The notes under the pieces are model-generated. The model saw only the letters and a program-made list of their open reading frames with translations, had not been told where the DNA came from and ran no database searches. The position numbers were made by a program, and so were the translations under genes. Source: a virus. From it: a stretch of DNA of 64,000 nt. The stretch is taken from IMG/VR virus record IMGVR_UViG_3300011261_000157, positions 1 through 64,000 of that record; one strand, 5' to 3'. Shown here in pieces: positions 1 to 64,000 of this stretch (positions are counted from its first letter, which is position 1; each line of letters starts with the position of its first letter).

Positions 1-141
1 TTCTACTTAGATGACGCCTGGCCAGCTATTAAGCAAGCAGTTATCAATGACACGTTAGATCATTGCTTAGATGATATAACAGGTAGTGACCTAATCGAGC
101 TTATTGATTGTATCATGTTTACTTACAATTACAAGGTATAA
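1..141 (+). CDS. Hypothetical protein, C-terminal part
   Basis: Open from the window edge to TAA at 139-141; the last 46 residues are visible. The segment is acidic and rich in Asp, Leu and Ile, and ends in FTYNYKV. The start lies outside the window and no family is recognised. Confidence 0.6.
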   Translation, partial: FYLDDAWPAIKQAVINDTLDHCLDDITGSDLIELIDCIMFTYNYKV

Positions 142-187
142 TTACATAATGCCCGCATATCAATGACTTACATAGTCAAATAAAAGC

Positions 188-216
188 TTGACAGGCTTAC
201 GCGCTTAGTCTACAAT
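188..216 (+). promoter_or_regulatory. Sigma70-type promoter
   Basis: TTGACA at 188-193, 17-base spacer, TACAAT at 211-216. It stands 18 bases ahead of the small gene at 235. Confidence 0.85.
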
Positions 217-234
217 ACCTATAAGGGGTTAAAC

Positions 235-360
235 ATGATTAAACAACTAGGCGCATCTTACTACTTAATCAATGGGAGCAAGCAAACCCTGCTAACCCAT
301 AGCCGTACTAAGGCCATTGCACTAGCTAATAAATATAGCTTAGTAATATGGCTTGACTAG
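235..360 (+). CDS. Early small protein (41 aa)
   Basis: ATG at 235 follows AAGGGG at a good distance, directly downstream of the 188-216 promoter. The 41-residue product starts MIKQLGASYYLINGSKQ and ends in VIWLD. Its 3' end carries the -35 box of the next promoter. Function unknown. Its place behind a strong host-type promoter suggests early expression. Confidence 0.6.
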   Translation: MIKQLGASYYLINGSKQTLLTHSRTKAIALANKYSLVIWLD

Positions 361-381
361 GTTACTAACCTATGCTATCAT
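353..381 (+). promoter_or_regulatory. Sigma70-type promoter
   Basis: TTGACT at 353-358, 17-base spacer, TATCAT at 376-381. It overlaps the last codons of the preceding gene and serves the gene at 399. Confidence 0.75.
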
Positions 382-398
382 GACTTAAGGAGTCAACC

Positions 399-515
399 AT
401 GCTTAAAATAGTCCTTACACTTACCATGCTTATAGCCGCCGCGTATAGTTTCGATACTAGGCCGCCTAAGGATATTCCAGTGATCGACGTAACCTATACC
501 TATAACACTTACTAG
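399..515 (+). CDS. Small secreted or membrane-anchored protein (38 aa)
   Basis: ATG at 399 with AAGGAG at about 388. The product begins MLKIVLTLTMLIAAAYS, a typical short hydrophobic signal or anchor, followed by about 20 polar residues ending in TYTYNTY. Probably exported or inner-membrane anchored. No family recognised. Confidence 0.55.
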   Translation: MLKIVLTLTMLIAAAYSFDTRPPKDIPVIDVTYTYNTY

Positions 516-527
516 GAGAGTGCAGCC

Positions 528-689
528 ATGAAATCTAACCTATTCTTACCACTAGCCCATGCCTTTTTAGCCGCCCTACTGCTAGGAGCCTTCTTAGGCG
601 TAGCCCTTAAGCATACCATAGCGGCCCAGCCTAAGCTTAAACAAGGGATCATCAAGGCCACCCAGTCAGTACACGGACACTATAACTAG
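528..689 (+). CDS. Small single-pass membrane protein (53 aa)
   Basis: ATG at 528, shortly after the previous stop. Residues about 5-28 are Leu/Ala rich (LPLAHAFLAALLLGAFLG), one transmembrane segment, followed by a basic, polar tail. It forms a small early operon with its neighbours. Function unknown. Confidence 0.6.
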   Translation: MKSNLFLPLAHAFLAALLLGAFLGVALKHTIAAQPKLKQGIIKATQSVHGHYN

Positions 690-700
690 GAGCTATTATC

Positions 701-925
701 ATGACTATTCTAATTAAGAAGTATATTAATCGCAAACTATACCTAATAGACGAAGGTCGCTACACGGATTTAAAAGAGATAGCTACAATGATTAAAGCGG
801 GTAAGACTATCAAAGTAACCCATAATGCTACTAAGCAGGATATCACTAATGATACATTATCTCAAGTATTACTACTTAAAACACTACCTGAAGAGGTACT
901 TTTCGACTTACTTACTAGGTATTAA
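701..925 (+). CDS. PhaR-like N-terminal DNA-binding domain protein
   Basis: The 74-residue product matches the N-terminal domain of the polyhydroxyalkanoate synthesis repressor PhaR (PHB_acc_N): IKKYINRKLYL, GRYTDLKEIATMI, then the QDIT/LSQVLL stretch typical of that domain. In bacteria the domain binds DNA and controls polymer-granule genes, and is followed by a C-terminal granule-binding part. Here only the DNA-binding domain is present. It lies in an early operon, so a role as an early regulator of host or phage transcription is an inference. The family call rests on motif recognition and is fairly firm. Confidence 0.75.
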   Translation: MTILIKKYINRKLYLIDEGRYTDLKEIATMIKAGKTIKVTHNATKQDITNDTLSQVLLLKTLPEEVLFDLLTRY

Positions 926-972
926 TTAGCACTATCCCCTTATATCAAGGGCTTATAGTTAGCTAATTAGAC

Positions 973-1001
973 TTGACACGGGGTAAGTTAGCATCTATAC
1001 T
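973..1001 (+). promoter_or_regulatory. Sigma70-type promoter
   Basis: TTGACA at 973-978, 17-base spacer, TATACT at 996-1001. A CCCTT/AAGGG hairpin lies just upstream (about 932-951). This promoter excludes a TTG start at 973 for the following gene. Confidence 0.85.
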
Positions 1002-1029
1002 GTATAGAGAGACTAACCGAGGGGACTAT

Positions 1030-1176
1030 ATGCAAGTGTTTACATCAGAGAAAAAAGCGGAGCAATACATCAACACTAACCCAGTATGCCCGTACTATCT
1101 GTATCACAATTCTAAATACCGCGTATTTAATACCATCGAGCTACTAAACGAGTACAAGGCTAAACATAACCTGTAA
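1030..1176 (+). CDS. Early small protein (48 aa)
   Basis: The start is set at ATG 1030, after GAGGGGAC, because the longer reading from TTG 973 would begin inside a promoter. The product begins MQVFTSEKKAEQYINTN and is basic and tyrosine-rich. Function unknown. It is the first gene of a three-gene early operon. Confidence 0.65.
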   Translation: MQVFTSEKKAEQYINTNPVCPYYLYHNSKYRVFNTIELLNEYKAKHNL

Positions 1177-1192
1177 TCAGGGGGGGGACTAT

Positions 1193-1390
1193 ATGACTAA
1201 AACACTACTATCATTCACGGGTCAATGTAGAGGGGTAAGCTACGACTACGCCCTAACTCAAGGCCCTAAGGGCTACGCTCTAACTAGCTACATGGCCGGT
1301 GAGCGTATTGATAGGCTTACTTGGGATCTAAGCTATGACCTTAACGCATTATACGCAGCTTGTAAGGAGCTGTCAAGTAAGGGGGAGTGA
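1193..1390 (+). CDS. Hypothetical protein (65 aa)
   Basis: Begins MTKTLLSFTGQCRGVSYDY and ends in LSSKGE. A purine-rich AGGGGGGG run stands about 10 bases ahead of the ATG. The stop codon overlaps the start of the next gene (TGATG), so the two are probably translationally coupled. No family recognised. Confidence 0.65.
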   Translation: MTKTLLSFTGQCRGVSYDYALTQGPKGYALTSYMAGERIDRLTWDLSYDLNALYAACKELSSKGE

Positions 1391-1560
1391 TGTCTAACCT
1401 AAGTAAGGTAAGCTATAAGATCATGGACTGGGCGGGCAACGACCTCACCTATCACCATGGCTTATTCGATAGCTTTGATGATGCCGAGGCTCACCTACTT
1501 GAGTTCCTAGGGGACGACTACGAGACTGACCGCGGAGAGTATGAGATTGAACTAGCTTAG
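1390..1560 (+). CDS. Hypothetical acidic protein (56 aa)
   Basis: ATG at 1390 overlaps the preceding TGA. The product (MSNLSKVSYKIMDWAGNDL...) is acidic with a DDYETDRGEYEIE tail. It is the last gene of the early + strand operon, 22 bases before a strong terminator. Function unknown. Confidence 0.6.
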   Translation: MSNLSKVSYKIMDWAGNDLTYHHGLFDSFDDAEAHLLEFLGDDYETDRGEYEIELA

Positions 1561-1581
1561 TACTATAAACATGATTGATTG

Positions 1582-1610
1582 AAAGGCCTGGCTTTATAGC
1601 TGGGCTTTTA
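1582..1610 (+). terminator. Rho-independent terminator
   Basis: Twelve-base-pair stem (AAAGGCCTGGCT at 1582-1593 with AGCTGGGCTTTT at 1598-1609, some G-U pairs), TTAT loop, and Ts within the 3' arm. It closes the 1030-1560 operon. Confidence 0.8.
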
Positions 1611-1664
1611 TGCGTCTATATGCAAGGGACGTGCCAGGTCATATTGGCATAGATATTGCAGGGA

Positions 1665-1720
1665 GTTTGATGGGTCAAACAGTTGGTTGAGTCAAACTAC
1701 AGTTGGTTGAGTCAAACTAC
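1665..1720 (+). repeat. 20-bp tandem repeat with a related palindrome
   Basis: AGTTGGTTGAGTCAAACTAC occurs twice back to back (1681-1700 and 1701-1720). Just upstream (about 1665-1680) GTTTGATGGGTCAAAC forms a related palindrome, so GTCAAAC occurs three times. It lies in the gap between convergent transcripts. It may be an operator array. The rest of 1611-1805 holds no gene that I can see. Confidence 0.7.
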
Positions 1721-1805
1721 CCCCCCATACGGTTAACCTGCGAGCGCTGCTGCGCGGTTATATACTCCCTTCTCTTATTTATTTCCTACACTATGACACA
1801 CTACG

Positions 1806-2033
1806 TCATCCGCTAATCCTCGACCTACTCTCACAACACACCCTTTCCCACTCGGCTATATCTAACTCCACGTAATCACCTTGTACTCCACTAAATATAA
1901 ACCTAACTGTACTACCCATGATAATAACATAAGACACCTTATCTAAGTTGATGTAACCGTCATCATATACTACGCTAGTCTCATGCTTGTGGTTAACTGT
2001 GGAGTTTTTTAGCTTAACTTTAATTAGATTCAT
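1806..2033 (-). CDS. Hypothetical protein (75 aa)
   Basis: Last gene of the leftward early operon. It begins MNLIKVKLKNSTVNHKHETS, with alternating hydrophobic strands (VSYVIIMGSTVRFIFSG) suggesting a small beta-rich protein, and ends with a Cys-Cys pair and a basic tail. It does not carry the VF tail. Function unknown. Confidence 0.55.
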   Translation of the reverse strand: MNLIKVKLKNSTVNHKHETSVVYDDGYINLDKVSYVIIMGSTVRFIFSGVQGDYVELDIAEWERVCCESRSRISG

Positions 2034-2087
2034 ATATCACCTCATAACAATGTAATTAATTTAGACTATGACTCATTGTGTTATATA

Positions 2088-2228
2088 TTAGAATACAACC
2101 AGTTGTGCTGAGTATATGTACCTAAGCTCTAGCATGTCTTGGCGCACCATAAATACGTTTATGGGTAGATTACCCAACCACAGGTTGTACTTGATACCCA
2201 TACCTATATCTACGTAGTAGCGGCTCAC
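2088..2228 (-). CDS. VF-tail microprotein (46 aa)
   Basis: GTG start at 2226-2228 overlaps the upstream TGA. Starts MSRYYVDIGMGIKYNLW and ends AQLVVF. Member of the dispersed family with the Y-x-V/I pattern and VF terminus. Role unknown. Confidence 0.7.
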   Translation of the reverse strand: MSRYYVDIGMGIKYNLWLGNLPINVFMVRQDMLELRYIYSAQLVVF

Positions 2229-2446
2229 AATAGCACCAAACCCATCAACAGTAGACCAAGTCCCCAAACTGACACTAAAGCAATGACTACTATGCCTTGG
2301 CCGATTAACTTAAGGTCATGTAAGGCTCGCGCTTTTCTAAGGTGGTAGATGAAGTCTGAGGCATCCCTAGGGTCGGCTAAGTCGATGATAGTAACACCTT
2401 CTTCCTTTCGTATGTAGGATTTAGATGGAAGGTTTTTAAAATACAA
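2225..2446 (-). CDS. Small membrane protein (73 aa)
   Basis: Read from TTG at 2444-2446, inside the tail of the upstream VF gene. No ATG lies near and the start is uncertain. Residues about 48-73 form a strongly hydrophobic C-terminal transmembrane helix (VVIALVSVWGLGLLLMGLVLL) after a charged cytoplasmic part. Located between two VF-tail genes. Function unknown. Confidence 0.5.
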   Translation of the reverse strand: MYFKNLPSKSYIRKEEGVTIIDLADPRDASDFIYHLRKARALHDLKLIGQGIVVIALVSVWGLGLLLMGLVLL

Positions 2447-2609
2447 CTAACACCCCCATGGAGCGATTATTCCCGTAGCGATGATTGTCGCGGGCGGTTC
2501 CAGCCTCTTCCTCATAAAGAGCTATGTAGGAGTAAACTTCAGGCTGGAACTTCCAGCCGGCATAATGGAGAACACTCCACTTATCTGTATCTATTACCTG
2601 TGCGTACAT
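2436..2609 (-). CDS. VF-tail microprotein (57 aa)
   Basis: ATG at 2607-2609 follows AAGGAGGTGGG, an excellent ribosome site, behind the 2633-2661 promoter. Starts MYAQVIDTDKWSVLHYAGW and ends GVLVVF. Tyr and Asn rich middle. Role unknown. Confidence 0.75.
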   Translation of the reverse strand: MYAQVIDTDKWSVLHYAGWKFQPEVYSYIALYEEEAGTARDNHRYGNNRSMGVLVVF

Positions 2610-2632
2610 CCCACCTCCTTAACACCCCTACT

Positions 2633-2661
2633 ACATTAGCACATCTACTTAATCCTGTCAA
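2633..2661 (-). promoter_or_regulatory. Sigma70-type promoter, leftward
   Basis: On the minus strand TTGACA (2656-2661), 17-base spacer, TAATGT (2633-2638). It drives the VF-tail gene 2436-2609. Confidence 0.75.
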
Positions 2662-2730
2662 GTAGTATCTAACCTAGCAGGAGCCCGCGACAATGTAATT
2701 TTTATGTGACCTAACATAGCGCGTCATAGT

Positions 2731-2877
2731 TTAGAATACTACGACTTGAAGTCCAGTGCGGTGAGCTAGATACACATGCGTACCGTTACTCGACCCGACA
2801 TTAAGCGGGTAGGGACTACTCCAATACTCATACGTTACCCAATCCCTAAGAGCTACTACCCCTCGTATACAAATCAT
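2731..2877 (-). CDS. VF-tail microprotein (48 aa)
   Basis: Starts MICIRGVVALRDWVTYEYW and ends LQVVVF. The start abuts a TAG that closes a tail-only VF relic at 2878-2892. Role unknown. Confidence 0.7.
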   Translation of the reverse strand: MICIRGVVALRDWVTYEYWSSPYPLNVGSSNGTHVYLAHRTGLQVVVF

Positions 2878-2915
2878 CTAAAACACTCCCAAGCTCTGTT
2901 ATATATATATATATA
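2878..2915 (-). pseudogene. Tail-only VF relic next to a (TA)8 tract
   Basis: The minus strand reads S-L-G-V-F-stop at 2878-2895, but an in-frame TAA precedes it by one codon (2899-2901). Immediately upstream is (TA)8 at 2900-2915. The typical coding body is missing: the next gene ends at 2920. It may be a degraded copy or chance. Confidence 0.35.
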
Positions 2916-2919
2916 GCTC

Positions 2920-3129
2920 CTAAAAGTACTTGCGGCCCAGCCACATGATGAATGACATGAACTTCCCTACCTTAGGGTCCTGCCAGGCGTTGACCTCATC
3001 GCAGCCTGCACATACATACCCAGTATCGAATTCCATCCAGAGAACCCTTAACACCTCTCCAGATTCGATAGGTAGGTCCTTTTTACAGTGGTGGCATTTG
3101 CCGTCTGGTTTTTCCCATATGGTGCTCAT
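2920..3129 (-). CDS. Zinc-ribbon-like protein (69 aa)
   Basis: Contains CHHC near residue 13 and CAGC near residue 41, the spacing of a four-cysteine zinc ribbon, then a hydrophobic C-terminus ending LGRKYF. AAGGAA precedes the ATG. The start overlaps the upstream gene by four bases. Such small zinc-binding proteins are common in phage early regions. The specific role is unknown. Confidence 0.65.
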   Translation of the reverse strand: MSTIWEKPDGKCHHCKKDLPIESGEVLRVLWMEFDTGYVCAGCDEVNAWQDPKVGKFMSFIMWLGRKYF

Positions 3130-3389
3130 AGTGTAGTTCCTTGTGTATTGTGGATTAAGTGCATCGACACTGCATGTCTCTGCCTAGCTGTCAAATCAAA
3201 CCCGCTAAGATGCGCCATGTAGATATCAACGACCATCCCCGTGTATGAATTATGTTTATAGGAAGGGGAGGTCAATAACTCTTCTACCTCTTCCATAAGC
3301 TCTTCCGTAGATAGGTCACCGAAGAAGCATAAGCTGGCCGCCTCCTGTTCTAAAGCTTGGTCAAAAGCCCAATCTGCCATATCTCCCAT
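3126..3389 (-). CDS. Hypothetical acidic protein (87 aa)
   Basis: Begins MGDMADWAFDQALEQEAASL and includes an acidic helix ELMEEVEELL. The ATG overlaps the TAA of the upstream VF gene by one base, and the 3' end overlaps the zinc-ribbon gene by four. Function unknown. Confidence 0.65.
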   Translation of the reverse strand: MGDMADWAFDQALEQEAASLCFFGDLSTEELMEEVEELLTSPSYKHNSYTGMVVDIYMAHLSGFDLTARQRHAVSMHLIHNTQGTTL

Positions 3390-3583
3390 TAGAATACCCC
3401 TATAAAATGTTCATCTCGATAACAATCGAAAGTTGAATAGAACGCTCTAGCCTGTATTCTACCTATCCAGACGCTCTTATCAGAGATATCCCAGTCAGTA
3501 CGCTCATAGTAGCTCAGGACACCAAGGTTAAACTCAGGTACTCTTATAATATAGTTAGCCGGATAATTAAGATTCACATGCAC
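3389..3583 (-). CDS. VF-tail microprotein (64 aa)
   Basis: Starts MHVNLNYPANYIIRVPEF, contains VLSYYERTDWD, and ends EHFIGVF. Overlaps both neighbours. Role unknown. Confidence 0.75.
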   Translation of the reverse strand: MHVNLNYPANYIIRVPEFNLGVLSYYERTDWDISDKSVWIGRIQARAFYSTFDCYRDEHFIGVF

Positions 3584-3786
3584 TCTCCTAGTTTACCTTC
3601 CTTACATGAGGTTTCATCAGGCTCTTGTAACTGGGAAGCGTAGAGGGAGGCCTCTTCATTGCATTTAAGTTCTGTATACCTATAGATTACGATCTTCTGT
3701 TCATCTGTTAAGTTATTGATAGTAAAGGGATTGGGTATAGTCGAGCTGATACAAGCCTCGAATACCATCGCTACTAAAGCTTCCAT
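3574..3786 (-). CDS. Hypothetical protein (70 aa)
   Basis: Begins MEALVAMVFEACISSTIPN. Contains a LTDEQKIVIYRYTELK helix and two later cysteines. AAGGAGG stands ahead of the ATG, which follows the 3803-3831 promoter. Its end overlaps the VF gene by ten bases. Function unknown. Confidence 0.65.
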   Translation of the reverse strand: MEALVAMVFEACISSTIPNPFTINNLTDEQKIVIYRYTELKCNEEASLYASQLQEPDETSCKEGKLGECM

Positions 3787-3802
3787 ATTGCCTCCTTAAG
3801 TT

Positions 3803-3831
3803 ATTTTGACATGGTAGGTTTGATTTGTCAA
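3803..3831 (-). promoter_or_regulatory. Probable sigma70-type promoter, leftward
   Basis: On the minus strand TTGACA (3826-3831), 17-base spacer, CAAAAT (3803-3808). It lies in the only gap between 3786 and 3841. Confidence 0.6.
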
Positions 3832-3840
3832 GCGGTATTC

Positions 3841-4176
3841 CTACCCATAAACTAACTCCGCACCTATAGAGACCATCCAATCTTCCTCCACCACATAACT
3901 GTTAGAGTCATCTAGATGTATCTTGACCCTCTTACCTAAGCCTAGGGCATAGCCTATTTCCCAGCAGCAATCACGTCCAATAGGGCCGAAAGCCCATAGT
4001 TCGTCACACTGGTCGATAGCTAACTTATCTAACTTAGCTCCCGAGTCTTTATCTTGAAGTTGACCTACAGGAGGTATGAATGCAAAAGCCCCTGATTCTA
4101 ATAATTTAGAGGTAATATTAGAAAGATCAAACTTACCCTCAGCTAATGGAGTACATATATATACTTTCATTTCCAC
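3841..4176 (-). CDS. Nucleoside 2-deoxyribosyltransferase-like protein
   Basis: The product (111 aa; MKVYICTPLAEG start, conceivably at the second ATG) has a Rossmann-like first strand and the WEIGYALGLGKRV segment that resembles the Glu-containing active-site helix of nucleoside 2-deoxyribosyltransferases. CDELWAFGPIG resembles the strand before it. Members exchange bases between deoxynucleosides or hydrolyse nucleotides in salvage, so a role in phage nucleotide metabolism beside the RNR genes is likely but inferred. A toxin/antitoxin or NAD-directed function is also possible for this fold. Confidence 0.6.
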   Translation of the reverse strand: MEMKVYICTPLAEGKFDLSNITSKLLESGAFAFIPPVGQLQDKDSGAKLDKLAIDQCDELWAFGPIGRDCCWEIGYALGLGKRVKIHLDDSNSYVVEEDWMVSIGAELVYG

Positions 4177-4198
4177 TCACCTACCTTGTACTTAAACA

Positions 4199-4237
4199 TC
4201 AAAATACTCCTACTATCCATATACCTAATCTTAACAT
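4199..4237 (-). pseudogene. Tail-only VF relic (12 codons)
   Basis: The minus strand reads MLRLGIWIVGVF then TGA, preceded by an in-frame TAA at 4241-4243. Only the C-terminal strand of a VF-tail gene remains between two ordinary genes. It could also be expressed as a 12-residue peptide. Confidence 0.4.
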
Positions 4238-4265
4238 TAGTTAGTATACACTAAACAAGGACTCA

Positions 4266-4922
4266 TTACCCCTTAGCATACCATTTATTGATTTCTTGAT
4301 TAACAGGATGGTTCGGGTTCTTGAAGTAGAATCCAAACACGTCCTTGAAAGGCTCTCTACCGTGTGTTAAGGTTAGGAACCCCTCACACAGAACCAACCC
4401 CATCTGCCCTATAATCTTCTTGTAGGGGGATTTAGATTGACTTAGGGTGCCAAATCTATAGAACCACATACACTTACCGGAAGTCACTTCCTTCTTAGCT
4501 AAGCAGCTAACAATAGCCATAATGAATAACATCGGCAACATAGCTAACCCTACTACATTGCCTGATAAGGCTGAGTAGAATATAAGATCCCTAGGATGTA
4601 GCCAATACTTACGTTCTCTACTAGGCCACTTACAGATAGGTAAAGGGACTTCATGTAAGCCTAATTCCCTAGTTATATACATGCCCGTCATGTTATCATG
4701 GGAGAACCTGCGCCACTCAGTGTAAGGGTGAGTCACAAACTCCCCCTCAGAAGGGCTCAGAAGCCCGTAGGACGCGTCCAACATGCCGACCCTACTCGTA
4801 CCATTCATTCGCATCAGAAGCTCTGTAGCAGCCGTAAATAGAGGCTGATTCTCTGACTCGGTTAGTTTAGGGTGCTCATTGAGGTGGATGAAGCCTAGTT
4901 TATCTTGGAAATTGGAGTACAT
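4266..4922 (-). CDS. Hypothetical protein with a membrane segment (218 aa)
   Basis: The largest protein of the leftward operon. Residues about 119-140 (VVGLAMLPMLFIMAIVSCLA) are a probable transmembrane helix. The N-terminal part is rich in His, Trp and Arg (YTEWRRFSHDN, WPSRERKYWLHPRDL) and the C-terminal part ends in NKWYAKG. I do not recognise the family. The position between VF genes in an early operon suggests a host-takeover role, which is inference only. Confidence 0.6.
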   Translation of the reverse strand: MYSNFQDKLGFIHLNEHPKLTESENQPLFTAATELLMRMNGTSRVGMLDASYGLLSPSEGEFVTHPYTEWRRFSHDNMTGMYITRELGLHEVPLPICKWPSRERKYWLHPRDLIFYSALSGNVVGLAMLPMLFIMAIVSCLAKKEVTSGKCMWFYRFGTLSQSKSPYKKIIGQMGLVLCEGFLTLTHGREPFKDVFGFYFKNPNHPVNQEINKWYAKG

Positions 4923-4934
4923 AAGTGTTCCTTG

Positions 4935-5126
4935 TTAAAATACTGTAAGTTGATATAGGTATCTAGGACTCTCCATACGGAGATACTCTTGTCGAGAGGT
5001 GTGAGGCATCAGATAAGCGTAAATAATGGCGGGCAATGCATATCGGTAATCCATACCTGTAACAGGGTAACTTCTATGAGTATACTCTACATACTGACTA
5101 ACTACTCTAAGATTTGCTTGATCCAT
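4935..5126 (-). CDS. VF-tail microprotein (63 aa)
   Basis: Starts MDQANLRVVSQYVEYTHRSY and ends YQLTVF. Ten tyrosines. Same strand as its neighbours, eight bases downstream of the next VF gene. Role unknown. Confidence 0.75.
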   Translation of the reverse strand: MDQANLRVVSQYVEYTHRSYPVTGMDYRYALPAIIYAYLMPHTSRQEYLRMESPRYLYQLTVF

Positions 5127-5133
5127 ATAATCC

Positions 5134-5322
5134 CTAGAACACAGTTAAAATACCAATTCCCTTGTAGAGCCGAAGTTGACCGCCTTTTCCGTCTACGTCC
5201 ATAGGGGATACCATAGTATAGGACAGCGAGATCCACCACAAACAAGACTCTACCTTAAAGGGAGATATTATAATAATAACACCTTCAGGGCGCTCTACGC
5301 TATCTTTAGGTGATATTCGCAT
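5134..5322 (-). CDS. VF-tail microprotein (62 aa)
   Basis: First gene of the leftward operon, about 60 bases below the 5380-5408 promoter. Contains VIIIISPFKVESCLWW and ends IGILTVF. Role unknown. Confidence 0.65.
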   Translation of the reverse strand: MRISPKDSVERPEGVIIIISPFKVESCLWWISLSYTMVSPMDVDGKGGQLRLYKGIGILTVF

Positions 5323-5379
5323 ATTTAAACCTTACCCTTGACGCATAACTCAAAACCCTGCAAACGCGGGCACAAGCAC

Positions 5380-5408
5380 AGTCTACTACAATCAATCTAG
5401 TATGTCAA
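5380..5408 (-). promoter_or_regulatory. Leftward early promoter
   Basis: On the minus strand TTGACA (5403-5408), 17-base spacer, TAGACT (5380-5385). Back to back with the rightward promoter at 5432. Confidence 0.65.
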
Positions 5409-5431
5409 CTGATTTATTTACAAGCTCAAGG

Positions 5432-5460
5432 TTGACATACCTGCTAACTTGCGGTATAGT
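5432..5460 (+). promoter_or_regulatory. Rightward promoter
   Basis: TTGACA (5432-5437), 17-base spacer, TATAGT (5455-5460). It heads the rightward operon beginning with two VF-tail genes. Confidence 0.85.
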
Positions 5461-5508
5461 GTCTCCATGTACGTGATTTACAGACTTTACGTACTTAAAG
5501 GATTGATT

Positions 5509-5649
5509 ATGTCTAAATTATCGTCTTACTTTATAGATCACATGGGTTATGATATTAGCCTCACTAGGGGGCATAGGGAGATGACCGTTGTCACTTCAAG
5601 TGAGATATACCACCACTACAACGGTCTTATGCTTGTGGTGGTGTTTTAA
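5509..5649 (+). CDS. VF-tail microprotein (46 aa)
   Basis: ATG 5509 is preferred over ATG 5467 because AAAGGA precedes it and the resulting length fits the family. Starts MSKLSSYFIDHMGYDISL and ends MLVVVF. TAA overlaps the next ATG. Role unknown. Confidence 0.7.
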   Translation: MSKLSSYFIDHMGYDISLTRGHREMTVVTSSEIYHHYNGLMLVVVF

Positions 5650-5801
5650 TGAGTAAGGTTATTTACAACCAAGCGTACCTAGGTGAATACGGAGCTTACC
5701 ATGGAACCCTGCGTGAGAACTTTAAGGTAGAGTACACTATGAGGGCGTGGCACGACTCTATGATCACTTACCGTACCTACTTCCAAATAGCTGTGTTTTA
5801 A
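5649..5801 (+). CDS. VF-tail microprotein (50 aa)
   Basis: Starts MSKVIYNQAYLGEYGAYHG and ends YFQIAVF. ATG overlaps the preceding TAA by one base. Role unknown. Confidence 0.75.
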   Translation: MSKVIYNQAYLGEYGAYHGTLRENFKVEYTMRAWHDSMITYRTYFQIAVF

Positions 5802-5810
5802 GGGAATTAT

Positions 5811-6641
5811 ATGACCATTGAAGTTAATCTGTATGAATTTTTGATGCGCCAGCGTCCGATATGTACTCAATTCCCCTTGACTAAGGAATTAGGCGAAGAT
5901 TTTAAGGAGCTGCGACTCAAGTATCGTGCAGAGTTGGGATTTGATCTATTTGATGGTCGCTGCGGCAATACCTTCAACTGCTTAGTTGCGGATTCATGCG
6001 TAGGTAGGCCGTTCCCTAAGGACCCTTTAGTACATAAGTACTTGGAATCATTGAATGTTACTATTACCGACGGAGTATACAAGGGAGTTGATGTCTACTT
6101 GGCCAAGCCATTACTAGACTGCTCTGAGTGTCCCTTTAAGACCGTCTGTGATGAGCCTTGTCTAACCCATAAGTCCTACTACTCAAGACGAATCAACCCC
6201 TCTAGGGAACCTAGGGATGAGGATCTAGTAGATTATCAGCTTTGGGAGGAGGGTGTGATACGCCTTAAACAGATGTACGAGGTAGAAGAGTGCCCTCAAG
6301 GTGAGTGGCTAGATGATGAGCTGGCTTGGGATTGCTTAAGTCCTAGGCAGCGGGAATGCCTACACATGAATCTAATCCAAGAGATCAACCACGAAGATAT
6401 AGCCTACAGTTTGAATATAAGTAGGCAGGTTGTATCACAACATATATCAATTGCTACTCAAAAGATAACAGAATTCTCAAAAGCACGTAAGATATTGAAA
6501 AGACAAACTAACCCATCTCAGAGAGCCATTAAGTACTACAGATTAGGCATGACTCAGGTGGAAATAGCCGACCAAGAAGGGGTTAGTCAGCAAAGTATCT
6601 CCAACTACATCTCAAAATGGAGAAAATCCAATAATATCTAG
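5811..6641 (+). CDS. Helix-turn-helix regulator with sigma-region-4-like domain
   Basis: The product has 276 residues. Around 102-116 lies a four-cysteine cluster (CSECPFKTVCDEPC), a possible metal site. Around 180-220 the run LSPRQRECLHMNL...HEDIAYSLNISRQVVSQHI has the layout of sigma70 region 4 or LuxR-like HTH. A second HTH (MTQVEIADQEGVSQQSIS) is at about 247-265. It is the last gene before the structured non-coding stretch and the packaging/head operon, so it is a candidate activator of late transcription. That role is inference. An alternative is a terminase-linked DNA-binding protein. Confidence 0.7.
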   Translation: MTIEVNLYEFLMRQRPICTQFPLTKELGEDFKELRLKYRAELGFDLFDGRCGNTFNCLVADSCVGRPFPKDPLVHKYLESLNVTITDGVYKGVDVYLAKPLLDCSECPFKTVCDEPCLTHKSYYSRRINPSREPRDEDLVDYQLWEEGVIRLKQMYEVEECPQGEWLDDELAWDCLSPRQRECLHMNLIQEINHEDIAYSLNISRQVVSQHISIATQKITEFSKARKILKRQTNPSQRAIKYYRLGMTQVEIADQEGVSQQSISNYISKWRKSNNI

Positions 6642-6696
6642 TATTCATAAGTACCCGTAATCATTCGATTCCTGCATTTTATTTAAAAATAATATT

Positions 6697-7066
6697 GACA
6701 TGCAGGTTGTAAACAGGCTGCCTAATGTCTAATGTATATAAGCACTGGTACGAGTGTATAAGACTTAGACCGACTGCAAGGAGGGCTAAGTCGCAGGATG
6801 AGTCTCATAAGAGACGAATCCAGCCGGCTAGAAACCTCTATAACCATCAATAGTGTTCGACTAATCATTACTAAGTATAGGTTAGAACACACCTGCTAGC
6901 TACGAGATAGCATACGAACGAGCAGGGAAAGGTTAGAGAAGTGCAGGCGAGTGAGTATGCATGTAGAGCTTGCCATAACGCAATAAAGATTCATATCTAA
7001 GGATCAAGGGTTCTCCTCCAACTCTACCTTAGGTTATGAGGGGTCGGGTGTAAAAGCTCGGCCCCT
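6697..7066 (+). ncRNA. Candidate structured non-coding RNA
   Basis: The stretch 6642-7085 has no gene but a dense series of hairpins: GACATGCAG/CTGC..ATGTC (6697-6729; its TTGACA could instead be a -35 box), GACTTAG/CTAAGTC (6762-6792), GGAT-GA-GTCTC/GAGAC-GA-ATCC with tandem G-A steps (6796-6821), GTGTTC/GAACAC (6853-6890), CCTGCT/AGCAGG enclosing GCTA/TAGC (6892-6926), and a ten-pair hairpin with GTAAAA loop (7040-7065) as a likely 3' end. Exact ends are not determined. It lies directly upstream of the packaging genes. Confidence 0.55.
7040..7066 (+). terminator. Hairpin at the 3' end of the non-coding stretch
   Basis: GGGGTCGGGT (7040-7049), loop GTAAAA, GCTCGGCCCC (7056-7065): ten pairs including G-U. 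Only a short TT follows, so it may be an RNA 3' end or processing element rather than a strong terminator. Confidence 0.5.
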
Positions 7067-7085
7067 TCCAATATAAAGAGGACTT

Positions 7086-7238
7086 ATGATCTACCCTAAA
7101 GGACTACCCGATAACCTTAGGGCTGAGTATGATAAGTATATGCGCGATCCGAAACGGTACGTTAAGTTATACCCAGTCATCCACAAGATATTATCTAAAT
7201 ACTTAGGAGTGCCTAATGGCAAAGAAAAAGGTAAATAA
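7086..7238 (+). CDS. Hypothetical protein (50 aa)
   Basis: ATG at 7086 with AGAGGAC upstream. Begins MIYPKGLPDNLRAEYDKY and ends in NGKEKGK. The last 23 bases overlap the next gene in another frame. Its place immediately ahead of the terminase genes suggests a packaging-related accessory role, but nothing in the sequence proves it. Confidence 0.6.
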   Translation: MIYPKGLPDNLRAEYDKYMRDPKRYVKLYPVIHKILSKYLGVPNGKEKGK

Positions 7239-7458
7239 GGGACTTACAAATAGTTCAGACATTAAGCTTAAACAGGTTAAGAAGAAGCCTAAGCCTAAAG
7301 CGGCCAAGGTAGAGGACTTATCCCCTAAAGCCAGCAACAAAGACAGCCTGACTGACAATATCAAGTCTAGGTCTAGCAAAGCCATTAAAGGTGGTGAGCT
7401 GGGAAAGACAAGTCGAGTGCCTCTAAGTCAGAAGCTGGACATAAAAAAGAAGAAGTAA
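7216..7458 (+). CDS. Lysine-rich leader protein, zero-frame product (80 aa)
   Basis: TTAGGAGTG precedes ATG 7216. The 80 residues are very basic (MAKKKVNKGL, VKKKPKPKAAK, final KLDIKKKK). The gene ends at TAA 7456-7458 just after the heptamer A AAA AAG (7443-7449). The -1 frame is open from 7398 through the small terminase, so this product is probably both a free basic protein and the amino part of a frameshifted terminase small subunit. Lysine-rich extensions suit DNA binding. Confidence 0.65.
   Translation: MAKKKVNKGLTNSSDIKLKQVKKKPKPKAAKVEDLSPKASNKDSLTDNIKSRSSKAIKGGELGKTSRVPLSQKLDIKKKK
7443..7449 (+). other. Candidate -1 ribosomal frameshift site A AAA AAG
   Basis: In the zero frame ATA AAA AAG AAG AAG TAA; the heptamer has the X XXY YYZ form of efficient bacterial -1 slip sites such as that of dnaX. 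Seven bases after the heptamer the zero frame stops. A small GCCC/GGGC hairpin follows (about 7459-7476). Confidence 0.65.
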
Positions 7459-7652
7459 GCCCATTCACAACGGGGCAAGCTCCTATAGCTAAGAACCTTA
7501 AGATACTTAATGATATTAAGGCTAAAGGACTTAGCAAGCAGCACGAGGCCACTCAGATAAGACACCAACTATCAGCTTATGCATCAGGTAAGTGGGATCT
7601 CACGCAGGATATCCTACTTGACATAGATGTAGCCGGTGTAATTAATGTAAGT

Positions 7653-8048
7653 ATGGGAAATCAGGCAGTTCCTTACTCTTGTCCTAAGATGCTAGAGCTA
7701 GCAGAACAGGAGATAAGAGAAAGGTTCAAGAATGAGCCCGAGCTGATGGAAATAGTAGTCGAGGTTCTGCCGGGCGTTAAAACCCTACAGCGCTGGATTA
7801 AGCGTCAAGACTGGAAAGAAGAAGTCGAGAAGAGACTTAAAGACGGTAATCTATTTTCAATGGATAAGAGAGCTAGAGTAATCAGTATGGTATTTAACCG
7901 TGCAGTTAACGATCTGGACCTCAAAGCCGCAGAAACTTACTTAAAGCTATCAGGCGACCTAACCAACAAACCTCCTCAAAAGGACAAAGGTTACGAAGCT
8001 TATCAAGAACTAGCTGAATCACTAATCAAAAAGAACATAGATAAGTAA
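7653..8048 (+). CDS. terS: Terminase small subunit
   Basis: The product helps the packaging motor recognise DNA and load the large subunit. Visible: PYSCPKMLELAEQEI, a predicted DNA-binding segment VLPGVKTLQRWIKRQDW, and the C-terminal helix DLKAAETYLKLSGDLTNKP typical of terminase small subunits. ATG 7653 is the only standard start in frame but has no ribosome site. The same frame is open and coding-like back to 7449 (for example LSKQHEATQIRHQL). The full protein is therefore probably made by -1 slippage from the lysine-rich gene at 7216. Confidence 0.7.
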   Translation: MGNQAVPYSCPKMLELAEQEIRERFKNEPELMEIVVEVLPGVKTLQRWIKRQDWKEEVEKRLKDGNLFSMDKRARVISMVFNRAVNDLDLKAAETYLKLSGDLTNKPPQKDKGYEAYQELAESLIKKNIDK

Positions 8049-8080
8049 TCCCCCTTAGTCCCCACAGACTGAGGTATGAG

Positions 8081-8101
8081 GCTCCCTTAGGGGAGCTTTT
8101 G
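8081..8101 (+). terminator. Rho-independent terminator or attenuator
   Basis: GCTCCC, TTAG loop, GGGAGC, then TTTTGCT (8081-8103). It stands between the small and large terminase genes and probably limits read-through. Confidence 0.7.
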
Positions 8102-8129
8102 CTATTTATATGACTGACACGGAGGTTAA

Positions 8130-9689
8130 ATGTCGGATGAATATAATCTGCCAGGGAAACCTTTGCGACTACAAGAGTTTGATTTCATTAGCTTTACCAA
8201 AGAGCTATATGATAAGAACATCAAATTCACAGACGGTAGACGTGTCGGAGAGGTGATCATCGACGGAGTACCTCAGTTCATAGGTCTCAGTCAAGGTCAA
8301 CAGGAAGTAGTAGCGAGTCAAGCCCGTTTCAAGGTCTTGGCCGCAGGTAGACGTTTCGGTAAGACTAAGATATGCGTACTGCTAGCCCTAGCTGCTATGA
8401 TGATGCCTAACAGGCTCGTTATTGTGGTGGGTCCAGAACACGCTCACGTCGAGAAGGTCTTCAAAGAGCTATACTACATCATAGTAACTCAGCTAAAGTG
8501 GGTCAACAAAGGCACCGGAGAAGGTACCATTGCTAGAAACACTAAGGGTGACTATGTAATTCAAATGAGAAACGGAAGTCGAGTAGAAGGTAAATCAGGA
8601 ACGAACCCCGATTCAATCGCGGGTGACGCTGTTGACTTATATATCTTCGACGAAGCCGGTCTTGAAGATAACTTAGATGATCTATGGGGAATTGCCGAAC
8701 CAGCTTTGGCCGATAACCTAGGATCAGCCATATTCATTTCTTCTCCCCGAGGCAGAAATGATTTCTATAAGTTATACAAACTAGGTCAGAAAGGCATAGG
8801 TCAGACGAAAGGGTATATACCTCTAACTGAAGCTACCGATATGACTGATTGGGCGAGTTGGAACTTCCCCTCTTACGCTAATCCATTTATCCCTAGAAGT
8901 GAATACGAAAGGGCTAAGAGAACGGCTATAGAGAAGGGTAAGTACGAGAAGTTTAAGCGAGAATGGGATGCTGACTTTGATGCAGTAACCGATGTGGCCT
9001 TCCCTGAGTTTAGGGCTTTCAAGAAAGAACTAGACGACAAAGGACAAGAGATCCACGCTCCTTACCACGTTCAACATTACACGTTCAATCCCGCTAACGG
9101 CCCATGGTTCGCAGCTTGCGATTTCAACATTGCCCGTCCAGCTTCCACGGTCTACCTTCAAGTAGATCGTAACAACAACGTAATAATATTCGATGAGTTA
9201 TTCAAACCTAGCACAGACGCTAAGCTACAAGCTCAGTTCATCTTGGAAAAGCAAGAGGAATTGGAAGTCCCATACACCGCCGTAATTGGAGATGTGTCGG
9301 GAAGCTTCAATAGAGCTGGGGTAAATGAATTCACCTTGATGGAAGGAGTCTTAGGTCACGCACCTTACGCCCAACGTCAATCAAGGGACTCAGGAAATCA
9401 CCTACTGCATCAAATGTTAGCTGTACCTTACTTAGACAGTCAAGGTAAGTTGATATATGATGAGTTAGGCCAACACAAGACTTACCCCAAGTTATTCATC
9501 TCTAGTAACTGCGTAGAAACTATATATGCTTTCGAAGCAGCTAAGAAGAAGATGAGTAAGGACGGGTCGATCAAAGACGACTACGTAGAGTTCAAAACAG
9601 GCCATGAAGGTCTGTTAGATGCTGTTAGGTACGCGTTAGTGGCGATATTCAAAGAAAGACAAGGAATGCAGGTTATTAAAGGCTTATAA
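8130..9689 (+). CDS. terL: Terminase large subunit (ATPase/nuclease packaging motor)
   Basis: 519 residues. The ATPase domain shows Walker A AAGRRFGKT (71-79), Walker B VDLYIFDEAG near 170, and a SSPRGRNDF coupling-type segment near 210. The RNase H-like nuclease domain shows ACDFNIARPAS and GDVSGSFN with the expected acidic residues. It pumps DNA into the prohead and cuts concatemers, docking on the portal encoded at 11003. A ribosome site GGAGG precedes the ATG. Length and motif order are normal for the family. Confidence 0.93.
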   Translation: MSDEYNLPGKPLRLQEFDFISFTKELYDKNIKFTDGRRVGEVIIDGVPQFIGLSQGQQEVVASQARFKVLAAGRRFGKTKICVLLALAAMMMPNRLVIVVGPEHAHVEKVFKELYYIIVTQLKWVNKGTGEGTIARNTKGDYVIQMRNGSRVEGKSGTNPDSIAGDAVDLYIFDEAGLEDNLDDLWGIAEPALADNLGSAIFISSPRGRNDFYKLYKLGQKGIGQTKGYIPLTEATDMTDWASWNFPSYANPFIPRSEYERAKRTAIEKGKYEKFKREWDADFDAVTDVAFPEFRAFKKELDDKGQEIHAPYHVQHYTFNPANGPWFAACDFNIARPASTVYLQVDRNNNVIIFDELFKPSTDAKLQAQFILEKQEELEVPYTAVIGDVSGSFNRAGVNEFTLMEGVLGHAPYAQRQSRDSGNHLLHQMLAVPYLDSQGKLIYDELGQHKTYPKLFISSNCVETIYAFEAAKKKMSKDGSIKDDYVEFKTGHEGLLDAVRYALVAIFKERQGMQVIKGL

Positions 9690-9690
9690 C

Positions 9691-9930
9691 ATGAAAAGAC
9701 CAACTGTAATAGTTAGAAAGGGAGATAGATTCGTTCTAGACTCCAAGAAGCTATATCCACATTTAAGAAAGCATGAAGATATGGTTAGATCGGCTTTACA
9801 GATGGCATGTTTACACTATAAAGCCTATCCTCAACTGTACAAACATCTAGACCCCAAAGATCAATTAGACAAGGTGAATGATATGTTCTATCAGTTGCTA
9901 ATCGACTGGGGCGTCTATAAGGGAAAATAA
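9691..9930 (+). CDS. Hypothetical protein (79 aa)
   Basis: Starts two bases after the large terminase stop (MKRPTVIVRKGDRFVLDSKK). Mostly helical and charged, with histidines and tyrosines in the middle. Ends by overlapping the next ATG by one base. Tight packing in the packaging operon suggests a packaging or head role. Family not recognised. Confidence 0.65.
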   Translation: MKRPTVIVRKGDRFVLDSKKLYPHLRKHEDMVRSALQMACLHYKAYPQLYKHLDPKDQLDKVNDMFYQLLIDWGVYKGK

Positions 9931-10202
9931 TGGCTAAGAAAGAGAAAGGTCAGAAGCTAAAGTACTTCTTAGACCACCCGCAGATCAAAAGACACGAGTC
10001 GCCAGGCAACGGAAACGCGCCAGGCTCTCTAGCTGAGAAGATCAACTGGGGCGGTAAAAATACCCCTGAACAGAACGCAGCTATCAAAACACAACAACCT
10101 AAACAGCCGGCTCAGCCCTCATCATCTAGTAGTACTAGTAGCTCAAGTAGCTCTAGCTCAGGTGGGGTTATGTCAGCCATAAAGGGTTTATTTAAGAAAT
10201 AA
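9930..10202 (+). CDS. Hypothetical Ser-rich protein (90 aa)
   Basis: Basic amino end (MAKKEKGQKLKYFL), a Gly/Pro/Gln middle, a low-complexity serine run at about residues 64-77, and a short hydrophobic-basic end (GVMSAIKGLFKK). Probably disordered with one terminal helix. Lies between terminase and portal. Function unknown. Confidence 0.65.
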   Translation: MAKKEKGQKLKYFLDHPQIKRHESPGNGNAPGSLAEKINWGGKNTPEQNAAIKTQQPKQPAQPSSSSSTSSSSSSSSGGVMSAIKGLFKK

Positions 10203-10211
10203 GGAGACATA

Positions 10212-10712
10212 ATGTCACTAAGTTCAATACTTAAGAAGCTCGCTGGCATTAAGGCTAAGGTACAGACCGGCTCTAAATACGATAAGCTAAACCTAGCTGA
10301 TGACGTAAGAGCTAGATCACCATTAGCTAAGCAAGTGGTTGATAGAACGGCTAGAATCTTCATAAAAGAAGCCCTAGGCGAAGATGAGACTGTAGCCCCC
10401 GAAGATTTCGACACCAACCAGAAAGCAACACTAGCTATCCAAGAGTTAGTATTCACATCAGTAGAAGCTCACCCTTCAGCTAACAAGATTTCAATTGAGA
10501 TCATCGCTGATTCGGCTGAGTCTATTGTAGTTTCAGGTAAGAGTATCAAGATTCACATCGACGATGGCGTGTCTGATTCAGACGCAGTAAAAGCTCTGGT
10601 TGATGGAGATGATCAAGTATCAGCAATGGTAACAGTAGAAGTTAACGCTGGTCAAGGCGCTACTATAGTTACGGCTGAAGCTAAGGCTAAGATGAGCGGA
10701 GCCTTAGGTTAA
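10212..10712 (+). CDS. Hypothetical head-region protein (166 aa)
   Basis: Acidic, Ala- and Val-rich protein beginning MSLSSILKKLAGIKAKVQ. The second half alternates hydrophobic strands (KISIEIIADSAESIVV, VSAMVTVEVNAGQGATIV), suggesting a beta fold. AAGGAGA precedes the ATG. By position it could be a capsid decoration or completion protein, but I do not recognise the family. Confidence 0.65.
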   Translation: MSLSSILKKLAGIKAKVQTGSKYDKLNLADDVRARSPLAKQVVDRTARIFIKEALGEDETVAPEDFDTNQKATLAIQELVFTSVEAHPSANKISIEIIADSAESIVVSGKSIKIHIDDGVSDSDAVKALVDGDDQVSAMVTVEVNAGQGATIVTAEAKAKMSGALG

Positions 10713-10724
10713 TCAATAATATAA

Positions 10725-10743
10725 ACCTGCCTTATGGCAAGGT
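10725..10743 (+). terminator. Weak hairpin, possible attenuator
   Basis: ACCTGCC, TTAT loop, GGCAAGGT with one bulged A. No long T run follows. Confidence 0.35.
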
Positions 10744-10767
10744 ATTGTATATACAAACGGAGAACAT

Positions 10768-10926
10768 ATGGAAAAGAAACTAAAGAAAATCCCTGGCGGC
10801 TTAAAGTCTCAGGGTATGCGTAATGCTAAGTGGGATAAGTTAGAAAAACAATCTAATGAATCTGCTGAGAAAGCCCCTCATGACCAAATGAACGGTGGCG
10901 AAGCTAAGAAAATTAGCAAGAAGTAA
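10768..10926 (+). CDS. Small basic protein (52 aa)
   Basis: ATG 10768 follows ACGGAGAAC. The product begins MEKKLKKIPGGLKSQGMRN and ends KKISKK, so both ends are lysine-rich and the middle is polar. It may be a minor head component. No family recognised. Confidence 0.6.
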   Translation: MEKKLKKIPGGLKSQGMRNAKWDKLEKQSNESAEKAPHDQMNGGEAKKISKK

Positions 10927-10938
10927 GATAACGGGCGA

Positions 10939-10956
10939 GCCGAGGTAAAACTCGGC
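10939..10956 (+). terminator. Hairpin with GTAAAA loop
   Basis: GCCGAG, loop GTAAAA, CTCGGC, with an outer GGC/GCC pair; weak T run (CTTTATT). The loop is the same as that of the hairpin at 7040. Confidence 0.5.
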
Positions 10957-11002
10957 AAGCCTTTATTACTCGTAATGTGAAGTATAAAACGGAGGAGTAA
11001 CC

Positions 11003-12925
11003 ATGGCATTCAATTTAGGAGTAGGTAGGACAGGTCAGTCCGCTGCTTTCGCCATGCAGGTAAATTACCTATATGAATCTGTGGTTTACCGTAGATGGGT
11101 AGTGGATCTAGCTTTATCATTCTATGAAGGCCGTATGGACGAGTTCGTATGGTTGGACTTACAGAAGCAATTCAGAGATCCTAGTAAGCAACAAATTATA
11201 CCCTACGCACTAACTCAAGAGATCATAGATGAAACCTCCATCTTATATAGGGAGGAACCTGTCTACATGATTAAAGACAAGAAGACAGGCAAAGTACTCA
11301 AGAAAGATCAAGAGTTGTGGAGAAAGATAAGAAAAGACGCTAGATACCATAATATGTGTCAAGAACTGGACGCTATGACCAAACTGCTAGGGACTGTCCT
11401 AGTTAAGGTCAATTTCGTAGATCCAGACACAGGTGACTTAGTAAATGCTAATAAGCCAGGCATGGTCAATTTTGAACTAGTATATGGCGGGTCTTACGAC
11501 GTTAAATACGCAGCGAGCCCCTACTACATCAGTTCTATTGAATTAGGAATGGTAGAAGCACCTTCAGCATGGGGTCTAGGTGGACCTTCAGTAGCTGGAG
11601 CCGTGCCTCTAGATCATAATCTAAGCGTTGCAATGCGTTCTAAATCAGGGATGAAGTACTCAAAGGTACAGTCCGTAAAAGACTTAGACAACGCAAATAT
11701 AAATAAAGTATACTGGGGAGTAGACGGACATAAAGTGCAAGATGCCGACGGTAATTACTACGAAGGGGATAACCCTTACGGATGTATACCAGCGGTTCCT
11801 TTCTTTAACCGTGACCCCGGCAATAAATTCTTCTTACCAGTAAACGAGCCTCTACTTTACGCTAATCACGCTGTGAATATGAGACTCTCAGACTTGAACC
11901 ACGTTGCTAAGTTCCAATCATTCGGACAAGCGGTGGTTAAAGGGATCGAACGTCCAATCAACAACAGATTGGGAAGACCTATAGACGACTTCAACGCTAG
12001 AGGTGGTAGTCGAGGTACAGGCTTCGGGTTCGGCAACACAGGTCCTACTGGACTAGATAGAAACAGTTTCTCTCCTTTCGAGTTCTACGGCGATGGTAAT
12101 GCTACCGCTAATATGAACGGATTCAGCTTGGGCCCAGACACGCTACTGAGCGTAGGTGAGACGGGAGACTTCAAGTTTGAAAAGCCAGGCGCTGATATCC
12201 AAGGTCTTACTAGTACCATTTATACAATGATGGACATGGTAAGGATTAACCACGGATTACAACCTAAGCATAATAGCAAGTTACCTCCTTCAGGAGCGGC
12301 TTTATTATCAGCTAAGTTGGGCGTAGTTGAGCAGAATAAGAGAAGACAGATTCTATTTAGAGAAAGAGAGCAGCAGTTATTCGAGGTAGTTAAGAAGCTC
12401 TGGAACGCTCACCATAACGGTGAAGGTGCCGAGATGTTCTCAGAAGACGCTGAATTGGAAATACATTACGTAGATCCAGAATTCGCGGTAGACCCTCAAA
12501 CTAGAGCTGCTACAATCAAATTAGAATTAGATATCCTACTTACAGGTAATGTAGACTCAGTACAGAAGATGTACCCTCACTTAGATGAGATCGCAGCTAA
12601 AGAGCTATTAGCGAAAGCCCATAGGGAGCGCATAGATCAGGCACAGCGAGACGCTGAGGTAGAAGGTGCTAAGCTGACTAAGCTCAAAGACTTAGGGTTT
12701 GAAGTTGAAAGTGATAAAGAGGTTAAAACCCGAGCATCACAATCAGATGTGAATCCTAATCAAGGTAATAAGGCCAAGTCTGACGACGGACCTAAACCTA
12801 AGATTAGTAATCGAGCTAAACACGCGGAGCAGAGTTCTATACAACCGAATAAGAATGGTGATGTAAGAAAATCAGATAAGACAAAACGTGCCGAAGAGCA
12901 GAAGCGGAAAGAGTCCGGCTTCTAG
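11003..12925 (+). CDS. Portal protein
   Basis: A 640-residue protein between terminase and scaffold/capsid genes. The order LYESVVYRRWVVDLALSFYEGR..., ALTQEIIDETSILYREEP, long helices near 430-480 (LSAKLGVVEQNKRRQIL) and a charged, probably disordered C-terminus fit a dodecameric portal that forms the DNA channel and binds the terminase. GGAGGAG precedes the ATG. No residue-level catalytic motif exists for portals, so the call rests on length, layout and gene order. Confidence 0.8.
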   Translation: MAFNLGVGRTGQSAAFAMQVNYLYESVVYRRWVVDLALSFYEGRMDEFVWLDLQKQFRDPSKQQIIPYALTQEIIDETSILYREEPVYMIKDKKTGKVLKKDQELWRKIRKDARYHNMCQELDAMTKLLGTVLVKVNFVDPDTGDLVNANKPGMVNFELVYGGSYDVKYAASPYYISSIELGMVEAPSAWGLGGPSVAGAVPLDHNLSVAMRSKSGMKYSKVQSVKDLDNANINKVYWGVDGHKVQDADGNYYEGDNPYGCIPAVPFFNRDPGNKFFLPVNEPLLYANHAVNMRLSDLNHVAKFQSFGQAVVKGIERPINNRLGRPIDDFNARGGSRGTGFGFGNTGPTGLDRNSFSPFEFYGDGNATANMNGFSLGPDTLLSVGETGDFKFEKPGADIQGLTSTIYTMMDMVRINHGLQPKHNSKLPPSGAALLSAKLGVVEQNKRRQILFREREQQLFEVVKKLWNAHHNGEGAEMFSEDAELEIHYVDPEFAVDPQTRAATIKLELDILLTGNVDSVQKMYPHLDEIAAKELLAKAHRERIDQAQRDAEVEGAKLTKLKDLGFEVESDKEVKTRASQSDVNPNQGNKAKSDDGPKPKISNRAKHAEQSSIQPNKNGDVRKSDKTKRAEEQKRKESGF

Positions 12926-12934
12926 GGAGGACAA

Positions 12935-13261
12935 GTGGCATCAAGTTTAATTCACAAAGTTATAATATACCGTGTAGACGGTAATGATATCGAAATGCTA
13001 GTATCAGACGATATTAAACAAGCAGAAAACATGTATAAGGGATTAGATCACGAATGGTTAACTTCGACGGCTGAGAAGAGACCATTTAGATTGCCGGAAC
13101 CCAAGATGCATAGTTTTGCTCCTTCGTTAATATCTGAGATAGTAGTACAATCGATATCTAGAGAGGAGTATGAAAAGCAGAGTAATCCCTACTGGAACCA
13201 AATGAGCAAAGAGGGACTCGGCGGGTCAATGAATCGCAATTTCAACAACGGTGGATTTTAA
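12935..13261 (+). CDS. Hypothetical protein between portal and scaffold (108 aa)
   Basis: GTG start at 12935 with GGGAGGA at the correct distance. Begins MASSLIHKVIIYRVDGND and ends NRNFNNGGF. A mixed alpha/beta protein with SEIVVQSISREEYEKQ. Family unknown. A head-assembly function is suggested by position only. Confidence 0.65.
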   Translation: MASSLIHKVIIYRVDGNDIEMLVSDDIKQAENMYKGLDHEWLTSTAEKRPFRLPEPKMHSFAPSLISEIVVQSISREEYEKQSNPYWNQMSKEGLGGSMNRNFNNGGF

Positions 13262-13314
13262 GGTAGAGCCTGAAGTCCCAACGATCAATTTCGGTAGAGC
13301 CGAAGGAGACACAG

Positions 13315-14166
13315 ATGAGTTTAATCGACAAAATCAATGCAAGACCAGAAAACAGCGGTAGAGCCCCAACTAAAGCTCCACCTGCCAAACCCGAAGTGAC
13401 TAAAGAAGAGATTGAAGCTTTAAATGCAGAGTTAGACTCTGAATTAGAGACCGACATCAAAAAAGAAGACACTGAGGAATTGGAACTTTCACCGGCTGAA
13501 CTAGCAGCACGTACTAAAGATTCTTATGAAGATGAGATCAAGAAGCTACGTGAAGAGAACGCTAAGCGTCGTAAGAAAGAACAGGAAGCTAAAGAAAAAG
13601 CACTAGCTATGGCGGATGAAGTATTTAAGACCGAAAGAGAAGAGTACGACGCCCAACTTGCTGCGATGAAGAAAGAACTTGAGGTTTTAAAATCCCTTAA
13701 GAATGAAGAGAACAAGGTAGATAAAGAAGTTAAAGACGCAGAATTCAAAGCTGAGTCAGAGCGTCTCCGTAAAGAGTGGGAAGCCATTCGCAAGGAGAAC
13801 GCAGAGATCAAAGCCCAGATTCAAGCTCAAAAGGAAGCTGAGGAGCAAGAGAAATCCCTCCGTAAGCAAGCCGCTGAGAATCGTTTTACCTCTATGCTTA
13901 AAGAAATCCCTGAGGAGTTCAAAGAAGCAGCTTCTGCAATGTTCAAAGGTTATACAGACCCGAGTGAAGGCCTCCTCGCTATCACTAAATATAAAGCACA
14001 AGGTCTATTCGGCAAGAAGACTATCGAAGTCGTAAACCGAGTACCTAAAGAACAAAACAATAATAATGAAAATAAAGTCCTGACATCTAGAGAGAAGTTT
14101 CAGCGTAAGACTAAAGCACTCACTGAAAGAAGACAAGGACTTACCCCTGGCAGTCGAATCGTATAG
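13315..14166 (+). CDS. Capsid scaffold protein
   Basis: 283 residues, very rich in Glu, Lys and Ala. Residues about 35-185 form a long coiled coil (EEIKKLREENAKRR-type heptads). The carboxy part contains ALTERRQGLTPGSRIV, a basic end that can bind coat protein. Highly charged helical proteins directly upstream of the major capsid gene are the usual scaffolds of HK97-fold phages. No protease motif is visible in it or nearby. Confidence 0.75.
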   Translation: MSLIDKINARPENSGRAPTKAPPAKPEVTKEEIEALNAELDSELETDIKKEDTEELELSPAELAARTKDSYEDEIKKLREENAKRRKKEQEAKEKALAMADEVFKTEREEYDAQLAAMKKELEVLKSLKNEENKVDKEVKDAEFKAESERLRKEWEAIRKENAEIKAQIQAQKEAEEQEKSLRKQAAENRFTSMLKEIPEEFKEAASAMFKGYTDPSEGLLAITKYKAQGLFGKKTIEVVNRVPKEQNNNNENKVLTSREKFQRKTKALTERRQGLTPGSRIV

Positions 14167-14189
14167 TCAGGTAAATTTAAGGAGATAAA

Positions 14190-15569
14190 ATGGCTAGTTT
14201 GTTACTATCAGAAGCAGCCAAACTTTCAAACGACGAAGTGGTAGAAGGTATCGTAGAAGATATCATCACTGAAGATATGTGGTTTCAATACCTACCTTTC
14301 GTTCAAATCAATGGCCTTTCACACAACTTCCAACGTGAAAAAGCCCTAGGCGCTGTTGACTTCGCTGGTATCGGTCAAGACCTAACTGGTGACGAGTATC
14401 GCGCAGGCGCTACTTTTGAGAACGTCACTGTAGGTATTGCAGCTATCGTTTCTGAGATCATCATTGATTCTCAAATCGACGATCAGCTATCAGATATCAA
14501 CTCTCAACTTCAAGTCCAGATCAGCTCTAAAGCTAAGGCGATGTCACGTTTCTTCATGAACGCGTGTATCAACTACGGCTCTAACGGCTTCGCTTTCACT
14601 CAAGCCGTTCACGGTAGAGTTGGCGCTGAGACTTTCGAAAATGCCCCTATGTTCAAAGGTATGAAAGCCCTATTGGACGAGGAAGTAGGTAACTCGGAAG
14701 ACGTTAACCACCCTAACTACAGCAATGGTGCAGCTACTCAGACTGTAACTCTTGAAGAAGATGATGCTTCTTCTGCTCGTTTCGGTCGTGACGGTCGTGT
14801 CTTCACTCTTGAGGACTTGGACAACTTGCTTGATATCGTAACTAAGGGCGCTGAGTTCTTGCTTATGAATAAAGCACAACGTCGTGTACTTAAGACACTA
14901 CTTCGTAACACAGGTGGCGGAACTGACGCTGCTCAGATCATGAGATCAGACCTAGGCCAAGGTAAGCCAATGCTTCACTACGGCGATACTCCGGTATTCA
15001 TTTCTGATTTCGTATCTAGCGTTGAGCCAGTACATCAAGTACATTCAACTGCGGTAACGATCGCTTCTACAACTGATACTTCAGTGACTCTATCAAGCGA
15101 CATCTCTGCTGAGATCGTAGCTTCTGTAGGTGCTGTATCAGCTTCTAACCCAGTGTTCCTAGTAGCACGTACGGGTTCTACTGGTAAGTGGTCTAAAGCG
15201 GTTCTAAAAGTAACTGCGGTAGCGGCTGCGGTTCTTACAATCGACCCTGCTTTCAAGATTACTGATGACGAGAAAAACCGTCCTCAAGCTCTAGCTGCAT
15301 TGTCTACGTACAACGTAACTACTGGATTGGTAAATAAAGCTGCCACTCTTTATGAGCGTGTTGATGGAACTTCAATCTACGCAGGTAAATTCGGTGAAGG
15401 TGAAGGCCTTTGCGGATTCACACTTGATATGAGTCAAGCGATTCAGATTAAGTACGTAGGTCCAGTTCGTGAGCGTGACCAAGAGCAATACCGCATGAAA
15501 TTCTATTGTGGTTTTGAATCTTATTCCCGTCTCGCAGTCGCAAGACTAAGAGCAGTATTACCTCTATAA
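14190..15569 (+). CDS. Major capsid protein
   Basis: 459 residues after a good AAGGAGA site and immediately downstream of the scaffold. The amino arm (VEDIITEDMWFQYLPFVQING) and the ALLDEEVG/LLMNKAQRRVLKTLL region fit HK97-fold coat proteins. A stretch near 285-355 is Val/Thr/Ser-rich and strand-like, probably an inserted surface domain. Codon use is biased to pyrimidine-ending codons compared with neighbours, as expected for the most abundant protein. A strong terminator follows. Scaffold and coat are expected to co-assemble around the portal. Confidence 0.85.
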   Translation: MASLLLSEAAKLSNDEVVEGIVEDIITEDMWFQYLPFVQINGLSHNFQREKALGAVDFAGIGQDLTGDEYRAGATFENVTVGIAAIVSEIIIDSQIDDQLSDINSQLQVQISSKAKAMSRFFMNACINYGSNGFAFTQAVHGRVGAETFENAPMFKGMKALLDEEVGNSEDVNHPNYSNGAATQTVTLEEDDASSARFGRDGRVFTLEDLDNLLDIVTKGAEFLLMNKAQRRVLKTLLRNTGGGTDAAQIMRSDLGQGKPMLHYGDTPVFISDFVSSVEPVHQVHSTAVTIASTTDTSVTLSSDISAEIVASVGAVSASNPVFLVARTGSTGKWSKAVLKVTAVAAAVLTIDPAFKITDDEKNRPQALAALSTYNVTTGLVNKAATLYERVDGTSIYAGKFGEGEGLCGFTLDMSQAIQIKYVGPVRERDQEQYRMKFYCGFESYSRLAVARLRAVLPL

Positions 15570-15591
15570 TCTAATTATAGACTAAGATACA

Positions 15592-15625
15592 GGGAGGGTA
15601 GTTAACGCTACCTTCCCTTCTTTTA
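15592..15625 (+). terminator. Strong terminator after the capsid gene
   Basis: Ten-pair stem GGGAGGGTAG / CTACCTTCCC with loop TTAACG, then TTCTTTTA. Confidence 0.85.
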
Positions 15626-15644
15626 ATGTTTAAACGGAGGAACC

Positions 15645-16163
15645 ATGAGTATTTATTATGGCGTAAAAAGCTCAAACAGAGAGTATATAGTCGTGAAACA
15701 TCAAATCAGCGGTATCAGCACCGAAATACTCGGTATCCGCTACATGGATGGGTTCGGCGTAGTTGCTAAAGACTCAAAAGAGCATAAGCGACTCAAACAG
15801 GTACGTATGGCCGTGGTGGATGAATTCCCAATCACATACCTATCTAAAGTAAAATCAGTAATCAACAAAGCCCAGATTAAAGCTATCTGGGGTCCAGATA
15901 TATACCGTTGCTACCTAGCACATGCAGATAAGAAAGAAGCTCAACCAGCCCCACTTAGAGAGGCGACAGAGCTACCTCGCTGTTCAGGTACTAAAGCCGA
16001 CGGAAGTCAATGTAAATCAGCAGCCTTAAGAGATTTCAAGCATTGCCGAACTCACATCGAGAGTGACGCTAAGCTTAAACCTTTCATCAAGGATATGAAA
16101 ATGATGCCCGTAAAAGAGAAGCGTCTATTTATAACTGAGGCTATTCAGAAAGCGAGAGGATAA
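15645..16163 (+). CDS. Hypothetical protein with a Cys/His zinc-binding motif (172 aa)
   Basis: After an ACGGAGGAACC site. The first 100 residues are mixed alpha/beta. Around 112-140 the pattern C-S-G-T-K..Q-C..H-C-R-T-H has three cysteines and a histidine in a short zinc-binding knuckle seen in many phage and bacterial proteins of unknown role. The end is helical and basic. Gene order (after coat protein) suggests a neck or regulatory function. Confidence 0.65.
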   Translation: MSIYYGVKSSNREYIVVKHQISGISTEILGIRYMDGFGVVAKDSKEHKRLKQVRMAVVDEFPITYLSKVKSVINKAQIKAIWGPDIYRCYLAHADKKEAQPAPLREATELPRCSGTKADGSQCKSAALRDFKHCRTHIESDAKLKPFIKDMKMMPVKEKRLFITEAIQKARG

Positions 16164-16414
16164 TGACTAGCGGATTAGAGAGTAAAGTAGATAAAATCAT
16201 AGAAGATGTGTCAGATATCAAATCCAGCCAAGCTAGAATAGAAGTCCACGTTGGCAAGAATACGAAAGATCTTTCAGAACACATGAAGAGGACTGATCTT
16301 AACGAGACTAGAATCTACAGGCTAGAGAAGATAGAGCAATGGCTCCGAGGCGCTACTTGGATAACCTTAGGTATCGGCGGGTTGCTTATTGCAGCCATTA
16401 AGCTACTAAAATAA
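16163..16414 (+). CDS. XhlA-like membrane protein (83 aa)
   Basis: Starts by overlapping the preceding TAA. The first 55 residues are a helix with heptads (LESKVDKIIEDVSDIKSSQARI) and the last 20 form one transmembrane segment (ATWITLGIGGLLIAAIKLLK). This layout is like XhlA/hemolysin-type proteins that assist holins. Because it lies among neck genes, another structural role is possible. Confidence 0.6.
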   Translation: MTSGLESKVDKIIEDVSDIKSSQARIEVHVGKNTKDLSEHMKRTDLNETRIYRLEKIEQWLRGATWITLGIGGLLIAAIKLLK

Positions 16415-16425
16415 TAGGACTAACC

Positions 16426-16755
16426 ATGCAAATTAAAGGCCACGTACATTATAGTGCGTTACTTAATGAGTTCGACTTAACCTTTTGGGTTGAAGATCAA
16501 GGAGCTATCGTAACCACTGACCTAGGGTCTCTTAATTGGCAACTCTATGATAAAAATGGAGTGATCATATCAGATCCAGAAGCTACCGAATCTGGAGTAG
16601 CCCCCCTAGCTAATGGTATCTACAATGGAACCTTAGTTAGCGATCCCGAATTCGTTCAGAACTACAATAGCTACTTAGTTAGAGTAGAGGTCGAAGTGGG
16701 AGACCCAGCGAGTACTTACTCCACTTTCATTCCGTTCATAATTACTAACCTGTAA
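16426..16755 (+). CDS. Beta-sandwich-like neck-region protein (109 aa)
   Basis: Alternating hydrophobic residues throughout (HVHYSALLNEFDLTFWV, SYLVRVEVEVGD) suggest an immunoglobulin-like domain. Similar strands occur in the first half of the next gene. Possibly a decoration or neck protein. Family not identified. Confidence 0.6.
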   Translation: MQIKGHVHYSALLNEFDLTFWVEDQGAIVTTDLGSLNWQLYDKNGVIISDPEATESGVAPLANGIYNGTLVSDPEFVQNYNSYLVRVEVEVGDPASTYSTFIPFIITNL

Positions 16756-16764
16756 GGAGACACC

Positions 16765-17577
16765 ATGGCCACAAGCCTCGGATTCAATTCAAAAACTCCT
16801 GTGTCTCAACAGGGCGGTAGTAATATAGTAAATAACACATCTAACCCTAGGATACCACCGTCAGCCAACGGCAGTCGCATAGAGCCTAAGGACAGCTACA
16901 AGTTCGTAGCTGGATCTAAAGCTATCTTTAAAGCGACCTTCACCGATACTGACAAGCCTATCCAAGTGGATACAGGAACAGCACCTAAGGCTGCTATATA
17001 TCAGGATAATATCTTGGTCGAGCAGGTTACAGGAGCCCTAGTACTAGGTCAAGTGTATGAGTACCAGTTTGAATGGGACATACCGGCTGACATAAGTACT
17101 AAAGGTCACACCTACCAAGTCTTATATAGTGGCTTCTTAGGCGGTACCGAGTACGTCTGGGGTAATGAGTACTTCGAGATTAACCTATCACCTTCAAACA
17201 TCAAACTGAAGGTTCAAGCTTACGCCACAGTCGATGAGCTTCGTATGGATAAGTTCAATATTGATAGTTACTTACCTGAAGACTTAAGTAAAGACAAAGC
17301 AGCGAGAGACCACCTACTACATCAGCAGTTAGTTAGCGCTAGCAAGTGGTTAAATGGTCAACTTAATCTACGTGACTTCCACAGTAGCTACAACGACAAC
17401 TTCAACCAGTTCACTAGGTACTACGCCATATGGTCGATCCTAGGTCAGAGTATGGGAGAAGAAGGTAGCGCGGTTAGTGATCGTTCTCTTCGTTTTTGGG
17501 AAGAGAAGTGGAGAGCTGTACTTAAGCAGATCAAGATGCATAGTCAATTAAGTAATATACCAGCCGGCAGAGCCTAA
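16765..17577 (+). CDS. Probable neck / head-completion protein (270 aa)
   Basis: Two parts: residues about 40-150 are beta-rich and Ig-like (AIFKATFTDTDKPIQVD, YEYQFEWDIPAD), and about 155-270 are helical (VDELRMDKFNIDSYL, HLLHQQLVSASKWLNGQL, LRFWEEKWRAVLKQI). The helical part resembles adaptor proteins that sit under the portal. AAGGAGA precedes the ATG. The assignment relies on order between head and tail genes. Confidence 0.6.
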   Translation: MATSLGFNSKTPVSQQGGSNIVNNTSNPRIPPSANGSRIEPKDSYKFVAGSKAIFKATFTDTDKPIQVDTGTAPKAAIYQDNILVEQVTGALVLGQVYEYQFEWDIPADISTKGHTYQVLYSGFLGGTEYVWGNEYFEINLSPSNIKLKVQAYATVDELRMDKFNIDSYLPEDLSKDKAARDHLLHQQLVSASKWLNGQLNLRDFHSSYNDNFNQFTRYYAIWSILGQSMGEEGSAVSDRSLRFWEEKWRAVLKQIKMHSQLSNIPAGRA

Positions 17578-17588
17578 TCGGAGGTCTT

Positions 17589-18191
17589 ATGTCTAAGTCT
17601 AAATTCGAAGTTAGGATGGAGTTAAGCAAGTCTGACTTGAAAGCCTTAGATAAAGACCTAGATAAACTCTTAACTGGAATAGGTAGAGAGTTAGCTTCAG
17701 CTCCTAAAATGCAACCGATGGTAGATAAGATCCAGAAAGGCATGTCCGAGAACGCCATGAAGTTCACCAACCATGAAGTTTGGGCTCATAATAAAGAAGT
17801 AGCTCGTAGGGCCGGATTGATTGATTTCGACAGCCCCCTAATGGTGACAGGTCAATTAGTAAACGACTTCATATACCATGCTGGAAAGCCCAAGATCAGT
17901 CAGCTACCTTACTCAAATGAGTTCGTAGTTGGAATGTTTACTTGGGCAGACAAAGTGAGAAAGAGACCTACCTCTAGGCATATCTTAAATGAGACGGCCA
18001 AGAAGAGAGGGTACGGTAAGATCGACGAGGAAGCTCAGAAGTTCACTCACATAAAGACGACTGACTTAGTTAGAATGATCATGAAGTCCCCTAGGTACCC
18101 AATTATGGATTCTATTATGAGCCTATATGATAAGGATGTCACCTTACATATGGAGCGTCTCATAAATGAAGCATTCAGTAAGAGGAAGTAA
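17589..18191 (+). CDS. Probable neck or tail-completion protein (200 aa)
   Basis: Helical amino half (LSKSDLKALDKDLDKLLTGI) followed by a segment with KEVARRAGLIDFDSPLMVTGQLVND and KVRKRPTSRHILNET. The general plan of HK97 gp10-like head-tail joining proteins fits (helix, then a beta region with the LMVTGQL strand). It sits between the adaptor-like and sheath genes, with a four-base gap to the next gene. Confidence 0.6.
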   Translation: MSKSKFEVRMELSKSDLKALDKDLDKLLTGIGRELASAPKMQPMVDKIQKGMSENAMKFTNHEVWAHNKEVARRAGLIDFDSPLMVTGQLVNDFIYHAGKPKISQLPYSNEFVVGMFTWADKVRKRPTSRHILNETAKKRGYGKIDEEAQKFTHIKTTDLVRMIMKSPRYPIMDSIMSLYDKDVTLHMERLINEAFSKRK

Positions 18192-18194
18192 TCC

Positions 18195-19622
18195 ATGAGT
18201 AGTAGACAGACTATTAAGGACATCGAAGAAGCTCTTAAGAGAGATATAACACGTCTGACTACCCATTACCCTCAGACTAAGACCAACACAGGGACACAGA
18301 CCACTTACGATGTATTTACAGGGGATGTTAAAGCCATCCCTCTAAAGGCGCACTTCTATGATGAGAGTTCAAACCCTAATCATGTGCAGTATCCTAGAGT
18401 AGATATAAAGTTCGAGGAAATAGAAGAAGACAGAGAGTCAGGTCGTATGGTCTCCTTATGGGAAGCTAGAAACACTGATTACAACCAGCTAGCTTGGCCT
18501 AACCAAGATAGACCTGCTGTTTACTACCGCTTAGCTAGTGGAGTAGACGGAGTTACCTCTGGAGACAACTTCTTGATATCTCCCTACAACACTAAATTAG
18601 TGGAGTCGGGAAACATAGTCTCAATACTAACAGGCAATAACAAAGGAAGGTACAAGGTATTATCGGTAGACTATACCAATAGCATAATCACCTTAGATCC
18701 AACTTTGGTAAGCAATATAGACGCAATATCATACAATGAAAGTACTAGGAAACTATACCTATTAAATCCTACTGATTTATCAGCCGTAAAAGCAGGGGAT
18801 GTCTTTGAAGACGCTAATAGCACTAGGTTTCCAATACTCAATGTGAATATCAATAAGAGAGAACTCTACCTAGGAGGTAGTGGAACTCCCGCTTTAGTAG
18901 CTGGAGCCACCATACTTAGGGATGGGGATGTACTAGGGAACATAGACATATCAGCCGTAAAATATGTCATCATGGACGCTAACAGACCTCTTATTTACCA
19001 GCCATGTAACTCACCTCAGACTGAGGCTTGGGATACAGAGAACTACGCTACTCCGTTCAATTACCATTGGACAGTAGAGATCAAGAACAAAGAGAGACAA
19101 GCACACATCTCAATAGCAGATAGAGTCTCAGAGACTTTAATCAACCGTACCAGACGAGCATTAGATATCTTACTAAGGACGCCTGACTCAGCCGAATCAG
19201 AAGTAGAAGATGGACCCTACCTAGGAATGTCAAATGTTATTAAAGTACGAGATGCCAGTAAGATGTCAGTGAATGACTCAGTGTACTTAATCAACCAGTA
19301 CAAGATCAGCGACAACAACCAGATCATCGATATTGACTACAACACCAACACCGTAACCTTACGTTTTGAGGTATCTTCTGAATTCAATGTTTACAATGAA
19401 GCGAAGATAGTAACCAAAGCTAAGCTCAAGCTGTGGGGGATGTACCTAGTTAATGGAAATGGAGTGATGGGGCAAGACTCGCTAAACAACTTCTTCCGTC
19501 AAGAATACAGATTTAAGATAGAAGGGTGGAAAGAAGACGAAGCTTCCCAAACAACTCAATCAGCAGTGACCGAAGTGGATGTAAATCCTAAAACCTTCGA
19601 CGGTGGGGATCTAAGTTGTTAA
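18195..19622 (+). CDS. Tail-completion/terminator-like structural protein (475 aa)
   Basis: Residues 1-110 and about 250-300 are unlike its neighbours, with a helix near 300 (ISIADRVSETLINRTRRALDILL) as in tail-terminator proteins. Between about 115 and 245 and again near 345-395 lie copies of the beta module seen in other virion proteins here (AVKAGDVFEDANSTRFPILNV). It is the last gene before the sheath block. Exact role inferred from position. Confidence 0.6.
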   Translation: MSSRQTIKDIEEALKRDITRLTTHYPQTKTNTGTQTTYDVFTGDVKAIPLKAHFYDESSNPNHVQYPRVDIKFEEIEEDRESGRMVSLWEARNTDYNQLAWPNQDRPAVYYRLASGVDGVTSGDNFLISPYNTKLVESGNIVSILTGNNKGRYKVLSVDYTNSIITLDPTLVSNIDAISYNESTRKLYLLNPTDLSAVKAGDVFEDANSTRFPILNVNINKRELYLGGSGTPALVAGATILRDGDVLGNIDISAVKYVIMDANRPLIYQPCNSPQTEAWDTENYATPFNYHWTVEIKNKERQAHISIADRVSETLINRTRRALDILLRTPDSAESEVEDGPYLGMSNVIKVRDASKMSVNDSVYLINQYKISDNNQIIDIDYNTNTVTLRFEVSSEFNVYNEAKIVTKAKLKLWGMYLVNGNGVMGQDSLNNFFRQEYRFKIEGWKEDEASQTTQSAVTEVDVNPKTFDGGDLSC

Positions 19623-19637
19623 TACCAAAGGAACGCA

Positions 19638-19919
19638 ATGAATAAGTATAGAGTACTTAAATCATACCCAAAGAGAATATCAAACTCAGGCCGACTAGTG
19701 ACCTTACGTCCTAACAGTATCGTGTACCTCAAGCAAGAGGCGCAGGTAATTAGGTTAGTTAAGCTCGGATTTATCAAGCCTGTATCAGGTCTTCCTGATA
19801 AGAAGCGTAAAGATAAAGCAGAGCCAGTGAAAGCTAGCTCAGAGACGAAAAGAGTAAGTAAGTCTGATTACTTAAATAAAAAGAAGAATAAGGATGTTTC
19901 GGACGAGAAGAAGTCTTAA
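19638..19919 (+). CDS. Small basic protein before the sheath (93 aa)
   Basis: First half is strand-like (MNKYRVLKSYPKRI, SIVYLKQEAQVIRLVKLGFI). The second half is Lys/Asp/Ser-rich and probably disordered. Position between neck and sheath suggests a minor tail component. Family unknown. Confidence 0.6.
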   Translation: MNKYRVLKSYPKRISNSGRLVTLRPNSIVYLKQEAQVIRLVKLGFIKPVSGLPDKKRKDKAEPVKASSETKRVSKSDYLNKKKNKDVSDEKKS

Positions 19920-19945
19920 ACATCTATAACTCATAGGAGTAAACA

Positions 19946-22567
19946 ATGGCATTAAACACAAACATAGGGCCAGAAAGAGTAGAAGCTACTCTCAGTCCTA
20001 TCGGTACAGTGTTGCCTCAAGGCGCAGCCACAGCTAGAACAGCAGTGCTTCTAGCTACTGACTTCGCATCAGCTCCATTAAACACCGCTGTCACAGTGAC
20101 CAGCTTAAGTCAATTCGAGCAATTGTTTGGAAGCATTTCCAACATGGGCGAAGTGTACTTGAACGTAAAAGGTTACTATGAAAACGCAGGTGTTGGAACT
20201 GAATTAGTGGTAGTAGCTGTTAGTCCTTCAGGGATTACAGGTAGCCCACTAGAGATAGCTTTGAACCAAAACGACCGAGCTATCGTAGGTAGTTTAGCTC
20301 AAATTCTAGACGACGGGGACTTGAATGCCTCTATCGTTCTAACTAGTTACACCCCATCAACAGGTGTAGCTGCTCTTGATTTAACAGGAGCAACCCTCTC
20401 TACTTTGGATAATGTCAAAGTAGGAGATATGCTTAAAGACGCAAGTGGTAAGTTGTACCCAATCCTAGCCGTATCTGTAGGTTCGGACTCAGTAACTATC
20501 CAATCTGGCTTAGATGCTCAGTTGGTTAAGTCTGCTAAGTCGGTAGCTGCTGACGGAGCTACAGGCTTGAGTATCGTTAGACTCTACCCTGAAGGTGCTT
20601 ACAGCGGTAAGACAGCTATCCAAGAAGGTGCTGATTACGGTGTTTCAGTTTCAGTTACAGTAGCAGGCGACATCCTTACTACTTCAGGTTTCGACTCATA
20701 CCTCAACAACGTACAAGAAGGCGACATCATCACTGACGGCGACTCGGAAGAGTATTTGATCGTAGATGTGATCGATGGCAATAACCTTCAAGTGGACCGC
20801 GAAGGCCTATCAGCAGGCGTGGTAACCTTTACTAGAGGTGTTAAGAATAAGATCATCCAGTCAACTTACGATGCAGGTGCGTCTGAGCTTTCTATTGGAT
20901 CAGCTCCAGTTTCAGCCGAAGCGGGAAGCATTGTATTCAACCTAGCCGACTCATCCACTTACCCAGCTAACCAAAGTCTAGTGGGTAAATTCCTTAAGTT
21001 CAGCGATGACTCACAAGCTCAGATTACAGAGAACTCGATCGTAGCTAACAATGCAGTAACGATCAGCTCTTTCGCAGGGGCTATTTCGTATGTAGCTTCT
21101 ACAGGCGTAGTAACTCTGCCAGGCGGATCAACAGCTATTACAGACGGTGCTAAAGCCGGTGATGTATTCGTTGACAGCTTAGGTAAAGAGTTCGTAATCC
21201 ATGCAGTACCAACCGAGACTACTATCCGTATTGATAAGAACCTAGCTTCTCCTAATCCTCTTGCAGGATCTAAGATTTCTAAGGGCCTTATCGAACTAAG
21301 CTTAGCTGCTAGTGCTGACTTCAGTGCTAAAGTAGTAGGTGAAGCTGGAGCCGACGCCTCAGCCGAGATCCATGCTATCGCTAATAGCTTGGTATTCGCT
21401 TCAGGAACTAGCCTTGCTTCAGATGATTACTTCATCATGGAGCCTTCAGTTCAAGCTGCTGATTATATCGGAAGTGAAGCTGATGCAAGCGGTCTATATG
21501 CCTTAGAGGCAGTGCCTGTAATTAACCTAGTAACTATCCCCGGCGTTTATGAGCCTTCAGTTCAAGCAGCTCTAGCTGATTACTGTAGTATCACTCGTCA
21601 GGATTGTATGTCATTACTAGCTATCCCTGAATTCATCAGCTCAGCAGCTAATGACTCATTGGTAGTTGGTAACCTAAGCATGAGTTCACTAGTCGAGTCG
21701 GAGCAAGGTGTTGTAATCACATTTACAGGATCACCTGACTTATCTAGCGTAGCCGTGTACGACATCCTACAAGTAGGTAGTTCTAAGTTTACAGTTAAGG
21801 CTGTGAGTGATCAGGATGATCAGATCGTACTATTCCAAACTACAGGGGTACCTTTAACAGGTGCAATCTCTGTGTTCAGCCCGTCAGCAGTTAGTTGGAA
21901 AGATGTAATCGTCAATAAACCTTCAACTAAGGCTGCTTGGTATTACAACCACCTAATCGTTCAGAACGGAGCTTCTCAATCTATCGTAGACCCTGTACTT
22001 CACGTAGCAGGCGTTATGAATAGAATTGATAGAAATATCAGCATCGGTGGCGTATCACACGCTCCAGCCGGTATTCAATACGCCCAACTAGCAGGTATCA
22101 TCGGACTTCAACTCGACATTAGCGAGAAGAAAGATGGCGGACCTCTACGTCTAGCTTATATCAATCGAATCACTTCATCTGCCGGTAACGGTAGATACAT
22201 ATTCGGCGGATACTCAGCAGCGGGCAACTCAGCTACTCCAGACGAGAAGTTGATACAGGTAATGAGATCATTGATGTTCATTAAGAACAGCCTTGAGCCA
22301 GGCCTAATTGGTTTCCTATGGGAAAACAACAGTCCTATTACACGTCAGAACATTGCTAATGCAGCTCTCAACTTCTTACGTGCTAATGCTTACCTATTCC
22401 CAGCAGGTCTACCTGAAAATGAACAATTCCAAGTTGAGCTGGTTCAGCCAACACAGACGGATATTGATCAAGGCTTAGTGAAGCTGGTTTTACGTTGTAG
22501 ATTCAATACTGCGATAAGATTTATTGATATTGATTTGGCCTTCCCACTTCCACAAGCAGAAGCTTAA
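19946..22567 (+). CDS. Tail sheath protein
   Basis: 873 residues, long for a sheath. The carboxy 230 residues carry the conserved sheath domain: KPSTKAAWYYNHLIVQNG, GVMNRIDRN, an AYINRITSS segment, LFIKNSLEPG-like helix and FNTAIRFIDIDLAFPL at the end. The amino and middle parts hold at least four copies of a beta module (VKVGDMLKDASGKLYPIL, VQEGDIITDGDSEEYLIV, AKAGDVFVDSLGKEFVI) that enlarges the outer surface. It polymerises around the tube encoded downstream and contracts during infection. GGAGT precedes the ATG. Confidence 0.9.
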   Translation: MALNTNIGPERVEATLSPIGTVLPQGAATARTAVLLATDFASAPLNTAVTVTSLSQFEQLFGSISNMGEVYLNVKGYYENAGVGTELVVVAVSPSGITGSPLEIALNQNDRAIVGSLAQILDDGDLNASIVLTSYTPSTGVAALDLTGATLSTLDNVKVGDMLKDASGKLYPILAVSVGSDSVTIQSGLDAQLVKSAKSVAADGATGLSIVRLYPEGAYSGKTAIQEGADYGVSVSVTVAGDILTTSGFDSYLNNVQEGDIITDGDSEEYLIVDVIDGNNLQVDREGLSAGVVTFTRGVKNKIIQSTYDAGASELSIGSAPVSAEAGSIVFNLADSSTYPANQSLVGKFLKFSDDSQAQITENSIVANNAVTISSFAGAISYVASTGVVTLPGGSTAITDGAKAGDVFVDSLGKEFVIHAVPTETTIRIDKNLASPNPLAGSKISKGLIELSLAASADFSAKVVGEAGADASAEIHAIANSLVFASGTSLASDDYFIMEPSVQAADYIGSEADASGLYALEAVPVINLVTIPGVYEPSVQAALADYCSITRQDCMSLLAIPEFISSAANDSLVVGNLSMSSLVESEQGVVITFTGSPDLSSVAVYDILQVGSSKFTVKAVSDQDDQIVLFQTTGVPLTGAISVFSPSAVSWKDVIVNKPSTKAAWYYNHLIVQNGASQSIVDPVLHVAGVMNRIDRNISIGGVSHAPAGIQYAQLAGIIGLQLDISEKKDGGPLRLAYINRITSSAGNGRYIFGGYSAAGNSATPDEKLIQVMRSLMFIKNSLEPGLIGFLWENNSPITRQNIANAALNFLRANAYLFPAGLPENEQFQVELVQPTQTDIDQGLVKLVLRCRFNTAIRFIDIDLAFPLPQAEA

Positions 22568-22581
22568 TATAGGAGATACAT

Positions 22582-23112
22582 ATGGCACGTTCAGCCAGTT
22601 TCGACCCTATCGATAACTTTAGGTACTTAGTAAGTTTCCTAGGTTCAGATGGTCAAGAGACACTTACAAAAGCCGGATTCAGTCAGTGTGGTCTACCTAC
22701 AGCTTCAACTGGGGAGATCACCTACCGAGAAGGTACTTACCGTGATACAATGGAGAAGTCGTCAGGCTTGACTTCCTATGGAGACGTAACACTCTCTAGG
22801 GGAGTCACTTCAGAGCAGGACTTCTATCTCTGGTTGCAACAGCACAAGAAATCAGCAGCAAACGTACGAGGTTCAGACGGAGGCTTTACAGCAGCCGATA
22901 CTAGACCCACTGACGATGCCCAGAACGACTATAGACGTACTATCGTAATTACAGTGTTAGGGAGAGATTCCGAACCTGTTAAGCGTTGGACTATCTATAA
23001 CGCTCACATCGCAGAATACGTGCCTGGCGACGGTCTTGATGCAAGCGCCGAATCCAAATTAATTTCCTCACTTACCCTACGCCACGAGGGGTTTGATGAG
23101 GTACTACTGTAA
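22582..23112 (+). CDS. Tail tube protein (176 aa)
   Basis: Directly after the sheath. Starts MARSASFDPIDNFRYLVSF and contains the ITYREGTYRDTMEKSSGLTSYG loop and VTLSRGVTSEQDFYLWLQ strand typical of T4 gp19-like tube proteins. A strong terminator follows, consistent with this being the abundant major tube subunit. Two related genes lie downstream. Confidence 0.9.
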   Translation: MARSASFDPIDNFRYLVSFLGSDGQETLTKAGFSQCGLPTASTGEITYREGTYRDTMEKSSGLTSYGDVTLSRGVTSEQDFYLWLQQHKKSAANVRGSDGGFTAADTRPTDDAQNDYRRTIVITVLGRDSEPVKRWTIYNAHIAEYVPGDGLDASAESKLISSLTLRHEGFDEVLL

Positions 23113-23136
23113 TACTTAAACTATTACATTTACAGA

Positions 23137-23166
23137 GAGGGGAGCTTAACGGCTCCCCTCTTTTTT
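23137..23166 (+). terminator. Strong terminator after the tube gene
   Basis: GAGGGGAGC, loop TTAACG, GCTCCCCTC, followed by TTTTTT. Same loop as the terminator after the capsid gene. Confidence 0.9.
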
Positions 23167-23185
23167 AGTATAAGAAGAGGTAATA

Positions 23186-23887
23186 ATGGCTAGATCAGGC
23201 AGACACGACCCCGTTACGAGTTTTAGATTTGAGGTCCAGCTAATTAGCCTATCGTTAGCGCCCACTCAGATAATCAACGGACTCAAGAATGGAGGCTTAT
23301 CTCAGTTCTCCAGAGCAGGATTCGCTACCTGTAGTATACCTGAGTCATCCACTACGGTTACTGAGTATCGAGAGAACGTGGACAACTTCAGCATGAAGAA
23401 GATCCCCGGCCTCACTAAATTCAATGATATAACACTTACACGAGGGGTAATAGCTCCTCCTGACCCATCTCTTTTCAAAGTAGATACCAAGTTCAGCTCC
23501 AAAGAAGAGTCTCAAGGTAATGACTTCTACAAATGGGTTCAGCAAGTGGCTAGTTTCAACCCTGCATTATCGATAGCTCAGACTATATCAGGGACTACCA
23601 GAAACGCCATACTTAGACAATCTCAAGACTTCAGAAAAGACATGATTATCATCATGAGAGATAGAGAAGGTAAGGCAGCTAGACGTTGGTACTTACTAGA
23701 CGTATGGCCAAAAGACTACAAGGGCGGATCAGATCTAGATGCTGCGTCAGCCGCAATAAGTATGGAATCACTAACTCTAACTTATGAAGTAGCCTTTGAA
23801 CTACCAAGCGCCTTAAGTGCAGCTACTGAATTGATAGCTAATATCTTTCAAGGACCTGAAGCCGACTTACTAGGAGGGTTGCTTTAA
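23186..23887 (+). CDS. Tail tube paralogue (233 aa)
   Basis: Starts MARSGRHDPVTSFRFEVQL and keeps the family landmarks (TVTEYRENVDNFSMKKIPGLT, ITLTRGVI, NDFYKWVQQV, DLDAASAAISMESLTLTYE). It is about 57 residues longer, mainly in the first loop and the carboxy end. Probably forms a specialised ring at one end of the tube, as tube-initiator paralogues do in other contractile machines. A VF-tail gene overlaps its stop. Confidence 0.85.
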   Translation: MARSGRHDPVTSFRFEVQLISLSLAPTQIINGLKNGGLSQFSRAGFATCSIPESSTTVTEYRENVDNFSMKKIPGLTKFNDITLTRGVIAPPDPSLFKVDTKFSSKEESQGNDFYKWVQQVASFNPALSIAQTISGTTRNAILRQSQDFRKDMIIIMRDREGKAARRWYLLDVWPKDYKGGSDLDAASAAISMESLTLTYEVAFELPSALSAATELIANIFQGPEADLLGGLL

Positions 23888-24039
23888 TGCTTTCCTATAT
23901 AATAGCCGATCCAGATCTAGAGATCACTTTGTATTTTAAATACAACACTTATACGGACATAACCAGATACTACAACGTAGCAGATGACCTACACCGTCAT
24001 GCGGTGGTAGCTAATCACTACACTTTAGCAGTGTTTTAG
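23887..24039 (+). CDS. VF-tail microprotein (50 aa)
   Basis: Starts MLSYIIADPDLEITLYFKY, ends YTLAVF. ATG overlaps the preceding TAA. First copy after an 18-kb stretch without any. Role unknown. Confidence 0.75.
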   Translation: MLSYIIADPDLEITLYFKYNTYTDITRYYNVADDLHRHAVVANHYTLAVF

Positions 24040-24047
24040 AGGACTCA

Positions 24048-24218
24048 ATGAACATATTCCCATGGTCAAAGAAATACTGCATACGAAACTTCCGAGAACA
24101 ACTATACTACTCAGAGTTGATGGGGCACACCCCTAACTTGTATACTGTATCTAGGACTTACTTACCTAATATAACTCGTATGTATAAGACACCTAATTTG
24201 TATTTGTGCGTATTTTAA
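24048..24218 (+). CDS. VF-tail microprotein (56 aa)
   Basis: Starts MNIFPWSKKYCIRNFREQLY, ends NLYLCVF; the antepenultimate residue is Cys, unique among the copies. AGAGGA precedes the ATG. Role unknown. Confidence 0.7.
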   Translation: MNIFPWSKKYCIRNFREQLYYSELMGHTPNLYTVSRTYLPNITRMYKTPNLYLCVF

Positions 24219-24247
24219 TTGACAAAACAACACAAACAATGTTACCT
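24219..24247 (+). promoter_or_regulatory. Possible weak promoter
   Basis: TTGACA (24219-24224), 17-base spacer, TTACCT (24242-24247). The -10 is poor. The first ten bases match the better promoter at 33161. Confidence 0.35.
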
Positions 24248-24258
24248 TGGAGGTAGCC

Positions 24259-24888
24259 ATGGCTAGAACAGGGAGCTTAGACCCTCTATCAACATATAGA
24301 TACATCGTACATATTAAGATAGATAACAACTACTTAAGCTTTGAAAGACTTGGCTTTGAATCAGTGACCCTCCCTAGAGTGGACCTCCAAAAGGCCCAGT
24401 ATAGAGAAATGGGGCGTCACTTAAGCCCTCGTAATATCGTAGAAGGAGCAACTTTCAGTCCGATCACTCTTAGGAGAGGTAAGACTTATAGTAATGACTT
24501 CTACAATTGGGTAGCTTTAGTATATAGGTCGTTCTATGGTGACAAAGATGGAAATACCTCTAACTACAGAGGGACCATCGTAATCGATCATATGGACAGA
24601 TCGGGAAGCATAATCAAGAAGTACGTAGTACTGAATGCAGCCCCTAGTGCCTATATAGCAGGTTCTAACCTGAATGCCATGGATGACACGGCAGTATGTA
24701 TAGAGACTTTGATGTTGGATTACGAAGGTTACATAGAGCTATCAGCAAGCTCATCCTTCATATCAGCATTAGCAGGAGCCGCGGTAGGTTCGCTACTCGG
24801 AGATACCAGCGTGTTAGAGCCAGGTTTCAGTAATCAGGTTAACGAAGTACTGGAGAACATCGATGCTAGAAAAACATCCTATCGTTAA
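24259..24888 (+). CDS. Tail tube paralogue (209 aa)
   Basis: ATG 24259 is chosen over ATG 24247 because TTGGAGG precedes it and the protein then begins MARTGSLDPLSTYRYIVHI like the other two tube proteins. Landmarks AQYREMGRHLSPRNIVEG, ITLRRGKT and NDFYNWVALV are conserved. The carboxy end adds a small-residue helix (FISALAGAAVGSLLGD). Third tube-type protein; likely a ring at the baseplate or neck end. Confidence 0.85.
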   Translation: MARTGSLDPLSTYRYIVHIKIDNNYLSFERLGFESVTLPRVDLQKAQYREMGRHLSPRNIVEGATFSPITLRRGKTYSNDFYNWVALVYRSFYGDKDGNTSNYRGTIVIDHMDRSGSIIKKYVVLNAAPSAYIAGSNLNAMDDTAVCIETLMLDYEGYIELSASSSFISALAGAAVGSLLGDTSVLEPGFSNQVNEVLENIDARKTSYR

Positions 24889-25057
24889 TAGAGTATATTT
24901 AACACTTGACAAACCATTCAAATTGAGTATAATAGATTATAAGTGGTCTAGTACCAAGTTACCTTGGGTGGTAGATAAAGCTGTTTGGAGTGGTTGGAAT
25001 TACACCTACTTACAAAACAGTTTGAGAGATGGCAAGTACTTAATAGGAGTGTTTTAG
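24863..25057 (+). CDS. VF-tail microprotein (64 aa)
   Basis: ATG 24863 lies inside the end of the tube gene. Starts MLEKHPIVNRVYLTLDKPF, ends KYLIGVF. Its coding region contains a promoter (24906-24933). Role unknown. Confidence 0.7.
   Translation: MLEKHPIVNRVYLTLDKPFKLSIIDYKWSSTKLPWVVDKAVWSGWNYTYLQNSLRDGKYLIGVF
24906..24933 (+). promoter_or_regulatory. Sigma70-type promoter inside a VF-tail gene
   Basis: TTGACA (24906-24911), 16-base spacer, perfect TATAAT (24928-24933). It would transcribe the four VF genes and the chaperone downstream. Confidence 0.75.
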
Positions 25058-25233
25058 TGAAATTGGCATATCACGTTTGGGTAAACCTGACAGAAGCAGC
25101 CACTATGTACTACAGGTACGAGAGTAATGAAGAAGAGTGGCCTTTTAATTCTTACATAGAACCATTTAGAGACAACCAATTAATGGGAGAATCTCTTCTA
25201 GATGAGTCGGATCTATTCTTGGTGGTGTTCTAA
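25057..25233 (+). CDS. VF-tail microprotein (58 aa)
   Basis: GTG 25057 overlaps the preceding TAG. Starts MKLAYHVWVNLTEAATMYYR, ends LFLVVF. Clear Y-x-V-x-V then MYY pattern. Role unknown. Confidence 0.75.
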   Translation: MKLAYHVWVNLTEAATMYYRYESNEEEWPFNSYIEPFRDNQLMGESLLDESDLFLVVF

Positions 25234-25385
25234 TGGCACGTAACCATGTAGTGGAGACTGAAGCCCGCGTAGCCTACTTCCTATGGAGATCTGAACCACG
25301 AGATATGAATGGATTACTCCACGTTGCTTATGTAGGTAGTTTAACTAGTCATTACGAAGGTGATGTTATACTGGCGGTATTTTAA
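25233..25385 (+). CDS. VF-tail microprotein (50 aa)
   Basis: Starts MARNHVVETEARVAYFLWR, ends DVILAVF. Both ends overlap neighbours by one base (TAATG). Role unknown. Confidence 0.75.
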   Translation: MARNHVVETEARVAYFLWRSEPRDMNGLLHVAYVGSLTSHYEGDVILAVF

Positions 25386-25534
25386 TGAGGTACTACTTAA
25401 ATATTTTAATACCTTATCTGACCTACCTATCAGACGAGCAATTTATTGGTAAGCACAATTCTTTAATGCAAGAAGCACTCGGAATCTCATACCTAAGTAA
25501 CGTCTCAGGTAGATGTCTCGTGGTGGTGTTTTAA
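25385..25534 (+). CDS. VF-tail microprotein (49 aa)
   Basis: Starts MRYYLNILIPYLTYLSDEQ, ends RCLVVVF. ATG overlaps the preceding TAA. Role unknown. Confidence 0.75.
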   Translation: MRYYLNILIPYLTYLSDEQFIGKHNSLMQEALGISYLSNVSGRCLVVVF

Positions 25535-25687
25535 ATGTACTTCACAGTGTTATTCTTACCTGAGCTACCACATACGCCTCCCAAGACTCAATATGAGTAC
25601 GTATGTGGAGGAGCCTACACTCAGCCTTACGCCACAAACAAATATATGATATTCTGGATAGGACATTACCAATTAACTGTATTCTAA
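25535..25687 (+). CDS. VF-tail microprotein (50 aa)
   Basis: ATG abuts the preceding TAA. Starts MYFTVLFLPELPHTPPKTQ, ends HYQLTVF. Fourth of a tandem run of VF genes. Role unknown. Confidence 0.75.
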   Translation: MYFTVLFLPELPHTPPKTQYEYVCGGAYTQPYATNKYMIFWIGHYQLTVF

Positions 25688-25701
25688 GACATGGAGGAAA
25701 G

Positions 25702-26442
25702 ATGTCTAAATTTACACTCCCAAACGGAGTAACCGTAAACGACAAACACTACGCTTTAGTAGAGATTGACGAGCTTAGGGGAAAGCATCAAAACATGCTG
25801 GTAAACCCCTCACCAAAGACTCCAATTGATTTCGTACTCCCTATCTTGACTGATCTGGTAATCGACATCACCAATGCCGGCGGGGAGTCAGTAATGTCGG
25901 AACTAGACAAGAAGTCAGTACTACTACATAAACTACCTATTCAAGACGTACAGTTCATCATGACCAAGGTAAGAGAAGTATCCTATGGTAAAGATTACAT
26001 GATGAAGCTTAAATGCCCTCACTGTAGTGCGTCTAATAATGCTAAGCTAGATCTATCAACCTTGGAAGTATTTCCACGTAAGGATAGCCTAGCTGAAGAT
26101 AAGATGATCCTTCCTAAAGACGGACTAGAGTTTAGATACGGCCATATGAGCTTATCTAACCTACTTAAGATGGCCACGGAAGATGAGTCTGCTGACTTCA
26201 TGAAGCACATCGTAACAGCTACTACATCATTCATGTTATCTAAATTAGGAGACTCAACTGAAGTCAAGCCTAGTGATCTAGATGAATTGAAGGCTACTGA
26301 CATAGACTTCTTGAAGGATAACATACCAGAGTTAGCTTCTATTGATCTTAAAGTGGAACACACATGTACATCATGCAGTGAGGATTTCGAGCAGGAGTTA
26401 CCCGTACTGGCGGCTGATTTTTTGCTCCATTCGAGGACTTAG
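25702..26442 (+). CDS. Tail assembly chaperone, zero-frame product (246 aa)
   Basis: ATG 25702 with GGAGGAAAG; a longer frame upstream is only the shadow of a VF gene. Features: FVLPILTDLVIDITNAGG, a four-cysteine zinc site split between CPHCS (about 110) and CTSCS (about 230), and helices between. The plan matches T4 gp26/gp51-type baseplate-hub chaperones. The gene sits just before the tape measure, and its last codons contain T TTT TTG (26418-26424), where a -1 shift would add 66 residues as in the G/GT chaperones of other phages. Confidence 0.75.
   Translation: MSKFTLPNGVTVNDKHYALVEIDELRGKHQNMLVNPSPKTPIDFVLPILTDLVIDITNAGGESVMSELDKKSVLLHKLPIQDVQFIMTKVREVSYGKDYMMKLKCPHCSASNNAKLDLSTLEVFPRKDSLAEDKMILPKDGLEFRYGHMSLSNLLKMATEDESADFMKHIVTATTSFMLSKLGDSTEVKPSDLDELKATDIDFLKDNIPELASIDLKVEHTCTSCSEDFEQELPVLAADFLLHSRT
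26418..26424 (+). other. Candidate -1 ribosomal frameshift site T TTT TTG
   Basis: Zero frame GAT TTT TTG CTC; the heptamer has the X XXY YYZ form. Zero frame stops 18 bases later, while the -1 frame stays open to 26621. Confidence 0.7.
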
Positions 26443-26621
26443 TTAATAAGAACTACGTTCCTCACTATGATCAAATAGTATCAGATATGCAATTCTTAGC
26501 TGAACACTTCAGTTGGGGGATTGATGACTTTAACAGTATGACTTGGCGTATGCGTAAGGAACTAATGCAGTTCCATATGGATGTGCTTGAAGAAAGGAAG
26601 AAACCACGTGGAAACAGTTAG
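26424..26621 (+). CDS. Tail assembly chaperone, frameshift extension
   Basis: Reading in the -1 frame from the T TTT TTG site continues APFEDLVNKNYVPHYDQIVS to EERKKPRGNS and TAG at 26619-26621, adding 66 residues. It has no start codon with a ribosome site near its beginning. Internal residues (YVPHYDQIVSDMQFLAEHF, MTWRMRKELMQFHMDVL) look like genuine helical protein. It corresponds to the T part of GT-type chaperones that bind the tape measure. Confidence 0.65.
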   Translation, partial: APFEDLVNKNYVPHYDQIVSDMQFLAEHFSWGIDDFNSMTWRMRKELMQFHMDVLEERKKPRGNS

Positions 26622-26790
26622 GACCTATCTAGTGCACGGTGTTGATTGGGGTGGGGAAATATATTACACATCAGAAGATTCACCGAGTCCCAGTCCCTGT
26701 GGGGATGTTAGAGGGGTGGTCTCTGGCTATGATTCTGGAAGGTCCTATATGGACTGCACCTACTCAGGTTCTGCGTTGGCGGTGTTTTAA
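26608..26790 (+). CDS. VF-tail microprotein (60 aa)
   Basis: GTG 26608 with AAAGGAAG upstream, inside the chaperone extension. Starts METVRTYLVHGVDWGGEIYY, has a SPSPSPCGDVRGVV loop, ends GSALAVF. Role unknown. Confidence 0.65.
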   Translation: METVRTYLVHGVDWGGEIYYTSEDSPSPSPCGDVRGVVSGYDSGRSYMDCTYSGSALAVF

Positions 26791-27005
26791 TGGGACTCAT
26801 CAATCACCACACACCCGTTAGACGTAATCCGCATACTCGATACTTTAAAGTGGACTTAGGGACTAGCAACTTACGATACTCAGCGGAACCTTATTACGCC
26901 ACTAGCCCTACTCCTAATTCCTACCCCAAAGGATACTACGCTCCATTGGGCCTCCCGAGTGACTTGTGCTTCACGTACGGGGCTTTAGTACTCACTGTAT
27001 TTTAA
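26790..27005 (+). CDS. VF-tail microprotein (71 aa)
   Basis: Starts MGLINHHTPVRRNPHTRYF, then KVDLGTSNLRYSAEPYY, ends ALVLTVF. ATG overlaps the preceding TAA. Second-longest copy. Role unknown. Confidence 0.7.
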   Translation: MGLINHHTPVRRNPHTRYFKVDLGTSNLRYSAEPYYATSPTPNSYPKGYYAPLGLPSDLCFTYGALVLTVF

Positions 27006-27016
27006 AGAAGCATAGC

Positions 27017-27046
27017 AAACCTGACAGACGTGTCTGGTATTTTTAA
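27017..27046 (+). terminator. Possible terminator/attenuator before the tape measure
   Basis: CAGA-CGTG-TCTG hairpin flanked by ACC/GGT, then ATTTTT. Confidence 0.45.
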
Positions 27047-27058
27047 ATAAGGAATCAC

Positions 27059-28915
27059 ATGGAACGTGAGATCTCCATTATATTGAAGGTTAGAGGCGCT
27101 CAGGCAGCTAAGAAAGCTGTCCAAGACGTATTTAACCAACAGACTCAGAGCTTAGTAAAAGGATTCAACCAGCAGACTAAGAAGTCTGGCGAAAACATGG
27201 AAAAGGTTGCCAAATCCTCTAAGAAAGCAAAAGAGGGTTTGCAATCATTTACCAAAGTTCTAGGTAGAGGTATGGCAGCGCTATACCTATATAACAGAGC
27301 TTGGGATGTATTCGGTCGCAATTTCGAATCAGGTATGCAACTCGAAAGAGCAGGTATGCAATTCGAAATGAACATAGGCAGGGTAACTGAGATGTTACCT
27401 GTCTTGCGTACGGCTACGCGAGGGATAGTTTCGGATTTTGAACTTCTAAACACGGCCAACAGAGCTTTCCAACAGGGGTTAAAACCTCAGAATATGGGAA
27501 AAGCCTTTAAGATGGCCACAGTAGCAGCTCAGAGACTAGGTTTAAATGCCACTGACGCTATCAAAACGATAACCAACGCTATTACAAAGCAGGACGAAGG
27601 TGCCTTAAACACACTAGGCATAGTGACGAAGGTCAACCAAGCATATAAGACTCAAGCAGCCATGATCGCCAAGACAGGCGGTGTAATGAGCAATGCTATG
27701 TCGATCCAATTACGTCAATCACTCATCATGCAGGAGCTTGAGAAACGCTTCGGAGGAGTGAATAGAGTACAAGACGACGGACTGTCTATCCTAGAGCGCC
27801 TGAGAGCCTCTTGGGGCAACTTTAGAGCTGAATTAGGGATAACCCTAGGGTCAGCTTTAAGACCTATTATACAGGTGCTTACGGGCTTCTTAGATGTGAC
27901 CACCAGAGTACTTGATAAGTTGAATGATACCTCAGGGTTTAAAGCCTTCGTAAGAGGCATTGCCACATTAGGCATAGCCCTAGGGAGTATTAAGCTGGTA
28001 GGGACTATCAAAAGCTTAGCAAGTCTATTAGGAGTATTCAGTAAAGGGAAGACTGTGATGAACGTAGCTAAGACTGCGTTTCAGCTTAGATCGCTAGGTT
28101 CCTTGTTTAGTTTAGTGCCAGGCTGGGGTTTAGCCATAACCGGACTAACCTTACTGTGGGACCCCCTAGTAAATATCATAAAGAAAGCTTGGGTGGCCGG
28201 CAAAGTATTCTTCCAGCTACTAAATAACTTCGACGCCTCATCTGGCTTATCGAAGGTCCTGAAAGAAGACGTATCGACACTAGGTACCATGTATAATCTC
28301 ATTGAGAACATAGCTAAACTGACTTTGAATGTCGGAGCCGTGCTATCAGGGTTAGGACAAGGTATCTCAGATGCTTTCTCCCCAGTAATAAATATGTTTA
28401 CTTGGGTAGGCAATAAGGTATCTGACTTCGCAGGTTGGCTATTTGATGTTAAGAAAACAGCAGTAGTAGCACAATCAGGCTTAGATTCACTCACAAACTC
28501 AACTAGGAACTTAGTTAAGTACTTAGGGTTTGGAGTATCGCTATTAGCTTCGTTTGTGCCAGGCTTACAGGTACTTGGGGGAGTAGGTGTAGCAGCTTTC
28601 GGTAGTGCTATTGTAAAAGACTTGGGACTGCCTGATTTCATGGCAGATGCAGTTGACTGGGCGTTAACACCGTCGCAGGAAGCAGCTCCAGCAGGAGCAC
28701 CTCAACCGCAGCCTCAATCAGCACCCTCAACTCAGTTTGCACAGCCGGCCGTAAGATCTATGCATTTAGAATCTAAAGAAGACAGCACAGAAGTACTCAA
28801 GCAGATATTGAAAGAGAATAAGAAATCAAACACTATGACCGAAGAGCAGGTTCAAAAAGAAGAGATCAAGAACTCTCAGAACCAAGCCCGAGGGAATATA
28901 CTACTTAGAAGGTAA
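27059..28915 (+). CDS. Tape measure protein (618 aa)
   Basis: Starts MEREISIILKVRGAQAAKKA, followed by long helices (about 1-90), a conserved middle with MGKAFKMATVAAQRLGLNATDAI, several hydrophobic helices (GFGVSLLASFVPGLQVLGG, ALGSIKLVGTIKSLASLLGVF) and a Pro/Gln/Ala-rich linker near 545-570. It occupies the tape measure position after the frameshifting chaperone. At 618 residues it predicts a rather short tail, since length scales with this protein in other phages. Confidence 0.8.
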   Translation: MEREISIILKVRGAQAAKKAVQDVFNQQTQSLVKGFNQQTKKSGENMEKVAKSSKKAKEGLQSFTKVLGRGMAALYLYNRAWDVFGRNFESGMQLERAGMQFEMNIGRVTEMLPVLRTATRGIVSDFELLNTANRAFQQGLKPQNMGKAFKMATVAAQRLGLNATDAIKTITNAITKQDEGALNTLGIVTKVNQAYKTQAAMIAKTGGVMSNAMSIQLRQSLIMQELEKRFGGVNRVQDDGLSILERLRASWGNFRAELGITLGSALRPIIQVLTGFLDVTTRVLDKLNDTSGFKAFVRGIATLGIALGSIKLVGTIKSLASLLGVFSKGKTVMNVAKTAFQLRSLGSLFSLVPGWGLAITGLTLLWDPLVNIIKKAWVAGKVFFQLLNNFDASSGLSKVLKEDVSTLGTMYNLIENIAKLTLNVGAVLSGLGQGISDAFSPVINMFTWVGNKVSDFAGWLFDVKKTAVVAQSGLDSLTNSTRNLVKYLGFGVSLLASFVPGLQVLGGVGVAAFGSAIVKDLGLPDFMADAVDWALTPSQEAAPAGAPQPQPQSAPSTQFAQPAVRSMHLESKEDSTEVLKQILKENKKSNTMTEEQVQKEEIKNSQNQARGNILLRR

Positions 28916-28917
28916 AT

Positions 28918-29802
28918 ATGGGAATAGGACTACCTAAATTCAATTTGAATAAGAACCTGATCCTAGGCCAAGACGCTTCTGGGTTGGACGTTAGGAATCT
29001 AGCTCCGCCTAAGCAGCTTAAAATGGCTATTATACCTACTCATGAGCCGTCTAACCCTCTACTTACAACCCTACTCCTTAACCCAGAGTCGGTAACTGAG
29101 AGTAAGGCGGCGAATTGGGTTCAGCAGAATATCCCCGGCCAGTCCGACCCACTACTTCAATGGATCAGTGGATCAGCTAGAACCGTAAGCTTCACGGCTA
29201 AGGTTACTTTGGACATGGCAGAGAACTTCACGGTCAACGCAGGGTCAGACGCTGATATATGGAGCTTAGAGATAGCACCTGAACTTAGCCGTATCTCAGA
29301 GATTACGGACGGTTACAATGCAGCTATTCTGAGTCAATTGTATAATGTATCACTTCGAACTACTGGAGCTGACTTAGATGCTTTATCAGATCAGCAGAAT
29401 CTTGACGATAGATCTAGTACTAGATGGAAGCAGAGCATTCAACCTCAGCTAGATTTCTACCGCGGATTACTACTACCTCGTGAAGGTAGCCGTAAGAACC
29501 AAGTTAGAACTCCTCCGCTAGTTAGATTATATATGGGGGATGTACTTGGAGCTGCTAGTTACAGTGCTAATCAAGACTTTATACTGGCCAGCTACAACTT
29601 CAATATAACACAGACCACACCGGAACTACTACCAACTTCGGCAGATGTAACTTTCACCTTCATTGAATACAATGATAAGGGCAAGTCACTTAAACCTAAG
29701 CCTCCGGTAGAAGTAACTAGAAATCAACCACAGCGAGTAAATGCACTTAACAATGCACCTAGAATACTCGGTGATATAGGCGGGTTTAACCCGATAGCTT
29801 AA
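28918..29802 (+). CDS. Contractile-tail tube-cap / baseplate hub protein (294 aa)
   Basis: The amino part (LLTTLLLNPESVTESKAANW, then IPGQSDPLLQWISGSARTVSFT) resembles the CIS tube / Afp7-type proteins that link hub and tube and often bear a LysM domain. The carboxy part has APPLVRLYMGDVLGAA-like strands and a Pro-rich end. Located between tape measure and hub genes. Call based on motif resemblance. Confidence 0.65.
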   Translation: MGIGLPKFNLNKNLILGQDASGLDVRNLAPPKQLKMAIIPTHEPSNPLLTTLLLNPESVTESKAANWVQQNIPGQSDPLLQWISGSARTVSFTAKVTLDMAENFTVNAGSDADIWSLEIAPELSRISEITDGYNAAILSQLYNVSLRTTGADLDALSDQQNLDDRSSTRWKQSIQPQLDFYRGLLLPREGSRKNQVRTPPLVRLYMGDVLGAASYSANQDFILASYNFNITQTTPELLPTSADVTFTFIEYNDKGKSLKPKPPVEVTRNQPQRVNALNNAPRILGDIGGFNPIA

Positions 29803-29810
29803 GGATTGGT

Positions 29811-29951
29811 ATGCGAGATCGCGCAACCGTAATTGTGGGACCGGCTGTATATTACGCGTGGAGTAGAATTTCAGCCTACCCACACCTTAGTTGTAACTAC
29901 GTAACTCTACTCCCACTAGATGTAGCTGATTACACACTGGCGGTATTTTAA
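29811..29951 (+). CDS. VF-tail microprotein (46 aa)
   Basis: Starts MRDRATVIVGPAVYYAWSR, ends DYTLAVF. TAAGGA precedes the ATG. Role unknown. Confidence 0.75.
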   Translation: MRDRATVIVGPAVYYAWSRISAYPHLSCNYVTLLPLDVADYTLAVF

Positions 29952-30097
29952 TGAAACTAGATGATTTAATGCAAAGTATAAGATGTCTGTTTAATCACCA
30001 CAATATAGGTATTAAGACAGCTATAGATAGAAACGGTAATTACCATAATCACTTCGAGTGTGTACACTGCGGTAAATACATCGGGAGGATAAATTGA
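29951..30097 (+). CDS. Hypothetical protein with CxxC (48 aa)
   Basis: ATG overlaps the VF TAA. Starts MKLDDLMQSIRCLFNHHN and ends HFECVHCGKYIGRIN, with one CxxC and several histidines, possibly a half zinc knuckle. Not a VF protein. Function unknown. Confidence 0.6.
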   Translation: MKLDDLMQSIRCLFNHHNIGIKTAIDRNGNYHNHFECVHCGKYIGRIN

Positions 30098-30279
30098 TGA
30101 ATATACAAGAGAAAATGATTGAAGTAGCTTGGGAAGGTTTGAAGGATATAGAGATCGTCAAACCCGAACATGAGACTTACTTAAAAAGCATACTAACTAG
30201 CGAATTAAACCGAGCTATGTATAAGGTCTTATCAACTTACGAGAAAGACATCTTAGATAAAGCTAATAAGAGGCAGTAA
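30097..30279 (+). CDS. Hypothetical helical protein (60 aa)
   Basis: ATG 30097 is preferred to the TTG three bases earlier because GGGAGGA is at the right spacing. Starts MNIQEKMIEVAWEGLKDIEI and is nearly all helical and charged. Overlaps both neighbours. Function unknown. Confidence 0.6.
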   Translation: MNIQEKMIEVAWEGLKDIEIVKPEHETYLKSILTSELNRAMYKVLSTYEKDILDKANKRQ

Positions 30280-30413
30280 TGCGTAAAGTAATATACTGGC
30301 TTACAGCCCTGCCAATGCTTCCTCTCTACTTCTACTCTTACTGTTGTCGCCATGATCGTAATTGGGTAGATGCAGCGGTAGAATGGCATGATTTATTGAT
30401 TAAGGAGGAGTAA
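30279..30413 (+). CDS. Small membrane-associated protein (44 aa)
   Basis: Overlaps the preceding TAA. Starts MRKVIYWLTALPMLPLYFY, a hydrophobic helix likely to insert in the membrane, then CCRHDRNWVDAAVEWHDL. It lies among baseplate genes and may be an accessory protein. Family unknown. Confidence 0.55.
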   Translation: MRKVIYWLTALPMLPLYFYSYCCRHDRNWVDAAVEWHDLLIKEE

Positions 30414-30739
30414 TGTCATACACAGCTAACTCACGCTATCGAGGCTCAACCATCACCTCCGTAGAGACTACCGAAGGACTTAAGAACTACACTATCTTAA
30501 AGCTACCTATCGAAGTACCGGAGACTGAGTTCGACTTCTACGTTCAGCTCGACTCGACTAATGAGTTCAGACCGGACATGTTAAGTTACCAAGTTTACGG
30601 CACCGCAGAATATGGGTGGGCCTTGATGGAAATCAACAACCTAAGGTCGTTCAAGGACATGTACATCGGCAATCGACTTAGAATCCCACCTTTGGACAGC
30701 ATTCAAGACGCAGTAAGGGCTTCGCATGACCGTGGGTAG
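30413..30739 (+). CDS. gp53-like baseplate wedge protein (108 aa)
   Basis: AAGGAGGAG precedes ATG 30413. The block EFDFYVQLDSTNEFRPDML...VYGTAEYGWALMEINNL..FKDMYIGNRLRIP matches the conserved pattern of T4 gp53 and related wedge proteins (RPD, YG, W, N, G..L.IP). In T4 it clamps the wedge arms to the hub. A VF-tail gene overlaps the 3' end by 14 bases. Confidence 0.8.
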   Translation: MSYTANSRYRGSTITSVETTEGLKNYTILKLPIEVPETEFDFYVQLDSTNEFRPDMLSYQVYGTAEYGWALMEINNLRSFKDMYIGNRLRIPPLDSIQDAVRASHDRG

Positions 30740-30872
30740 TAGCGTGGTGTACTCAATCGTAGATACAATGTATTCTGAACTAGGTTACATGATGTTATAT
30801 AATCAGTCTAGAAAGTATCAAATGAAAGCTCGATATATCAACACCAACCTACTGAAACTAGCGGTGTTTTAA
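30726..30872 (+). CDS. VF-tail microprotein (48 aa)
   Basis: Starts inside the gp53-like gene: MTVGSSVVYSIVDTMYSELG. Ends LLKLAVF. Role unknown. Confidence 0.7.
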   Translation: MTVGSSVVYSIVDTMYSELGYMMLYNQSRKYQMKARYINTNLLKLAVF

Positions 30873-30873
30873 T

Positions 30874-31017
30874 ATGCAATCAGTGTACAGACAGCGGCTA
30901 TTTAAGTCGGTATTATTATTTAATAGTACCAGCGGGTATAAACACCACGGACTATTCGTAGGAGTTAGGGGCGACGTTAGCTCTTTATCTTTCCTATATA
31001 CCTTAGCCGTTTTCTAG
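30874..31017 (+). CDS. VF-tail microprotein (47 aa)
   Basis: Starts MQSVYRQRLFKSVLLFNST, ends LYTLAVF with GCC-GTT-TTC for the last codons. Role unknown. Confidence 0.7.
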   Translation: MQSVYRQRLFKSVLLFNSTSGYKHHGLFVGVRGDVSSLSFLYTLAVF

Positions 31018-31029
31018 GAGGGAGGAACT

Positions 31030-31203
31030 ATGAGGTACTTAATTAAAGAGTTCTACTATGCCTTTCTATGTAGAGCTGGCTATAGAATTGGAGATAAACC
31101 TCCTAAGGGTAAGAGATTATCGGAGTTAGATTCCGAATGGGCTTTTAGACTTAAACATAGAGTTAAGTTAGTCGATGCTTTAGTTAAATGGGTGAAGGAA
31201 TAG
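31030..31203 (+). CDS. Hypothetical basic protein (57 aa)
   Basis: GGAGGGAGGAAC precedes the ATG. Starts MRYLIKEFYYAFLCRAGYR, and ends VDALVKWVKE. Helical, basic. The initial residues resemble those of the next gene (MRYI). Not a VF protein. Function unknown. Confidence 0.55.
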   Translation: MRYLIKEFYYAFLCRAGYRIGDKPPKGKRLSELDSEWAFRLKHRVKLVDALVKWVKE

Positions 31204-31204
31204 T

Positions 31205-31408
31205 ATGAGATATATTAGATCAGGGAAGACCTACTGCTGCGAGTGTAATTATTGTGTAAAAGATGAAAACCAGCAGATCCTCCTATGCAGGTGTGACTTG
31301 GATGAGATTTTGGTAGAAGATGTTACAGAGTCTTCCAAGGTAGGTAAGATAAAGGAGAGGTCCCAAGACTTATCCTTTAGGTTTTCTGACTTAAGAAAAG
31401 TGAGATAG
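31205..31408 (+). CDS. Cysteine-rich small protein (67 aa)
   Basis: Contains CCECNYC near residues 11-17 and LCRC near 32-35, a likely zinc-binding set, followed by an acidic then basic tail (SFRFSDLRKVR). Directly precedes the hub gene. Role unknown. Confidence 0.6.
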   Translation: MRYIRSGKTYCCECNYCVKDENQQILLCRCDLDEILVEDVTESSKVGKIKERSQDLSFRFSDLRKVR

Positions 31409-31410
31409 AC

Positions 31411-32904
31411 ATGAGCTATAGAGACGAGTCTAAGAACTTCTTCTTCGACGTTAAAGTATCAACCCCAGATGGTAAAAAGTCAGCCAGACTGACCGACACC
31501 ATCATGCGTATGTGTGCTAAAGCAGATATCATGGAAGCTATAGCTAGTGAGCAGTTAGGTGAAGGGGCCAGCTCTCTAACTCTAACATTCATGGAGGCTG
31601 ACCTACTTCCAGACGACCTTAACAAGACGCCCGCTGAAGGTGTTGAAGGTCGCGGGTACATTACCAACAGAACAGGTGCTTTGATTGATTTAAGATTCGA
31701 TAGTGAGAAAGGATTTACATACGTAACCCCTGAGGAACTAGAATCAGGCTATACGCAGTCGAGTAGAACGCAATCAGCTAAGTCAGAGCCCGTGGCATTT
31801 ATGTTTAGCCACAATAATGAAATTGAAATCACTTGGGGCCATCTAGAGCCTAAAGTATCGCGTAAGAGAAAGTTCAAGATCGGCACAGTTAACTATTCAA
31901 CTGGAGCCAGCGGGAACACACTTACCATCCAAGCATACACACTTCAGCAAGATCTAGGCAAGCTACAATTAAATGAAGGTAAAGCCTTCGTAGATAAGCA
32001 AGGTCAAGCTAAGTCGTTAAAGCAAGCCCTGTATGACATCTCAGCCGTATTCGGAGCTAGATTGATGTTCGACGGAGAGCTTGTTAACCGTCCACCTGGC
32101 GTTCGTCCAGACAACTTCATATTAGATAGATCACAAGTAGGCGGAGATACACTACCGACTACAGAAGGAACTCCTCTATATCTAACTAGAAATCAGAAGA
32201 TGGATGATTGGATTAAGGAGCTGGCCAACAAGTACAACTCAACCTACGAAGTGTATGATGATCCTTTTACAGGAGAGCCGGTAATAGATTTCTCAGCGGA
32301 ATCACTGAGGTTTAAGAAGGTAATCCGAAGCATCAACTACAGAGACCCTAAAGGTGTAATGTTGGAATTCCAATTCAATACCATAGCAGGAGAAGTTGAT
32401 AAGTCTTCAGCCGCGAGCGCCATCGGAGACGATAGTGTTGCTTCAGCAGAATACCAAGCCGTCCGCATGACTGACGGTAGAAGTGAAGGAACTCAACCTA
32501 AAGCTTTTGATACTACTTCAGGTGCTGATTACAACAGTAGAGCCAATGATATACTAGAGCGCGACCTTAACGGGGCATCCATTACAACTCCGTCTGACTC
32601 AGTTAGTAGCGTTGGAGCAGCAGCTTTCAATTCAACTAACGAGAGATCATTCTTAGGCTTCATTACTGTTAAGGTAGTGGGGCACCCTGACTTCAGACCT
32701 GATGTGATGAAGATTGAAGGCGTCGGCGTAAGAGCTAGTACTACCTACAGATTCTTTCAAGTACAACACAGTCTAAGTGCAAGTGGGTACGTGTGTACTA
32801 TGCAAGGGAAGACTCAAGAGTCAGTAGAGCAAGGTGTTGATAATTTAGATGAATTAAAGCAGAATGAGGACTACGTTGTCGCTCGATTAACTGACGGTAG
32901 GTAA
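31411..32904 (+). CDS. Baseplate hub protein (gp27/gpD-like, 497 aa)
   Basis: Located right before the VF cluster and spike gene. The FFFDVKVSTPDGKKSARL start, repeated SLTLTFMEAD-type strands, and WIKELANKYNSTYEV segment fit the tube-like hub domains of late-control D/gp27 proteins. Such trimers connect tail tube and spike. The C-terminal end repeats VARLTDGR, also seen as VRMTDGR at about residue 355. Assignment by layout and partial motif. Confidence 0.7.
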   Translation: MSYRDESKNFFFDVKVSTPDGKKSARLTDTIMRMCAKADIMEAIASEQLGEGASSLTLTFMEADLLPDDLNKTPAEGVEGRGYITNRTGALIDLRFDSEKGFTYVTPEELESGYTQSSRTQSAKSEPVAFMFSHNNEIEITWGHLEPKVSRKRKFKIGTVNYSTGASGNTLTIQAYTLQQDLGKLQLNEGKAFVDKQGQAKSLKQALYDISAVFGARLMFDGELVNRPPGVRPDNFILDRSQVGGDTLPTTEGTPLYLTRNQKMDDWIKELANKYNSTYEVYDDPFTGEPVIDFSAESLRFKKVIRSINYRDPKGVMLEFQFNTIAGEVDKSSAASAIGDDSVASAEYQAVRMTDGRSEGTQPKAFDTTSGADYNSRANDILERDLNGASITTPSDSVSSVGAAAFNSTNERSFLGFITVKVVGHPDFRPDVMKIEGVGVRASTTYRFFQVQHSLSASGYVCTMQGKTQESVEQGVDNLDELKQNEDYVVARLTDGR

Positions 32905-32906
32905 GG

Positions 32907-33089
32907 ATGAGCTATGCAGTGATTATGATGGGAAGGTTCAATTTCGTAGGAACACCCCTCAATGTCGTATCTATACCTACAATTACTATGACCATCATGT
33001 ATAACCACAGGCGTCATTTATCAAGTCGATTAGGGATGCCAAGCGCCATCAATGACCTAACTTATGGGTATTGCTTAGCATGTTTTTAA
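32907..33089 (+). CDS. VF-tail microprotein variant ending CF (60 aa)
   Basis: Starts MSYAVIMMGRFNFVGTPLN, ends GYCLACF: Cys replaces the Val. Overlaps the next VF gene by ten bases. Role unknown. Confidence 0.65.
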   Translation: MSYAVIMMGRFNFVGTPLNVVSIPTITMTIMYNHRRHLSSRLGMPSAINDLTYGYCLACF

Positions 33090-33232
33090 TAAGAGTCACC
33101 CAATCTAACTACAGTAGCGCCTGTCGATTGAACTATTTCAACCTACCTGTAAATTTAGTCTTGACAAAACAATCTAATAAGTGTAATGTTAGAACTGTGA
33201 TTAATAACTGTTATAGTTTAGCTGTATTCTAG
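33080..33232 (+). CDS. VF-tail microprotein (50 aa)
   Basis: ATG 33080 lies in the previous tail. Starts MFLIRVTQSNYSSACRL, ends CYSLAVF. A promoter (33161-33189) lies within its coding region. Role unknown. Confidence 0.7.
   Translation: MFLIRVTQSNYSSACRLNYFNLPVNLVLTKQSNKCNVRTVINNCYSLAVF
33161..33189 (+). promoter_or_regulatory. Sigma70-type promoter inside a VF-tail gene
   Basis: TTGACA (33161-33166), 17-base spacer, TAATGT (33184-33189). It would serve the VF genes from 33240 and the spike gene. Confidence 0.7.
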
Positions 33233-33239
33233 GATTCGT

Positions 33240-33398
33240 ATGTTTACTGATAGAATAGACATTGATAAGATATACGTTCAGTACTTTAGCAAAATCGATA
33301 TATACGGAGACTGGACACTTACAGACAGTCTGGAGATGGTTCGCACTTCTGACAGCGTAGAAAGTGACTTCGAAGGATTTACATTGGCGGTGTTTTGA
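33240..33398 (+). CDS. VF-tail microprotein (52 aa)
   Basis: Starts MFTDRIDIDKIYVQYFSK, ends GFTLAVF with a TGA stop. Overlaps the next gene by four bases. Role unknown. Confidence 0.75.
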   Translation: MFTDRIDIDKIYVQYFSKIDIYGDWTLTDSLEMVRTSDSVESDFEGFTLAVF

Positions 33399-33577
33399 TA
33401 GATCTAACAACTTACTATATTGATATGTACGATTACTCCAATGCATCTTATTATGATGAAGTTTGTGATGTACCCTTCCTAGGTAGAGCTGGCGCAGCCA
33501 TAGACTCACTGTGGAGAGAAGGAAACTACATAGAAATTAATTGGGACAGTGAGATTTACTTAGTGGCGGTGTTTTAA
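33395..33577 (+). CDS. VF-tail microprotein (60 aa)
   Basis: TTG start 33395 inside the preceding stop region. Starts MIDLTTYYIDMYDYSNASYY, ends YLVAVF. Resembles the copy at 33896 (YY-x-D pattern, long acidic middle). Role unknown. Confidence 0.7.
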   Translation: MIDLTTYYIDMYDYSNASYYDEVCDVPFLGRAGAAIDSLWREGNYIEINWDSEIYLVAVF

Positions 33578-33733
33578 ATGAACTACTCTAGAGGCCTGAC
33601 TGTCCAATTCGATATGGGGGTAGTAAAATACGGTGGAGTGGCCGGTACAGTACCGTGGGTATATTCGAGGCCTTTGACTAACACATTTATAATAAGAAGC
33701 TTTAGATACCACTTAGCCTTGCAGGTATTTTAG
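33578..33733 (+). CDS. VF-tail microprotein, tandem twin 1 (51 aa)
   Basis: Starts MNYSRGLTVQFDMGVVKYGG, has PWVYSRP, ends YHLALQVF. Closely related to the next gene at 33734. Role unknown. Confidence 0.8.
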   Translation: MNYSRGLTVQFDMGVVKYGGVAGTVPWVYSRPLTNTFIIRSFRYHLALQVF

Positions 33734-33895
33734 ATGGACCGCAATAGAGGTATGGCCGTTAGCGTTAGAATGGCGGGGTTAGGGGTAAGGTATGATCGTT
33801 TTGCTGGTTTTACACCGTGGGTTTATTTGAGGTCCCGAGGTACATCCTTTGCAATAACCAGCTATGAACACGACTTAGCCTTGCAGGTATTTTAG
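33734..33895 (+). CDS. VF-tail microprotein, tandem twin 2 (53 aa)
   Basis: Starts MDRNRGMAVSVRMAGLGVRY, has PWVYLRS, ends HDLALQVF. Shares the RG, M-G-V, Y, PWVY-x-R and F-x-I-x-S positions with the preceding gene. Role unknown. Confidence 0.8.
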   Translation: MDRNRGMAVSVRMAGLGVRYDRFAGFTPWVYLRSRGTSFAITSYEHDLALQVF

Positions 33896-34081
33896 ATGGC
33901 ATTATCTAAGTACTTTGACAGTTACTACGTAGATGCGTTCGACTACATCGATACAGTTCACTATGAAAATGTGTGGCATGATGGACCTTGGAACTCCTTT
34001 AAACTAGAAATAAAGGAGTATGGTGAGTCCGCACTAAACAGTAAGTTTGAAGCACTAATATACAAAGTAGCCGTATTTTAA
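33896..34081 (+). CDS. VF-tail microprotein (61 aa)
   Basis: Starts MALSKYFDSYYVDAFDYID, ends LIYKVAVF. Last of a run of seven consecutive VF genes. Role unknown. Confidence 0.75.
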   Translation: MALSKYFDSYYVDAFDYIDTVHYENVWHDGPWNSFKLEIKEYGESALNSKFEALIYKVAVF

Positions 34082-34092
34082 TTAGGATTGTA

Positions 34093-34833
34093 ATGGAATA
34101 TATAAAAGGTAAAGACGGATTGAAACTCTTAGGTATGGGCCAAGCTCGTGTCTTAGAAGTAAGTTCGGATACCCAAGACAATCACCAAGTGAGAATCAAT
34201 CATCCAGATATCGGGGACACACCTTTTATACCTTACGTTCAGACAGCCGGCGTGTACAAAGTGCCAGCCATTAATGACATAGTGTACGTGTTCTGTAAAG
34301 AGGGATTCCACAGTTACCCTATGGCTTGGGGAACTAAGTTACACAGCTCAGCCGTCCAAGCCTTACTAGGTACTAGAGACAATAAAGCAACCATCATATA
34401 TAGCACAGGCGCAGACCACAAGACCGTATCACACACGATCATATTAGATGACGGTGAGGATCGAGGAATCAGAGTTAAGACCGCAGGTGGCAACCTAGTA
34501 GACATAAAGAACGATCAATCCATAACGGTCACTCAAGTTAACGGAGCTAAAGCTACTCTAGACCAAGCAGGTATCAAACTTGAAAAAGGCGCTTCCAACA
34601 TAACAATGACAGCGACCTCAGTAGACATTAATTCCGAAAACATAACCTTGAACGGTAAAGTGATTACAGTTCAAACAGAAGAAGGGTCAGTCATAAAAGT
34701 AGATAAGACGGTGAATGTAAAAGCTTCAGATGATCTAACTACGATTGATAAAGTAGTAATTAGCACCCATGACCAAGCTGTCGGTAACTTAGGCTTCCCT
34801 ACTTCAGGTGGACCTACTAAGACGGGGACTTAA
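34093..34833 (+). CDS. Baseplate spike (OB-fold / gpV-like) protein (246 aa)
   Basis: The amino 90 residues form a gp5/gpV-type OB-fold region (HQVRINHPDIGDTPFIPYVQ, NDIVYVFCKEGFHSYPMAWG). From about 125 alternating strands (DRGIRVKTAGGNLVDIKNDQ, NITLNGKVITVQTEEGSVIK) form a trimeric beta-helix that pierces the outer membrane. The Gly/Pro/Thr-rich end could hold the tip. A position after the hub gene fits. No PAAR gene is seen beside it. Confidence 0.8.
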   Translation: MEYIKGKDGLKLLGMGQARVLEVSSDTQDNHQVRINHPDIGDTPFIPYVQTAGVYKVPAINDIVYVFCKEGFHSYPMAWGTKLHSSAVQALLGTRDNKATIIYSTGADHKTVSHTIILDDGEDRGIRVKTAGGNLVDIKNDQSITVTQVNGAKATLDQAGIKLEKGASNITMTATSVDINSENITLNGKVITVQTEEGSVIKVDKTVNVKASDDLTTIDKVVISTHDQAVGNLGFPTSGGPTKTGT

Positions 34834-34847
34834 TGGGAGACCTTCTA

Positions 34848-35021
34848 ATGTCCAGTTACTTACTAAACGTAGATTCAGATGTCCGAGAGAGAATAGCATA
34901 CACCTCCGGCAATATAGTGTGGAACCTAATGGACACCTATGAGGAAGTTTGGTCTGTGACTCATCTTAGCGAGGTCAGTACAACTTATGATGCCCCGTAT
35001 CTTAGATTAACCGTATTTTAA
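34848..35021 (+). CDS. VF-tail microprotein (57 aa)
   Basis: ATG 34848 with GGGAG upstream is preferred to ATG 34833. Starts MSSYLLNVDSDVRERIAY, ends YLRLTVF. Role unknown. Confidence 0.7.
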   Translation: MSSYLLNVDSDVRERIAYTSGNIVWNLMDTYEEVWSVTHLSEVSTTYDAPYLRLTVF

Positions 35022-35030
35022 GGAATAAAC

Positions 35031-35297
35031 ATGGCAGCAGACCCTAATAAATTAACTCAATACATATCTCAAGAACTAGTGAACACCTTTAAGCTAGGGT
35101 CTTCTAATGAATCCATTGAGAAGTTCGCAGCAGCTCTATCAAGATCTGTAGTTAAGTTCTTAAAGGAAGATGTAGAGGTCAAGGCAGGTCAACAGATAGT
35201 TGGCCAAGGCACAGGCGAGGTTGATGTGGGAGGTAGTCCTGAAACAGTCAACACTGAAGTATCAGGTAAGACCACTACCAAGGGCAAGTTATTGTGA
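35031..35297 (+). CDS. Hypothetical baseplate-region protein (88 aa)
   Basis: Starts MAADPNKLTQYISQELVNTF with a helical first half, then a Gly/Thr-rich half (GQGTGEVDVGGSPETVNTEV). Between spike and gp25-like genes, so probably a small baseplate component. Overlaps the next VF ATG by one base. Confidence 0.6.
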   Translation: MAADPNKLTQYISQELVNTFKLGSSNESIEKFAAALSRSVVKFLKEDVEVKAGQQIVGQGTGEVDVGGSPETVNTEVSGKTTTKGKLL

Positions 35298-35443
35298 TGC
35301 GCATTGAGAGGCATGAGGTATCTGTATGGGGAGGTGTCGTTATGTATTCTGGTATCTTCAACGTATCCCCTGTATTATTGATGGACCTCACTGGCTACTG
35401 CTTACGGAGCGCTAAATCACATTACCATATAACCGTATTCTAA
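35297..35443 (+). CDS. VF-tail microprotein (48 aa)
   Basis: Starts MRIERHEVSVWGGVVMYSG, ends SHYHITVF. ATG overlaps the preceding TGA. Role unknown. Confidence 0.7.
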   Translation: MRIERHEVSVWGGVVMYSGIFNVSPVLLMDLTGYCLRSAKSHYHITVF

Positions 35444-35455
35444 AGGTATATCCAT

Positions 35456-35836
35456 ATGACTACTAAACGAGACTGGCTGGGTCGGGACACCAAATTCCCC
35501 ATATCCGGAGCATTCAAACCCCAAGAAGGCGTGTCAGAAGTGAATCAGTGTATTCAACTTCTAATAGCTACAGTAATCGGTGAGCGAGTAGGTCGCCCTG
35601 AGTACGGATGTCGCCTTTACACTCGCGTTTGGGATAACATAGATCAAGTAGCGAGTCAAGGTCTAAAAGACATCCAAGAAGCTATCGAGAACTTCGAGCC
35701 GAGAGTAGACTTAGTATCAGTTAACAGCCGTATATTCAGAGATGAAGGTCGAGTCCTATTTGCAATTGAATACGTGATTAAAGATGAGAACACGGTAGAG
35801 AACTTAGTGTTCCCGTTCAACGGGAGTATAGGCTAG
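35456..35836 (+). CDS. gp25-like baseplate wedge protein (126 aa)
   Basis: The line NQCIQLLIATVIGERVGRPEYGCRL and the later FEPRVDLVSVNSRIF, IEYVIK segments match the gp25/GpW lysozyme-like domain that forms the core of contractile wedges and nucleates the sheath. The length is normal. It precedes a J/gp6-like gene, the usual partner, separated here by two VF-tail genes. Confidence 0.85.
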   Translation: MTTKRDWLGRDTKFPISGAFKPQEGVSEVNQCIQLLIATVIGERVGRPEYGCRLYTRVWDNIDQVASQGLKDIQEAIENFEPRVDLVSVNSRIFRDEGRVLFAIEYVIKDENTVENLVFPFNGSIG

Positions 35837-36025
35837 GTGGCTATTTTACTGTGGAAGCTAAGTTTCATAAACCCTACAAACCAATACATAGGGTACGAGG
35901 TAGCTACTGTTTATAATGTCAAAGCTAGGACAGAGCAGTACATCATAGATTTAGACTCAGATAGATATCACCCAGTTACTGAATTAGACAATAGAGAATG
36001 GTATTATAGATTGGCGGTGTTTTAG
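35837..36025 (+). CDS. VF-tail microprotein (62 aa)
   Basis: GTG start immediately after the gp25-like stop. Starts MAILLWKLSFINPTNQYIGY, ends YYRLAVF. Role unknown. Confidence 0.7.
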   Translation: MAILLWKLSFINPTNQYIGYEVATVYNVKARTEQYIIDLDSDRYHPVTELDNREWYYRLAVF

Positions 36026-36280
36026 ATGGGTACTAAATACATAGTAGAGTGGTGGTTGAAATCCCGTAAGGTCGAGTACTTCAAGTATCCTTCCAAGGTT
36101 GATCTTAACCGTAAGATGTACTACACATTAGTGCACGTGACTCACGGGTTCCCTCCGGTAATAGCCATGGTAGGTAACGGGGCTACACCCTCCCCTACTT
36201 ACGTCATGCCAGAGTTACAGACTAAAATAGGGAGCTTTTGTTTCCCGTCATTACATAATTTGAATATAGTAGTATTTTAA
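36026..36280 (+). CDS. VF-tail microprotein (84 aa)
   Basis: Starts MGTKYIVEWWLKSRKVEYFK, ends LNIVVF. The longest copy, with an extra Pro/Gly-rich segment in the middle. ATG abuts the preceding TAG. Role unknown. Confidence 0.7.
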   Translation: MGTKYIVEWWLKSRKVEYFKYPSKVDLNRKMYYTLVHVTHGFPPVIAMVGNGATPSPTYVMPELQTKIGSFCFPSLHNLNIVVF

Positions 36281-36292
36281 TAGAGGTAAATA

Positions 36293-39200
36293 ATGGCTAA
36301 TATAGCAATCGACACGACTGGTAAGGATCTCAACTCAATAGTTGACAGCCTCATAGATTTCGCCACTATTAAGTATGGCGCTCAGGCTTCTAGTAACCGT
36401 GTGTGGTCTGATTTCAATATCAGCTCATTCTCACGCAACTGGGCCGAGCTAGTAGCTTACGTAGGGGATCAGTTGATGTTCTACATGGACACTCAAGCGA
36501 ACCAAGCCTACCTAAGATCAGCCACAATCCCGTCATTTGTGATTGACATTGCTAATCAACTAGGCTATGAAGTGCCTACTCAAAAGTCAGCGTCAGGTAA
36601 AGTCCAACTTACATTCAGCGGACCAGCTTCAGTAGACGCTTTCTACCGAGTATTCGCAGGCGATGTACAGTTCATCACGACTAGAGCCGTAGTAGCTAAC
36701 CAAGCTGAAGTGGTAGAAGTAGATGCTATCCAAGGCGCGAGGTTCACCGAATCATTTACGGCAGACGGCATTCAGAATGAAAGCCTAACCCTCCAAGAAA
36801 CAGACATCATTGTAGATTTAGATAATCCTAACCCAGAGTTAAGATCTCCAATTGTAGTAGTTAATGGAACTACGTACAACGTAGTGACCACCCAAGTAGA
36901 CTCAGCGCCTAACAGCACTGACGTAGTTCGCAAAGAGCTGCCAGACGGTAGGACTAAGTTGATCTTCGGAGATGGTATCTTCGCTCGCAGATTAGTCGAG
37001 AATGAATCTATCAATATCACATACAGAACGCAGGGCGGGTCTCAAGGTAACGTAGAAGCGGGTGAAATCACCACGCTAAGTAGTGCCGTGACCAACCTAG
37101 CTTCAGTAAACAACTCAACATCATTTAGCGGCGGTGTAGATCGCCTAACATTACAGCAGATCAAAGATAGAGTCCCACTCAGCCTTAAAACTGTAGCAGG
37201 GGCAGTGAGTCTAACTGACTTCGCCGACATCTTGATTGCTAATTTCCCTCAAGTATTGACGGCCAAAGCCGATCTCAACCTAGTAGATACTGGGATTGAT
37301 ATCAACGTGTACGTACTACCTAACGCGGAATCAGTAAGTAATGTATCTGATAATAACCTACTTCTTAACACTCTCACTGATTTCATTGAACGTAAGAAAG
37401 TCGTAGGCACTCAATTCCTAATTAAAGACGCAGAGCCTATTCAGCTTAAGTTGGACATCGAAGCTTACCTAGAAGCTGACGCATCTAGATCAGCCGTAGA
37501 GTCTGATATCCGCAGTAAGATCGAAGCCATGTTCAATGTTAGAACGGGCGGAGTAGACGGCGCAGGTATCAAGTTCCAACAAGTAGTCAAAGTCAGTGAC
37601 CTATTTGACCTACTACGTGAGGTTAATGGCCTTGCTAGATTTGAAATCAATAAGCATACAGTAATCCCTAGAGTAGAGCAAACGGTTGCGAGCGTTAACC
37701 AAGACTTCTACGTATCTAGAGTAGATGTGTATGGAACCTCAGGTAAGAATGAGTGGCTAGTAGCTACCTCAGAGTTATCCAACCCTGAACCAGCTAATGG
37801 CCAAGTAGGCTATAAAGTATTTAAGAGAACACTAGGTGAAGTTACAAGCTTGACCGAAGACTCAATCACTGATAGCAATCTAGACTTGACAGTTCTTGAA
37901 GGTAATGCAGTAGTCACAGGAGGGTCAACTCTAAGTGATCTACAGAACGTATTCACTCCAGCCCAGTTCGATGATTTTCTACTAGTTGATTCTAGTAATA
38001 ACATCTGGAGAATTGAGCAGACCAAATCAAGCTCACTCAAGCTATCATCACCCTCCCTAACTAACGCCGCGGTAGTAGCAGCCTCTAATGGCCCTTATCG
38101 TATCGTACAGTCATTTTCAGGCAAGGTGATCGGCGTAGGTGAATCCTCGTTCACGATCCTATATAACAATCGAAACACTTTCTTCTCTCAAGGTGCAAGC
38201 TTCAACTTGATCACTACCTTAAGAAGTAAGTTCATCCTAAGTGAAGAGCAGACCAATACTGGGACTTACGGAGTACCCGTTAGCATTGCTAATGTAACTC
38301 CATCAGGTTCATCAGTAGGTGACTTAGTTAGCGTAGGCTTTAACGGCAACCCTAACCTTAGTGACGTAGATACTGACTTCGTATTGGTGGACTCAGCGGG
38401 CGAAGTATTTGAGATTGATACTGTATCAGACAACGACAGCTCTATTGCTACTTATAATAACGTAGCTTTGATAGATGATTCGATTACCTTAGTTGACTCA
38501 GGTAACGATGAGGCCGTGTCTGTGAAGTTCACTCCAAGTAAGCAAGTAGACGCTAGCTTCGTACAGGTGAGTGTTAGCTTAGAGAAGACGAATGCCCCTT
38601 CAGGATTCATCTTCGCAGAGATCAGAGAGGACAATGCAGGGGTGCCAGGCGCACTTATAGCAACGTCAGCTCAGTATCCAGTCAGCTCAATCATCATAGG
38701 CTCCCAAAACTTAGTTAACATGATATTCTCAGCTTCTATGCAACTTGATGTGGGGACTGAGTATCATTTAGTAGTAGCAAGCGACACTGCTTACAAAACC
38801 AGCTACTTCAATGGAGCGGGCTCGGTTAAAGTAGGTATTGACACTTCAACTTTAGATTATAGACCGTCCACTACGGCGGCTGGATTCGTAAGGCTTGAAT
38901 CTACAGCTTTAGATATCCTTAGCCAAGCTACAGGTACTATCGAAGTGACAGATAACTTCATTAGAAGCAGCAAGCAAGCTACAGCACTAATCACTTTACT
39001 TAACAACGCAGACTTCTCGACAGGTACTAACCGTATCACAATCGCAGGTCAACCGTTCACAGCGGTCGTAGGGGCTCCAGCGCCTTCAGGTGAGTTCCAG
39101 ATCGGAGCTAGCTTAACCGACACTAGAGATAACCTCAGAACCGCAATCAATACTCAAATGGTAGGTGTAGTAGCAGCTACAGATGTGGGAGCTGATTCAT

Positions 39201-40561
39201 TCACTCTTACGGCTGACGCAACTAACTACAAAGGCGAGCTAGGTAATGATATTACTTTAGAGTTCGTAGATCAAGGTGTTCAGAACTTCTCGTTCGGAGG
39301 CCTAGACAGCTTAGTAGGCGGTATTGACGGTGACAGCATTTCTGTTGTAGCTCCTCAGTACTTAAACTCAGTTAGTTACACTTACGATTCAAGTACGGGA
39401 GTAGTTCAATTCAGCTCAGCCGTAAGTTTACCTTCTTTCCAAGCGGGTGACTTATTCAGAGACGGAGCAGGGACTGAACATGAAATCCTAGCTATCGACG
39501 ATGGCACGGATAGTCTAACTCTTCAACCTTCCCTCACAGTTAGCACAGCTTTAGGCGATGGCCTTAGCGGGTCGATTTACCGTCAGTTCACTTACGTGTT
39601 CGGAGACGACGTTGCAGTGGGAGCTACAGCTACGATTACAGCTACTAACTTAGCAGCCGTGATTGATACTCAGCCTTACGTTTCAGCGTCTTCATCAGTG
39701 GCCGAGGTAGAACTTACCTCAGACCTGAATGGATCTTTAGGTAATACTATCAGAATGTCAACTAGTGATATCGGTCAAGAGAACTTCACACTTAGCGGAG
39801 ATACATTGACCGGTGGATTAGACGGAGACATCCTAGGTATCAACGGAGTTAACTTCGTACCTACCCTATCAGCCCCTTCGGCGGATGAAGAGTTCCAAGT
39901 AGATATCGGAAGTTTGAATAACACACTAGCTAACTTAGAGTCTAGAATCAACGCACACCCATCTTTAGTCGGGACATTGATTGCCTCGGTTAACGTAGGG
40001 TCTCAGCAAGTTCAAATTGCAGCAGACAGTGCAGGTTCAGCAGGTAATGCTATTACACTAGAATTAGTAGAAGATAGTTCAGGTCAGATTACGATTAGTG
40101 GAGCTACTCTAGAAGGCGGCTCAGATAACGTATCAGTACAGTCTTACAACGGATCTACATGGTCTGTAAGGGCTCCTGAGTCCGATTTAATCTTCCACAT
40201 CGCACTAGCTTCAGACACGCTCACAGTGGTATCTAAAGCTGACTCAGCCGGTAACCAAGTAATCCCTACTTTAAGTGTAGGTGGTGTATTTGATGCAGGT
40301 CTAGGTCAGAGGTACTACAGCGACAACTCAGAAGTATCATTCACGATCATCACTAGAAGCCCTAACAGTTTGATTATTGGTGGGGAACAAGTTGATATGT
40401 TTGGTAGAGGTGTCTCAGGAGGAGCAGCGGGCGTTAGAGTAGATCAGTTCGTATTTAGAACCTCTAGTCTAGAAGATGATATCACTAACCTAAGACCTAA
40501 CGAGATACCTGTGATTCAATCTAGTAATCTCAAGACGAATCTACTAGGTGGGGTAAGCTAA
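36293..40561 (+). CDS. Baseplate J/gp6-like protein with long extension (1422 aa)
   Basis: The first 460 residues show the baseplate wedge pattern: NWAELVAYVGDQLMFYMD, ANQAYLRSATIPSFVIDIA, GDGIFARRLVENESINITY, and DIRSKIEAMFN near 400. The remaining 950 residues are Ser/Thr/Val/Asp-rich beta repeats. About 900-1260 holds three related units of about 95 residues with LGNDITLEF or LGNTIRMS or AGNAITLEL followed by a GG(I/L)DGD-type turn. One segment (FQAGDLFRDGAGTEHEIL) is the module shared with the sheath. The wedge domain assembles the baseplate; the extension probably decorates its periphery. Confidence 0.8.
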   Translation: MANIAIDTTGKDLNSIVDSLIDFATIKYGAQASSNRVWSDFNISSFSRNWAELVAYVGDQLMFYMDTQANQAYLRSATIPSFVIDIANQLGYEVPTQKSASGKVQLTFSGPASVDAFYRVFAGDVQFITTRAVVANQAEVVEVDAIQGARFTESFTADGIQNESLTLQETDIIVDLDNPNPELRSPIVVVNGTTYNVVTTQVDSAPNSTDVVRKELPDGRTKLIFGDGIFARRLVENESINITYRTQGGSQGNVEAGEITTLSSAVTNLASVNNSTSFSGGVDRLTLQQIKDRVPLSLKTVAGAVSLTDFADILIANFPQVLTAKADLNLVDTGIDINVYVLPNAESVSNVSDNNLLLNTLTDFIERKKVVGTQFLIKDAEPIQLKLDIEAYLEADASRSAVESDIRSKIEAMFNVRTGGVDGAGIKFQQVVKVSDLFDLLREVNGLARFEINKHTVIPRVEQTVASVNQDFYVSRVDVYGTSGKNEWLVATSELSNPEPANGQVGYKVFKRTLGEVTSLTEDSITDSNLDLTVLEGNAVVTGGSTLSDLQNVFTPAQFDDFLLVDSSNNIWRIEQTKSSSLKLSSPSLTNAAVVAASNGPYRIVQSFSGKVIGVGESSFTILYNNRNTFFSQGASFNLITTLRSKFILSEEQTNTGTYGVPVSIANVTPSGSSVGDLVSVGFNGNPNLSDVDTDFVLVDSAGEVFEIDTVSDNDSSIATYNNVALIDDSITLVDSGNDEAVSVKFTPSKQVDASFVQVSVSLEKTNAPSGFIFAEIREDNAGVPGALIATSAQYPVSSIIIGSQNLVNMIFSASMQLDVGTEYHLVVASDTAYKTSYFNGAGSVKVGIDTSTLDYRPSTTAAGFVRLESTALDILSQATGTIEVTDNFIRSSKQATALITLLNNADFSTGTNRITIAGQPFTAVVGAPAPSGEFQIGASLTDTRDNLRTAINTQMVGVVAATDVGADSFTLTADATNYKGELGNDITLEFVDQGVQNFSFGGLDSLVGGIDGDSISVVAPQYLNSVSYTYDSSTGVVQFSSAVSLPSFQAGDLFRDGAGTEHEILAIDDGTDSLTLQPSLTVSTALGDGLSGSIYRQFTYVFGDDVAVGATATITATNLAAVIDTQPYVSASSSVAEVELTSDLNGSLGNTIRMSTSDIGQENFTLSGDTLTGGLDGDILGINGVNFVPTLSAPSADEEFQVDIGSLNNTLANLESRINAHPSLVGTLIASVNVGSQQVQIAADSAGSAGNAITLELVEDSSGQITISGATLEGGSDNVSVQSYNGSTWSVRAPESDLIFHIALASDTLTVVSKADSAGNQVIPTLSVGGVFDAGLGQRYYSDNSEVSFTIITRSPNSLIIGGEQVDMFGRGVSGGAAGVRVDQFVFRTSSLEDDITNLRPNEIPVIQSSNLKTNLLGGVS

Positions 40562-40720
40562 ATGAACACTTACGAAGGGTCCTACGTACATACCGTGGAG
40601 ATGGGCCCTCACTACTCGTATTACTTTGACTGGTACGGTGACTACTCCCCTATTATATGCTTTGTTGATAAACGCGGCATTACCTCCATACTACCTGAGT
40701 ATCGACTGGCGGTGTTTTAG
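40562..40720 (+). CDS. VF-tail microprotein (52 aa)
   Basis: Starts MNTYEGSYVHTVEMGPHYSY, ends YRLAVF. Six of its first 26 residues are Tyr. Role unknown. Confidence 0.75.
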   Translation: MNTYEGSYVHTVEMGPHYSYYFDWYGDYSPIICFVDKRGITSILPEYRLAVF

Positions 40721-40888
40721 ATGGATGTTACAAGTTTTGTGGGGATGTTCAGCTTCTCTAAAGTTGCATATTTAGATGGATATGACTACGTAAGGTCTAG
40801 CTACTTAAATCGAACAGTGCCGTGGGATATGTTGTTTCTTGAATTTTGTGCATCTAGTTCAGGTACTTATCACTTAGTAGTATTTTAA
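40721..40888 (+). CDS. VF-tail microprotein (55 aa)
   Basis: Starts MDVTSFVGMFSFSKVAYLD, ends YHLVVF. ATG abuts the preceding TAG. Role unknown. Confidence 0.7.
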   Translation: MDVTSFVGMFSFSKVAYLDGYDYVRSSYLNRTVPWDMLFLEFCASSSGTYHLVVF

Positions 40889-40901
40889 TAAAAGGACAGA
40901 A

Positions 40902-43900
40902 ATGGCTAACATAGATCCTAATAAACTAGTTAGAAACTTCGAGGTGGTAACCCACACTCCAAGTGAATTACGCCTATATTGGGATTCACCTCGCTCTGAG
41001 TCTGACTTGGAGGAAGTGGTAGTAGTTCGTCGTAAAGATGCTTTCCCTGTCGAGATACGTAACCGTAATTTCGAGGACCGCTACACGGATGTAGCTCAGG
41101 TGGAAGTATTCAGAGGCAGCCCTATCTACTGTAGTCACCTAATACCTAACGGTAGCGGTGTCCTAGCTATAGCAGGTGACAATGCCTTCACGCCGGCCAT
41201 GTCTGAATTCTCCCGTGATAATAATTACAAGGGGAGATTGATAAGGGACTCGTTAAGTCAAGTGTTCAGAATTACAGGTAATACTGAAGATGAACTCTAC
41301 TACGAGTCTATATCAACTAACCCAGATAACCAAGTAATCCCAACAGAGGGAGCTTTCGTTATCTTGGCAGACTTCGCTAAAGAGCGCAGATCACTACAGA
41401 CACTTAGCTTACTACCGGACTCAGCTACTATCACTATTTTAGCTAACTCCTTCACAGGCGGGGATTCAATAACCTTGAATAACTCAGTCACACTTAACTA
41501 CGCAAGTGAGTGGTCGGCCGGTGCTACAGTAGAAGACACAGCTCAGAACTTACTCTTAGCTTGTCAGAATTCAGGCGTTAAGTACAAAGTAACCCGATAC
41601 GGAGCTACCTTGCTCCTCCAAAAGTCCGAAGAGAATAGCCTATCCGTAACCTCTACAGCGGCTAACGCCGAGGTGATTGATTATGGGGCAGCCCGCGGTA
41701 AAGTATTCATTAACAATACCGTAGGTAATATCAAGGACAATGAATTAAATAAGCTAGTTATACAGGAAGGTAACCTAACCTTCAATCACATCAAGTCCAA
41801 CTCAGGCTTGTTAGTGGAGTTATATACTTCAGTGATCGTAGCAGCTAGCGACGTACATGTGTTAGATTCACATGCTAATACCTTCCCAAGTGGGTTCATC
41901 GATACTTACGGGTCTCAGATTGAATCTATTAGGAAAGACGGTAAAGGCCTAGAGTCCGACGTGTACTATTATTACACAGCATTTACAACGCCTATTACTA
42001 GCATTTCAGTTACTTACAACGAGGAAGACCCTTACGGAGAGAATCCATTACCGTATACGGTAGATAAGGTCGCTTCTTACTACATGCGCGTGTTCTACGA
42101 AGATATCAAATACGCTAACATGGACGTAGGTGAGTATACTTACGATTCTGGGACAGGAGCTATCACCTTCACTGATGGTAGAGACCTTAGCGGAGAAGAT
42201 ATCCTAGTAGGCTATTTATTCGCAGATAACCTAGGACAGCGCTACTCAATCGTAGACGTGTCTAATTTAGCTTCTGGCAGCTTTAACTTAGCAACAGGGC
42301 TAACGGTAGGGACAGACCCTCAGACGCCTCTACACGGCGCTATAACGGTCGCTAACACGCCTGTAGGTTACGGAAGTATCCTAGTTGGAGATACCTTCAA
42401 AGATATCGCCGGTAACAGCTTCCAGATTTACGGGACTAATACAGACCCTCTAGGTGGTTTGCCGACTCCTCCAAGTCACAGCTTTGACGTAGGTCAGGGG
42501 TTGATTGATACTAACTTAGTAGTCAATCCATTTCTAGTACCCTACAGTTATGACCCAACGGACGGAGCCATTCAGTACGGTGAATTACCGATCACTCAGA
42601 ACACTCAGCTAAGCCCTTATACCTACACTTCGGGCACAGGTATTATATCCTACACTACTAACATAGAGCTGGGAGATGTTGAAGTTGGCCACACTTTCGT
42701 TGATGGTGTTGGTAATTACTTTGAGATCTTAACTGTAGATGCAGTTAACTTGAAGTTAGGACTAGCAGCAGGACTGACAATCGACACTACAGTAGCTAAT
42801 CGTAGATCAGGCTCGGTGATCTCAGAAGTAGGATTTACGGATGAGGAAGGTAACCTATTGGTTGACCTAGCTGAAGTTAAGCCTCTGGATCTATTCAAGA
42901 CTAACTCTAAAGCTGACTATGTAGTCCTCGGAGCAGATGCTTCAGAAGCTAGGCTTTTCATTGAACCTAACCTAGACTCCTTAGCTACGATAGTAGAGAC
43001 TGAGTTTGACGGTTCCGTGTATCGTCGAGGTAACGAAGTGACTTGGATTGGGTTTGAAGGTGAGAACGCAGCGATCTTAAACTCATCTAACTTAGGTGCC
43101 GTACGTAGGTACAGCTCAGTTAACGACGTTCAGTTTGCTTACGCAAGTAACCCTCTAAGTACTCAGGCTTTCGCAATTAGCGCGGCTGAGAATGATATAG
43201 TTAGACTACTTTATAAATGGTGGCCTAGTGTTTTCAGAGACTTAGACGAGACAGGTGACTTAGAAGATTTGATGGGCGTATTCGGCTACAAGTTCAATGA
43301 GATATATTCACTCATATCAACTTACGAGCTACAGAATGCAGACTTAATCGTACCTAAGTATCTAGATCAAGGGTATCGTAACCGAGGTATGTCAGTAGTA
43401 TCTGAGTCCTTAGGTATTGATACTAGACGTAGAGTCATGAAAGATATCGTATCATGTTGGAAGTTAAAAGGCAGCCGAGAAGGTTTAGCTAAGTACATCA
43501 AGGTACTAACTACTTGGGACGTGACTAACGGGACGGGCGACTTAATCAGAGCTATCCAAGACAGTAGTCAAGATCTAGTAGGTTTAAGACATTACTCAGC
43601 CTTCCTAGGTAATCTAAATACTGAGTTCGTAGATACAACTAACGTGAAGAGCCCTCCAGCAGGTCGCTTCGTAAAGGGTCTGCCTGGCTTTAACTTGGCA
43701 GGTTTCTTTGATGTAGTTGAGATTCAGATTGAACTACCTAACGTAGCCTTACATACTGGTAACTCGACTAACGTAAGTTATGTAGGCAGTACCAGCATAC
43801 TTCAACATAGTGGCACGGACTTCGGCGGGATGAATAATCTCAAAGGATGTTTCGTAATCCCAATTGAAGGTAGCCCTAATGATTACTACGAGATCCTAGC

Positions 43901-44078
43901 TAATGATTCAGACACACTTACTGTTCAAGGGTCGATACCATTTTCAGCACTTGGCAATAAGTACGTAGTCCTAAGTCCCCTTAACTTAAATAGATTTGTA
44001 GCCCTTCAGAGGACTATAGTCGAACAGTTATCATACAGATCAGTACCAGTTTTCAACTTTACCATCAAGACAATTTAA
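40902..44078 (+). CDS. gpI-like baseplate/tail protein with long amino extension (1058 aa)
   Basis: Residues about 760-890 (YKWWPSVFRDLDETGDLEDL, then SLGIDTRRRVMKDIVSCWK, GSREGLAKYIKVLTTWDV) match the P2 gpI-type tail protein, which is normally about 200 residues. The amino 750 residues are beta-rich: an Ig-like part near 170-260 (DSITLNNSVTLNYASEWSAG) and three copies of the shared module (ILVGYLFADNLGQRYSIV, ILVGDTFKDIAGNSFQI, VEVGHTFVDGVGNYFEIL). It probably joins fibres to the baseplate. Confidence 0.75.
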   Translation: MANIDPNKLVRNFEVVTHTPSELRLYWDSPRSESDLEEVVVVRRKDAFPVEIRNRNFEDRYTDVAQVEVFRGSPIYCSHLIPNGSGVLAIAGDNAFTPAMSEFSRDNNYKGRLIRDSLSQVFRITGNTEDELYYESISTNPDNQVIPTEGAFVILADFAKERRSLQTLSLLPDSATITILANSFTGGDSITLNNSVTLNYASEWSAGATVEDTAQNLLLACQNSGVKYKVTRYGATLLLQKSEENSLSVTSTAANAEVIDYGAARGKVFINNTVGNIKDNELNKLVIQEGNLTFNHIKSNSGLLVELYTSVIVAASDVHVLDSHANTFPSGFIDTYGSQIESIRKDGKGLESDVYYYYTAFTTPITSISVTYNEEDPYGENPLPYTVDKVASYYMRVFYEDIKYANMDVGEYTYDSGTGAITFTDGRDLSGEDILVGYLFADNLGQRYSIVDVSNLASGSFNLATGLTVGTDPQTPLHGAITVANTPVGYGSILVGDTFKDIAGNSFQIYGTNTDPLGGLPTPPSHSFDVGQGLIDTNLVVNPFLVPYSYDPTDGAIQYGELPITQNTQLSPYTYTSGTGIISYTTNIELGDVEVGHTFVDGVGNYFEILTVDAVNLKLGLAAGLTIDTTVANRRSGSVISEVGFTDEEGNLLVDLAEVKPLDLFKTNSKADYVVLGADASEARLFIEPNLDSLATIVETEFDGSVYRRGNEVTWIGFEGENAAILNSSNLGAVRRYSSVNDVQFAYASNPLSTQAFAISAAENDIVRLLYKWWPSVFRDLDETGDLEDLMGVFGYKFNEIYSLISTYELQNADLIVPKYLDQGYRNRGMSVVSESLGIDTRRRVMKDIVSCWKLKGSREGLAKYIKVLTTWDVTNGTGDLIRAIQDSSQDLVGLRHYSAFLGNLNTEFVDTTNVKSPPAGRFVKGLPGFNLAGFFDVVEIQIELPNVALHTGNSTNVSYVGSTSILQHSGTDFGGMNNLKGCFVIPIEGSPNDYYEILANDSDTLTVQGSIPFSALGNKYVVLSPLNLNRFVALQRTIVEQLSYRSVPVFNFTIKTI

Positions 44079-44088
44079 GGAGTCGTGA

Positions 44089-46662
44089 GTGAGTACAACT
44101 AATAACTACTTCAGACCTAAGCGCCACTATAGGTCAGTGTTTAGGGAAGGCAAGTACCTACTTAACACCGAGGCGACAGAGATTCAGTTAGAAATGATGG
44201 ATAGGTTGAAAGAACAAATCAACTTAATCTACGGCCCTAACTTCTCTATCCAAGACGGTATGTTGGTAGAAGCGGACACTGTAGTGGGGCGTGTAATTAT
44301 CAGGCCTGGCTACAGTTACATCGACGGGTACCCAGTAGACTTCAACTCAGCTAACGATCCTTTGATCGGGTTGGGAGTCTCACCTACTGAGTTCACTTCG
44401 GCTGATTTCATTAAGGTCAACAAGACACCTAGTGAAGCTGGCGGGATCGCCCTTCAATTAGGCGGCGGTACTCCGATTGACGCTGGTACTTATATGATCG
44501 TCCTTGAACTTAAAGAGGAATTGATCACAGCGGCGCAAGATCCTTACTTACGCTCAGCTAACCTATCAGAGTCAACAGCGGATAGACATAGACTTATCGT
44601 TGATGTCCACTTAATTCCTAAGTTTATTGATAACGTAGAGGTTAATGGACCTAACATCGACGCTAGTCCAATCCCTTACCGTGGATCAGCAGCTTATAAC
44701 TTCACTGACTATGTGAGCATTACTCAATCAGGTAGTACTTATTCATTAGTTTCGACTACAGCTATCACAGGCGCTGAAGCTATTGATGGTCGTAACGTAG
44801 AGTTACAGTTCAACAACGGTAACGGAACCTCCACGGCGGCGTTCCCAACCTCTAACGCAGATATCAGAGAATTCATCCATGGGACTCTAATCGACTCCAA
44901 TGGCACTGAGTTCCACATTTCAAACATGTTCGTAACGCCTGGCAATGCTACGCGTATCACGATGCAGCTCGACTTGGAAAAGGCTAGGCCAGTAGACCTA
45001 ACTACATTCCAATCAACTCCAGTAATTGTATCAGGTCGCCCTTATCGTTTGGTTAAGCGTAGTCTATACGTTACAAGTTCAAGTCAGCTTCCTGAAGGTA
45101 AGAGATTCTATCCTATCGCTGAAGTTGAATGGAACGGAGCTACGGTAAGCTCTAGTGACATCATGGACTTGAGACCTAAAGCTCTAGCTCGTGATGGTGT
45201 ACTTGATCTTATTCGCAACCAAGGTCTAACCCTTACTTCTGAAGGTGCTCTTTACTGGAATCAGGCGAGCGGCGGTGAATTAGTATGGGCGGATGATCTA
45301 TATATCCAATCAGCCTTTGAAGGATTCGACTGGACTATTGCTGCTGGCGATTCTATTTCACTATTTAGTGGACTAGCTGTTAATGAGGTACTTTATGTAA
45401 ACCTCAATGATGAGCCTGTGGGAGGATCACTCACACTTAAGAAAGGTGTGCGAGGAGTGGGGGATTTAACTCAAGACTCACTTAGAGCTTCAGATGTATT
45501 CTGGGTAGCTAAGCGTCTTAGTGATAACCGCATCTACTTCAACGGCGGCCTTACACTCAATGACAAACAGTCTAAGTTCTTCTACGATGTACCAGATTAC
45601 GAGCTTCTGCCTCAGGACATCCTAACTCTAGGTTACTCAGCTCTATTTGATGATAAACTAGAAGACTCCACGGCCTTTGATGATTCAGCTAGTTCGGGGG
45701 AATTCTTCGCTAGCTCATATATGCTTGAGTACAGCAACCGAGTGATTACTGTAGTTGGTAACGATGTTACTTTAGCTTCAGCCACTAGCTTTACCTTGAG
45801 CGTAGGTGATGTAATCGTCCAAGGACCTGTAATGGCTACTATCACAGTAGTTACAAGTCCAACCCTAGTGACCGTAGATGATGGATCAGGACTTACTGAC
45901 TCCGTTAATGCAACGATCAGTCAAGTAGCTCAGACCTTGAACATCCGTACTTTGGATGACGGGGGCGGTTCAGCCGAGCAGATTAATTCTTACTTGAATA
46001 CTCCAGTGAATAAAGTGCTAGTTCGTTACGATGATAATATCATTCAATCAATTGGAAACTCACCTAGATTAGCTTACTCAGTAACCGCTAATGCAGGTAC
46101 TGATTGGACAGATGCTCAGGCACGTCCAGATGCACTTTCCGACACAGTAACTGAAGTAGTACCTACTACGGCAGGTTCAGATGTTAGATTGAGATTCTTC
46201 TCTAATGTGACTTCGGGAGATGGAACCTCGATCCTTGAGTCATTCAGAGCTTTCCTCCACAATCGATCCTTCGTAGGTACTTTGATTAGTACAGGCGGAG
46301 CAGGCGGGGCAGCCGGAGCACGGGCTTTAGAGTTCAGAGTCTACGGTGACATCGAAAACCCAGATCTTGAGCCTACAGGAGCCCCTACTTACAATGTAGC
46401 TGAGTTAGAAATGACTTCGGGCATCCTTGTGATTGAGAACGGTCAGATCGGAGAATTCAACGTACATATCGTAAGTTACGACACTGACGGTACTAACCCT
46501 GTGACTCACATCATGGAGAACGTAGTACTAGCTTCAGCAGGTAGTTCGGTTATCAGCATGAGCTTCTCTAACACGACTATTCCAGCCGGCAAAGTAGTTA
46601 AGCTACTCACTCAGTACGTATCTGGCACTAAAACATCTAACATAGCCGTAGTGCTAAGCTAA
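44089..46662 (+). CDS. Tail fibre-type protein, DUF4815-like (857 aa)
   Basis: GTG start six bases after AAGGAG. The amino part (HYRSVFREGKYLLNTEATEI, VEADTVVGRVIIRPGYSYID) resembles DUF4815 phage tail proteins. The middle holds one shared beta module (IHGTLIDSNGTEFHI). The last 90 residues (EFNVHIVSYDTDGTNPVTHI, IPAGKVVKLL) have a counterpart in the next gene (YRVIVNSYDAAGAFQTEHI, VPANSTLVL). Probably a fibre or fibre-connector trimer at the baseplate. Confidence 0.7.
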   Translation: MSTTNNYFRPKRHYRSVFREGKYLLNTEATEIQLEMMDRLKEQINLIYGPNFSIQDGMLVEADTVVGRVIIRPGYSYIDGYPVDFNSANDPLIGLGVSPTEFTSADFIKVNKTPSEAGGIALQLGGGTPIDAGTYMIVLELKEELITAAQDPYLRSANLSESTADRHRLIVDVHLIPKFIDNVEVNGPNIDASPIPYRGSAAYNFTDYVSITQSGSTYSLVSTTAITGAEAIDGRNVELQFNNGNGTSTAAFPTSNADIREFIHGTLIDSNGTEFHISNMFVTPGNATRITMQLDLEKARPVDLTTFQSTPVIVSGRPYRLVKRSLYVTSSSQLPEGKRFYPIAEVEWNGATVSSSDIMDLRPKALARDGVLDLIRNQGLTLTSEGALYWNQASGGELVWADDLYIQSAFEGFDWTIAAGDSISLFSGLAVNEVLYVNLNDEPVGGSLTLKKGVRGVGDLTQDSLRASDVFWVAKRLSDNRIYFNGGLTLNDKQSKFFYDVPDYELLPQDILTLGYSALFDDKLEDSTAFDDSASSGEFFASSYMLEYSNRVITVVGNDVTLASATSFTLSVGDVIVQGPVMATITVVTSPTLVTVDDGSGLTDSVNATISQVAQTLNIRTLDDGGGSAEQINSYLNTPVNKVLVRYDDNIIQSIGNSPRLAYSVTANAGTDWTDAQARPDALSDTVTEVVPTTAGSDVRLRFFSNVTSGDGTSILESFRAFLHNRSFVGTLISTGGAGGAAGARALEFRVYGDIENPDLEPTGAPTYNVAELEMTSGILVIENGQIGEFNVHIVSYDTDGTNPVTHIMENVVLASAGSSVISMSFSNTTIPAGKVVKLLTQYVSGTKTSNIAVVLS

Positions 46663-46672
46663 GGAGACCTAA

Positions 46673-47338
46673 ATGGCTTTAACTAAGCAAATTAGCCGTA
46701 GATCACTCATTCTGAGTCCAACTACGGCAGAAGTATCCACAGCTCAGACTATCGCTCCGTACTATGACTTCCGTATTGATGGTTTACTTGAAATACCTCT
46801 AGCTGAGACATTCGATGTGTCTCGCTACGTAGACGCTGAGCAGACTCTAGTAGGAGCTAAGCTAAGCGTACTGACAGGAGGAACTAGTCAGTATCGCGTT
46901 ATCGTAAACAGCTACGATGCAGCAGGGGCGTTTCAAACTGAGCATATCAACACTCTAGTCTCACCTACTACTGATAATGTAGTCTACACCCTACCTTTCA
47001 TTGAAGCTACTGTTCCAGCTAACAGCACGTTAGTTCTAAGTGTGGCTGAGGAAGTGATTGGATCAGCGGTAGAGGACTTGAGTCTTACGTTAGTGGCTGG
47101 TACTTTTGCAGATCTAGATCAGATTAGTGCAACTAGCCTAGCTGGGATTCACCCAATAGGCGGGACACTTAGGGCTGACCTATCAGTAGCTCAGTTTCAG
47201 TCTCAGATGGGAACCAACTGGATTGAGGCTAACGGTCAATCTTCAGTAGGTACACAGTACGAAGCTATAACGCTTAACACAGTAGTGCCGACGATAGTAG
47301 ATCCTGACGGATTAACTGTAATGATTAGAGTTAACTAA
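46673..47338 (+). CDS. Tail fibre-associated protein (221 aa)
   Basis: The amino half contains the beta domain shared with the end of the previous protein. The carboxy half (DLSVAQFQSQMGTNWIEANG, then GTQYEAITLNTVVPTIVDP) resembles a small tip domain, with a GTNWIEANGQ motif seen in phage fibre or collar-type domains. AAGGAGA precedes the ATG. Possibly a distal fibre subunit. Confidence 0.6.
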   Translation: MALTKQISRRSLILSPTTAEVSTAQTIAPYYDFRIDGLLEIPLAETFDVSRYVDAEQTLVGAKLSVLTGGTSQYRVIVNSYDAAGAFQTEHINTLVSPTTDNVVYTLPFIEATVPANSTLVLSVAEEVIGSAVEDLSLTLVAGTFADLDQISATSLAGIHPIGGTLRADLSVAQFQSQMGTNWIEANGQSSVGTQYEAITLNTVVPTIVDPDGLTVMIRVN

Positions 47339-47402
47339 TATCAGAATAAACAAGCCGGATAACCGGACGGGTATAAAGACCCAAGATCAAAAGGACAGGT
47401 AA

Positions 47403-49475
47403 ATGGCCACAATTGTAACAGATCTCATCTCCCACCTTCAGTGTGGCGAGACCATCGCAGCCAACGACGCAGTTTACATCGACGACATCACGGGTAAAGT
47501 AGGCCTATACAATCCTACTATCCCAACTCAAGTGTTCGCAGGTATTGCTAAAGAAGCAGGCGTACTTGATGACTTCATTCGAGTAGTACAAACAGGTAGA
47601 GTTAAAGGCTTCTCAGGCTTGACGCCTGGCCAGTTCGTATATGCCTCTACAACCGTGCCTGGCGCTTTCCAGCTAACTGAGCCTATCGCTTCTCAGAAAG
47701 TGATCCTAGGTATCGCTAAGAGCGCTACAGAGCTTGTAATCAACGGCGGCTTAGGTATTAAGCCTGGCGGAGCAGGCGGCGGTGGCGGTGGGCTTGATGT
47801 CTATCATACGCAGGATATGGAAGGTTTAGCCGACGCTTCAGGATTCACTACTGGTAATGACGTAGTATTTCTTAACGCAGGCAGCATGGCCGGTACCCTA
47901 GCTTTAGATGAAGTCTCTCCTATCTCAGGTGCTAAATCACTTAAGTACACTCAAGCAGCCGGATCACTTAATGACTACTTCGCAAGTGAAGTGATTGATG
48001 TTGAGCTGAAGCAGCAGAACAACGATTCAGGCATGACCCTATACTTCGAGTACGACGGGGCTGATGATGATATCAAACTGGTAGTATGGGATGAGACCAA
48101 CTCAGAGGAACTTACTACAGGCGTTGAACTCATCAAGACTACAGGTAAAGCTACACGTTACGCATTGTCTTTTTACGTGCCTGTTACATGTACTCAGATC
48201 AGGTGGGGCGCTCAAGTACTCGTAGAGAATATCGGAGCTGTACTTAAGATTGATGATGTTGAGATTACAAGTAATCCGTTCGTTGAAGCTGATTTATCGG
48301 AGGAGAATCACTTCAGCGCTCGCATAGGATCAGGCGGGGCCATCATTAGTCAGGATGTGCCGTGGATTCAAAGTGTAGGTAACCCTTCAGGAGGGACTTA
48401 TACAGTAGTATTCACGCCGGGCTTCTTCACTGTGCCTCCGGCACTTACTACCGGAGGAGGAGATGTCAATGACGGCTCTGCTAGAATTGGTGAAGGTACC
48501 GTTACAACTTCAGGAGTCACTATCTATACAGGTATCTCTGATAACAGTGGACCTACGGCTCGTAACATACCTTTCGCCCTTCACGCATCTCGCCAAGGCT
48601 CTGACTACTCAGTAGGCTCACCTCACGTGTTAACGCCGGCTAGGTCGAGTAGCACTGTCACTAAGGTATTGAACGCAGATGAGACTACCAGTGGAATCAC
48701 CCTCAGTGACCTAACTTTCTCAGACTTAGTAATTGGTAATAAGTATGAGATCGCTCTAACCGCTCAGTTGGGAGGGATCAGCGGGTCTGTAAACGAGATT
48801 GGGATACGACACAACGGTGTTGAGATTGGAAAAGCTCAGTCTTACGGGGGAGGGTCTTCCGTGCAGTTTGTAAGTACTGTATCTGTTAAGTTTACAGCTA
48901 CAGCAACTTCCTTAACTTTCTTGACAGGCTTTACAGGATCGGGTTTCGTTCAAGGTAATGGAACTCAGTCAGAGACCTTTGCCCAATTGACTAACCTAAC
49001 CTCTCAATTCCTAGCCGCTATACCTACTCCTAAAGTAGCTTACTTAAAAGATGTTAAGACCAGCGGTACTAACGGAGGCGACTTTAACTCAGGCTCCTAC
49101 GTCACTCGCGTTCTGAACACAGTAGAAGGTGATAGTGGATTTGTGAGCTTGAGTGGTAATCAGTTCACACTTCAGCCTGGCAAGTATCAGATTGAAGCCC
49201 ATGCGCCAGGCCACCTGTGCGGAGCCCATAAGGCTAAGGTCTACAACGTGACTAACTCGGTTGACGCCATTATCGGTGCTTACGCTTCTTCTGAGACAGG
49301 CTCAGGAACAGGCACTCGAAGCGTGGTTGATGGTACCCTTACTTTAACTTCTCCTAAGGTGTTTGAATTACGTCATAGATGTACGAATACTAAAGCCTCT
49401 AACGGCTTAGGGTTCCCCTGCGCTTTCGGAGACTCAGAAATCTACGCTGTAGTGAAGATCACCAAGCTAGCTTAA
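47403..49475 (+). CDS. Tail fibre protein (690 aa)
   Basis: The amino part (GETIAANDAVYIDDITGKVG) is a fibre-type 'DUF2190-like' strand set, then a Gly-rich hinge (GGAGGGGGGL, about 122-131). Domains after it include a carbohydrate-binding-like beta sandwich (about 140-290; GAKSLKYTQAAGSLNDYFAS), two beta domains and a TNF/C1q-like carboxy domain (VSLSGNQFTLQPGKYQIEAH, ALRHRCTNTKASNGLGFP-type end). This is the plan of receptor-binding fibres. A promoter follows the stop. Confidence 0.7.
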   Translation: MATIVTDLISHLQCGETIAANDAVYIDDITGKVGLYNPTIPTQVFAGIAKEAGVLDDFIRVVQTGRVKGFSGLTPGQFVYASTTVPGAFQLTEPIASQKVILGIAKSATELVINGGLGIKPGGAGGGGGGLDVYHTQDMEGLADASGFTTGNDVVFLNAGSMAGTLALDEVSPISGAKSLKYTQAAGSLNDYFASEVIDVELKQQNNDSGMTLYFEYDGADDDIKLVVWDETNSEELTTGVELIKTTGKATRYALSFYVPVTCTQIRWGAQVLVENIGAVLKIDDVEITSNPFVEADLSEENHFSARIGSGGAIISQDVPWIQSVGNPSGGTYTVVFTPGFFTVPPALTTGGGDVNDGSARIGEGTVTTSGVTIYTGISDNSGPTARNIPFALHASRQGSDYSVGSPHVLTPARSSSTVTKVLNADETTSGITLSDLTFSDLVIGNKYEIALTAQLGGISGSVNEIGIRHNGVEIGKAQSYGGGSSVQFVSTVSVKFTATATSLTFLTGFTGSGFVQGNGTQSETFAQLTNLTSQFLAAIPTPKVAYLKDVKTSGTNGGDFNSGSYVTRVLNTVEGDSGFVSLSGNQFTLQPGKYQIEAHAPGHLCGAHKAKVYNVTNSVDAIIGAYASSETGSGTGTRSVVDGTLTLTSPKVFELRHRCTNTKASNGLGFPCAFGDSEIYAVVKITKLA

Positions 49476-49479
49476 CCTC

Positions 49480-49508
49480 TTGACAGACCTATCAAACTTT
49501 GATATACT
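49480..49508 (+). promoter_or_regulatory. Sigma70-type promoter
   Basis: TTGACA (49480-49485), 17-base spacer, TATACT (49503-49508). It abuts a terminator hairpin and is upstream of three VF-tail genes and the lysin. Confidence 0.85.
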
Positions 49509-49509
49509 T

Positions 49510-49540
49510 AACCCTCGGACTTCGGTTCGGGGGTTATTTT
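49510..49540 (+). terminator. Terminator with UUCG tetraloop
   Basis: AACCCTCGGA, CTTCGG loop, TTCGGGGGTT, then ATTTTG. It ends the fibre transcript; transcripts from the 49480 promoter would start within its 5' arm and so not form the full hairpin. Confidence 0.85.
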
Positions 49541-49557
49541 GCGTTTAAGGAGACTGA

Positions 49558-49686
49558 ATGAGGCTTAGTGGATTATCGATTGCAATAGGTGACGTTAGGA
49601 TTGGAGTTTTTGATAAGTACCCTTTAACATGTTTCTCTCACCTCAAGTTTAACCGAAAGCTCCGCCATGCATTGCAGGTGTTTTAA
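49558..49686 (+). CDS. VF-tail microprotein (42 aa)
   Basis: First gene after the 49480 promoter, with AAGGAGA ahead. Starts MRLSGLSIAIGDVRIGVFD, ends RHALQVF. One of the two shortest copies. Role unknown. Confidence 0.75.
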   Translation: MRLSGLSIAIGDVRIGVFDKYPLTCFSHLKFNRKLRHALQVF

Positions 49687-49839
49687 ATGGGCCATATAAT
49701 ATACACAGTTGATATGATTTCGGACAGTGTGCAGTATTGGGAGTGGAGTGAATACCCTGAACGGATTCTGTTGTTCCACTTTCAAACACGGACTACATTT
49801 GCTAGTGAGTATGGAGATTACCTAATAGGAGTGTTTTGA
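49687..49839 (+). CDS. VF-tail microprotein (50 aa)
   Basis: Starts MGHIIYTVDMISDSVQYWEW, ends DYLIGVF. A textbook example of the Y-x-V-x-M then V-x-Y-W pattern. Role unknown. Confidence 0.8.
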   Translation: MGHIIYTVDMISDSVQYWEWSEYPERILLFHFQTRTTFASEYGDYLIGVF

Positions 49840-49840
49840 T

Positions 49841-50014
49841 ATGGGAGCCTTTGAATACGGGATCATGGTCGATGATGATCGATCTCACGAGATTCAATAC
49901 TACAGGTCCGACCATATAATAGTGTGGAATTTAGTAATTATTAACAAGAGTTATGGAGTATCTACCATCCGTACTTATACTGCTGATCATAAATACTACC
50001 TAGGGGTTTTCTAA
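49841..50014 (+). CDS. VF-tail microprotein (57 aa)
   Basis: Starts MGAFEYGIMVDDDRSHEIQY, ends YYLGVF with GTT-TTC. Overlaps the lysin ATG by one base. Role unknown. Confidence 0.75.
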   Translation: MGAFEYGIMVDDDRSHEIQYYRSDHIIVWNLVIINKSYGVSTIRTYTADHKYYLGVF

Positions 50015-50457
50015 TGTCCTACTTCACTCGCAGTGAGATCCTCATGGGTAGGGATGTTCAATATCCAATCTCACCTACTCAATCTCGTAACTTAGACCTA
50101 CTCATAGAAGCCTTAAACCCCATACGAGAAGCATGGGGGCGAGCCATGATCCTAAGTTCTGGGTATAGGCCCTCACAGATCAATCAATCCGCAGGCGGCG
50201 CTAAGATGTCCGCTCATATGTCCTGCCAAGCTGTTGATATCGTTGATAAAGACGGATCATTTGCTGAATGGTGTTTAAATAACCTTGACATATTAGAAGA
50301 ATGCGGTGTATACTTAGAGGACCCTCGGTATACTTATATCGTAGATGAAGAAGGTGATCGAGTAGGTGGGTGGGTTCACTTGGATATCAGAGGTCCTAAA
50401 TCAGGTAATCGAGTATTCATACCGTACTCTGGACCTATTAAATTGAAGGTAGTATGA
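50014..50457 (+). CDS. M15-type peptidase endolysin (147 aa)
   Basis: Carries the peptidase M15A (D-Ala-D-Ala carboxypeptidase/L,D-endopeptidase) signature: SSGYRPSQINQSAGGAKMSAHMSCQAVDI near 50-75 gives the first Zn ligands His and Asp, and GGWVHLDI near 120 gives the second His. It should cleave the peptide stems of peptidoglycan for lysis. It has no signal peptide, so it needs a holin, of which 50829 is a candidate. Flanked by VF genes on both sides with overlapping ends. Confidence 0.85.
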   Translation: MSYFTRSEILMGRDVQYPISPTQSRNLDLLIEALNPIREAWGRAMILSSGYRPSQINQSAGGAKMSAHMSCQAVDIVDKDGSFAEWCLNNLDILEECGVYLEDPRYTYIVDEEGDRVGGWVHLDIRGPKSGNRVFIPYSGPIKLKVV

Positions 50458-50483
50458 TAATTAAATACATGATAATTAAATAT
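50454..50483 (+). repeat. 15-bp tandem duplication over a start codon
   Basis: ATGATAATTAAATAC (50454-50468) is repeated as ATGATAATTAAATAT (50469-50483). It doubles MIIKY at the amino end. Confidence 0.8.
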
Positions 50484-50636
50484 AGAGTGGACCTAGAGGA
50501 CATCAATGATGTACTATCTTACAGTGAAGACGACGAGGCACTGTGCGACTACCTAGATAGTTACGTCTACAACCTTAATACTTACACCTACATGGAGGCT
50601 CCTCATTTTGAATTCGTATCCTTGGTGGTGTTTTGA
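50454..50636 (+). CDS. VF-tail microprotein (60 aa)
   Basis: Start ATG 50454 (overlapping the lysin TGA) or ATG 50469; the two starts stem from a 15-bp tandem duplication. Has MIIKYRVDLEDINDVLSY, ends VSLVVF. Role unknown. Confidence 0.75.
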   Translation: MIIKYMIIKYRVDLEDINDVLSYSEDDEALCDYLDSYVYNLNTYTYMEAPHFEFVSLVVF

Positions 50637-50647
50637 TGGAGGGTTCT

Positions 50648-50815
50648 ATGACATTGAAATATATGGTGTATCTAACCAATTATAAGGAACACATAAGCTA
50701 CTACGAGGATGATGACACCTTAGGCGCTAGTTACGACCACTATGCACATTCTGATGGTTTTGATGATTACTTAGAGACAATAATCTCTAATATGTGGTGT
50801 ATAGTAGTATTTTAA
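50648..50815 (+). CDS. VF-tail microprotein (55 aa)
   Basis: ATG 50648 is chosen over two earlier starts because GGAGGG precedes it. Starts MTLKYMVYLTNYKEHISYY, ends WCIVVF. Resembles the preceding copy (LKYxV, acidic stretch DDD). Role unknown. Confidence 0.7.
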   Translation: MTLKYMVYLTNYKEHISYYEDDDTLGASYDHYAHSDGFDDYLETIISNMWCIVVF

Positions 50816-50828
50816 ATAGAAGGTAATT

Positions 50829-51131
50829 ATGATAAAGAAACTAAAAGAACTGCTTGAGTATCTAAATGAGAAAGGCTGGCCCACTCCAATGTTGCGTGAC
50901 CACGGTAAAGCCTCGGTATCGCTCACGCTACTTGTACTATCATCACTATTTCTAATGGCTGGCTTACTTCGTGAATTACACCCTCTACTTGGAGGTGTGA
51001 ACTTTTGGGAAGCCCTAGCTTGGCATATTACATCAGCAGTGCTATATTATAACCGAGGGGCTAAGATTAGCAAGTCGGGATTCGAAATAACATCTGATAC
51101 ATCAGTATCTAAACCGGAGATAAAAGAATGA
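50829..51131 (+). CDS. Candidate holin / lysis membrane protein (100 aa)
   Basis: Amino helix (MIKKLKELLEYLNEKGWPTP), then a strongly hydrophobic segment ASVSLTLLVLSSLFLMAGLL (about 28-47), a loop, and a second weaker hydrophobic helix (FWEALAWHITSAVLYY, about 60-76), with a polar tail. Two membrane helices, small size and the position just behind the lysin fit a class II-like holin. The family is not recognised, so the function is inferred from context. Confidence 0.6.
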   Translation: MIKKLKELLEYLNEKGWPTPMLRDHGKASVSLTLLVLSSLFLMAGLLRELHPLLGGVNFWEALAWHITSAVLYYNRGAKISKSGFEITSDTSVSKPEIKE

Positions 51132-51265
51132 CTTATTACACTACTAAAGTAACTAAATTAGAAAACTTAGCGGCTGAGCTTCAAAGACTCAGCGATGCAT
51201 CTCACACCATCGTACAGACTATTGTGATTGATGGCTCTATCGTAATCATCTCAACTACAGTTTAA
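51128..51265 (+). CDS. Hypothetical protein (45 aa)
   Basis: Overlaps the stop of the holin candidate by four bases. Starts MTYYTTKVTKLENLAAELQ and ends IVIISTTV. An amino helix and carboxy strands. It ends in TTV, not VF. Function unknown; may be a lysis accessory protein. Confidence 0.55.
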   Translation: MTYYTTKVTKLENLAAELQRLSDASHTIVQTIVIDGSIVIISTTV

Positions 51266-51462
51266 TGGAAGCAGAGTTAACGGTAGGTAAAAGCGTTAGC
51301 ATAGGTCCTTTAAGATTACCCTTGCTATACGTTGATATTAAAGTTAGTTTATCTAACTGTTACTTAAATTCCTACGCAGGACTATTCGTAGCGTCTCACT
51401 TCAAGTCACACACTACGTACTTAGATCTGACAGATAACGATGTACTATTAGCTGTATTTTAA
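51265..51462 (+). CDS. VF-tail microprotein (65 aa)
   Basis: ATG overlaps the preceding TAA. Starts MEAELTVGKSVSIGPLRLP, ends VLLAVF. Role unknown. Confidence 0.7.
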   Translation: MEAELTVGKSVSIGPLRLPLLYVDIKVSLSNCYLNSYAGLFVASHFKSHTTYLDLTDNDVLLAVF

Positions 51463-51472
51463 AAGAGGTATA

Positions 51473-51676
51473 ATGGCTCGTAAAGAAGAGTTAGATGATA
51501 TCGTAAAGAAACGCATAGACAAGCTAAAGAAAGACGAGCCTCCAAAGCCCTCTGAGAGCGACCCTAAGGTGGACGAAGGGGTAGACAAGGAGGTAGACGT
51601 TGAGAAGGCTAAGAAGGGCAAAAGAAAGCGCCTGAAGGGATACGTGAGCAAGACTGGGAGGAAGAGTGGTAGATAA
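51473..51676 (+). CDS. Highly charged basic protein (67 aa)
   Basis: AAGAGG precedes the ATG. Starts MARKEELDDIVKKRIDKLKK, then Asp/Lys/Glu stretches and a KKGKRKRLKGYVSK end. Possibly nucleic-acid binding or disordered. Function unknown. Overlaps the next VF gene by 11 bases. Confidence 0.6.
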   Translation: MARKEELDDIVKKRIDKLKKDEPPKPSESDPKVDEGVDKEVDVEKAKKGKRKRLKGYVSKTGRKSGR

Positions 51677-51860
51677 TCGCACTAGTATAGATGAGCATAC
51701 GGGTAACGGGGTATTTATAACAATTGGCCCTAGTCTTAACTATAGTGAGTGGATGTGTAATTGGAATTACTATGCATGGACACGTGATCGGACTTTCCAA
51801 AATCGGAGTAACCTTCCTAATTCTTTCACAGCCACCTTACACTGGCTAGGAGTATTCTAG
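51666..51860 (+). CDS. VF-tail microprotein (64 aa)
   Basis: GTG start 51666 inside the preceding gene. Contains EHTGNGVFITIGPSLNYSEW, ends LHWLGVF. The G-x-GVFI segment also occurs in the next copy. Role unknown. Confidence 0.65.
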   Translation: MVDNRTSIDEHTGNGVFITIGPSLNYSEWMCNWNYYAWTRDRTFQNRSNLPNSFTATLHWLGVF

Positions 51861-52055
51861 ATGCTACTACTTAAGCGTTACATTGGCGAGGGAGTTTTCA
51901 TACGACCGACCCACGACTTCTGTAGTAGAGACATCCAAGTCATGGGACCTTGGCAGCTAGCTTCGTGGGTTTACGATAGACCTTTATTTAGACATGGCAG
52001 GAACCATGCTGGAGAGGGTCTACTTACTCACATTTACTTCATAGGTGTATTTTAA
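51861..52055 (+). CDS. VF-tail microprotein (64 aa)
   Basis: Starts MLLLKRYIGEGVFIRPTHD, ends IYFIGVF. ATG abuts the preceding TAG. Shares GEGVFI with the previous copy, so probably a tandem duplicate. Role unknown. Confidence 0.7.
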   Translation: MLLLKRYIGEGVFIRPTHDFCSRDIQVMGPWQLASWVYDRPLFRHGRNHAGEGLLTHIYFIGVF

Positions 52056-52220
52056 ATGAAAAGAGCAGAGATGATCAAGCTATTCAAAGATTACTTAGAA
52101 CTAAGGGATGAAGACCCTAACATACACTCTGTTGCCGAAGACGCTGCTGAGTACTTAGTAGGTTGCTGGGAGACTTGGCGACCTGAAACTACATGGGAGG
52201 ATGATGATGGCGAAGATTAG
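52056..52220 (+). CDS. Hypothetical acidic protein (54 aa)
   Basis: ATG abuts the VF TAA. Starts MKRAEMIKLFKDYLELRDED and ends WEDDDGED. Helical, acidic, three Trp. Overlaps the next gene by 14 bases. Function unknown. Confidence 0.6.
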   Translation: MKRAEMIKLFKDYLELRDEDPNIHSVAEDAAEYLVGCWETWRPETTWEDDDGED

Positions 52221-52344
52221 ACTTACTAAAGGCAAGGCCACAATCAACCGTAGAAATATCAACACATTACTTCAAAACGTACTAACTTACATTAACTTTA
52301 TTTTACTAGCTGCACTTTTACTAAGGGAATTCAATGTCATATAA
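52207..52344 (+). CDS. Small membrane protein (45 aa)
   Basis: ATG 52207 with GGAGGATG. Basic amino end (MAKIRLTKGKATINRRN), then the hydrophobic segment LTYINFILLAALLL at about 27-40. One transmembrane helix, type N-in. Located before the giant fibre gene and overlapping its ATG by 11 bases. Could be a holin or spanin-like lysis protein, which is speculation. Confidence 0.55.
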   Translation: MAKIRLTKGKATINRRNINTLLQNVLTYINFILLAALLLREFNVI

Positions 52345-55300
52345 GACCAGAGATGGTAAGACCCATCCCTCCAACGTCTTAATCGGAGAGAACGGCTTAC
52401 CTGTAGATTCAATCGCTACTATCGCCGCGAGCTACCAGTTCGTAGAGGGCGAGGCTCCGTTAACTTACTCAGCAGGTACTGTAACTGCGCCGGTCGGCGT
52501 AGATTTAACTGCGTTATCAGTAGCTAGACCTAGATACACAGGTAACTACATCCTACGTACTTCGGACGGAGGTATCTACTATATCGACCGTAAGACTATT
52601 GATATCGGCAACAGGACCTTCGTTATATCGGTATCCGATAAGTCCCCCGTACCTCCTCCAGCTATCGATCTAACTACAGGTTGGGTGATTGCGGAAGCCA
52701 AGATCGTAAATAGACTAGCCACTACATCAGCCGCCAAGGTTGATAGTGTAGAATTTAGAGACCTTCAATTCCAGATGGAACTTGACGGCGACCCTGTAAC
52801 TGTCAGAGGCTTGAATGGTAATTACATTCAACCTAATGAAGACGGGTCAATCAACACCAATACTCAAAACGGTAACTTAGAAACCACTCAGCAGGATGTT
52901 TTAGTTCAACTAGAACAGGTCAATGTTAACTTAAATAATCTAGATCTAGAGCTAGAAGATATCAATCTAGAGCTAGACACTCAAACTACATCGCTGGCGT
53001 CTATAAACGCTGACTTAAACACGCAGCTTACTGACGTTAACGCCGAGCTTGACGGCATAACCACTGCTCTTAGTGATGTGAATTCAGAGCTAGATACTCA
53101 GACGACCTCACTTTCGCAGATCAATTCTGATCTAAACACTCAACTAAATTCAACTAACTCTGAGTTAGGTAGTATAAACACTGAATTAGATACTCAGACG
53201 ATTTCGTTGGGTCAGATTAACACAGACCTTAACACGCAGCTTACTGATGTCAATAGCGAACTTGATGGAATTAGAGCGGATATGAACGCTCAGTTCGATG
53301 AGTCGCAGGCTAGCGCTCAGCTACAAGTTGATCAATTAAATAACATACACTGTAGGGTGGATGCCGGTAATTCTACCGACACTCCTCTAGGTATCGGCGA
53401 AGTATTCTACGGACCTTGGACTGAGAGGACTACGCCCGAACTGACAGTCGCCCCTTATGCAGATCAAGACTTTGAGTGGTACGTGCAGTTTGCTAATACG
53501 GAGCTATCAACTACGAACGGTCAACCCGTCTATACCGCAGGTACAGCCGCGGGGATTGACTCTAGTCTACTCTACCCTTACGTGGTTGGAGTTGATATTG
53601 GAACTCCTAGACGATTAGTTATAGGTCGTCAATGGTACAGGATCGTAGCAGTTAATACATCAGGCTCAGCCATGACGGAGTTTAGACTCCAAACATCAAT
53701 TGGTAAGTTTGACCATTTAGTTGCTAGGTTGGATTCACATTTAGCCATAGACGCGGACGCTCTAGTATCTAGGTCTGTGACTACAGGCTTAGACCCTAAT
53801 CAAGAATTCGTCAATGCTCGTCAAGGGGGAAGGGTTGCAAATGGATCTACTAGCACCCCGTTAGGAGCCGGTCAAGTGTACACCACCGCTGTTTTAGATT
53901 GCGAAGGGTATACTCAAGTAGCTTCTGAATTAAGAGCAGATCAGCCAGGCACTTTAAGAGGAGTTTGGTACGAGGATGCGGCAGGGACGGTTGTTCTTAG
54001 GGATTTCACAGTGCCTTACGAACCTTTAGATGATATTTCATGGTTCTCCAGCATTACTTTCTCTAGGTATTTTCAGATAGAGTTCACTAACGGCGCTACG
54101 CCTCAGACGCAGTTCCACTTAAGGACTATATTAGATAACCAAGCTAGACACGGCCAGATGCTAAGCCTAGAATCATTCATACCAAGTAACTCAGTTGTAA
54201 ACTTGACTAGAGCTACAGCAGTAGGTAAAGATCCTAACGGAATCTACACTAACTCAAGGCAGCAAGGCTTACATGCTGGCAACACAACTACTACTCCGCT
54301 AAACGCTTCTGAGACTTATCGAGGTGAGTGGTTTCCTCTTCAGGAGAGCTATGTTAAAGCCATCACTTCCCTAACTTCAGATGTGCCTGGCACTTTGTTT
54401 CTAGATGTGACTAACGTGGAGTTTCCTACTAACGGAGTAGATACAGACGTTCAAGGCGCTTTGATATTCCCATATGCAGCCGGAGGAGATATCCTAAGGA
54501 TTCAATCACCTGCTCAGTCTAGATGGGTTAGACATCGTTATATAAATAGTAACGCAGCTCAGTCAGTATTCAACCTACAAGGATCATTCGTAACTGTAGA
54601 CCCTGGCACGTCAGCTCAGCCATTAAGGGACTTACCCAATGTGGCCATACAGGCCAACATAGTAAGAGCAGTATCGGCGATCCCTAGTGGGAATGGTTTG
54701 ACTTATGTTGAGACTCCGATTGACGATGAGACTAAAGACCCCACTCAAGTCGTAACTAAGATTAGAGATGACATCCTTTTCAGACCTTTAGACTCAGCTC
54801 AGGCCAATCAAATATCAGTAGGTACTACTCCAGTTAGGTTAGATCCAACTCCTCTAGCTAATCGTAGAGAAGTTATGATCAGCAATGACGGGGAGACAGC
54901 GGCAAGTGTAGGGTTCAGTAATTCTATTACATTTGCTTCTAATAGCTTTATCATGAAGCCAGGCACAGTTAGAACGTGGAGCTTAGATCAAGGCGTAGCT
55001 TTATGGGGAGTCTGTCAAAACACAGGCGGAGTTCAAACTCTATACAAGAGAAATGGAGCCTCCGCTTCAGGTACAGCAACTTCACCTACTAACGCCTTAC
55101 TCAGTAACAACGTATACTCTATCATAGATGCTAATGCCGAGACTATCAACGTAAGTGGATTTACGTCTCCGAGCGCTAACCCAATCGTATCAGTTAAACT
55201 AGGACTTGAAGCTAAAAAGCAAGCAGGTCAGACTCAACAAGCTACTTACATAGATACTCAAACTGGATCTGGAGGTAACGTAGGTTCTGTCAGCACGACA

Positions 55301-56143
55301 TCTAACGTGACCGCTGTAAATAACCAACTATACTTAGCAGCTATAAGTAGGGAGAATCCAGCCTCCGTCGTTACTTCCGTATCAGGTATGGGGCTAACTT
55401 GGGTCAAGTCTCAAACGATAGTCTACGCTTCAGAGAGAGTTCTAGACGTGTGGTATGCTATTGGAACCGTCACTGTGAATCAACAAGTGGTAGCGACATT
55501 CAGTAACCTAGCTTCTAACACTCACATTGCAGTGTCTAGGTACTCTAACGTGCATACTACAACTCCTATCCTAACCTCTACTACTGCTACTGGAAATAGT
55601 GCTTCTGTATCTACAGGAGCCTTATCAGGAGTTAATAAAGGGATAGCCTACTTAGCCGTAGCTAAGAATAACACATCATTCACGCCTGGCGCAGGTTACA
55701 CTGAGAGGTCGGATGAAACCACCCCTACAGGCGGTGATCGAGATGGTCTAGCTACTGAGACTAAAGCCTTGACTGTGACTGGGTCTGAAACTCCAACGGG
55801 CACCCTGTCTAGTAGTACTCAGTGGGCGGCCATCTCACTAATCATCAACCCATCCCCAGCTATCGACCCTGAAGTTACGATGTCTTATACTGTAAGTGCA
55901 GTTGCAGGTCCGACTACAGGCGTGGTAGCGGTGTCATCTACTTCAGATACTACTTACACAGTAGATGTAACAGGAGATAGGGCTTGGGTAGCGGCTGATA
56001 TACCTAATGTAGCTGTTATTGCGACAGGCACTAATATCGGCGGAGCAGCAGCAGATGTAGATCACGCATACTTAGAAGTAACCGACACAACAGGAGCATC
56101 TACTAGGATTTCCATTGTGCAAGGTGGAAGGGAGTTAGTATAA
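52334..56143 (+). CDS. Giant tail fibre / host recognition protein (1269 aa)
   Basis: Residues about 190-330 are a long coiled coil with repeats of the type LDTQTTSLSQINSDLNTQL, four to five units of 30-40 residues. About 370-770 carries three copies of a domain beginning RVDAGNSTDTPLGIGEVFYG, RVANGSTSTPLGAGQVYTT, HAGNTTTTPLNASETYRGEW. Later parts are Ser/Thr/Gly-rich with a lectin-like segment around 990-1180. The layout, a trimeric stalk followed by repeated and binding domains, is that of long fibres. It follows the lysis cluster rather than the fibre block. Confidence 0.75.
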   Translation: MSYKTRDGKTHPSNVLIGENGLPVDSIATIAASYQFVEGEAPLTYSAGTVTAPVGVDLTALSVARPRYTGNYILRTSDGGIYYIDRKTIDIGNRTFVISVSDKSPVPPPAIDLTTGWVIAEAKIVNRLATTSAAKVDSVEFRDLQFQMELDGDPVTVRGLNGNYIQPNEDGSINTNTQNGNLETTQQDVLVQLEQVNVNLNNLDLELEDINLELDTQTTSLASINADLNTQLTDVNAELDGITTALSDVNSELDTQTTSLSQINSDLNTQLNSTNSELGSINTELDTQTISLGQINTDLNTQLTDVNSELDGIRADMNAQFDESQASAQLQVDQLNNIHCRVDAGNSTDTPLGIGEVFYGPWTERTTPELTVAPYADQDFEWYVQFANTELSTTNGQPVYTAGTAAGIDSSLLYPYVVGVDIGTPRRLVIGRQWYRIVAVNTSGSAMTEFRLQTSIGKFDHLVARLDSHLAIDADALVSRSVTTGLDPNQEFVNARQGGRVANGSTSTPLGAGQVYTTAVLDCEGYTQVASELRADQPGTLRGVWYEDAAGTVVLRDFTVPYEPLDDISWFSSITFSRYFQIEFTNGATPQTQFHLRTILDNQARHGQMLSLESFIPSNSVVNLTRATAVGKDPNGIYTNSRQQGLHAGNTTTTPLNASETYRGEWFPLQESYVKAITSLTSDVPGTLFLDVTNVEFPTNGVDTDVQGALIFPYAAGGDILRIQSPAQSRWVRHRYINSNAAQSVFNLQGSFVTVDPGTSAQPLRDLPNVAIQANIVRAVSAIPSGNGLTYVETPIDDETKDPTQVVTKIRDDILFRPLDSAQANQISVGTTPVRLDPTPLANRREVMISNDGETAASVGFSNSITFASNSFIMKPGTVRTWSLDQGVALWGVCQNTGGVQTLYKRNGASASGTATSPTNALLSNNVYSIIDANAETINVSGFTSPSANPIVSVKLGLEAKKQAGQTQQATYIDTQTGSGGNVGSVSTTSNVTAVNNQLYLAAISRENPASVVTSVSGMGLTWVKSQTIVYASERVLDVWYAIGTVTVNQQVVATFSNLASNTHIAVSRYSNVHTTTPILTSTTATGNSASVSTGALSGVNKGIAYLAVAKNNTSFTPGAGYTERSDETTPTGGDRDGLATETKALTVTGSETPTGTLSSSTQWAAISLIINPSPAIDPEVTMSYTVSAVAGPTTGVVAVSSTSDTTYTVDVTGDRAWVAADIPNVAVIATGTNIGGAAADVDHAYLEVTDTTGASTRISIVQGGRELV

Positions 56144-56574
56144 TGTATTCAGGTGGATTTAGTGATATAGACAGTACGGCTTACCCTTCATTGGATTATG
56201 CGGAGGCTCAGTCGTCCGTAACTACTAACATAACCTCAGCTACAGATACCCTGATCTCCTCAATGACCTTGACCCCTCAAGCAGGGGTGTATATGGTGTG
56301 GTTCAGTTCCTCCTTTATTAACAATAGTAATGGGGAAGATGTATTCTATAGTATCTACTCAGGTGGAGTTCAGGTAGCACCTACTGAGAGGCGGGCCAGA
56401 TCATTTATCAATGGTGTAGTGATTGGGAATCAACCTAATGGAACCACTATGTGCACTCAAGGTCTAGTGTCAGTAGATGGAACTCAACCTATCGAGGTTA
56501 GAGCTAGACGAACTGGCGGAACGGCGACTATATACCAACGAACCTTAACTATTTTAAAGGTGGCTAATTTATGA
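56143..56574 (+). CDS. Fibre-tip type protein (143 aa)
   Basis: ATG overlaps the fibre TAA. The sequence (SVTTNITSATDTLISSMTLT, GVYMVWFSSSFINNSNGED, IEVRARRTGGTATIYQRTL) is a small C1q/TNF-like or fibre-knob beta domain. Likely assembles with the fibre. Family not certain. Confidence 0.65.
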   Translation: MYSGGFSDIDSTAYPSLDYAEAQSSVTTNITSATDTLISSMTLTPQAGVYMVWFSSSFINNSNGEDVFYSIYSGGVQVAPTERRARSFINGVVIGNQPNGTTMCTQGLVSVDGTQPIEVRARRTGGTATIYQRTLTILKVANL

Positions 56575-56795
56575 CTTTAACAGAAATACTACACGACTCA
56601 GAGATCCTTAAACCAGCCTTCGTAGTTAAAGGCAGTCAATACTTCCTACTTCAAAGTCCTATCCCTAACGGTTACGTACTGGGATTAGACATGGTAGCTG
56701 CGGTAGCTCCTAAAGAGGGTTACGTTAAAGGCGACGGATGGGTAGTCCTCGACGGGGCCTCAGACGGTTGGAGCCTAGTAGGGGGTCCTGAGTAG
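56571..56795 (+). CDS. Hypothetical fibre-associated protein (74 aa)
   Basis: Overlaps the preceding gene by four bases. Starts MTLTEILHDSEILKPAFVVK, contains YFLLQSPIPNGYVLGLDMVA, ends WSLVGGPE. Could be a fibre chaperone. Closes the operon ahead of a terminator. Confidence 0.6.
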   Translation: MTLTEILHDSEILKPAFVVKGSQYFLLQSPIPNGYVLGLDMVAAVAPKEGYVKGDGWVVLDGASDGWSLVGGPE

Positions 56796-56828
56796 GGCCT
56801 AAAACAACATTTCAGTTCAGAATTAATA

Positions 56829-56857
56829 GGCCCGCCTTAGTAGCGGGTCTTTTTTTG
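56829..56857 (+). terminator. Rho-independent terminator of the late operon
   Basis: GGCCCGC, loop CTTAGTA, GCGGGTC, then TTTTTTT. It separates the rightward genes from the leftward VF island. Confidence 0.85.
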
Positions 56858-56980
56858 CGTCTAGAAACCAGATAAGTAATATCAATAGCTTAGAGAACAG
56901 GCTATGAGAAGCCCGCAAATAGGGTTTAAATGCATTGTGGAATTAGGTAGGATAAGATATGGATAAGTCGGTAGGGAGGC
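56858..56980. other. Intergenic gap with no recognisable feature
   Basis: The sequence between the rightward terminator and the end of the leftward VF island holds no gene. I see no strong terminator for the leftward transcripts. Confidence 0.5.
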
Positions 56981-57112
56981 TTAGAATACGGTTATTGAGT
57001 GGCTTAGTGGAATATACATACCTCTCATCCTAAATGTATAGTTGTAGGTAATGTAAGTTGTAATATATCTAGATTGATTGATGGCCGAGGTCCCGATAAA
57101 GATTGATTGCAT
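56981..57112 (-). CDS. VF-tail microprotein (43 aa)
   Basis: Last of six leftward copies. Starts MQSIFIGTSAINQSRYITTY, ends SHSITVF. ATG overlaps the upstream TAA. Role unknown. Confidence 0.7.
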   Translation of the reverse strand: MQSIFIGTSAINQSRYITTYITYNYTFRMRGMYIPLSHSITVF

Positions 57113-57261
57113 TAAAACACCTGTAAAGCTAGACTGGCTACCCCACTTGATGTAATATTTCTTCTATGGGTGTGAAATATCACAGGTCGCCTAATGACCC
57201 AGTAGTGATACGTGATATGTATACCTAAGCTTACGTACGAACGCTCTAAACACTCATTCAT
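57112..57261 (-). CDS. VF-tail microprotein (49 aa)
   Basis: Starts MNECLERSYVSLGIHITYHY, ends LALQVF. Same LALQVF end as the pair at 33578/33734 but a different body. Role unknown. Confidence 0.75.
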   Translation of the reverse strand: MNECLERSYVSLGIHITYHYWVIRRPVIFHTHRRNITSSGVASLALQVF

Positions 57262-57405
57262 CTAAAACACCTGTAGGGTTAAATTCCCCAACTGACTACT
57301 CTTTAATTGCGTAGGTAGGGCATGTATCATTATAGGCTTGGCAAGTAACCACAGTTTATAATACGAGGTCGCCACATAGTAGCGCTCTATGTATTTAGTG
57401 CTCAT
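57262..57405 (-). CDS. VF-tail microprotein (47 aa)
   Basis: Starts MSTKYIERYYVATSYYKLW, ends NLTLQVF. ATG overlaps the upstream TGA. Role unknown. Confidence 0.75.
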   Translation of the reverse strand: MSTKYIERYYVATSYYKLWLLAKPIMIHALPTQLKSSQLGNLTLQVF

Positions 57406-57572
57406 CAAAACACCGCCAAGACTACATCATCAGGGAATCTAATTACCTGATCAAGACGAGTAATATTACCGTTATCGCTAAAGTTCCAGTTGTAGGAGTA
57501 ACGCAACCGCTTAACATAATTGTAATTGATTGCTAAGTCTCCGTATATCCTAATAACAATAAAAGCTGACAT
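57405..57572 (-). CDS. VF-tail microprotein (55 aa)
   Basis: Starts MSAFIVIRIYGDLAINYNY, ends DVVLAVF with a TGA stop. Role unknown. Confidence 0.75.
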   Translation of the reverse strand: MSAFIVIRIYGDLAINYNYVKRLRYSYNWNFSDNGNITRLDQVIRFPDDVVLAVF

Positions 57573-57573
57573 A

Positions 57574-57729
57574 CTAGAATATTACCAAGTGAGTAGCAGT
57601 AGTAGTAGTTGCCCAGAGTATACCTTTTCTGTAAGTCGATGCTGTATATAAATCCTCGCTATATGGGTACTCTTGATAGAATATCCCTGATATTCGGTCT
57701 AGAATTAGATAATTAGTGTAATAGATCAT
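57574..57729 (-). CDS. VF-tail microprotein variant ending IF (51 aa)
   Basis: Starts MIYYTNYLILDRISGIFYQE, has a Thr run, ends THLVIF: Ile replaces Val. Role unknown. Confidence 0.7.
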   Translation of the reverse strand: MIYYTNYLILDRISGIFYQEYPYSEDLYTASTYRKGILWATTTTATHLVIF

Positions 57730-57909
57730 CTAAAACACCACCACTAAACCATCTTCATCAAACAGACTTATAATCGTATCGCTGTTTACATGTGTAAACA
57801 GGTTCTTAGATGACTTCCCTACGCTGTAGTATGTAAGATCACAGTAATCATCACCTAGACCTTCCAGATACCACTTATGCGGGTAATGTTCACTAGGTAG
57901 CTTTTCCAT
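57730..57909 (-). CDS. VF-tail microprotein (59 aa)
   Basis: First gene of the leftward island, with TTGGAGA ahead. Starts MEKLPSEHYPHKWYLEGLG, ends GLVVVF. No promoter between it and the upstream terminator, so it may rely on read-through. Role unknown. Confidence 0.75.
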   Translation of the reverse strand: MEKLPSEHYPHKWYLEGLGDDYCDLTYYSVGKSSKNLFTHVNSDTIISLFDEDGLVVVF

Positions 57910-57920
57910 TCAACGTCTCC

Positions 57921-57948
57921 AAACAAAAACCCCCGCCGAAGCAGGGGT
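57921..57948 (-). terminator. Leftward terminator with UUCG tetraloop
   Basis: On the minus strand ACCCCTGC, TTCG, GCGGGGGT, then TTTTGTTT. It follows the gene at 58010-58747. Confidence 0.85.
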
Positions 57949-58009
57949 CTAAGGGTCTCGATAAAAGCCTACTAGGTAAGCTTAAATCGAGTAGGGGTCT
58001 TACTAAATC

Positions 58010-58747
58010 TTACTTAAGGACAGTGAAGTTAACATCGATGATGTCAAGGCCAGTGCGGCCAGACTTCTGACACTTAAGTGACTTAAGGTGAGCTAGTGTC
58101 TCTTCACGGTTAAGGTGTAGATCACGTTGCTTGCTCAAATGCTCTTCAGCCGCTTCCGCAATCACTCCGCCTTTAAGCTTAGGCTCAAGGATAGTGAAGT
58201 TCTTAAGGAAGATATCACGGTGTTTAGCATAGTACTCTTGGATGGCCACGGCTAGGACTGAACGTCCGAAGTAACAACCCTCAGCTTCTTTGAATGGTAG
58301 GTCTTCTTGATTGACCAACATTACCTTATTCAGGTGAGTTAGGTCAAGGAAGCAAACGCTCAACATCCAGTCTACTGAAATTGAGTCTTCACCGTTGTTG
58401 ATCTTCTTGAAGTCGTTCTTAAGCGTGTCTTTAACAGCCGCTGTGAACTTGTAGAAGTCGATCTTCTCAGGTAGGCCTGCGTCTTTATTGATCTGAGAAG
58501 TGTGGTCCTCTACCAACTCAGTGTTAGTCTTGAACACTTTAGTTGAGAACTCAGGAATGAAGTCTAGGAAGCGAAGTACTTGATAGGCAAGCATTCTCTC
58601 AGCTAGGAAAGGAAGGAAATGTTCCTCTACCTCTTTCTGGTTGAAGTTTGAGTTGAGTTGAAGGAAGTGAACACCTTCGAGGTTGATTTTAACCTTGTCT
58701 AGAGGTTCTAGGTCAGGTGTAAGTTTTTCGTAGTTCAAAATCGGCAC
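58010..58747 (-). CDS. Hypothetical protein (245 aa)
   Basis: Monocistronic gene with its own promoter and terminator. Starts MPILNYEKLTPDLEPLDKV; mostly helical and acidic, with EVEEHFLPFLAERMLAYQVL, ISVDWMLSVCFLDLTHLNKV and a basic end (LKCQKSGRTGLDIIDVNF). Codon use is rich in C/G-ending codons like that of the abundant capsid gene, so it may be highly expressed. The family is not recognised. Possible roles include single-strand DNA binding or another early abundant function; this is a guess from expression signals only. Confidence 0.6.
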   Translation of the reverse strand: MPILNYEKLTPDLEPLDKVKINLEGVHFLQLNSNFNQKEVEEHFLPFLAERMLAYQVLRFLDFIPEFSTKVFKTNTELVEDHTSQINKDAGLPEKIDFYKFTAAVKDTLKNDFKKINNGEDSISVDWMLSVCFLDLTHLNKVMLVNQEDLPFKEAEGCYFGRSVLAVAIQEYYAKHRDIFLKNFTILEPKLKGGVIAEAAEEHLSKQRDLHLNREETLAHLKSLKCQKSGRTGLDIIDVNFTVLK

Positions 58748-58783
58748 TCGTGTCTCCTTGGTTAGTGCAGTTACGCAGAATTC

Positions 58784-58812
58784 AATGTAGCACTGTTAAT
58801 TTAATTTGTCAA
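58784..58812 (-). promoter_or_regulatory. Sigma70-type promoter, leftward
   Basis: On the minus strand TTGACA (58807-58812), 17-base spacer, TACATT (58784-58789). Drives 58010-58747. Confidence 0.8.
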
Positions 58813-58827
58813 TAGGCTATTTATTAC

Positions 58828-58856
58828 TTGACTTACCACTTAAAATAATGTAAAGT
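58828..58856 (+). promoter_or_regulatory. Sigma70-type promoter, rightward
   Basis: TTGACT (58828-58833), 17-base spacer, TAAAGT (58851-58856). Divergent from the 58784 promoter. Confidence 0.65.
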
Positions 58857-58883
58857 AGATAGACAACCTTAAAGCAGTCTAAC

Positions 58884-59033
58884 ATGGGAGTTTTGGTTTT
58901 GCAAGTAAAAAATGCACAGGAAGTATGGAAAGACGTAATTAATTATCAAGGTCTCTATAAAGTCAGCAACTTAGGAAGGGTCAAAAGACTCGCTAGACAT
59001 AGAATGAGAGCTAACGGGCGAAGCTTAAGTTGA
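58884..59033 (+). pseudogene. Truncated NUMOD4 homing-endonuclease remnant
   Basis: ATG 58884 to TGA 59031-59033 encodes 49 residues: EVWKDVINYQGLYKVSNLGR, the NUMOD4 module found at the start of HNH homing endonucleases, then VKRLARHRMRANGRSLS. The HNH domain is absent and the frame stops where the next promoter begins. I read it as the left-over 5' end of a mobile endonuclease that was replaced on its right by the VF island. It could still be expressed as a small DNA-binding peptide. Confidence 0.7.
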
Positions 59034-59056
59034 CATAGCAAGCAATATAGTATAAG
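59030..59056 (+). promoter_or_regulatory. Sigma70-type promoter of the rightward VF island
   Basis: TTGACA (59030-59035), 15-base spacer, TATAAG (59051-59056). It lies 21 bases ahead of the first VF gene. Confidence 0.65.
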
Positions 59057-59077
59057 GTAAGATTAGGAGGACTGTGT

Positions 59078-59233
59078 ATGTTTGATGTCCATGAGCCCGT
59101 TCTATATAGCTTTGATAGCCACTCTAGATACTGCGGGCGTAACTTCTTATACTATACTACGAGATATCTAAATAGAGGTGAGCATATATCTGACAGATAT
59201 TGGTTAAGTTCAACTACACTCGCAGTGTTCTAA
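59078..59233 (+). CDS. VF-tail microprotein (51 aa)
   Basis: TAGGAGG precedes the ATG. Starts MFDVHEPVLYSFDSHSRYC, ends TTLAVF. First gene of the rightward VF island. Role unknown. Confidence 0.75.
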   Translation: MFDVHEPVLYSFDSHSRYCGRNFLYYTTRYLNRGEHISDRYWLSSTTLAVF

Positions 59234-59241
59234 AGGAATAT

Positions 59242-59394
59242 ATGCAACAGAATACATACACACTCATAATGTTCGGACGCACCTTAGTAGTAGAGCTACT
59301 TGTGCCCGATAACCATAAACTAGTACGTCAGATAAGAATATCCAAATTCGACGAACTTGAGTACTGGACAACTATGCAATTGGTGGTGTTTTGA
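59242..59394 (+). CDS. VF-tail microprotein (50 aa)
   Basis: AAAGGA precedes the ATG. Starts MQQNTYTLIMFGRTLVVEL, ends MQLVVF. TGA overlaps the next ATG. Role unknown. Confidence 0.75.
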   Translation: MQQNTYTLIMFGRTLVVELLVPDNHKLVRQIRISKFDELEYWTTMQLVVF

Positions 59395-59522
59395 TGGATG
59401 CTTTCATTTATACCATTGATGTAACCCTCGTCTCGGTCACCTACTATCCGTACTCTTCAGTACCAATTAAACCTTTGATTTATAGGTCTGGGAATTACGA
59501 TCTTATACTGGCGGTGTTTTAA
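59394..59522 (+). CDS. VF-tail microprotein (42 aa)
   Basis: Starts MDAFIYTIDVTLVSVTYYP, ends LILAVF. Clear Y-x-I-x-V then V-x-Y-Y. Role unknown. Confidence 0.8.
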   Translation: MDAFIYTIDVTLVSVTYYPYSSVPIKPLIYRSGNYDLILAVF

Positions 59523-59669
59523 ATGGATATATGGAAATACTCAGTGTCAATTAGTTACTATGACGATGTAAAGTGGTCGGATTGGAATCTTAACGATCCT
59601 AGCTTGATTTACAGAGCCAGACTTATCAAATGCCGGCTCATATACGCAGCTAACTTAGTGGTGTTTTAA
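59523..59669 (+). CDS. VF-tail microprotein (48 aa)
   Basis: Starts MDIWKYSVSISYYDDVKW, ends ANLVVF. ATG abuts the preceding TAA. Role unknown. Confidence 0.8.
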   Translation: MDIWKYSVSISYYDDVKWSDWNLNDPSLIYRARLIKCRLIYAANLVVF

Positions 59670-59680
59670 GGGAGTTGAAT

Positions 59681-59851
59681 ATGGATACAGTTGAGGGTTG
59701 GAGATACACGGTAGATATAAGTTCATTTAGAAGTTACACTAGGTACTACTTATGGTATGGACATATGGTGACGTACAGGTACTCGGCGATAGGTGGTATT
59801 TACAAGCTCAGTTACATTACCCCCTCCGCATGTAGCGTAGTTGTATTTTAA
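59681..59851 (+). CDS. VF-tail microprotein (56 aa)
   Basis: GGGAG precedes the ATG. Starts MDTVEGWRYTVDISSFRSY, ends CSVVVF. Eleven Tyr in 56 residues. Role unknown. Confidence 0.8.
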   Translation: MDTVEGWRYTVDISSFRSYTRYYLWYGHMVTYRYSAIGGIYKLSYITPSACSVVVF

Positions 59852-59862
59852 GGAGATTTAGT

Positions 59863-60006
59863 ATGCAATGGAAAGTTGTCTACTACGTAGAAAAAACAGA
59901 GACGGTGACCTGCCTTCGAGACACTCACCTGCTTGGGATTATCCTTAAGAGGGGCATTAGTCGTATGGGAGACTTTAGGAATAGGGTCTCCCTAGCTGTA
60001 TTTTAG
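59863..60006 (+). CDS. VF-tail microprotein (47 aa)
   Basis: AAGGAGA precedes the ATG. Starts MQWKVVYYVEKTETVTCLR, ends VSLAVF. A terminator-type hairpin follows within 10 bases. Role unknown. Confidence 0.75.
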   Translation: MQWKVVYYVEKTETVTCLRDTHLLGIILKRGISRMGDFRNRVSLAVF

Positions 60007-60009
60007 GTA

Positions 60010-60036
60010 ATAAAAAACCCGCTCAAGGCGGGCTTA
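60010..60036 (-). terminator. Terminator-type hairpin, stronger leftward
   Basis: CCCGC, TCAAG, GCGGG. The leftward strand ends in TTTTTTATT, a good U run serving the ribonucleotide reductase transcript; the rightward run is weak. Confidence 0.7.
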
Positions 60037-60047
60037 ATGGAGTCTGA

Positions 60048-60218
60048 ATGTACGCTGGAAGAATCTGGTTATATGGGGTGATGAGGCACTCTTCAAGCTC
60101 AGTTCGCAGGGCTAATATAACTTACTTACCTTGGAAGTATACTCCGCCTTCTAATCTACTAAAATCTAAGCAGGACTTAAGTAAGTATAGCAACTTAGAA
60201 TACATAGCCATATTCTAA
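60048..60218 (+). CDS. VF-tail microprotein variant ending IF (56 aa)
   Basis: Starts MYAGRIWLYGVMRHSSSSV, ends EYIAIF: Ile replaces Val. Convergent with the RNR large subunit gene and overlaps its stop by four bases. Role unknown. Confidence 0.65.
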   Translation: MYAGRIWLYGVMRHSSSSVRRANITYLPWKYTPPSNLLKSKQDLSKYSNLEYIAIF

Positions 60219-61936
60219 CCTTCGCATGATTTACAATCTGAATCATCCTGCTTAACGCTGATCCCACTTGTAGACTTACAGTAATATAGTGTCTTAACAC
60301 CTAACTCCCAAGCTAGTAAGTGAACATCATTGAAGTACTTAGGGTTACAGTCAAACGGGAAGAACACGTTCAGAGACTGTGATTGACAGATGTACTTTTG
60401 ACGTTGAGCCGCCTGCTGGATAATAGCCTTCTGATTAATCTCATAAGCTGTCTTAAACACTTCCTTTTCAACTTCAGTCAACTCTTCCATATGCTGGACA
60501 CTTCCACTATTGGAGATGATTGATTTCCACACCTTATCATTATTCAAACCTTTAGACTCCAGTAGAACTTCCAAGTGCTTAGACTTACGTATGAACGTAC
60601 CCTTACCAGTTACGTCAGTGTAAGCGGTGGCCGTATAAGGCTCGATACCGGCTGACACGTCCCCACAGATAATGGAGTTAGACTTAGTAGGAGCTACGGC
60701 TAACAAGTGAGTGTTGTACATACCAGTACCTACGCACCACTCAGGTTCAAATCTCTGAGCTGCTAATTCACGACTAGCTTGAGTAGACTCGTCCTTGATA
60801 AGTTTGAAGATCTCATTGTTAGCTTGCATGGCTTGAAATGATTCAAAAGGGATCATACGATCCATCAAGTAAGTATGCCACCCCATAACACCTAGACCTA
60901 AAGCTCTACCTTTGATGGCCGAGCGCACAGTGTTCTCCATGTAAGGTAGGTACTGAGCTTTATCAATGAACTCATCTAGAACGCCGTTAAGGAAGTAGAT
61001 AGCTAAGGCAGGTAAACTCAATCCTGAGTGAGTACCTCTCCAATCTTTCCATACATCATACTCAGCTAGATTAAGCGAAGATAAACAACATACGAATGAG
61101 TGAAGCGGGTCGGTGTGTAGTGTGATCTCAGAACATATATTAGTAGCTGAGACCTCAAGTCCATGCTTGCGATAAGCCAGTGGACTATTTCGGTTAACTG
61201 TATCAGAGAACATGATGTAAGGTTCGCCCGTCTCAATTCTAGACTTCATTAACTCAGTCCATTTAAGCCTGGCACCGATATCGCCGTTCTTGACCTTATG
61301 CATAAATTCATCAGACACAGTAGCGCAGTGGTGGAGATTCAAGCACTGCCTATTCACATCCCCTTCAGGACGACGCATCTTGATGAACTCTCCGAAGTCT
61401 TGATGTTCAATTGATAGATTGATAGAGGCTGACCCTCTGCGCACTTCACCTTGCTTAGAAGCTAGGATAGCACTATCATAGACCTTGGCAAAGGGGACAA
61501 TACCTTCAGACTTGCCGTTCTTACCACCTTTGATAGCAGATCCGCGAGGACGTAGACGTTGCATAGACACGCCTACCCCACCTCCGAATTTAGTCAACAT
61601 AGCTAACTCACCTAGTCCGCGCCCCATGATATCTTCCATTCGATCATCAAGGTCGATAGTGAAGCATGAGATAGGTAAGCCGCGATCGGTACCTAGGTTA
61701 GACAGAACAGGGGAAGCTGGACCCAACCAGTTCATATTGAACATTACGTAGAATAGATCCTGTTTGATATCATCGGAGAAGCTACCAGACTTACAAGCTG
61801 CACGAGCTACCCTACGGTACATGGCCTTAGGTGTTTCGCCTGGCTGCAAGTAACCTTTAGATACAGTAGTGTAACTCTCTTCAGTATACCAATTAGGAGC
61901 TTCACCTGCGGCTTTTAATTTATCTAGTTCAGACAT
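60215..61936 (-). CDS. nrdA: Ribonucleotide reductase large subunit, class I
   Basis: 573 residues, without an ATP-cone, so likely not allosterically inhibited by dATP. Landmarks: ISCF and LSNLGTDRG near 70-80, NICSEITLHTD and CCLSSLNLAEYD near 265-285 (active-site Cys and Glu), PTKSNSIICGDVSAGIEP near 415-432, KTLYYCKS with the radical-transfer tyrosines near 555, and the redox CKSC close to the end. It reduces NDPs to dNDPs with the radical subunit encoded upstream, feeding phage DNA synthesis. Its ATG overlaps the small-subunit stop by one base. Confidence 0.93.
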   Translation of the reverse strand: MSELDKLKAAGEAPNWYTEESYTTVSKGYLQPGETPKAMYRRVARAACKSGSFSDDIKQDLFYVMFNMNWLGPASPVLSNLGTDRGLPISCFTIDLDDRMEDIMGRGLGELAMLTKFGGGVGVSMQRLRPRGSAIKGGKNGKSEGIVPFAKVYDSAILASKQGEVRRGSASINLSIEHQDFGEFIKMRRPEGDVNRQCLNLHHCATVSDEFMHKVKNGDIGARLKWTELMKSRIETGEPYIMFSDTVNRNSPLAYRKHGLEVSATNICSEITLHTDPLHSFVCCLSSLNLAEYDVWKDWRGTHSGLSLPALAIYFLNGVLDEFIDKAQYLPYMENTVRSAIKGRALGLGVMGWHTYLMDRMIPFESFQAMQANNEIFKLIKDESTQASRELAAQRFEPEWCVGTGMYNTHLLAVAPTKSNSIICGDVSAGIEPYTATAYTDVTGKGTFIRKSKHLEVLLESKGLNNDKVWKSIISNSGSVQHMEELTEVEKEVFKTAYEINQKAIIQQAAQRQKYICQSQSLNVFFPFDCNPKYFNDVHLLAWELGVKTLYYCKSTSGISVKQDDSDCKSCEG

Positions 61937-62970
61937 TATGAGTCTCCGAATAGGTTGTCGATATTGAAATTAACCTTGGAATATTCAACTACTCTTGAGC
62001 TGAAGAAGTCAGTGTTAGAGATACCGCCGGATACATTATCAAACCAGCTCATCCTGTCTAAGGCTGCTTGGTCGATATTCTTCCAGTTGGACTTGAGGCC
62101 GATCTCTCTAAGTTTAGAGTTAGCTCGCTCTCTGATGTATTGCTTAAGGTCTTTAGGGTCTAACCCTCTAACTACGCCGAGGCTGAAGCATTGATCAATG
62201 AAATTATCTTCCAGTTGAACGGAAAGCCTGGCAGCGTCATAAATGCTCTTCTTAAGATCTTTAGTAAGTAACTTAGGGTTCTCGCTGATCAAGGTATTGA
62301 ATAGCCAACACCCTGCTTGAGAGTGGAGCTGCTCATCTCTGATACTCCACGCTACGATATTCTTGACGCCCATAAGTAAGTTATAACGAGATAGTCCCGT
62401 TAAGATTGCGAATGAACTGAACAGGTTCACACCCTCAGTGAAGGCGCTAAACACAGCTAGTGAACAGGCTATGTCGGCCTTAGAATTGCCCCTAACAGCT
62501 TTCAAAGCATCTAACTTAGCTAGGGCGCTAGGGTCTTGGAGGAAGGCACTGTAATTATCAAGCCCCAAAGTATCATTTAAGTAAGCATAGCCCACTTGAT
62601 GAATTGACTCCATAGAGGCAAATGCACTACACATCAGTTGTATCTCAGGCTTGGGGAACCATTTGCTCACTCGTGTGGCCCAATACTCGTTAACATATAT
62701 TTCAGTTTGAGTGAACGACTTAAGCACATTACCTAGTACTAACTTCTCACTCTCAGTCAACTCACTGTCCCAGTCTTGTAGGTCTTTCGACATAGATACC
62801 TCTGAGGGTAGCCAGTGGTTGTTTTGTTGTTTTTCCCAGAACTCGAAAGCTCTGTCATATTCAAAAGGCTTATATACATCACGTTGCGATGTTAGGCTCA
62901 AATCGAACTCCTTGATTGAATGTTTATTAATTGGGAGCTTACTTACCGCTCCAGTGGAAACCTTTCTCAT
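61936..62970 (-). CDS. nrdB: Ribonucleotide reductase small subunit, class I
   Basis: 344 residues, ferritin-like. Diiron ligand positions are visible: EIYVNEYW helix, E-S-I-H-Q-V-G-Y (Glu, His and the radical Tyr at the E-x-x-H-x-x-x-Y spacing), EGVNLFSSFAIL, and RDEQLHSQAG (Glu and His). The end VDNLFGDS-type tail can bind the large subunit. Co-transcribed with nrdA, and starting inside the end of the upstream nuclease-like gene. Confidence 0.93.
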   Translation of the reverse strand: MRKVSTGAVSKLPINKHSIKEFDLSLTSQRDVYKPFEYDRAFEFWEKQQNNHWLPSEVSMSKDLQDWDSELTESEKLVLGNVLKSFTQTEIYVNEYWATRVSKWFPKPEIQLMCSAFASMESIHQVGYAYLNDTLGLDNYSAFLQDPSALAKLDALKAVRGNSKADIACSLAVFSAFTEGVNLFSSFAILTGLSRYNLLMGVKNIVAWSIRDEQLHSQAGCWLFNTLISENPKLLTKDLKKSIYDAARLSVQLEDNFIDQCFSLGVVRGLDPKDLKQYIRERANSKLREIGLKSNWKNIDQAALDRMSWFDNVSGGISNTDFFSSRVVEYSKVNFNIDNLFGDS

Positions 62971-63565
62971 CGACTCTCAGGACTTCAAAGCGAACGCGCC
63001 CTTCATCGATGTTCTTCTTGATTCTATTCTGTTTAGGTGTAAGCTTAGCCTCTCCGGTCTTGACTTCCACGAATACTACTTCATCTTCTTCAAAGCAGAT
63101 TAAGTCGATAGGCTGGAGTAAGGACTTGGTTTCTTTACGATTGTATTTGAACTCGTCATTGAAGAACACGAACTGCTCACCTATCTGACCCATTTTAACT
63201 CTGTTACTTATCTGCTTACCTCTAGACTCTTCAAACTTAACTGTCACTTCATCTAATTGAGTTCGTAACTCTGCCATCTGAGTAGTTAGCTCACTCACTT
63301 TATCGGCGTGTACTTGCTTAGGGATTGAATTCTCAGGAGTAATCGTCGAGGCTCTGATTGTTTCTAGTTTGGCTTTTACGATGGCCAGCTCATGTTCAGC
63401 CGCTAGGTGATCGTTGAGGTCGCGCTCATGATCCTCAATCGTCTTATCTAAGAGGAGCGCTAGTTGATTAGCTTCTTCTCTTAGTCTTACTTTATCTGTA
63501 TAAGTTTTATATAAATAGAATACCAAGGCTAGGATAGCCAAAGCTACTGAGAAGACCACTTCCAT
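62939..63565 (-). CDS. Membrane-anchored nuclease-like protein (208 aa)
   Basis: Residues 1-19 form a transmembrane helix (VVFSVALAILALVFYLY). About 25-125 is a coiled coil. About 135-205 resembles the Endonuclease related to archaeal Holliday junction resolvase domain: GQIGEQFVFF, PIDLICFEEDEVVFVEVKTG (D...E-x-K catalytic pattern), LTPKQNRIK. Likely a PD-(D/E)xK enzyme tethered to the inner membrane. It overlaps nrdB by 32 bases. Target unknown. Confidence 0.7.
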   Translation of the reverse strand: MEVVFSVALAILALVFYLYKTYTDKVRLREEANQLALLLDKTIEDHERDLNDHLAAEHELAIVKAKLETIRASTITPENSIPKQVHADKVSELTTQMAELRTQLDEVTVKFEESRGKQISNRVKMGQIGEQFVFFNDEFKYNRKETKSLLQPIDLICFEEDEVVFVEVKTGEAKLTPKQNRIKKNIDEGRVRFEVLRVDEKGFHWSGK

Positions 63566-63586
63566 GTGATGTCCTTGATTATTTAA

Positions 63587-63751
63587 TTAGAATATTACTA
63601 GGGATACGAACTCGGAATGAGGAGAGTTAAGAGCAGTAGGTGATTCGTAGATCCAATACTCAGCCGCATACTTGCAACTGTTATACCCTATGTCCCAGCC
63701 GCCAGTACACACTTGAAAATAAGTTAAGGCGTAATCAGAGCCAGCTCTCAT
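63587..63751 (-). CDS. VF-tail microprotein variant ending IF (54 aa)
   Basis: Starts MRAGSDYALTYFQVCTGGW, contains AEYWIYESPTALNS, ends SLVIF. Between the nuclease-like gene and the next variant. Role unknown. Confidence 0.65.
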   Translation of the reverse strand: MRAGSDYALTYFQVCTGGWDIGYNSCKYAAEYWIYESPTALNSPHSEFVSLVIF

Positions 63752-63886
63752 CTACAGTACCACAATGGAATAACAGTCGGAGTATAGGGATATGTTATCT
63801 TGCGGCCACCAAAACTGAAGTAACCTAGATGGATCTCCAGAGTCAAGCTGAATAGGTCTATATGAAACTTCATACAAGACTATCAT
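63752..63886 (-). CDS. VF-tail microprotein variant ending VL (44 aa)
   Basis: Starts MIVLYEVSYRPIQLDSGD, contains LQFWWPQDN, ends YSIVVL: the only copy whose last residue is Leu, not Phe. TAG abuts the next ATG. Role unknown. Confidence 0.6.
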   Translation of the reverse strand: MIVLYEVSYRPIQLDSGDPSRLLQFWWPQDNISLYSDCYSIVVL

Positions 63887-63902
63887 GTATCGCAAGGTTG
63901 AA

Positions 63903-64000
63903 TTATCTGTTAACACGGCTAACCCCAAACATAATCAATACAGATAACCCAACGCCGTATAAGAAACCCTGAGTAAGGTCATTGTCCTTGGAGTGGGCGG
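63903..64000 (-). CDS. Membrane protein, C-terminal part
   Basis: Open from the window edge to TAA (63903-63905). The visible 30 residues read polar DNDLTQ then a hydrophobic helix (GFLYGVGLSVLIMFGV) and SVNR. Probably a single-pass membrane protein; the start lies outside. Confidence 0.5.
   Translation of the reverse strand, partial: AHSKDNDLTQGFLYGVGLSVLIMFGVSRVNR

Follow-up and report, generated by a model that had tools for sequence, protein, structure and literature searches.

In phage tail assembly, −1 frameshifting takes place in the lambda G/GT pair at G GGA AAG and in the P2 E/E' pair at T TTT TTG, and in E. coli dnaX it takes place at A AAA AAG, with an upstream Shine-Dalgarno (SD) sequence and a downstream hairpin. 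The G GGA AAG heptamer is highly shift-prone in E. coli (PMC5009743), and an SD sequence 8–11 bases upstream stimulates −1 shifting, while one next to the E site reduces it (PMC6321510). Among terminases, recoding by bypassing has been proposed for Streptomyces phage Hau3 (PMC5009743), and the small terminase of Bacillus phages Sam46 and Sam112 carries an N-terminal FtsK_gamma domain (PMC8190038). A sequence-only reading of the locus discussed here had put forward a terminase made by frameshifting as a case with no precedent known to it; in the literature searched we found no small terminase expressed by −1 frameshifting, but the Hau3 proposal had already brought recoding to a terminase gene.

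Here, we describe a phage locus in which the frame of a putative small terminase (TerS) lacks the ordinary start codon of its relatives and may be entered by a −1 slip. The window, the whole stretch of 64,000 nucleotides that was analysed, comes from a virus record of 68.6 kb (IMGVR_UViG_3300011261_000157, positions 1 to 64,000) and belongs to a phage that, by its homologues of tail sheath, baseplate wedge and tail tube, is contractile-tailed.

Layout of the terminase locus

The TerS frame lies directly upstream of the large terminase gene (TerL) in a packaging-head operon, an order that the relatives keep, and its beginning overlaps the final 60 bases of a lysine-rich ORF whose 3' end reads ATA AAA AAG AAG AAG TAA. 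The features are as follows:

7216–7458, + strand: lysine-rich ORF, 80 aa, with a good SD sequence ahead of its ATG at 7216
7388–7397, + strand: SD-like sequence AAGGTGGTGA within the lysine-rich ORF, −12.1 kcal/mol with the anti-SD
7395–7397, + strand: TGA, last stop of the terminase frame, which is open onward from 7398
7398–8048, + strand: TerS frame, with clear homology to relatives from about 7500 and an invariant tryptophan at 7593–7595
7399–7401, + strand: CTG in the lysine-rich frame, a possible start whose distance from the SD-like sequence (11) is usual for this phage
7401–7407, + strand: in-phase slippery heptamer G GGA AAG, the best candidate for a −1 slip
7443–7449, + strand: in-phase slippery heptamer A AAA AAG, a possible second-chance site or incidental
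7456–7458, + strand: TAA, stop of the lysine-rich frame
7653–7655, + strand: ATG, earliest standard start codon in the terminase frame and almost certainly not where TerS naturally begins
8130–9689, + strand: TerL, 519 aa (phrog_2, E 3.7e-38)

Both heptamers lie where the two frames are open, between the TGA at 7395 and the TAA at 7456. As the sequence-only reading had reported, A AAA AAG lies in the phase needed for a −1 shift, and the −1 frame, which runs without a stop from 7398 to 8048, offers no ATG, GTG or TTG ahead of the one at 7653. That ATG is codon 85 of the open frame and has no purine-rich ribosome site before it. The reading had overlooked the second in-phase heptamer, G GGA AAG. 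Stop-codon readthrough into TerS was rejected, as the lysine-rich and terminase frames differ, and so was a start at ATG 7510, which is in the wrong frame and lacks an SD.

Ahead of the terminase operon, about 400 bases (6700–7080) hold no convincing gene and have no Rfam match; in this interval another contig of this virus (3300011259_000041) departs from the window at 17 positions, close to that contig's end. The protein encoded at 5811–6641, just ahead of the late genes, has a sigma-70 region 4 domain, with a second helix-turn-helix after it, and is a possible late-gene regulator. Neither tRNA genes nor Rfam matches were found in the window.

A second candidate −1 frameshift lies at 25603–26621, where the closing part of a baseplate-hub-like gene (25603–26442; phrog_150) contains an in-phase T TTT TTG (26418–26424); the −1 frame (26418–26621, beginning FFAPFEDLVNKNYVPHYDQ) is coding-like, has no early start and lies just upstream of the tape-measure gene. 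A short motif resembling TGGCGGTGTTTTAATGG has many copies in the window (24019, 25358, 26770, 26978, 29924, 33378, 33557, 36005, 40700, 49666 and 59502, among other sites), which often sit at the 3' ends of small ORFs whose products end in ...LAVF or ...VF, ahead of the following start.

A putative small-terminase family and its N-terminus

Relatives were gathered by scans with TerL alignments and then with a TerS alignment, which gave 24 TerS homologues, including one nearly identical pair; the TerL of the first group of relatives is about 40% identical to that of the window. Alignment-based scans were needed to reach them, as exact-word scans with the window's TerS, TerL, MCP and tape-measure proteins returned a near-identical contig only, or nothing, and no relatives closer than the 24 were found. 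In bacterial and archaeal genomes the scan gave only two distant TerL matches, of which the one checked is without this TerS. INPHARED phages likewise gave distant TerL matches only and none encodes this TerS, and the TerS of Rhizobium, Pseudomonas and Stenotrophomonas phages with a related TerL have no detectable homology to that of the window.

The window's TerS frame aligns with all 24 relatives (E 4.8e-33 for a nominal 40,000 sequences, with a profile built without the window). The assignment of this family to the small terminases rests on its position, the family neighbourhood and weak profile and fold matches, namely to phrog_24579 ("terminase small subunit") in 3 of 25 family members (best E 0.0023) and, as the best match in the PDB, to phBC6A51 (E 0.26, probability 0.80). 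The tryptophan upstream of ATG 7653 is invariant in all 25 TerS, and the part upstream of 7653, taken by itself, scores 10.4 bits against the relatives' profile, where the best of 2000 shuffles reaches 9.0. Because this part outscores every shuffle and holds the invariant tryptophan, the start of the conserved protein lies well upstream of 7653; and because the 24 relatives share these upstream residues, ATG 7653 can almost certainly be set aside as the natural start, in agreement with the sequence-only reading.

How the relatives start TerS

Each of the 24 relatives has its own TerS start codon, an ATG (GTG in one) inside or adjoining the upstream basic gene, which puts the invariant tryptophan at residue 29–51. 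In six of them (L010, L093, L118, L119, L134 and L146) TerS starts in a TAATG overlap with a Zn-ribbon/lysine-rich gene and in six others (L122, L124, L128, L136, L139 and L148) 31–76 bases inside the small basic gene, and the frame relation of the upstream gene to TerS varies. Among these 25 loci, only the window is without a TerS start. No usable −1 heptamer was found in the 24 relatives, none needs a frameshift, and the combination of heptamer and overlap is not conserved among them; relatives with an uninterrupted frame and no heptamer, which the sequence-only reading had counted against a frameshift, are in part what we found. Since none of the relatives needs it, frameshifting, if it occurs, would at most be private to the lineage of the window phage.

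A small Zn-ribbon protein with a lysine-rich tail and two CxxC-like pairs adjoins TerS in most relatives (L010, L092, L093, L094, L118 and L122, among others) and has no counterpart in the window. Comparison of the window's lysine-rich gene with the relatives' small basic gene (HMM E 0.33) does not establish homology, and the layout is alike.

Codon usage and the likely point of frame change

The 85 codons before ATG 7653 are coding-like, with a score of +23.7 log units, the largest such case on the + strand. This bears out the coding-like sequence that the sequence-only reading saw there, but the signal begins at 7398 and not at A AAA AAG. The lysine-rich frame is coding-like up to 7397 (+18.0); over 7398–7455, by codon usage learned from 35 other genes, the terminase frame scores +7.9 and the lysine-rich frame −1.2, values that rest on 19 codons of one lineage, and among 1164 coding windows whose −1 frame is open, none has a comparable reversal. 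Placing the change point at 7398 gives the best total, 42.3, versus 35.2 at 7443. With the window's codon table applied to those relatives that have the small basic gene, the overlap gives +5 to +11 for the TerS frame and −4 to +0.4 for the tail of the basic gene. This common signature suggests that translation of the window's terminase, too, probably begins near 7398–7407 and that the lysine-rich tail and the A AAA AAG within it are probably incidental.

A candidate recoding site at 7388–7407

The SD-like sequence that ends just before the change point is exceptionally strong: the strongest of 37,378 internal 12-mers in the other genes reaches −12.2 kcal/mol. The phage's usual distance from this SD register to a start is 10–14, mostly 11 or 12, and a distance of 11 falls on CTG 7399, at whose last base G GGA AAG begins; a −1 slip on this heptamer leads directly to the terminase frame. 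G GGA AAG is a heptamer of the lambda G-T type; it has one other in-phase occurrence in about 13,200 positions, and its chance given the encoded residues is 2.7% (0.8% for both heptamers jointly). Its spacing from the SD-like sequence is 3–9 bases, depending on the pairing register, as against a stimulating range of 8–11 (PMC6321510), and because of this spacing the SD-like sequence may be an old terS ribosome site.

The best single explanation for entry into the terminase frame is, in our estimate, −1 recoding at G GGA AAG, with a probability of roughly 0.45. In place of the start codon that relatives have here, terS would be entered at 7398–7407 by ribosomes that slip −1 on this heptamer, with whatever efficiency, and the SD-like sequence would help the slip or supply the ribosomes. 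These could be elongating from the lysine-rich gene, which would yield a 277-aa fusion whose N-terminus is basic, or could start anew at CTG 7399, which would yield about 216 aa; a basic extension on TerS is not assured, as a product begun at CTG 7399 would lack it. Some unshifted ribosomes could be caught by A AAA AAG downstream. A fuller proposal, which we advance only tentatively and consider doubtful as a whole, is that TerS is made solely through the −1 frameshift at G GGA AAG and its SD cassette, where A AAA AAG would offer a further opportunity to slip; the cassette would have replaced the relatives' start codon and would tie the output of the packaging enzyme to translation of the small basic protein, part of which would become a DNA-binding N-terminus.

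Alternative explanations

The main rival, which we hold to be unlikely, is that an ordinary terS start, overlapping the lysine-rich gene, is masked by a one-base indel at about 7398–7407, which would be either an assembly error or a genuine recent mutation. The defect would sit exactly where the start is expected from the 24 relatives, all of which have one, and the SD-like sequence, its spacing and the codon signature fit a normal overlapping start. Against this, contig 3300011259_000041, which comes from another sample, is identical to the window over 7381–7460; the two differ by three SNPs in 6.7 kb, with no indel in the region and a single, synonymous difference in the lysine-rich ORF (position 7371). 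The site also has no long homopolymer, and with the indel reverted an ATG would still be absent.

That the terminase is reached by a recoded or otherwise non-standard entry, as the sequence-only reading proposed, seems to hold, but its choice of A AAA AAG as the site finds no support, with entry apparently about 45 bases earlier, at G GGA AAG and its SD-like sequence. A −1 slip at A AAA AAG alone would give a 277-aa fusion entering the terminase frame at 7449, and this classic strong heptamer is in phase, 6 bases ahead of the stop TAA and the only in-phase copy in about 14,400 codons of the genes examined; yet given the encoded KKKK tail and the phage's codon usage it has a 28% chance of arising, no unusually stable structure was found downstream of 7449 (z −2.07 versus shuffles, ordinary versus the phage's own coding sequence), no SD lies at a useful distance upstream, and from 7398 the terminase frame looks coding while the lysine-rich frame ceases to, so that we consider it improbable. 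TerS might instead initiate independently at a near-cognate codon past the lysine-rich stop, best at ATA 7485, which has GGGG 9 bases upstream (SD-like match of −5.0 kcal/mol) and would place the tryptophan at residue 37, inside the relatives' range, or at ATA 7503, which aligns beside the Met of relatives. AUA start codons are, however, very rare, and such a start would leave both the coding signal over 7398–7484 and the strong SD at 7388 unexplained, which makes it quite improbable. Far less credible still is a short form of 131 aa from ATG 7653: this is the sole standard start codon in the frame, but it has no SD, would drop the N-terminal region and the tryptophan common to all 24 relatives, and follows 85 codons that stayed open and coding-like.

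Under either outcome, recoding or indel, the analysis defines, with its true N-terminus, a putative small-terminase family that is without counterpart among the collected phage isolates. If recoding at G GGA AAG is correct, this would be the first small terminase expressed by −1 frameshifting found in the literature searched, and a switch from a normal start codon to recoding of which many relatives keep the other state; if an indel is the cause instead, the locus is a warning that a single missing base can mimic recoding.

Comparison with known systems

With lambda G/GT and P2 E/E', the window phage has in common the kind of heptamer, the direction of the shift, the two overlapping phage genes and the one fusion product that would result. 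Those cases, however, are found in tail chaperone genes and persist across families, whereas the candidate described here concerns a small terminase and is common to no relative. E. coli dnaX likewise has an SD sequence upstream of its slippery heptamer, but its spacing of 8–11 (PMC6321510) differs from the 3–9 found here, no strong hairpin lies downstream here, and the favoured heptamer is a different one. In Hau3, too, recoding has been proposed in a terminase gene; there, it is bypassing tied to a UUA codon in another phage group, and here a candidate −1 slip. Finally, if the fusion is made, the window's TerS would resemble those of Sam46 and Sam112 in having an extra N-terminal DNA-binding part, which in these Bacillus phages is a known domain joined in frame by simple gene fusion, unlike the candidate frameshift fusion of the window phage.
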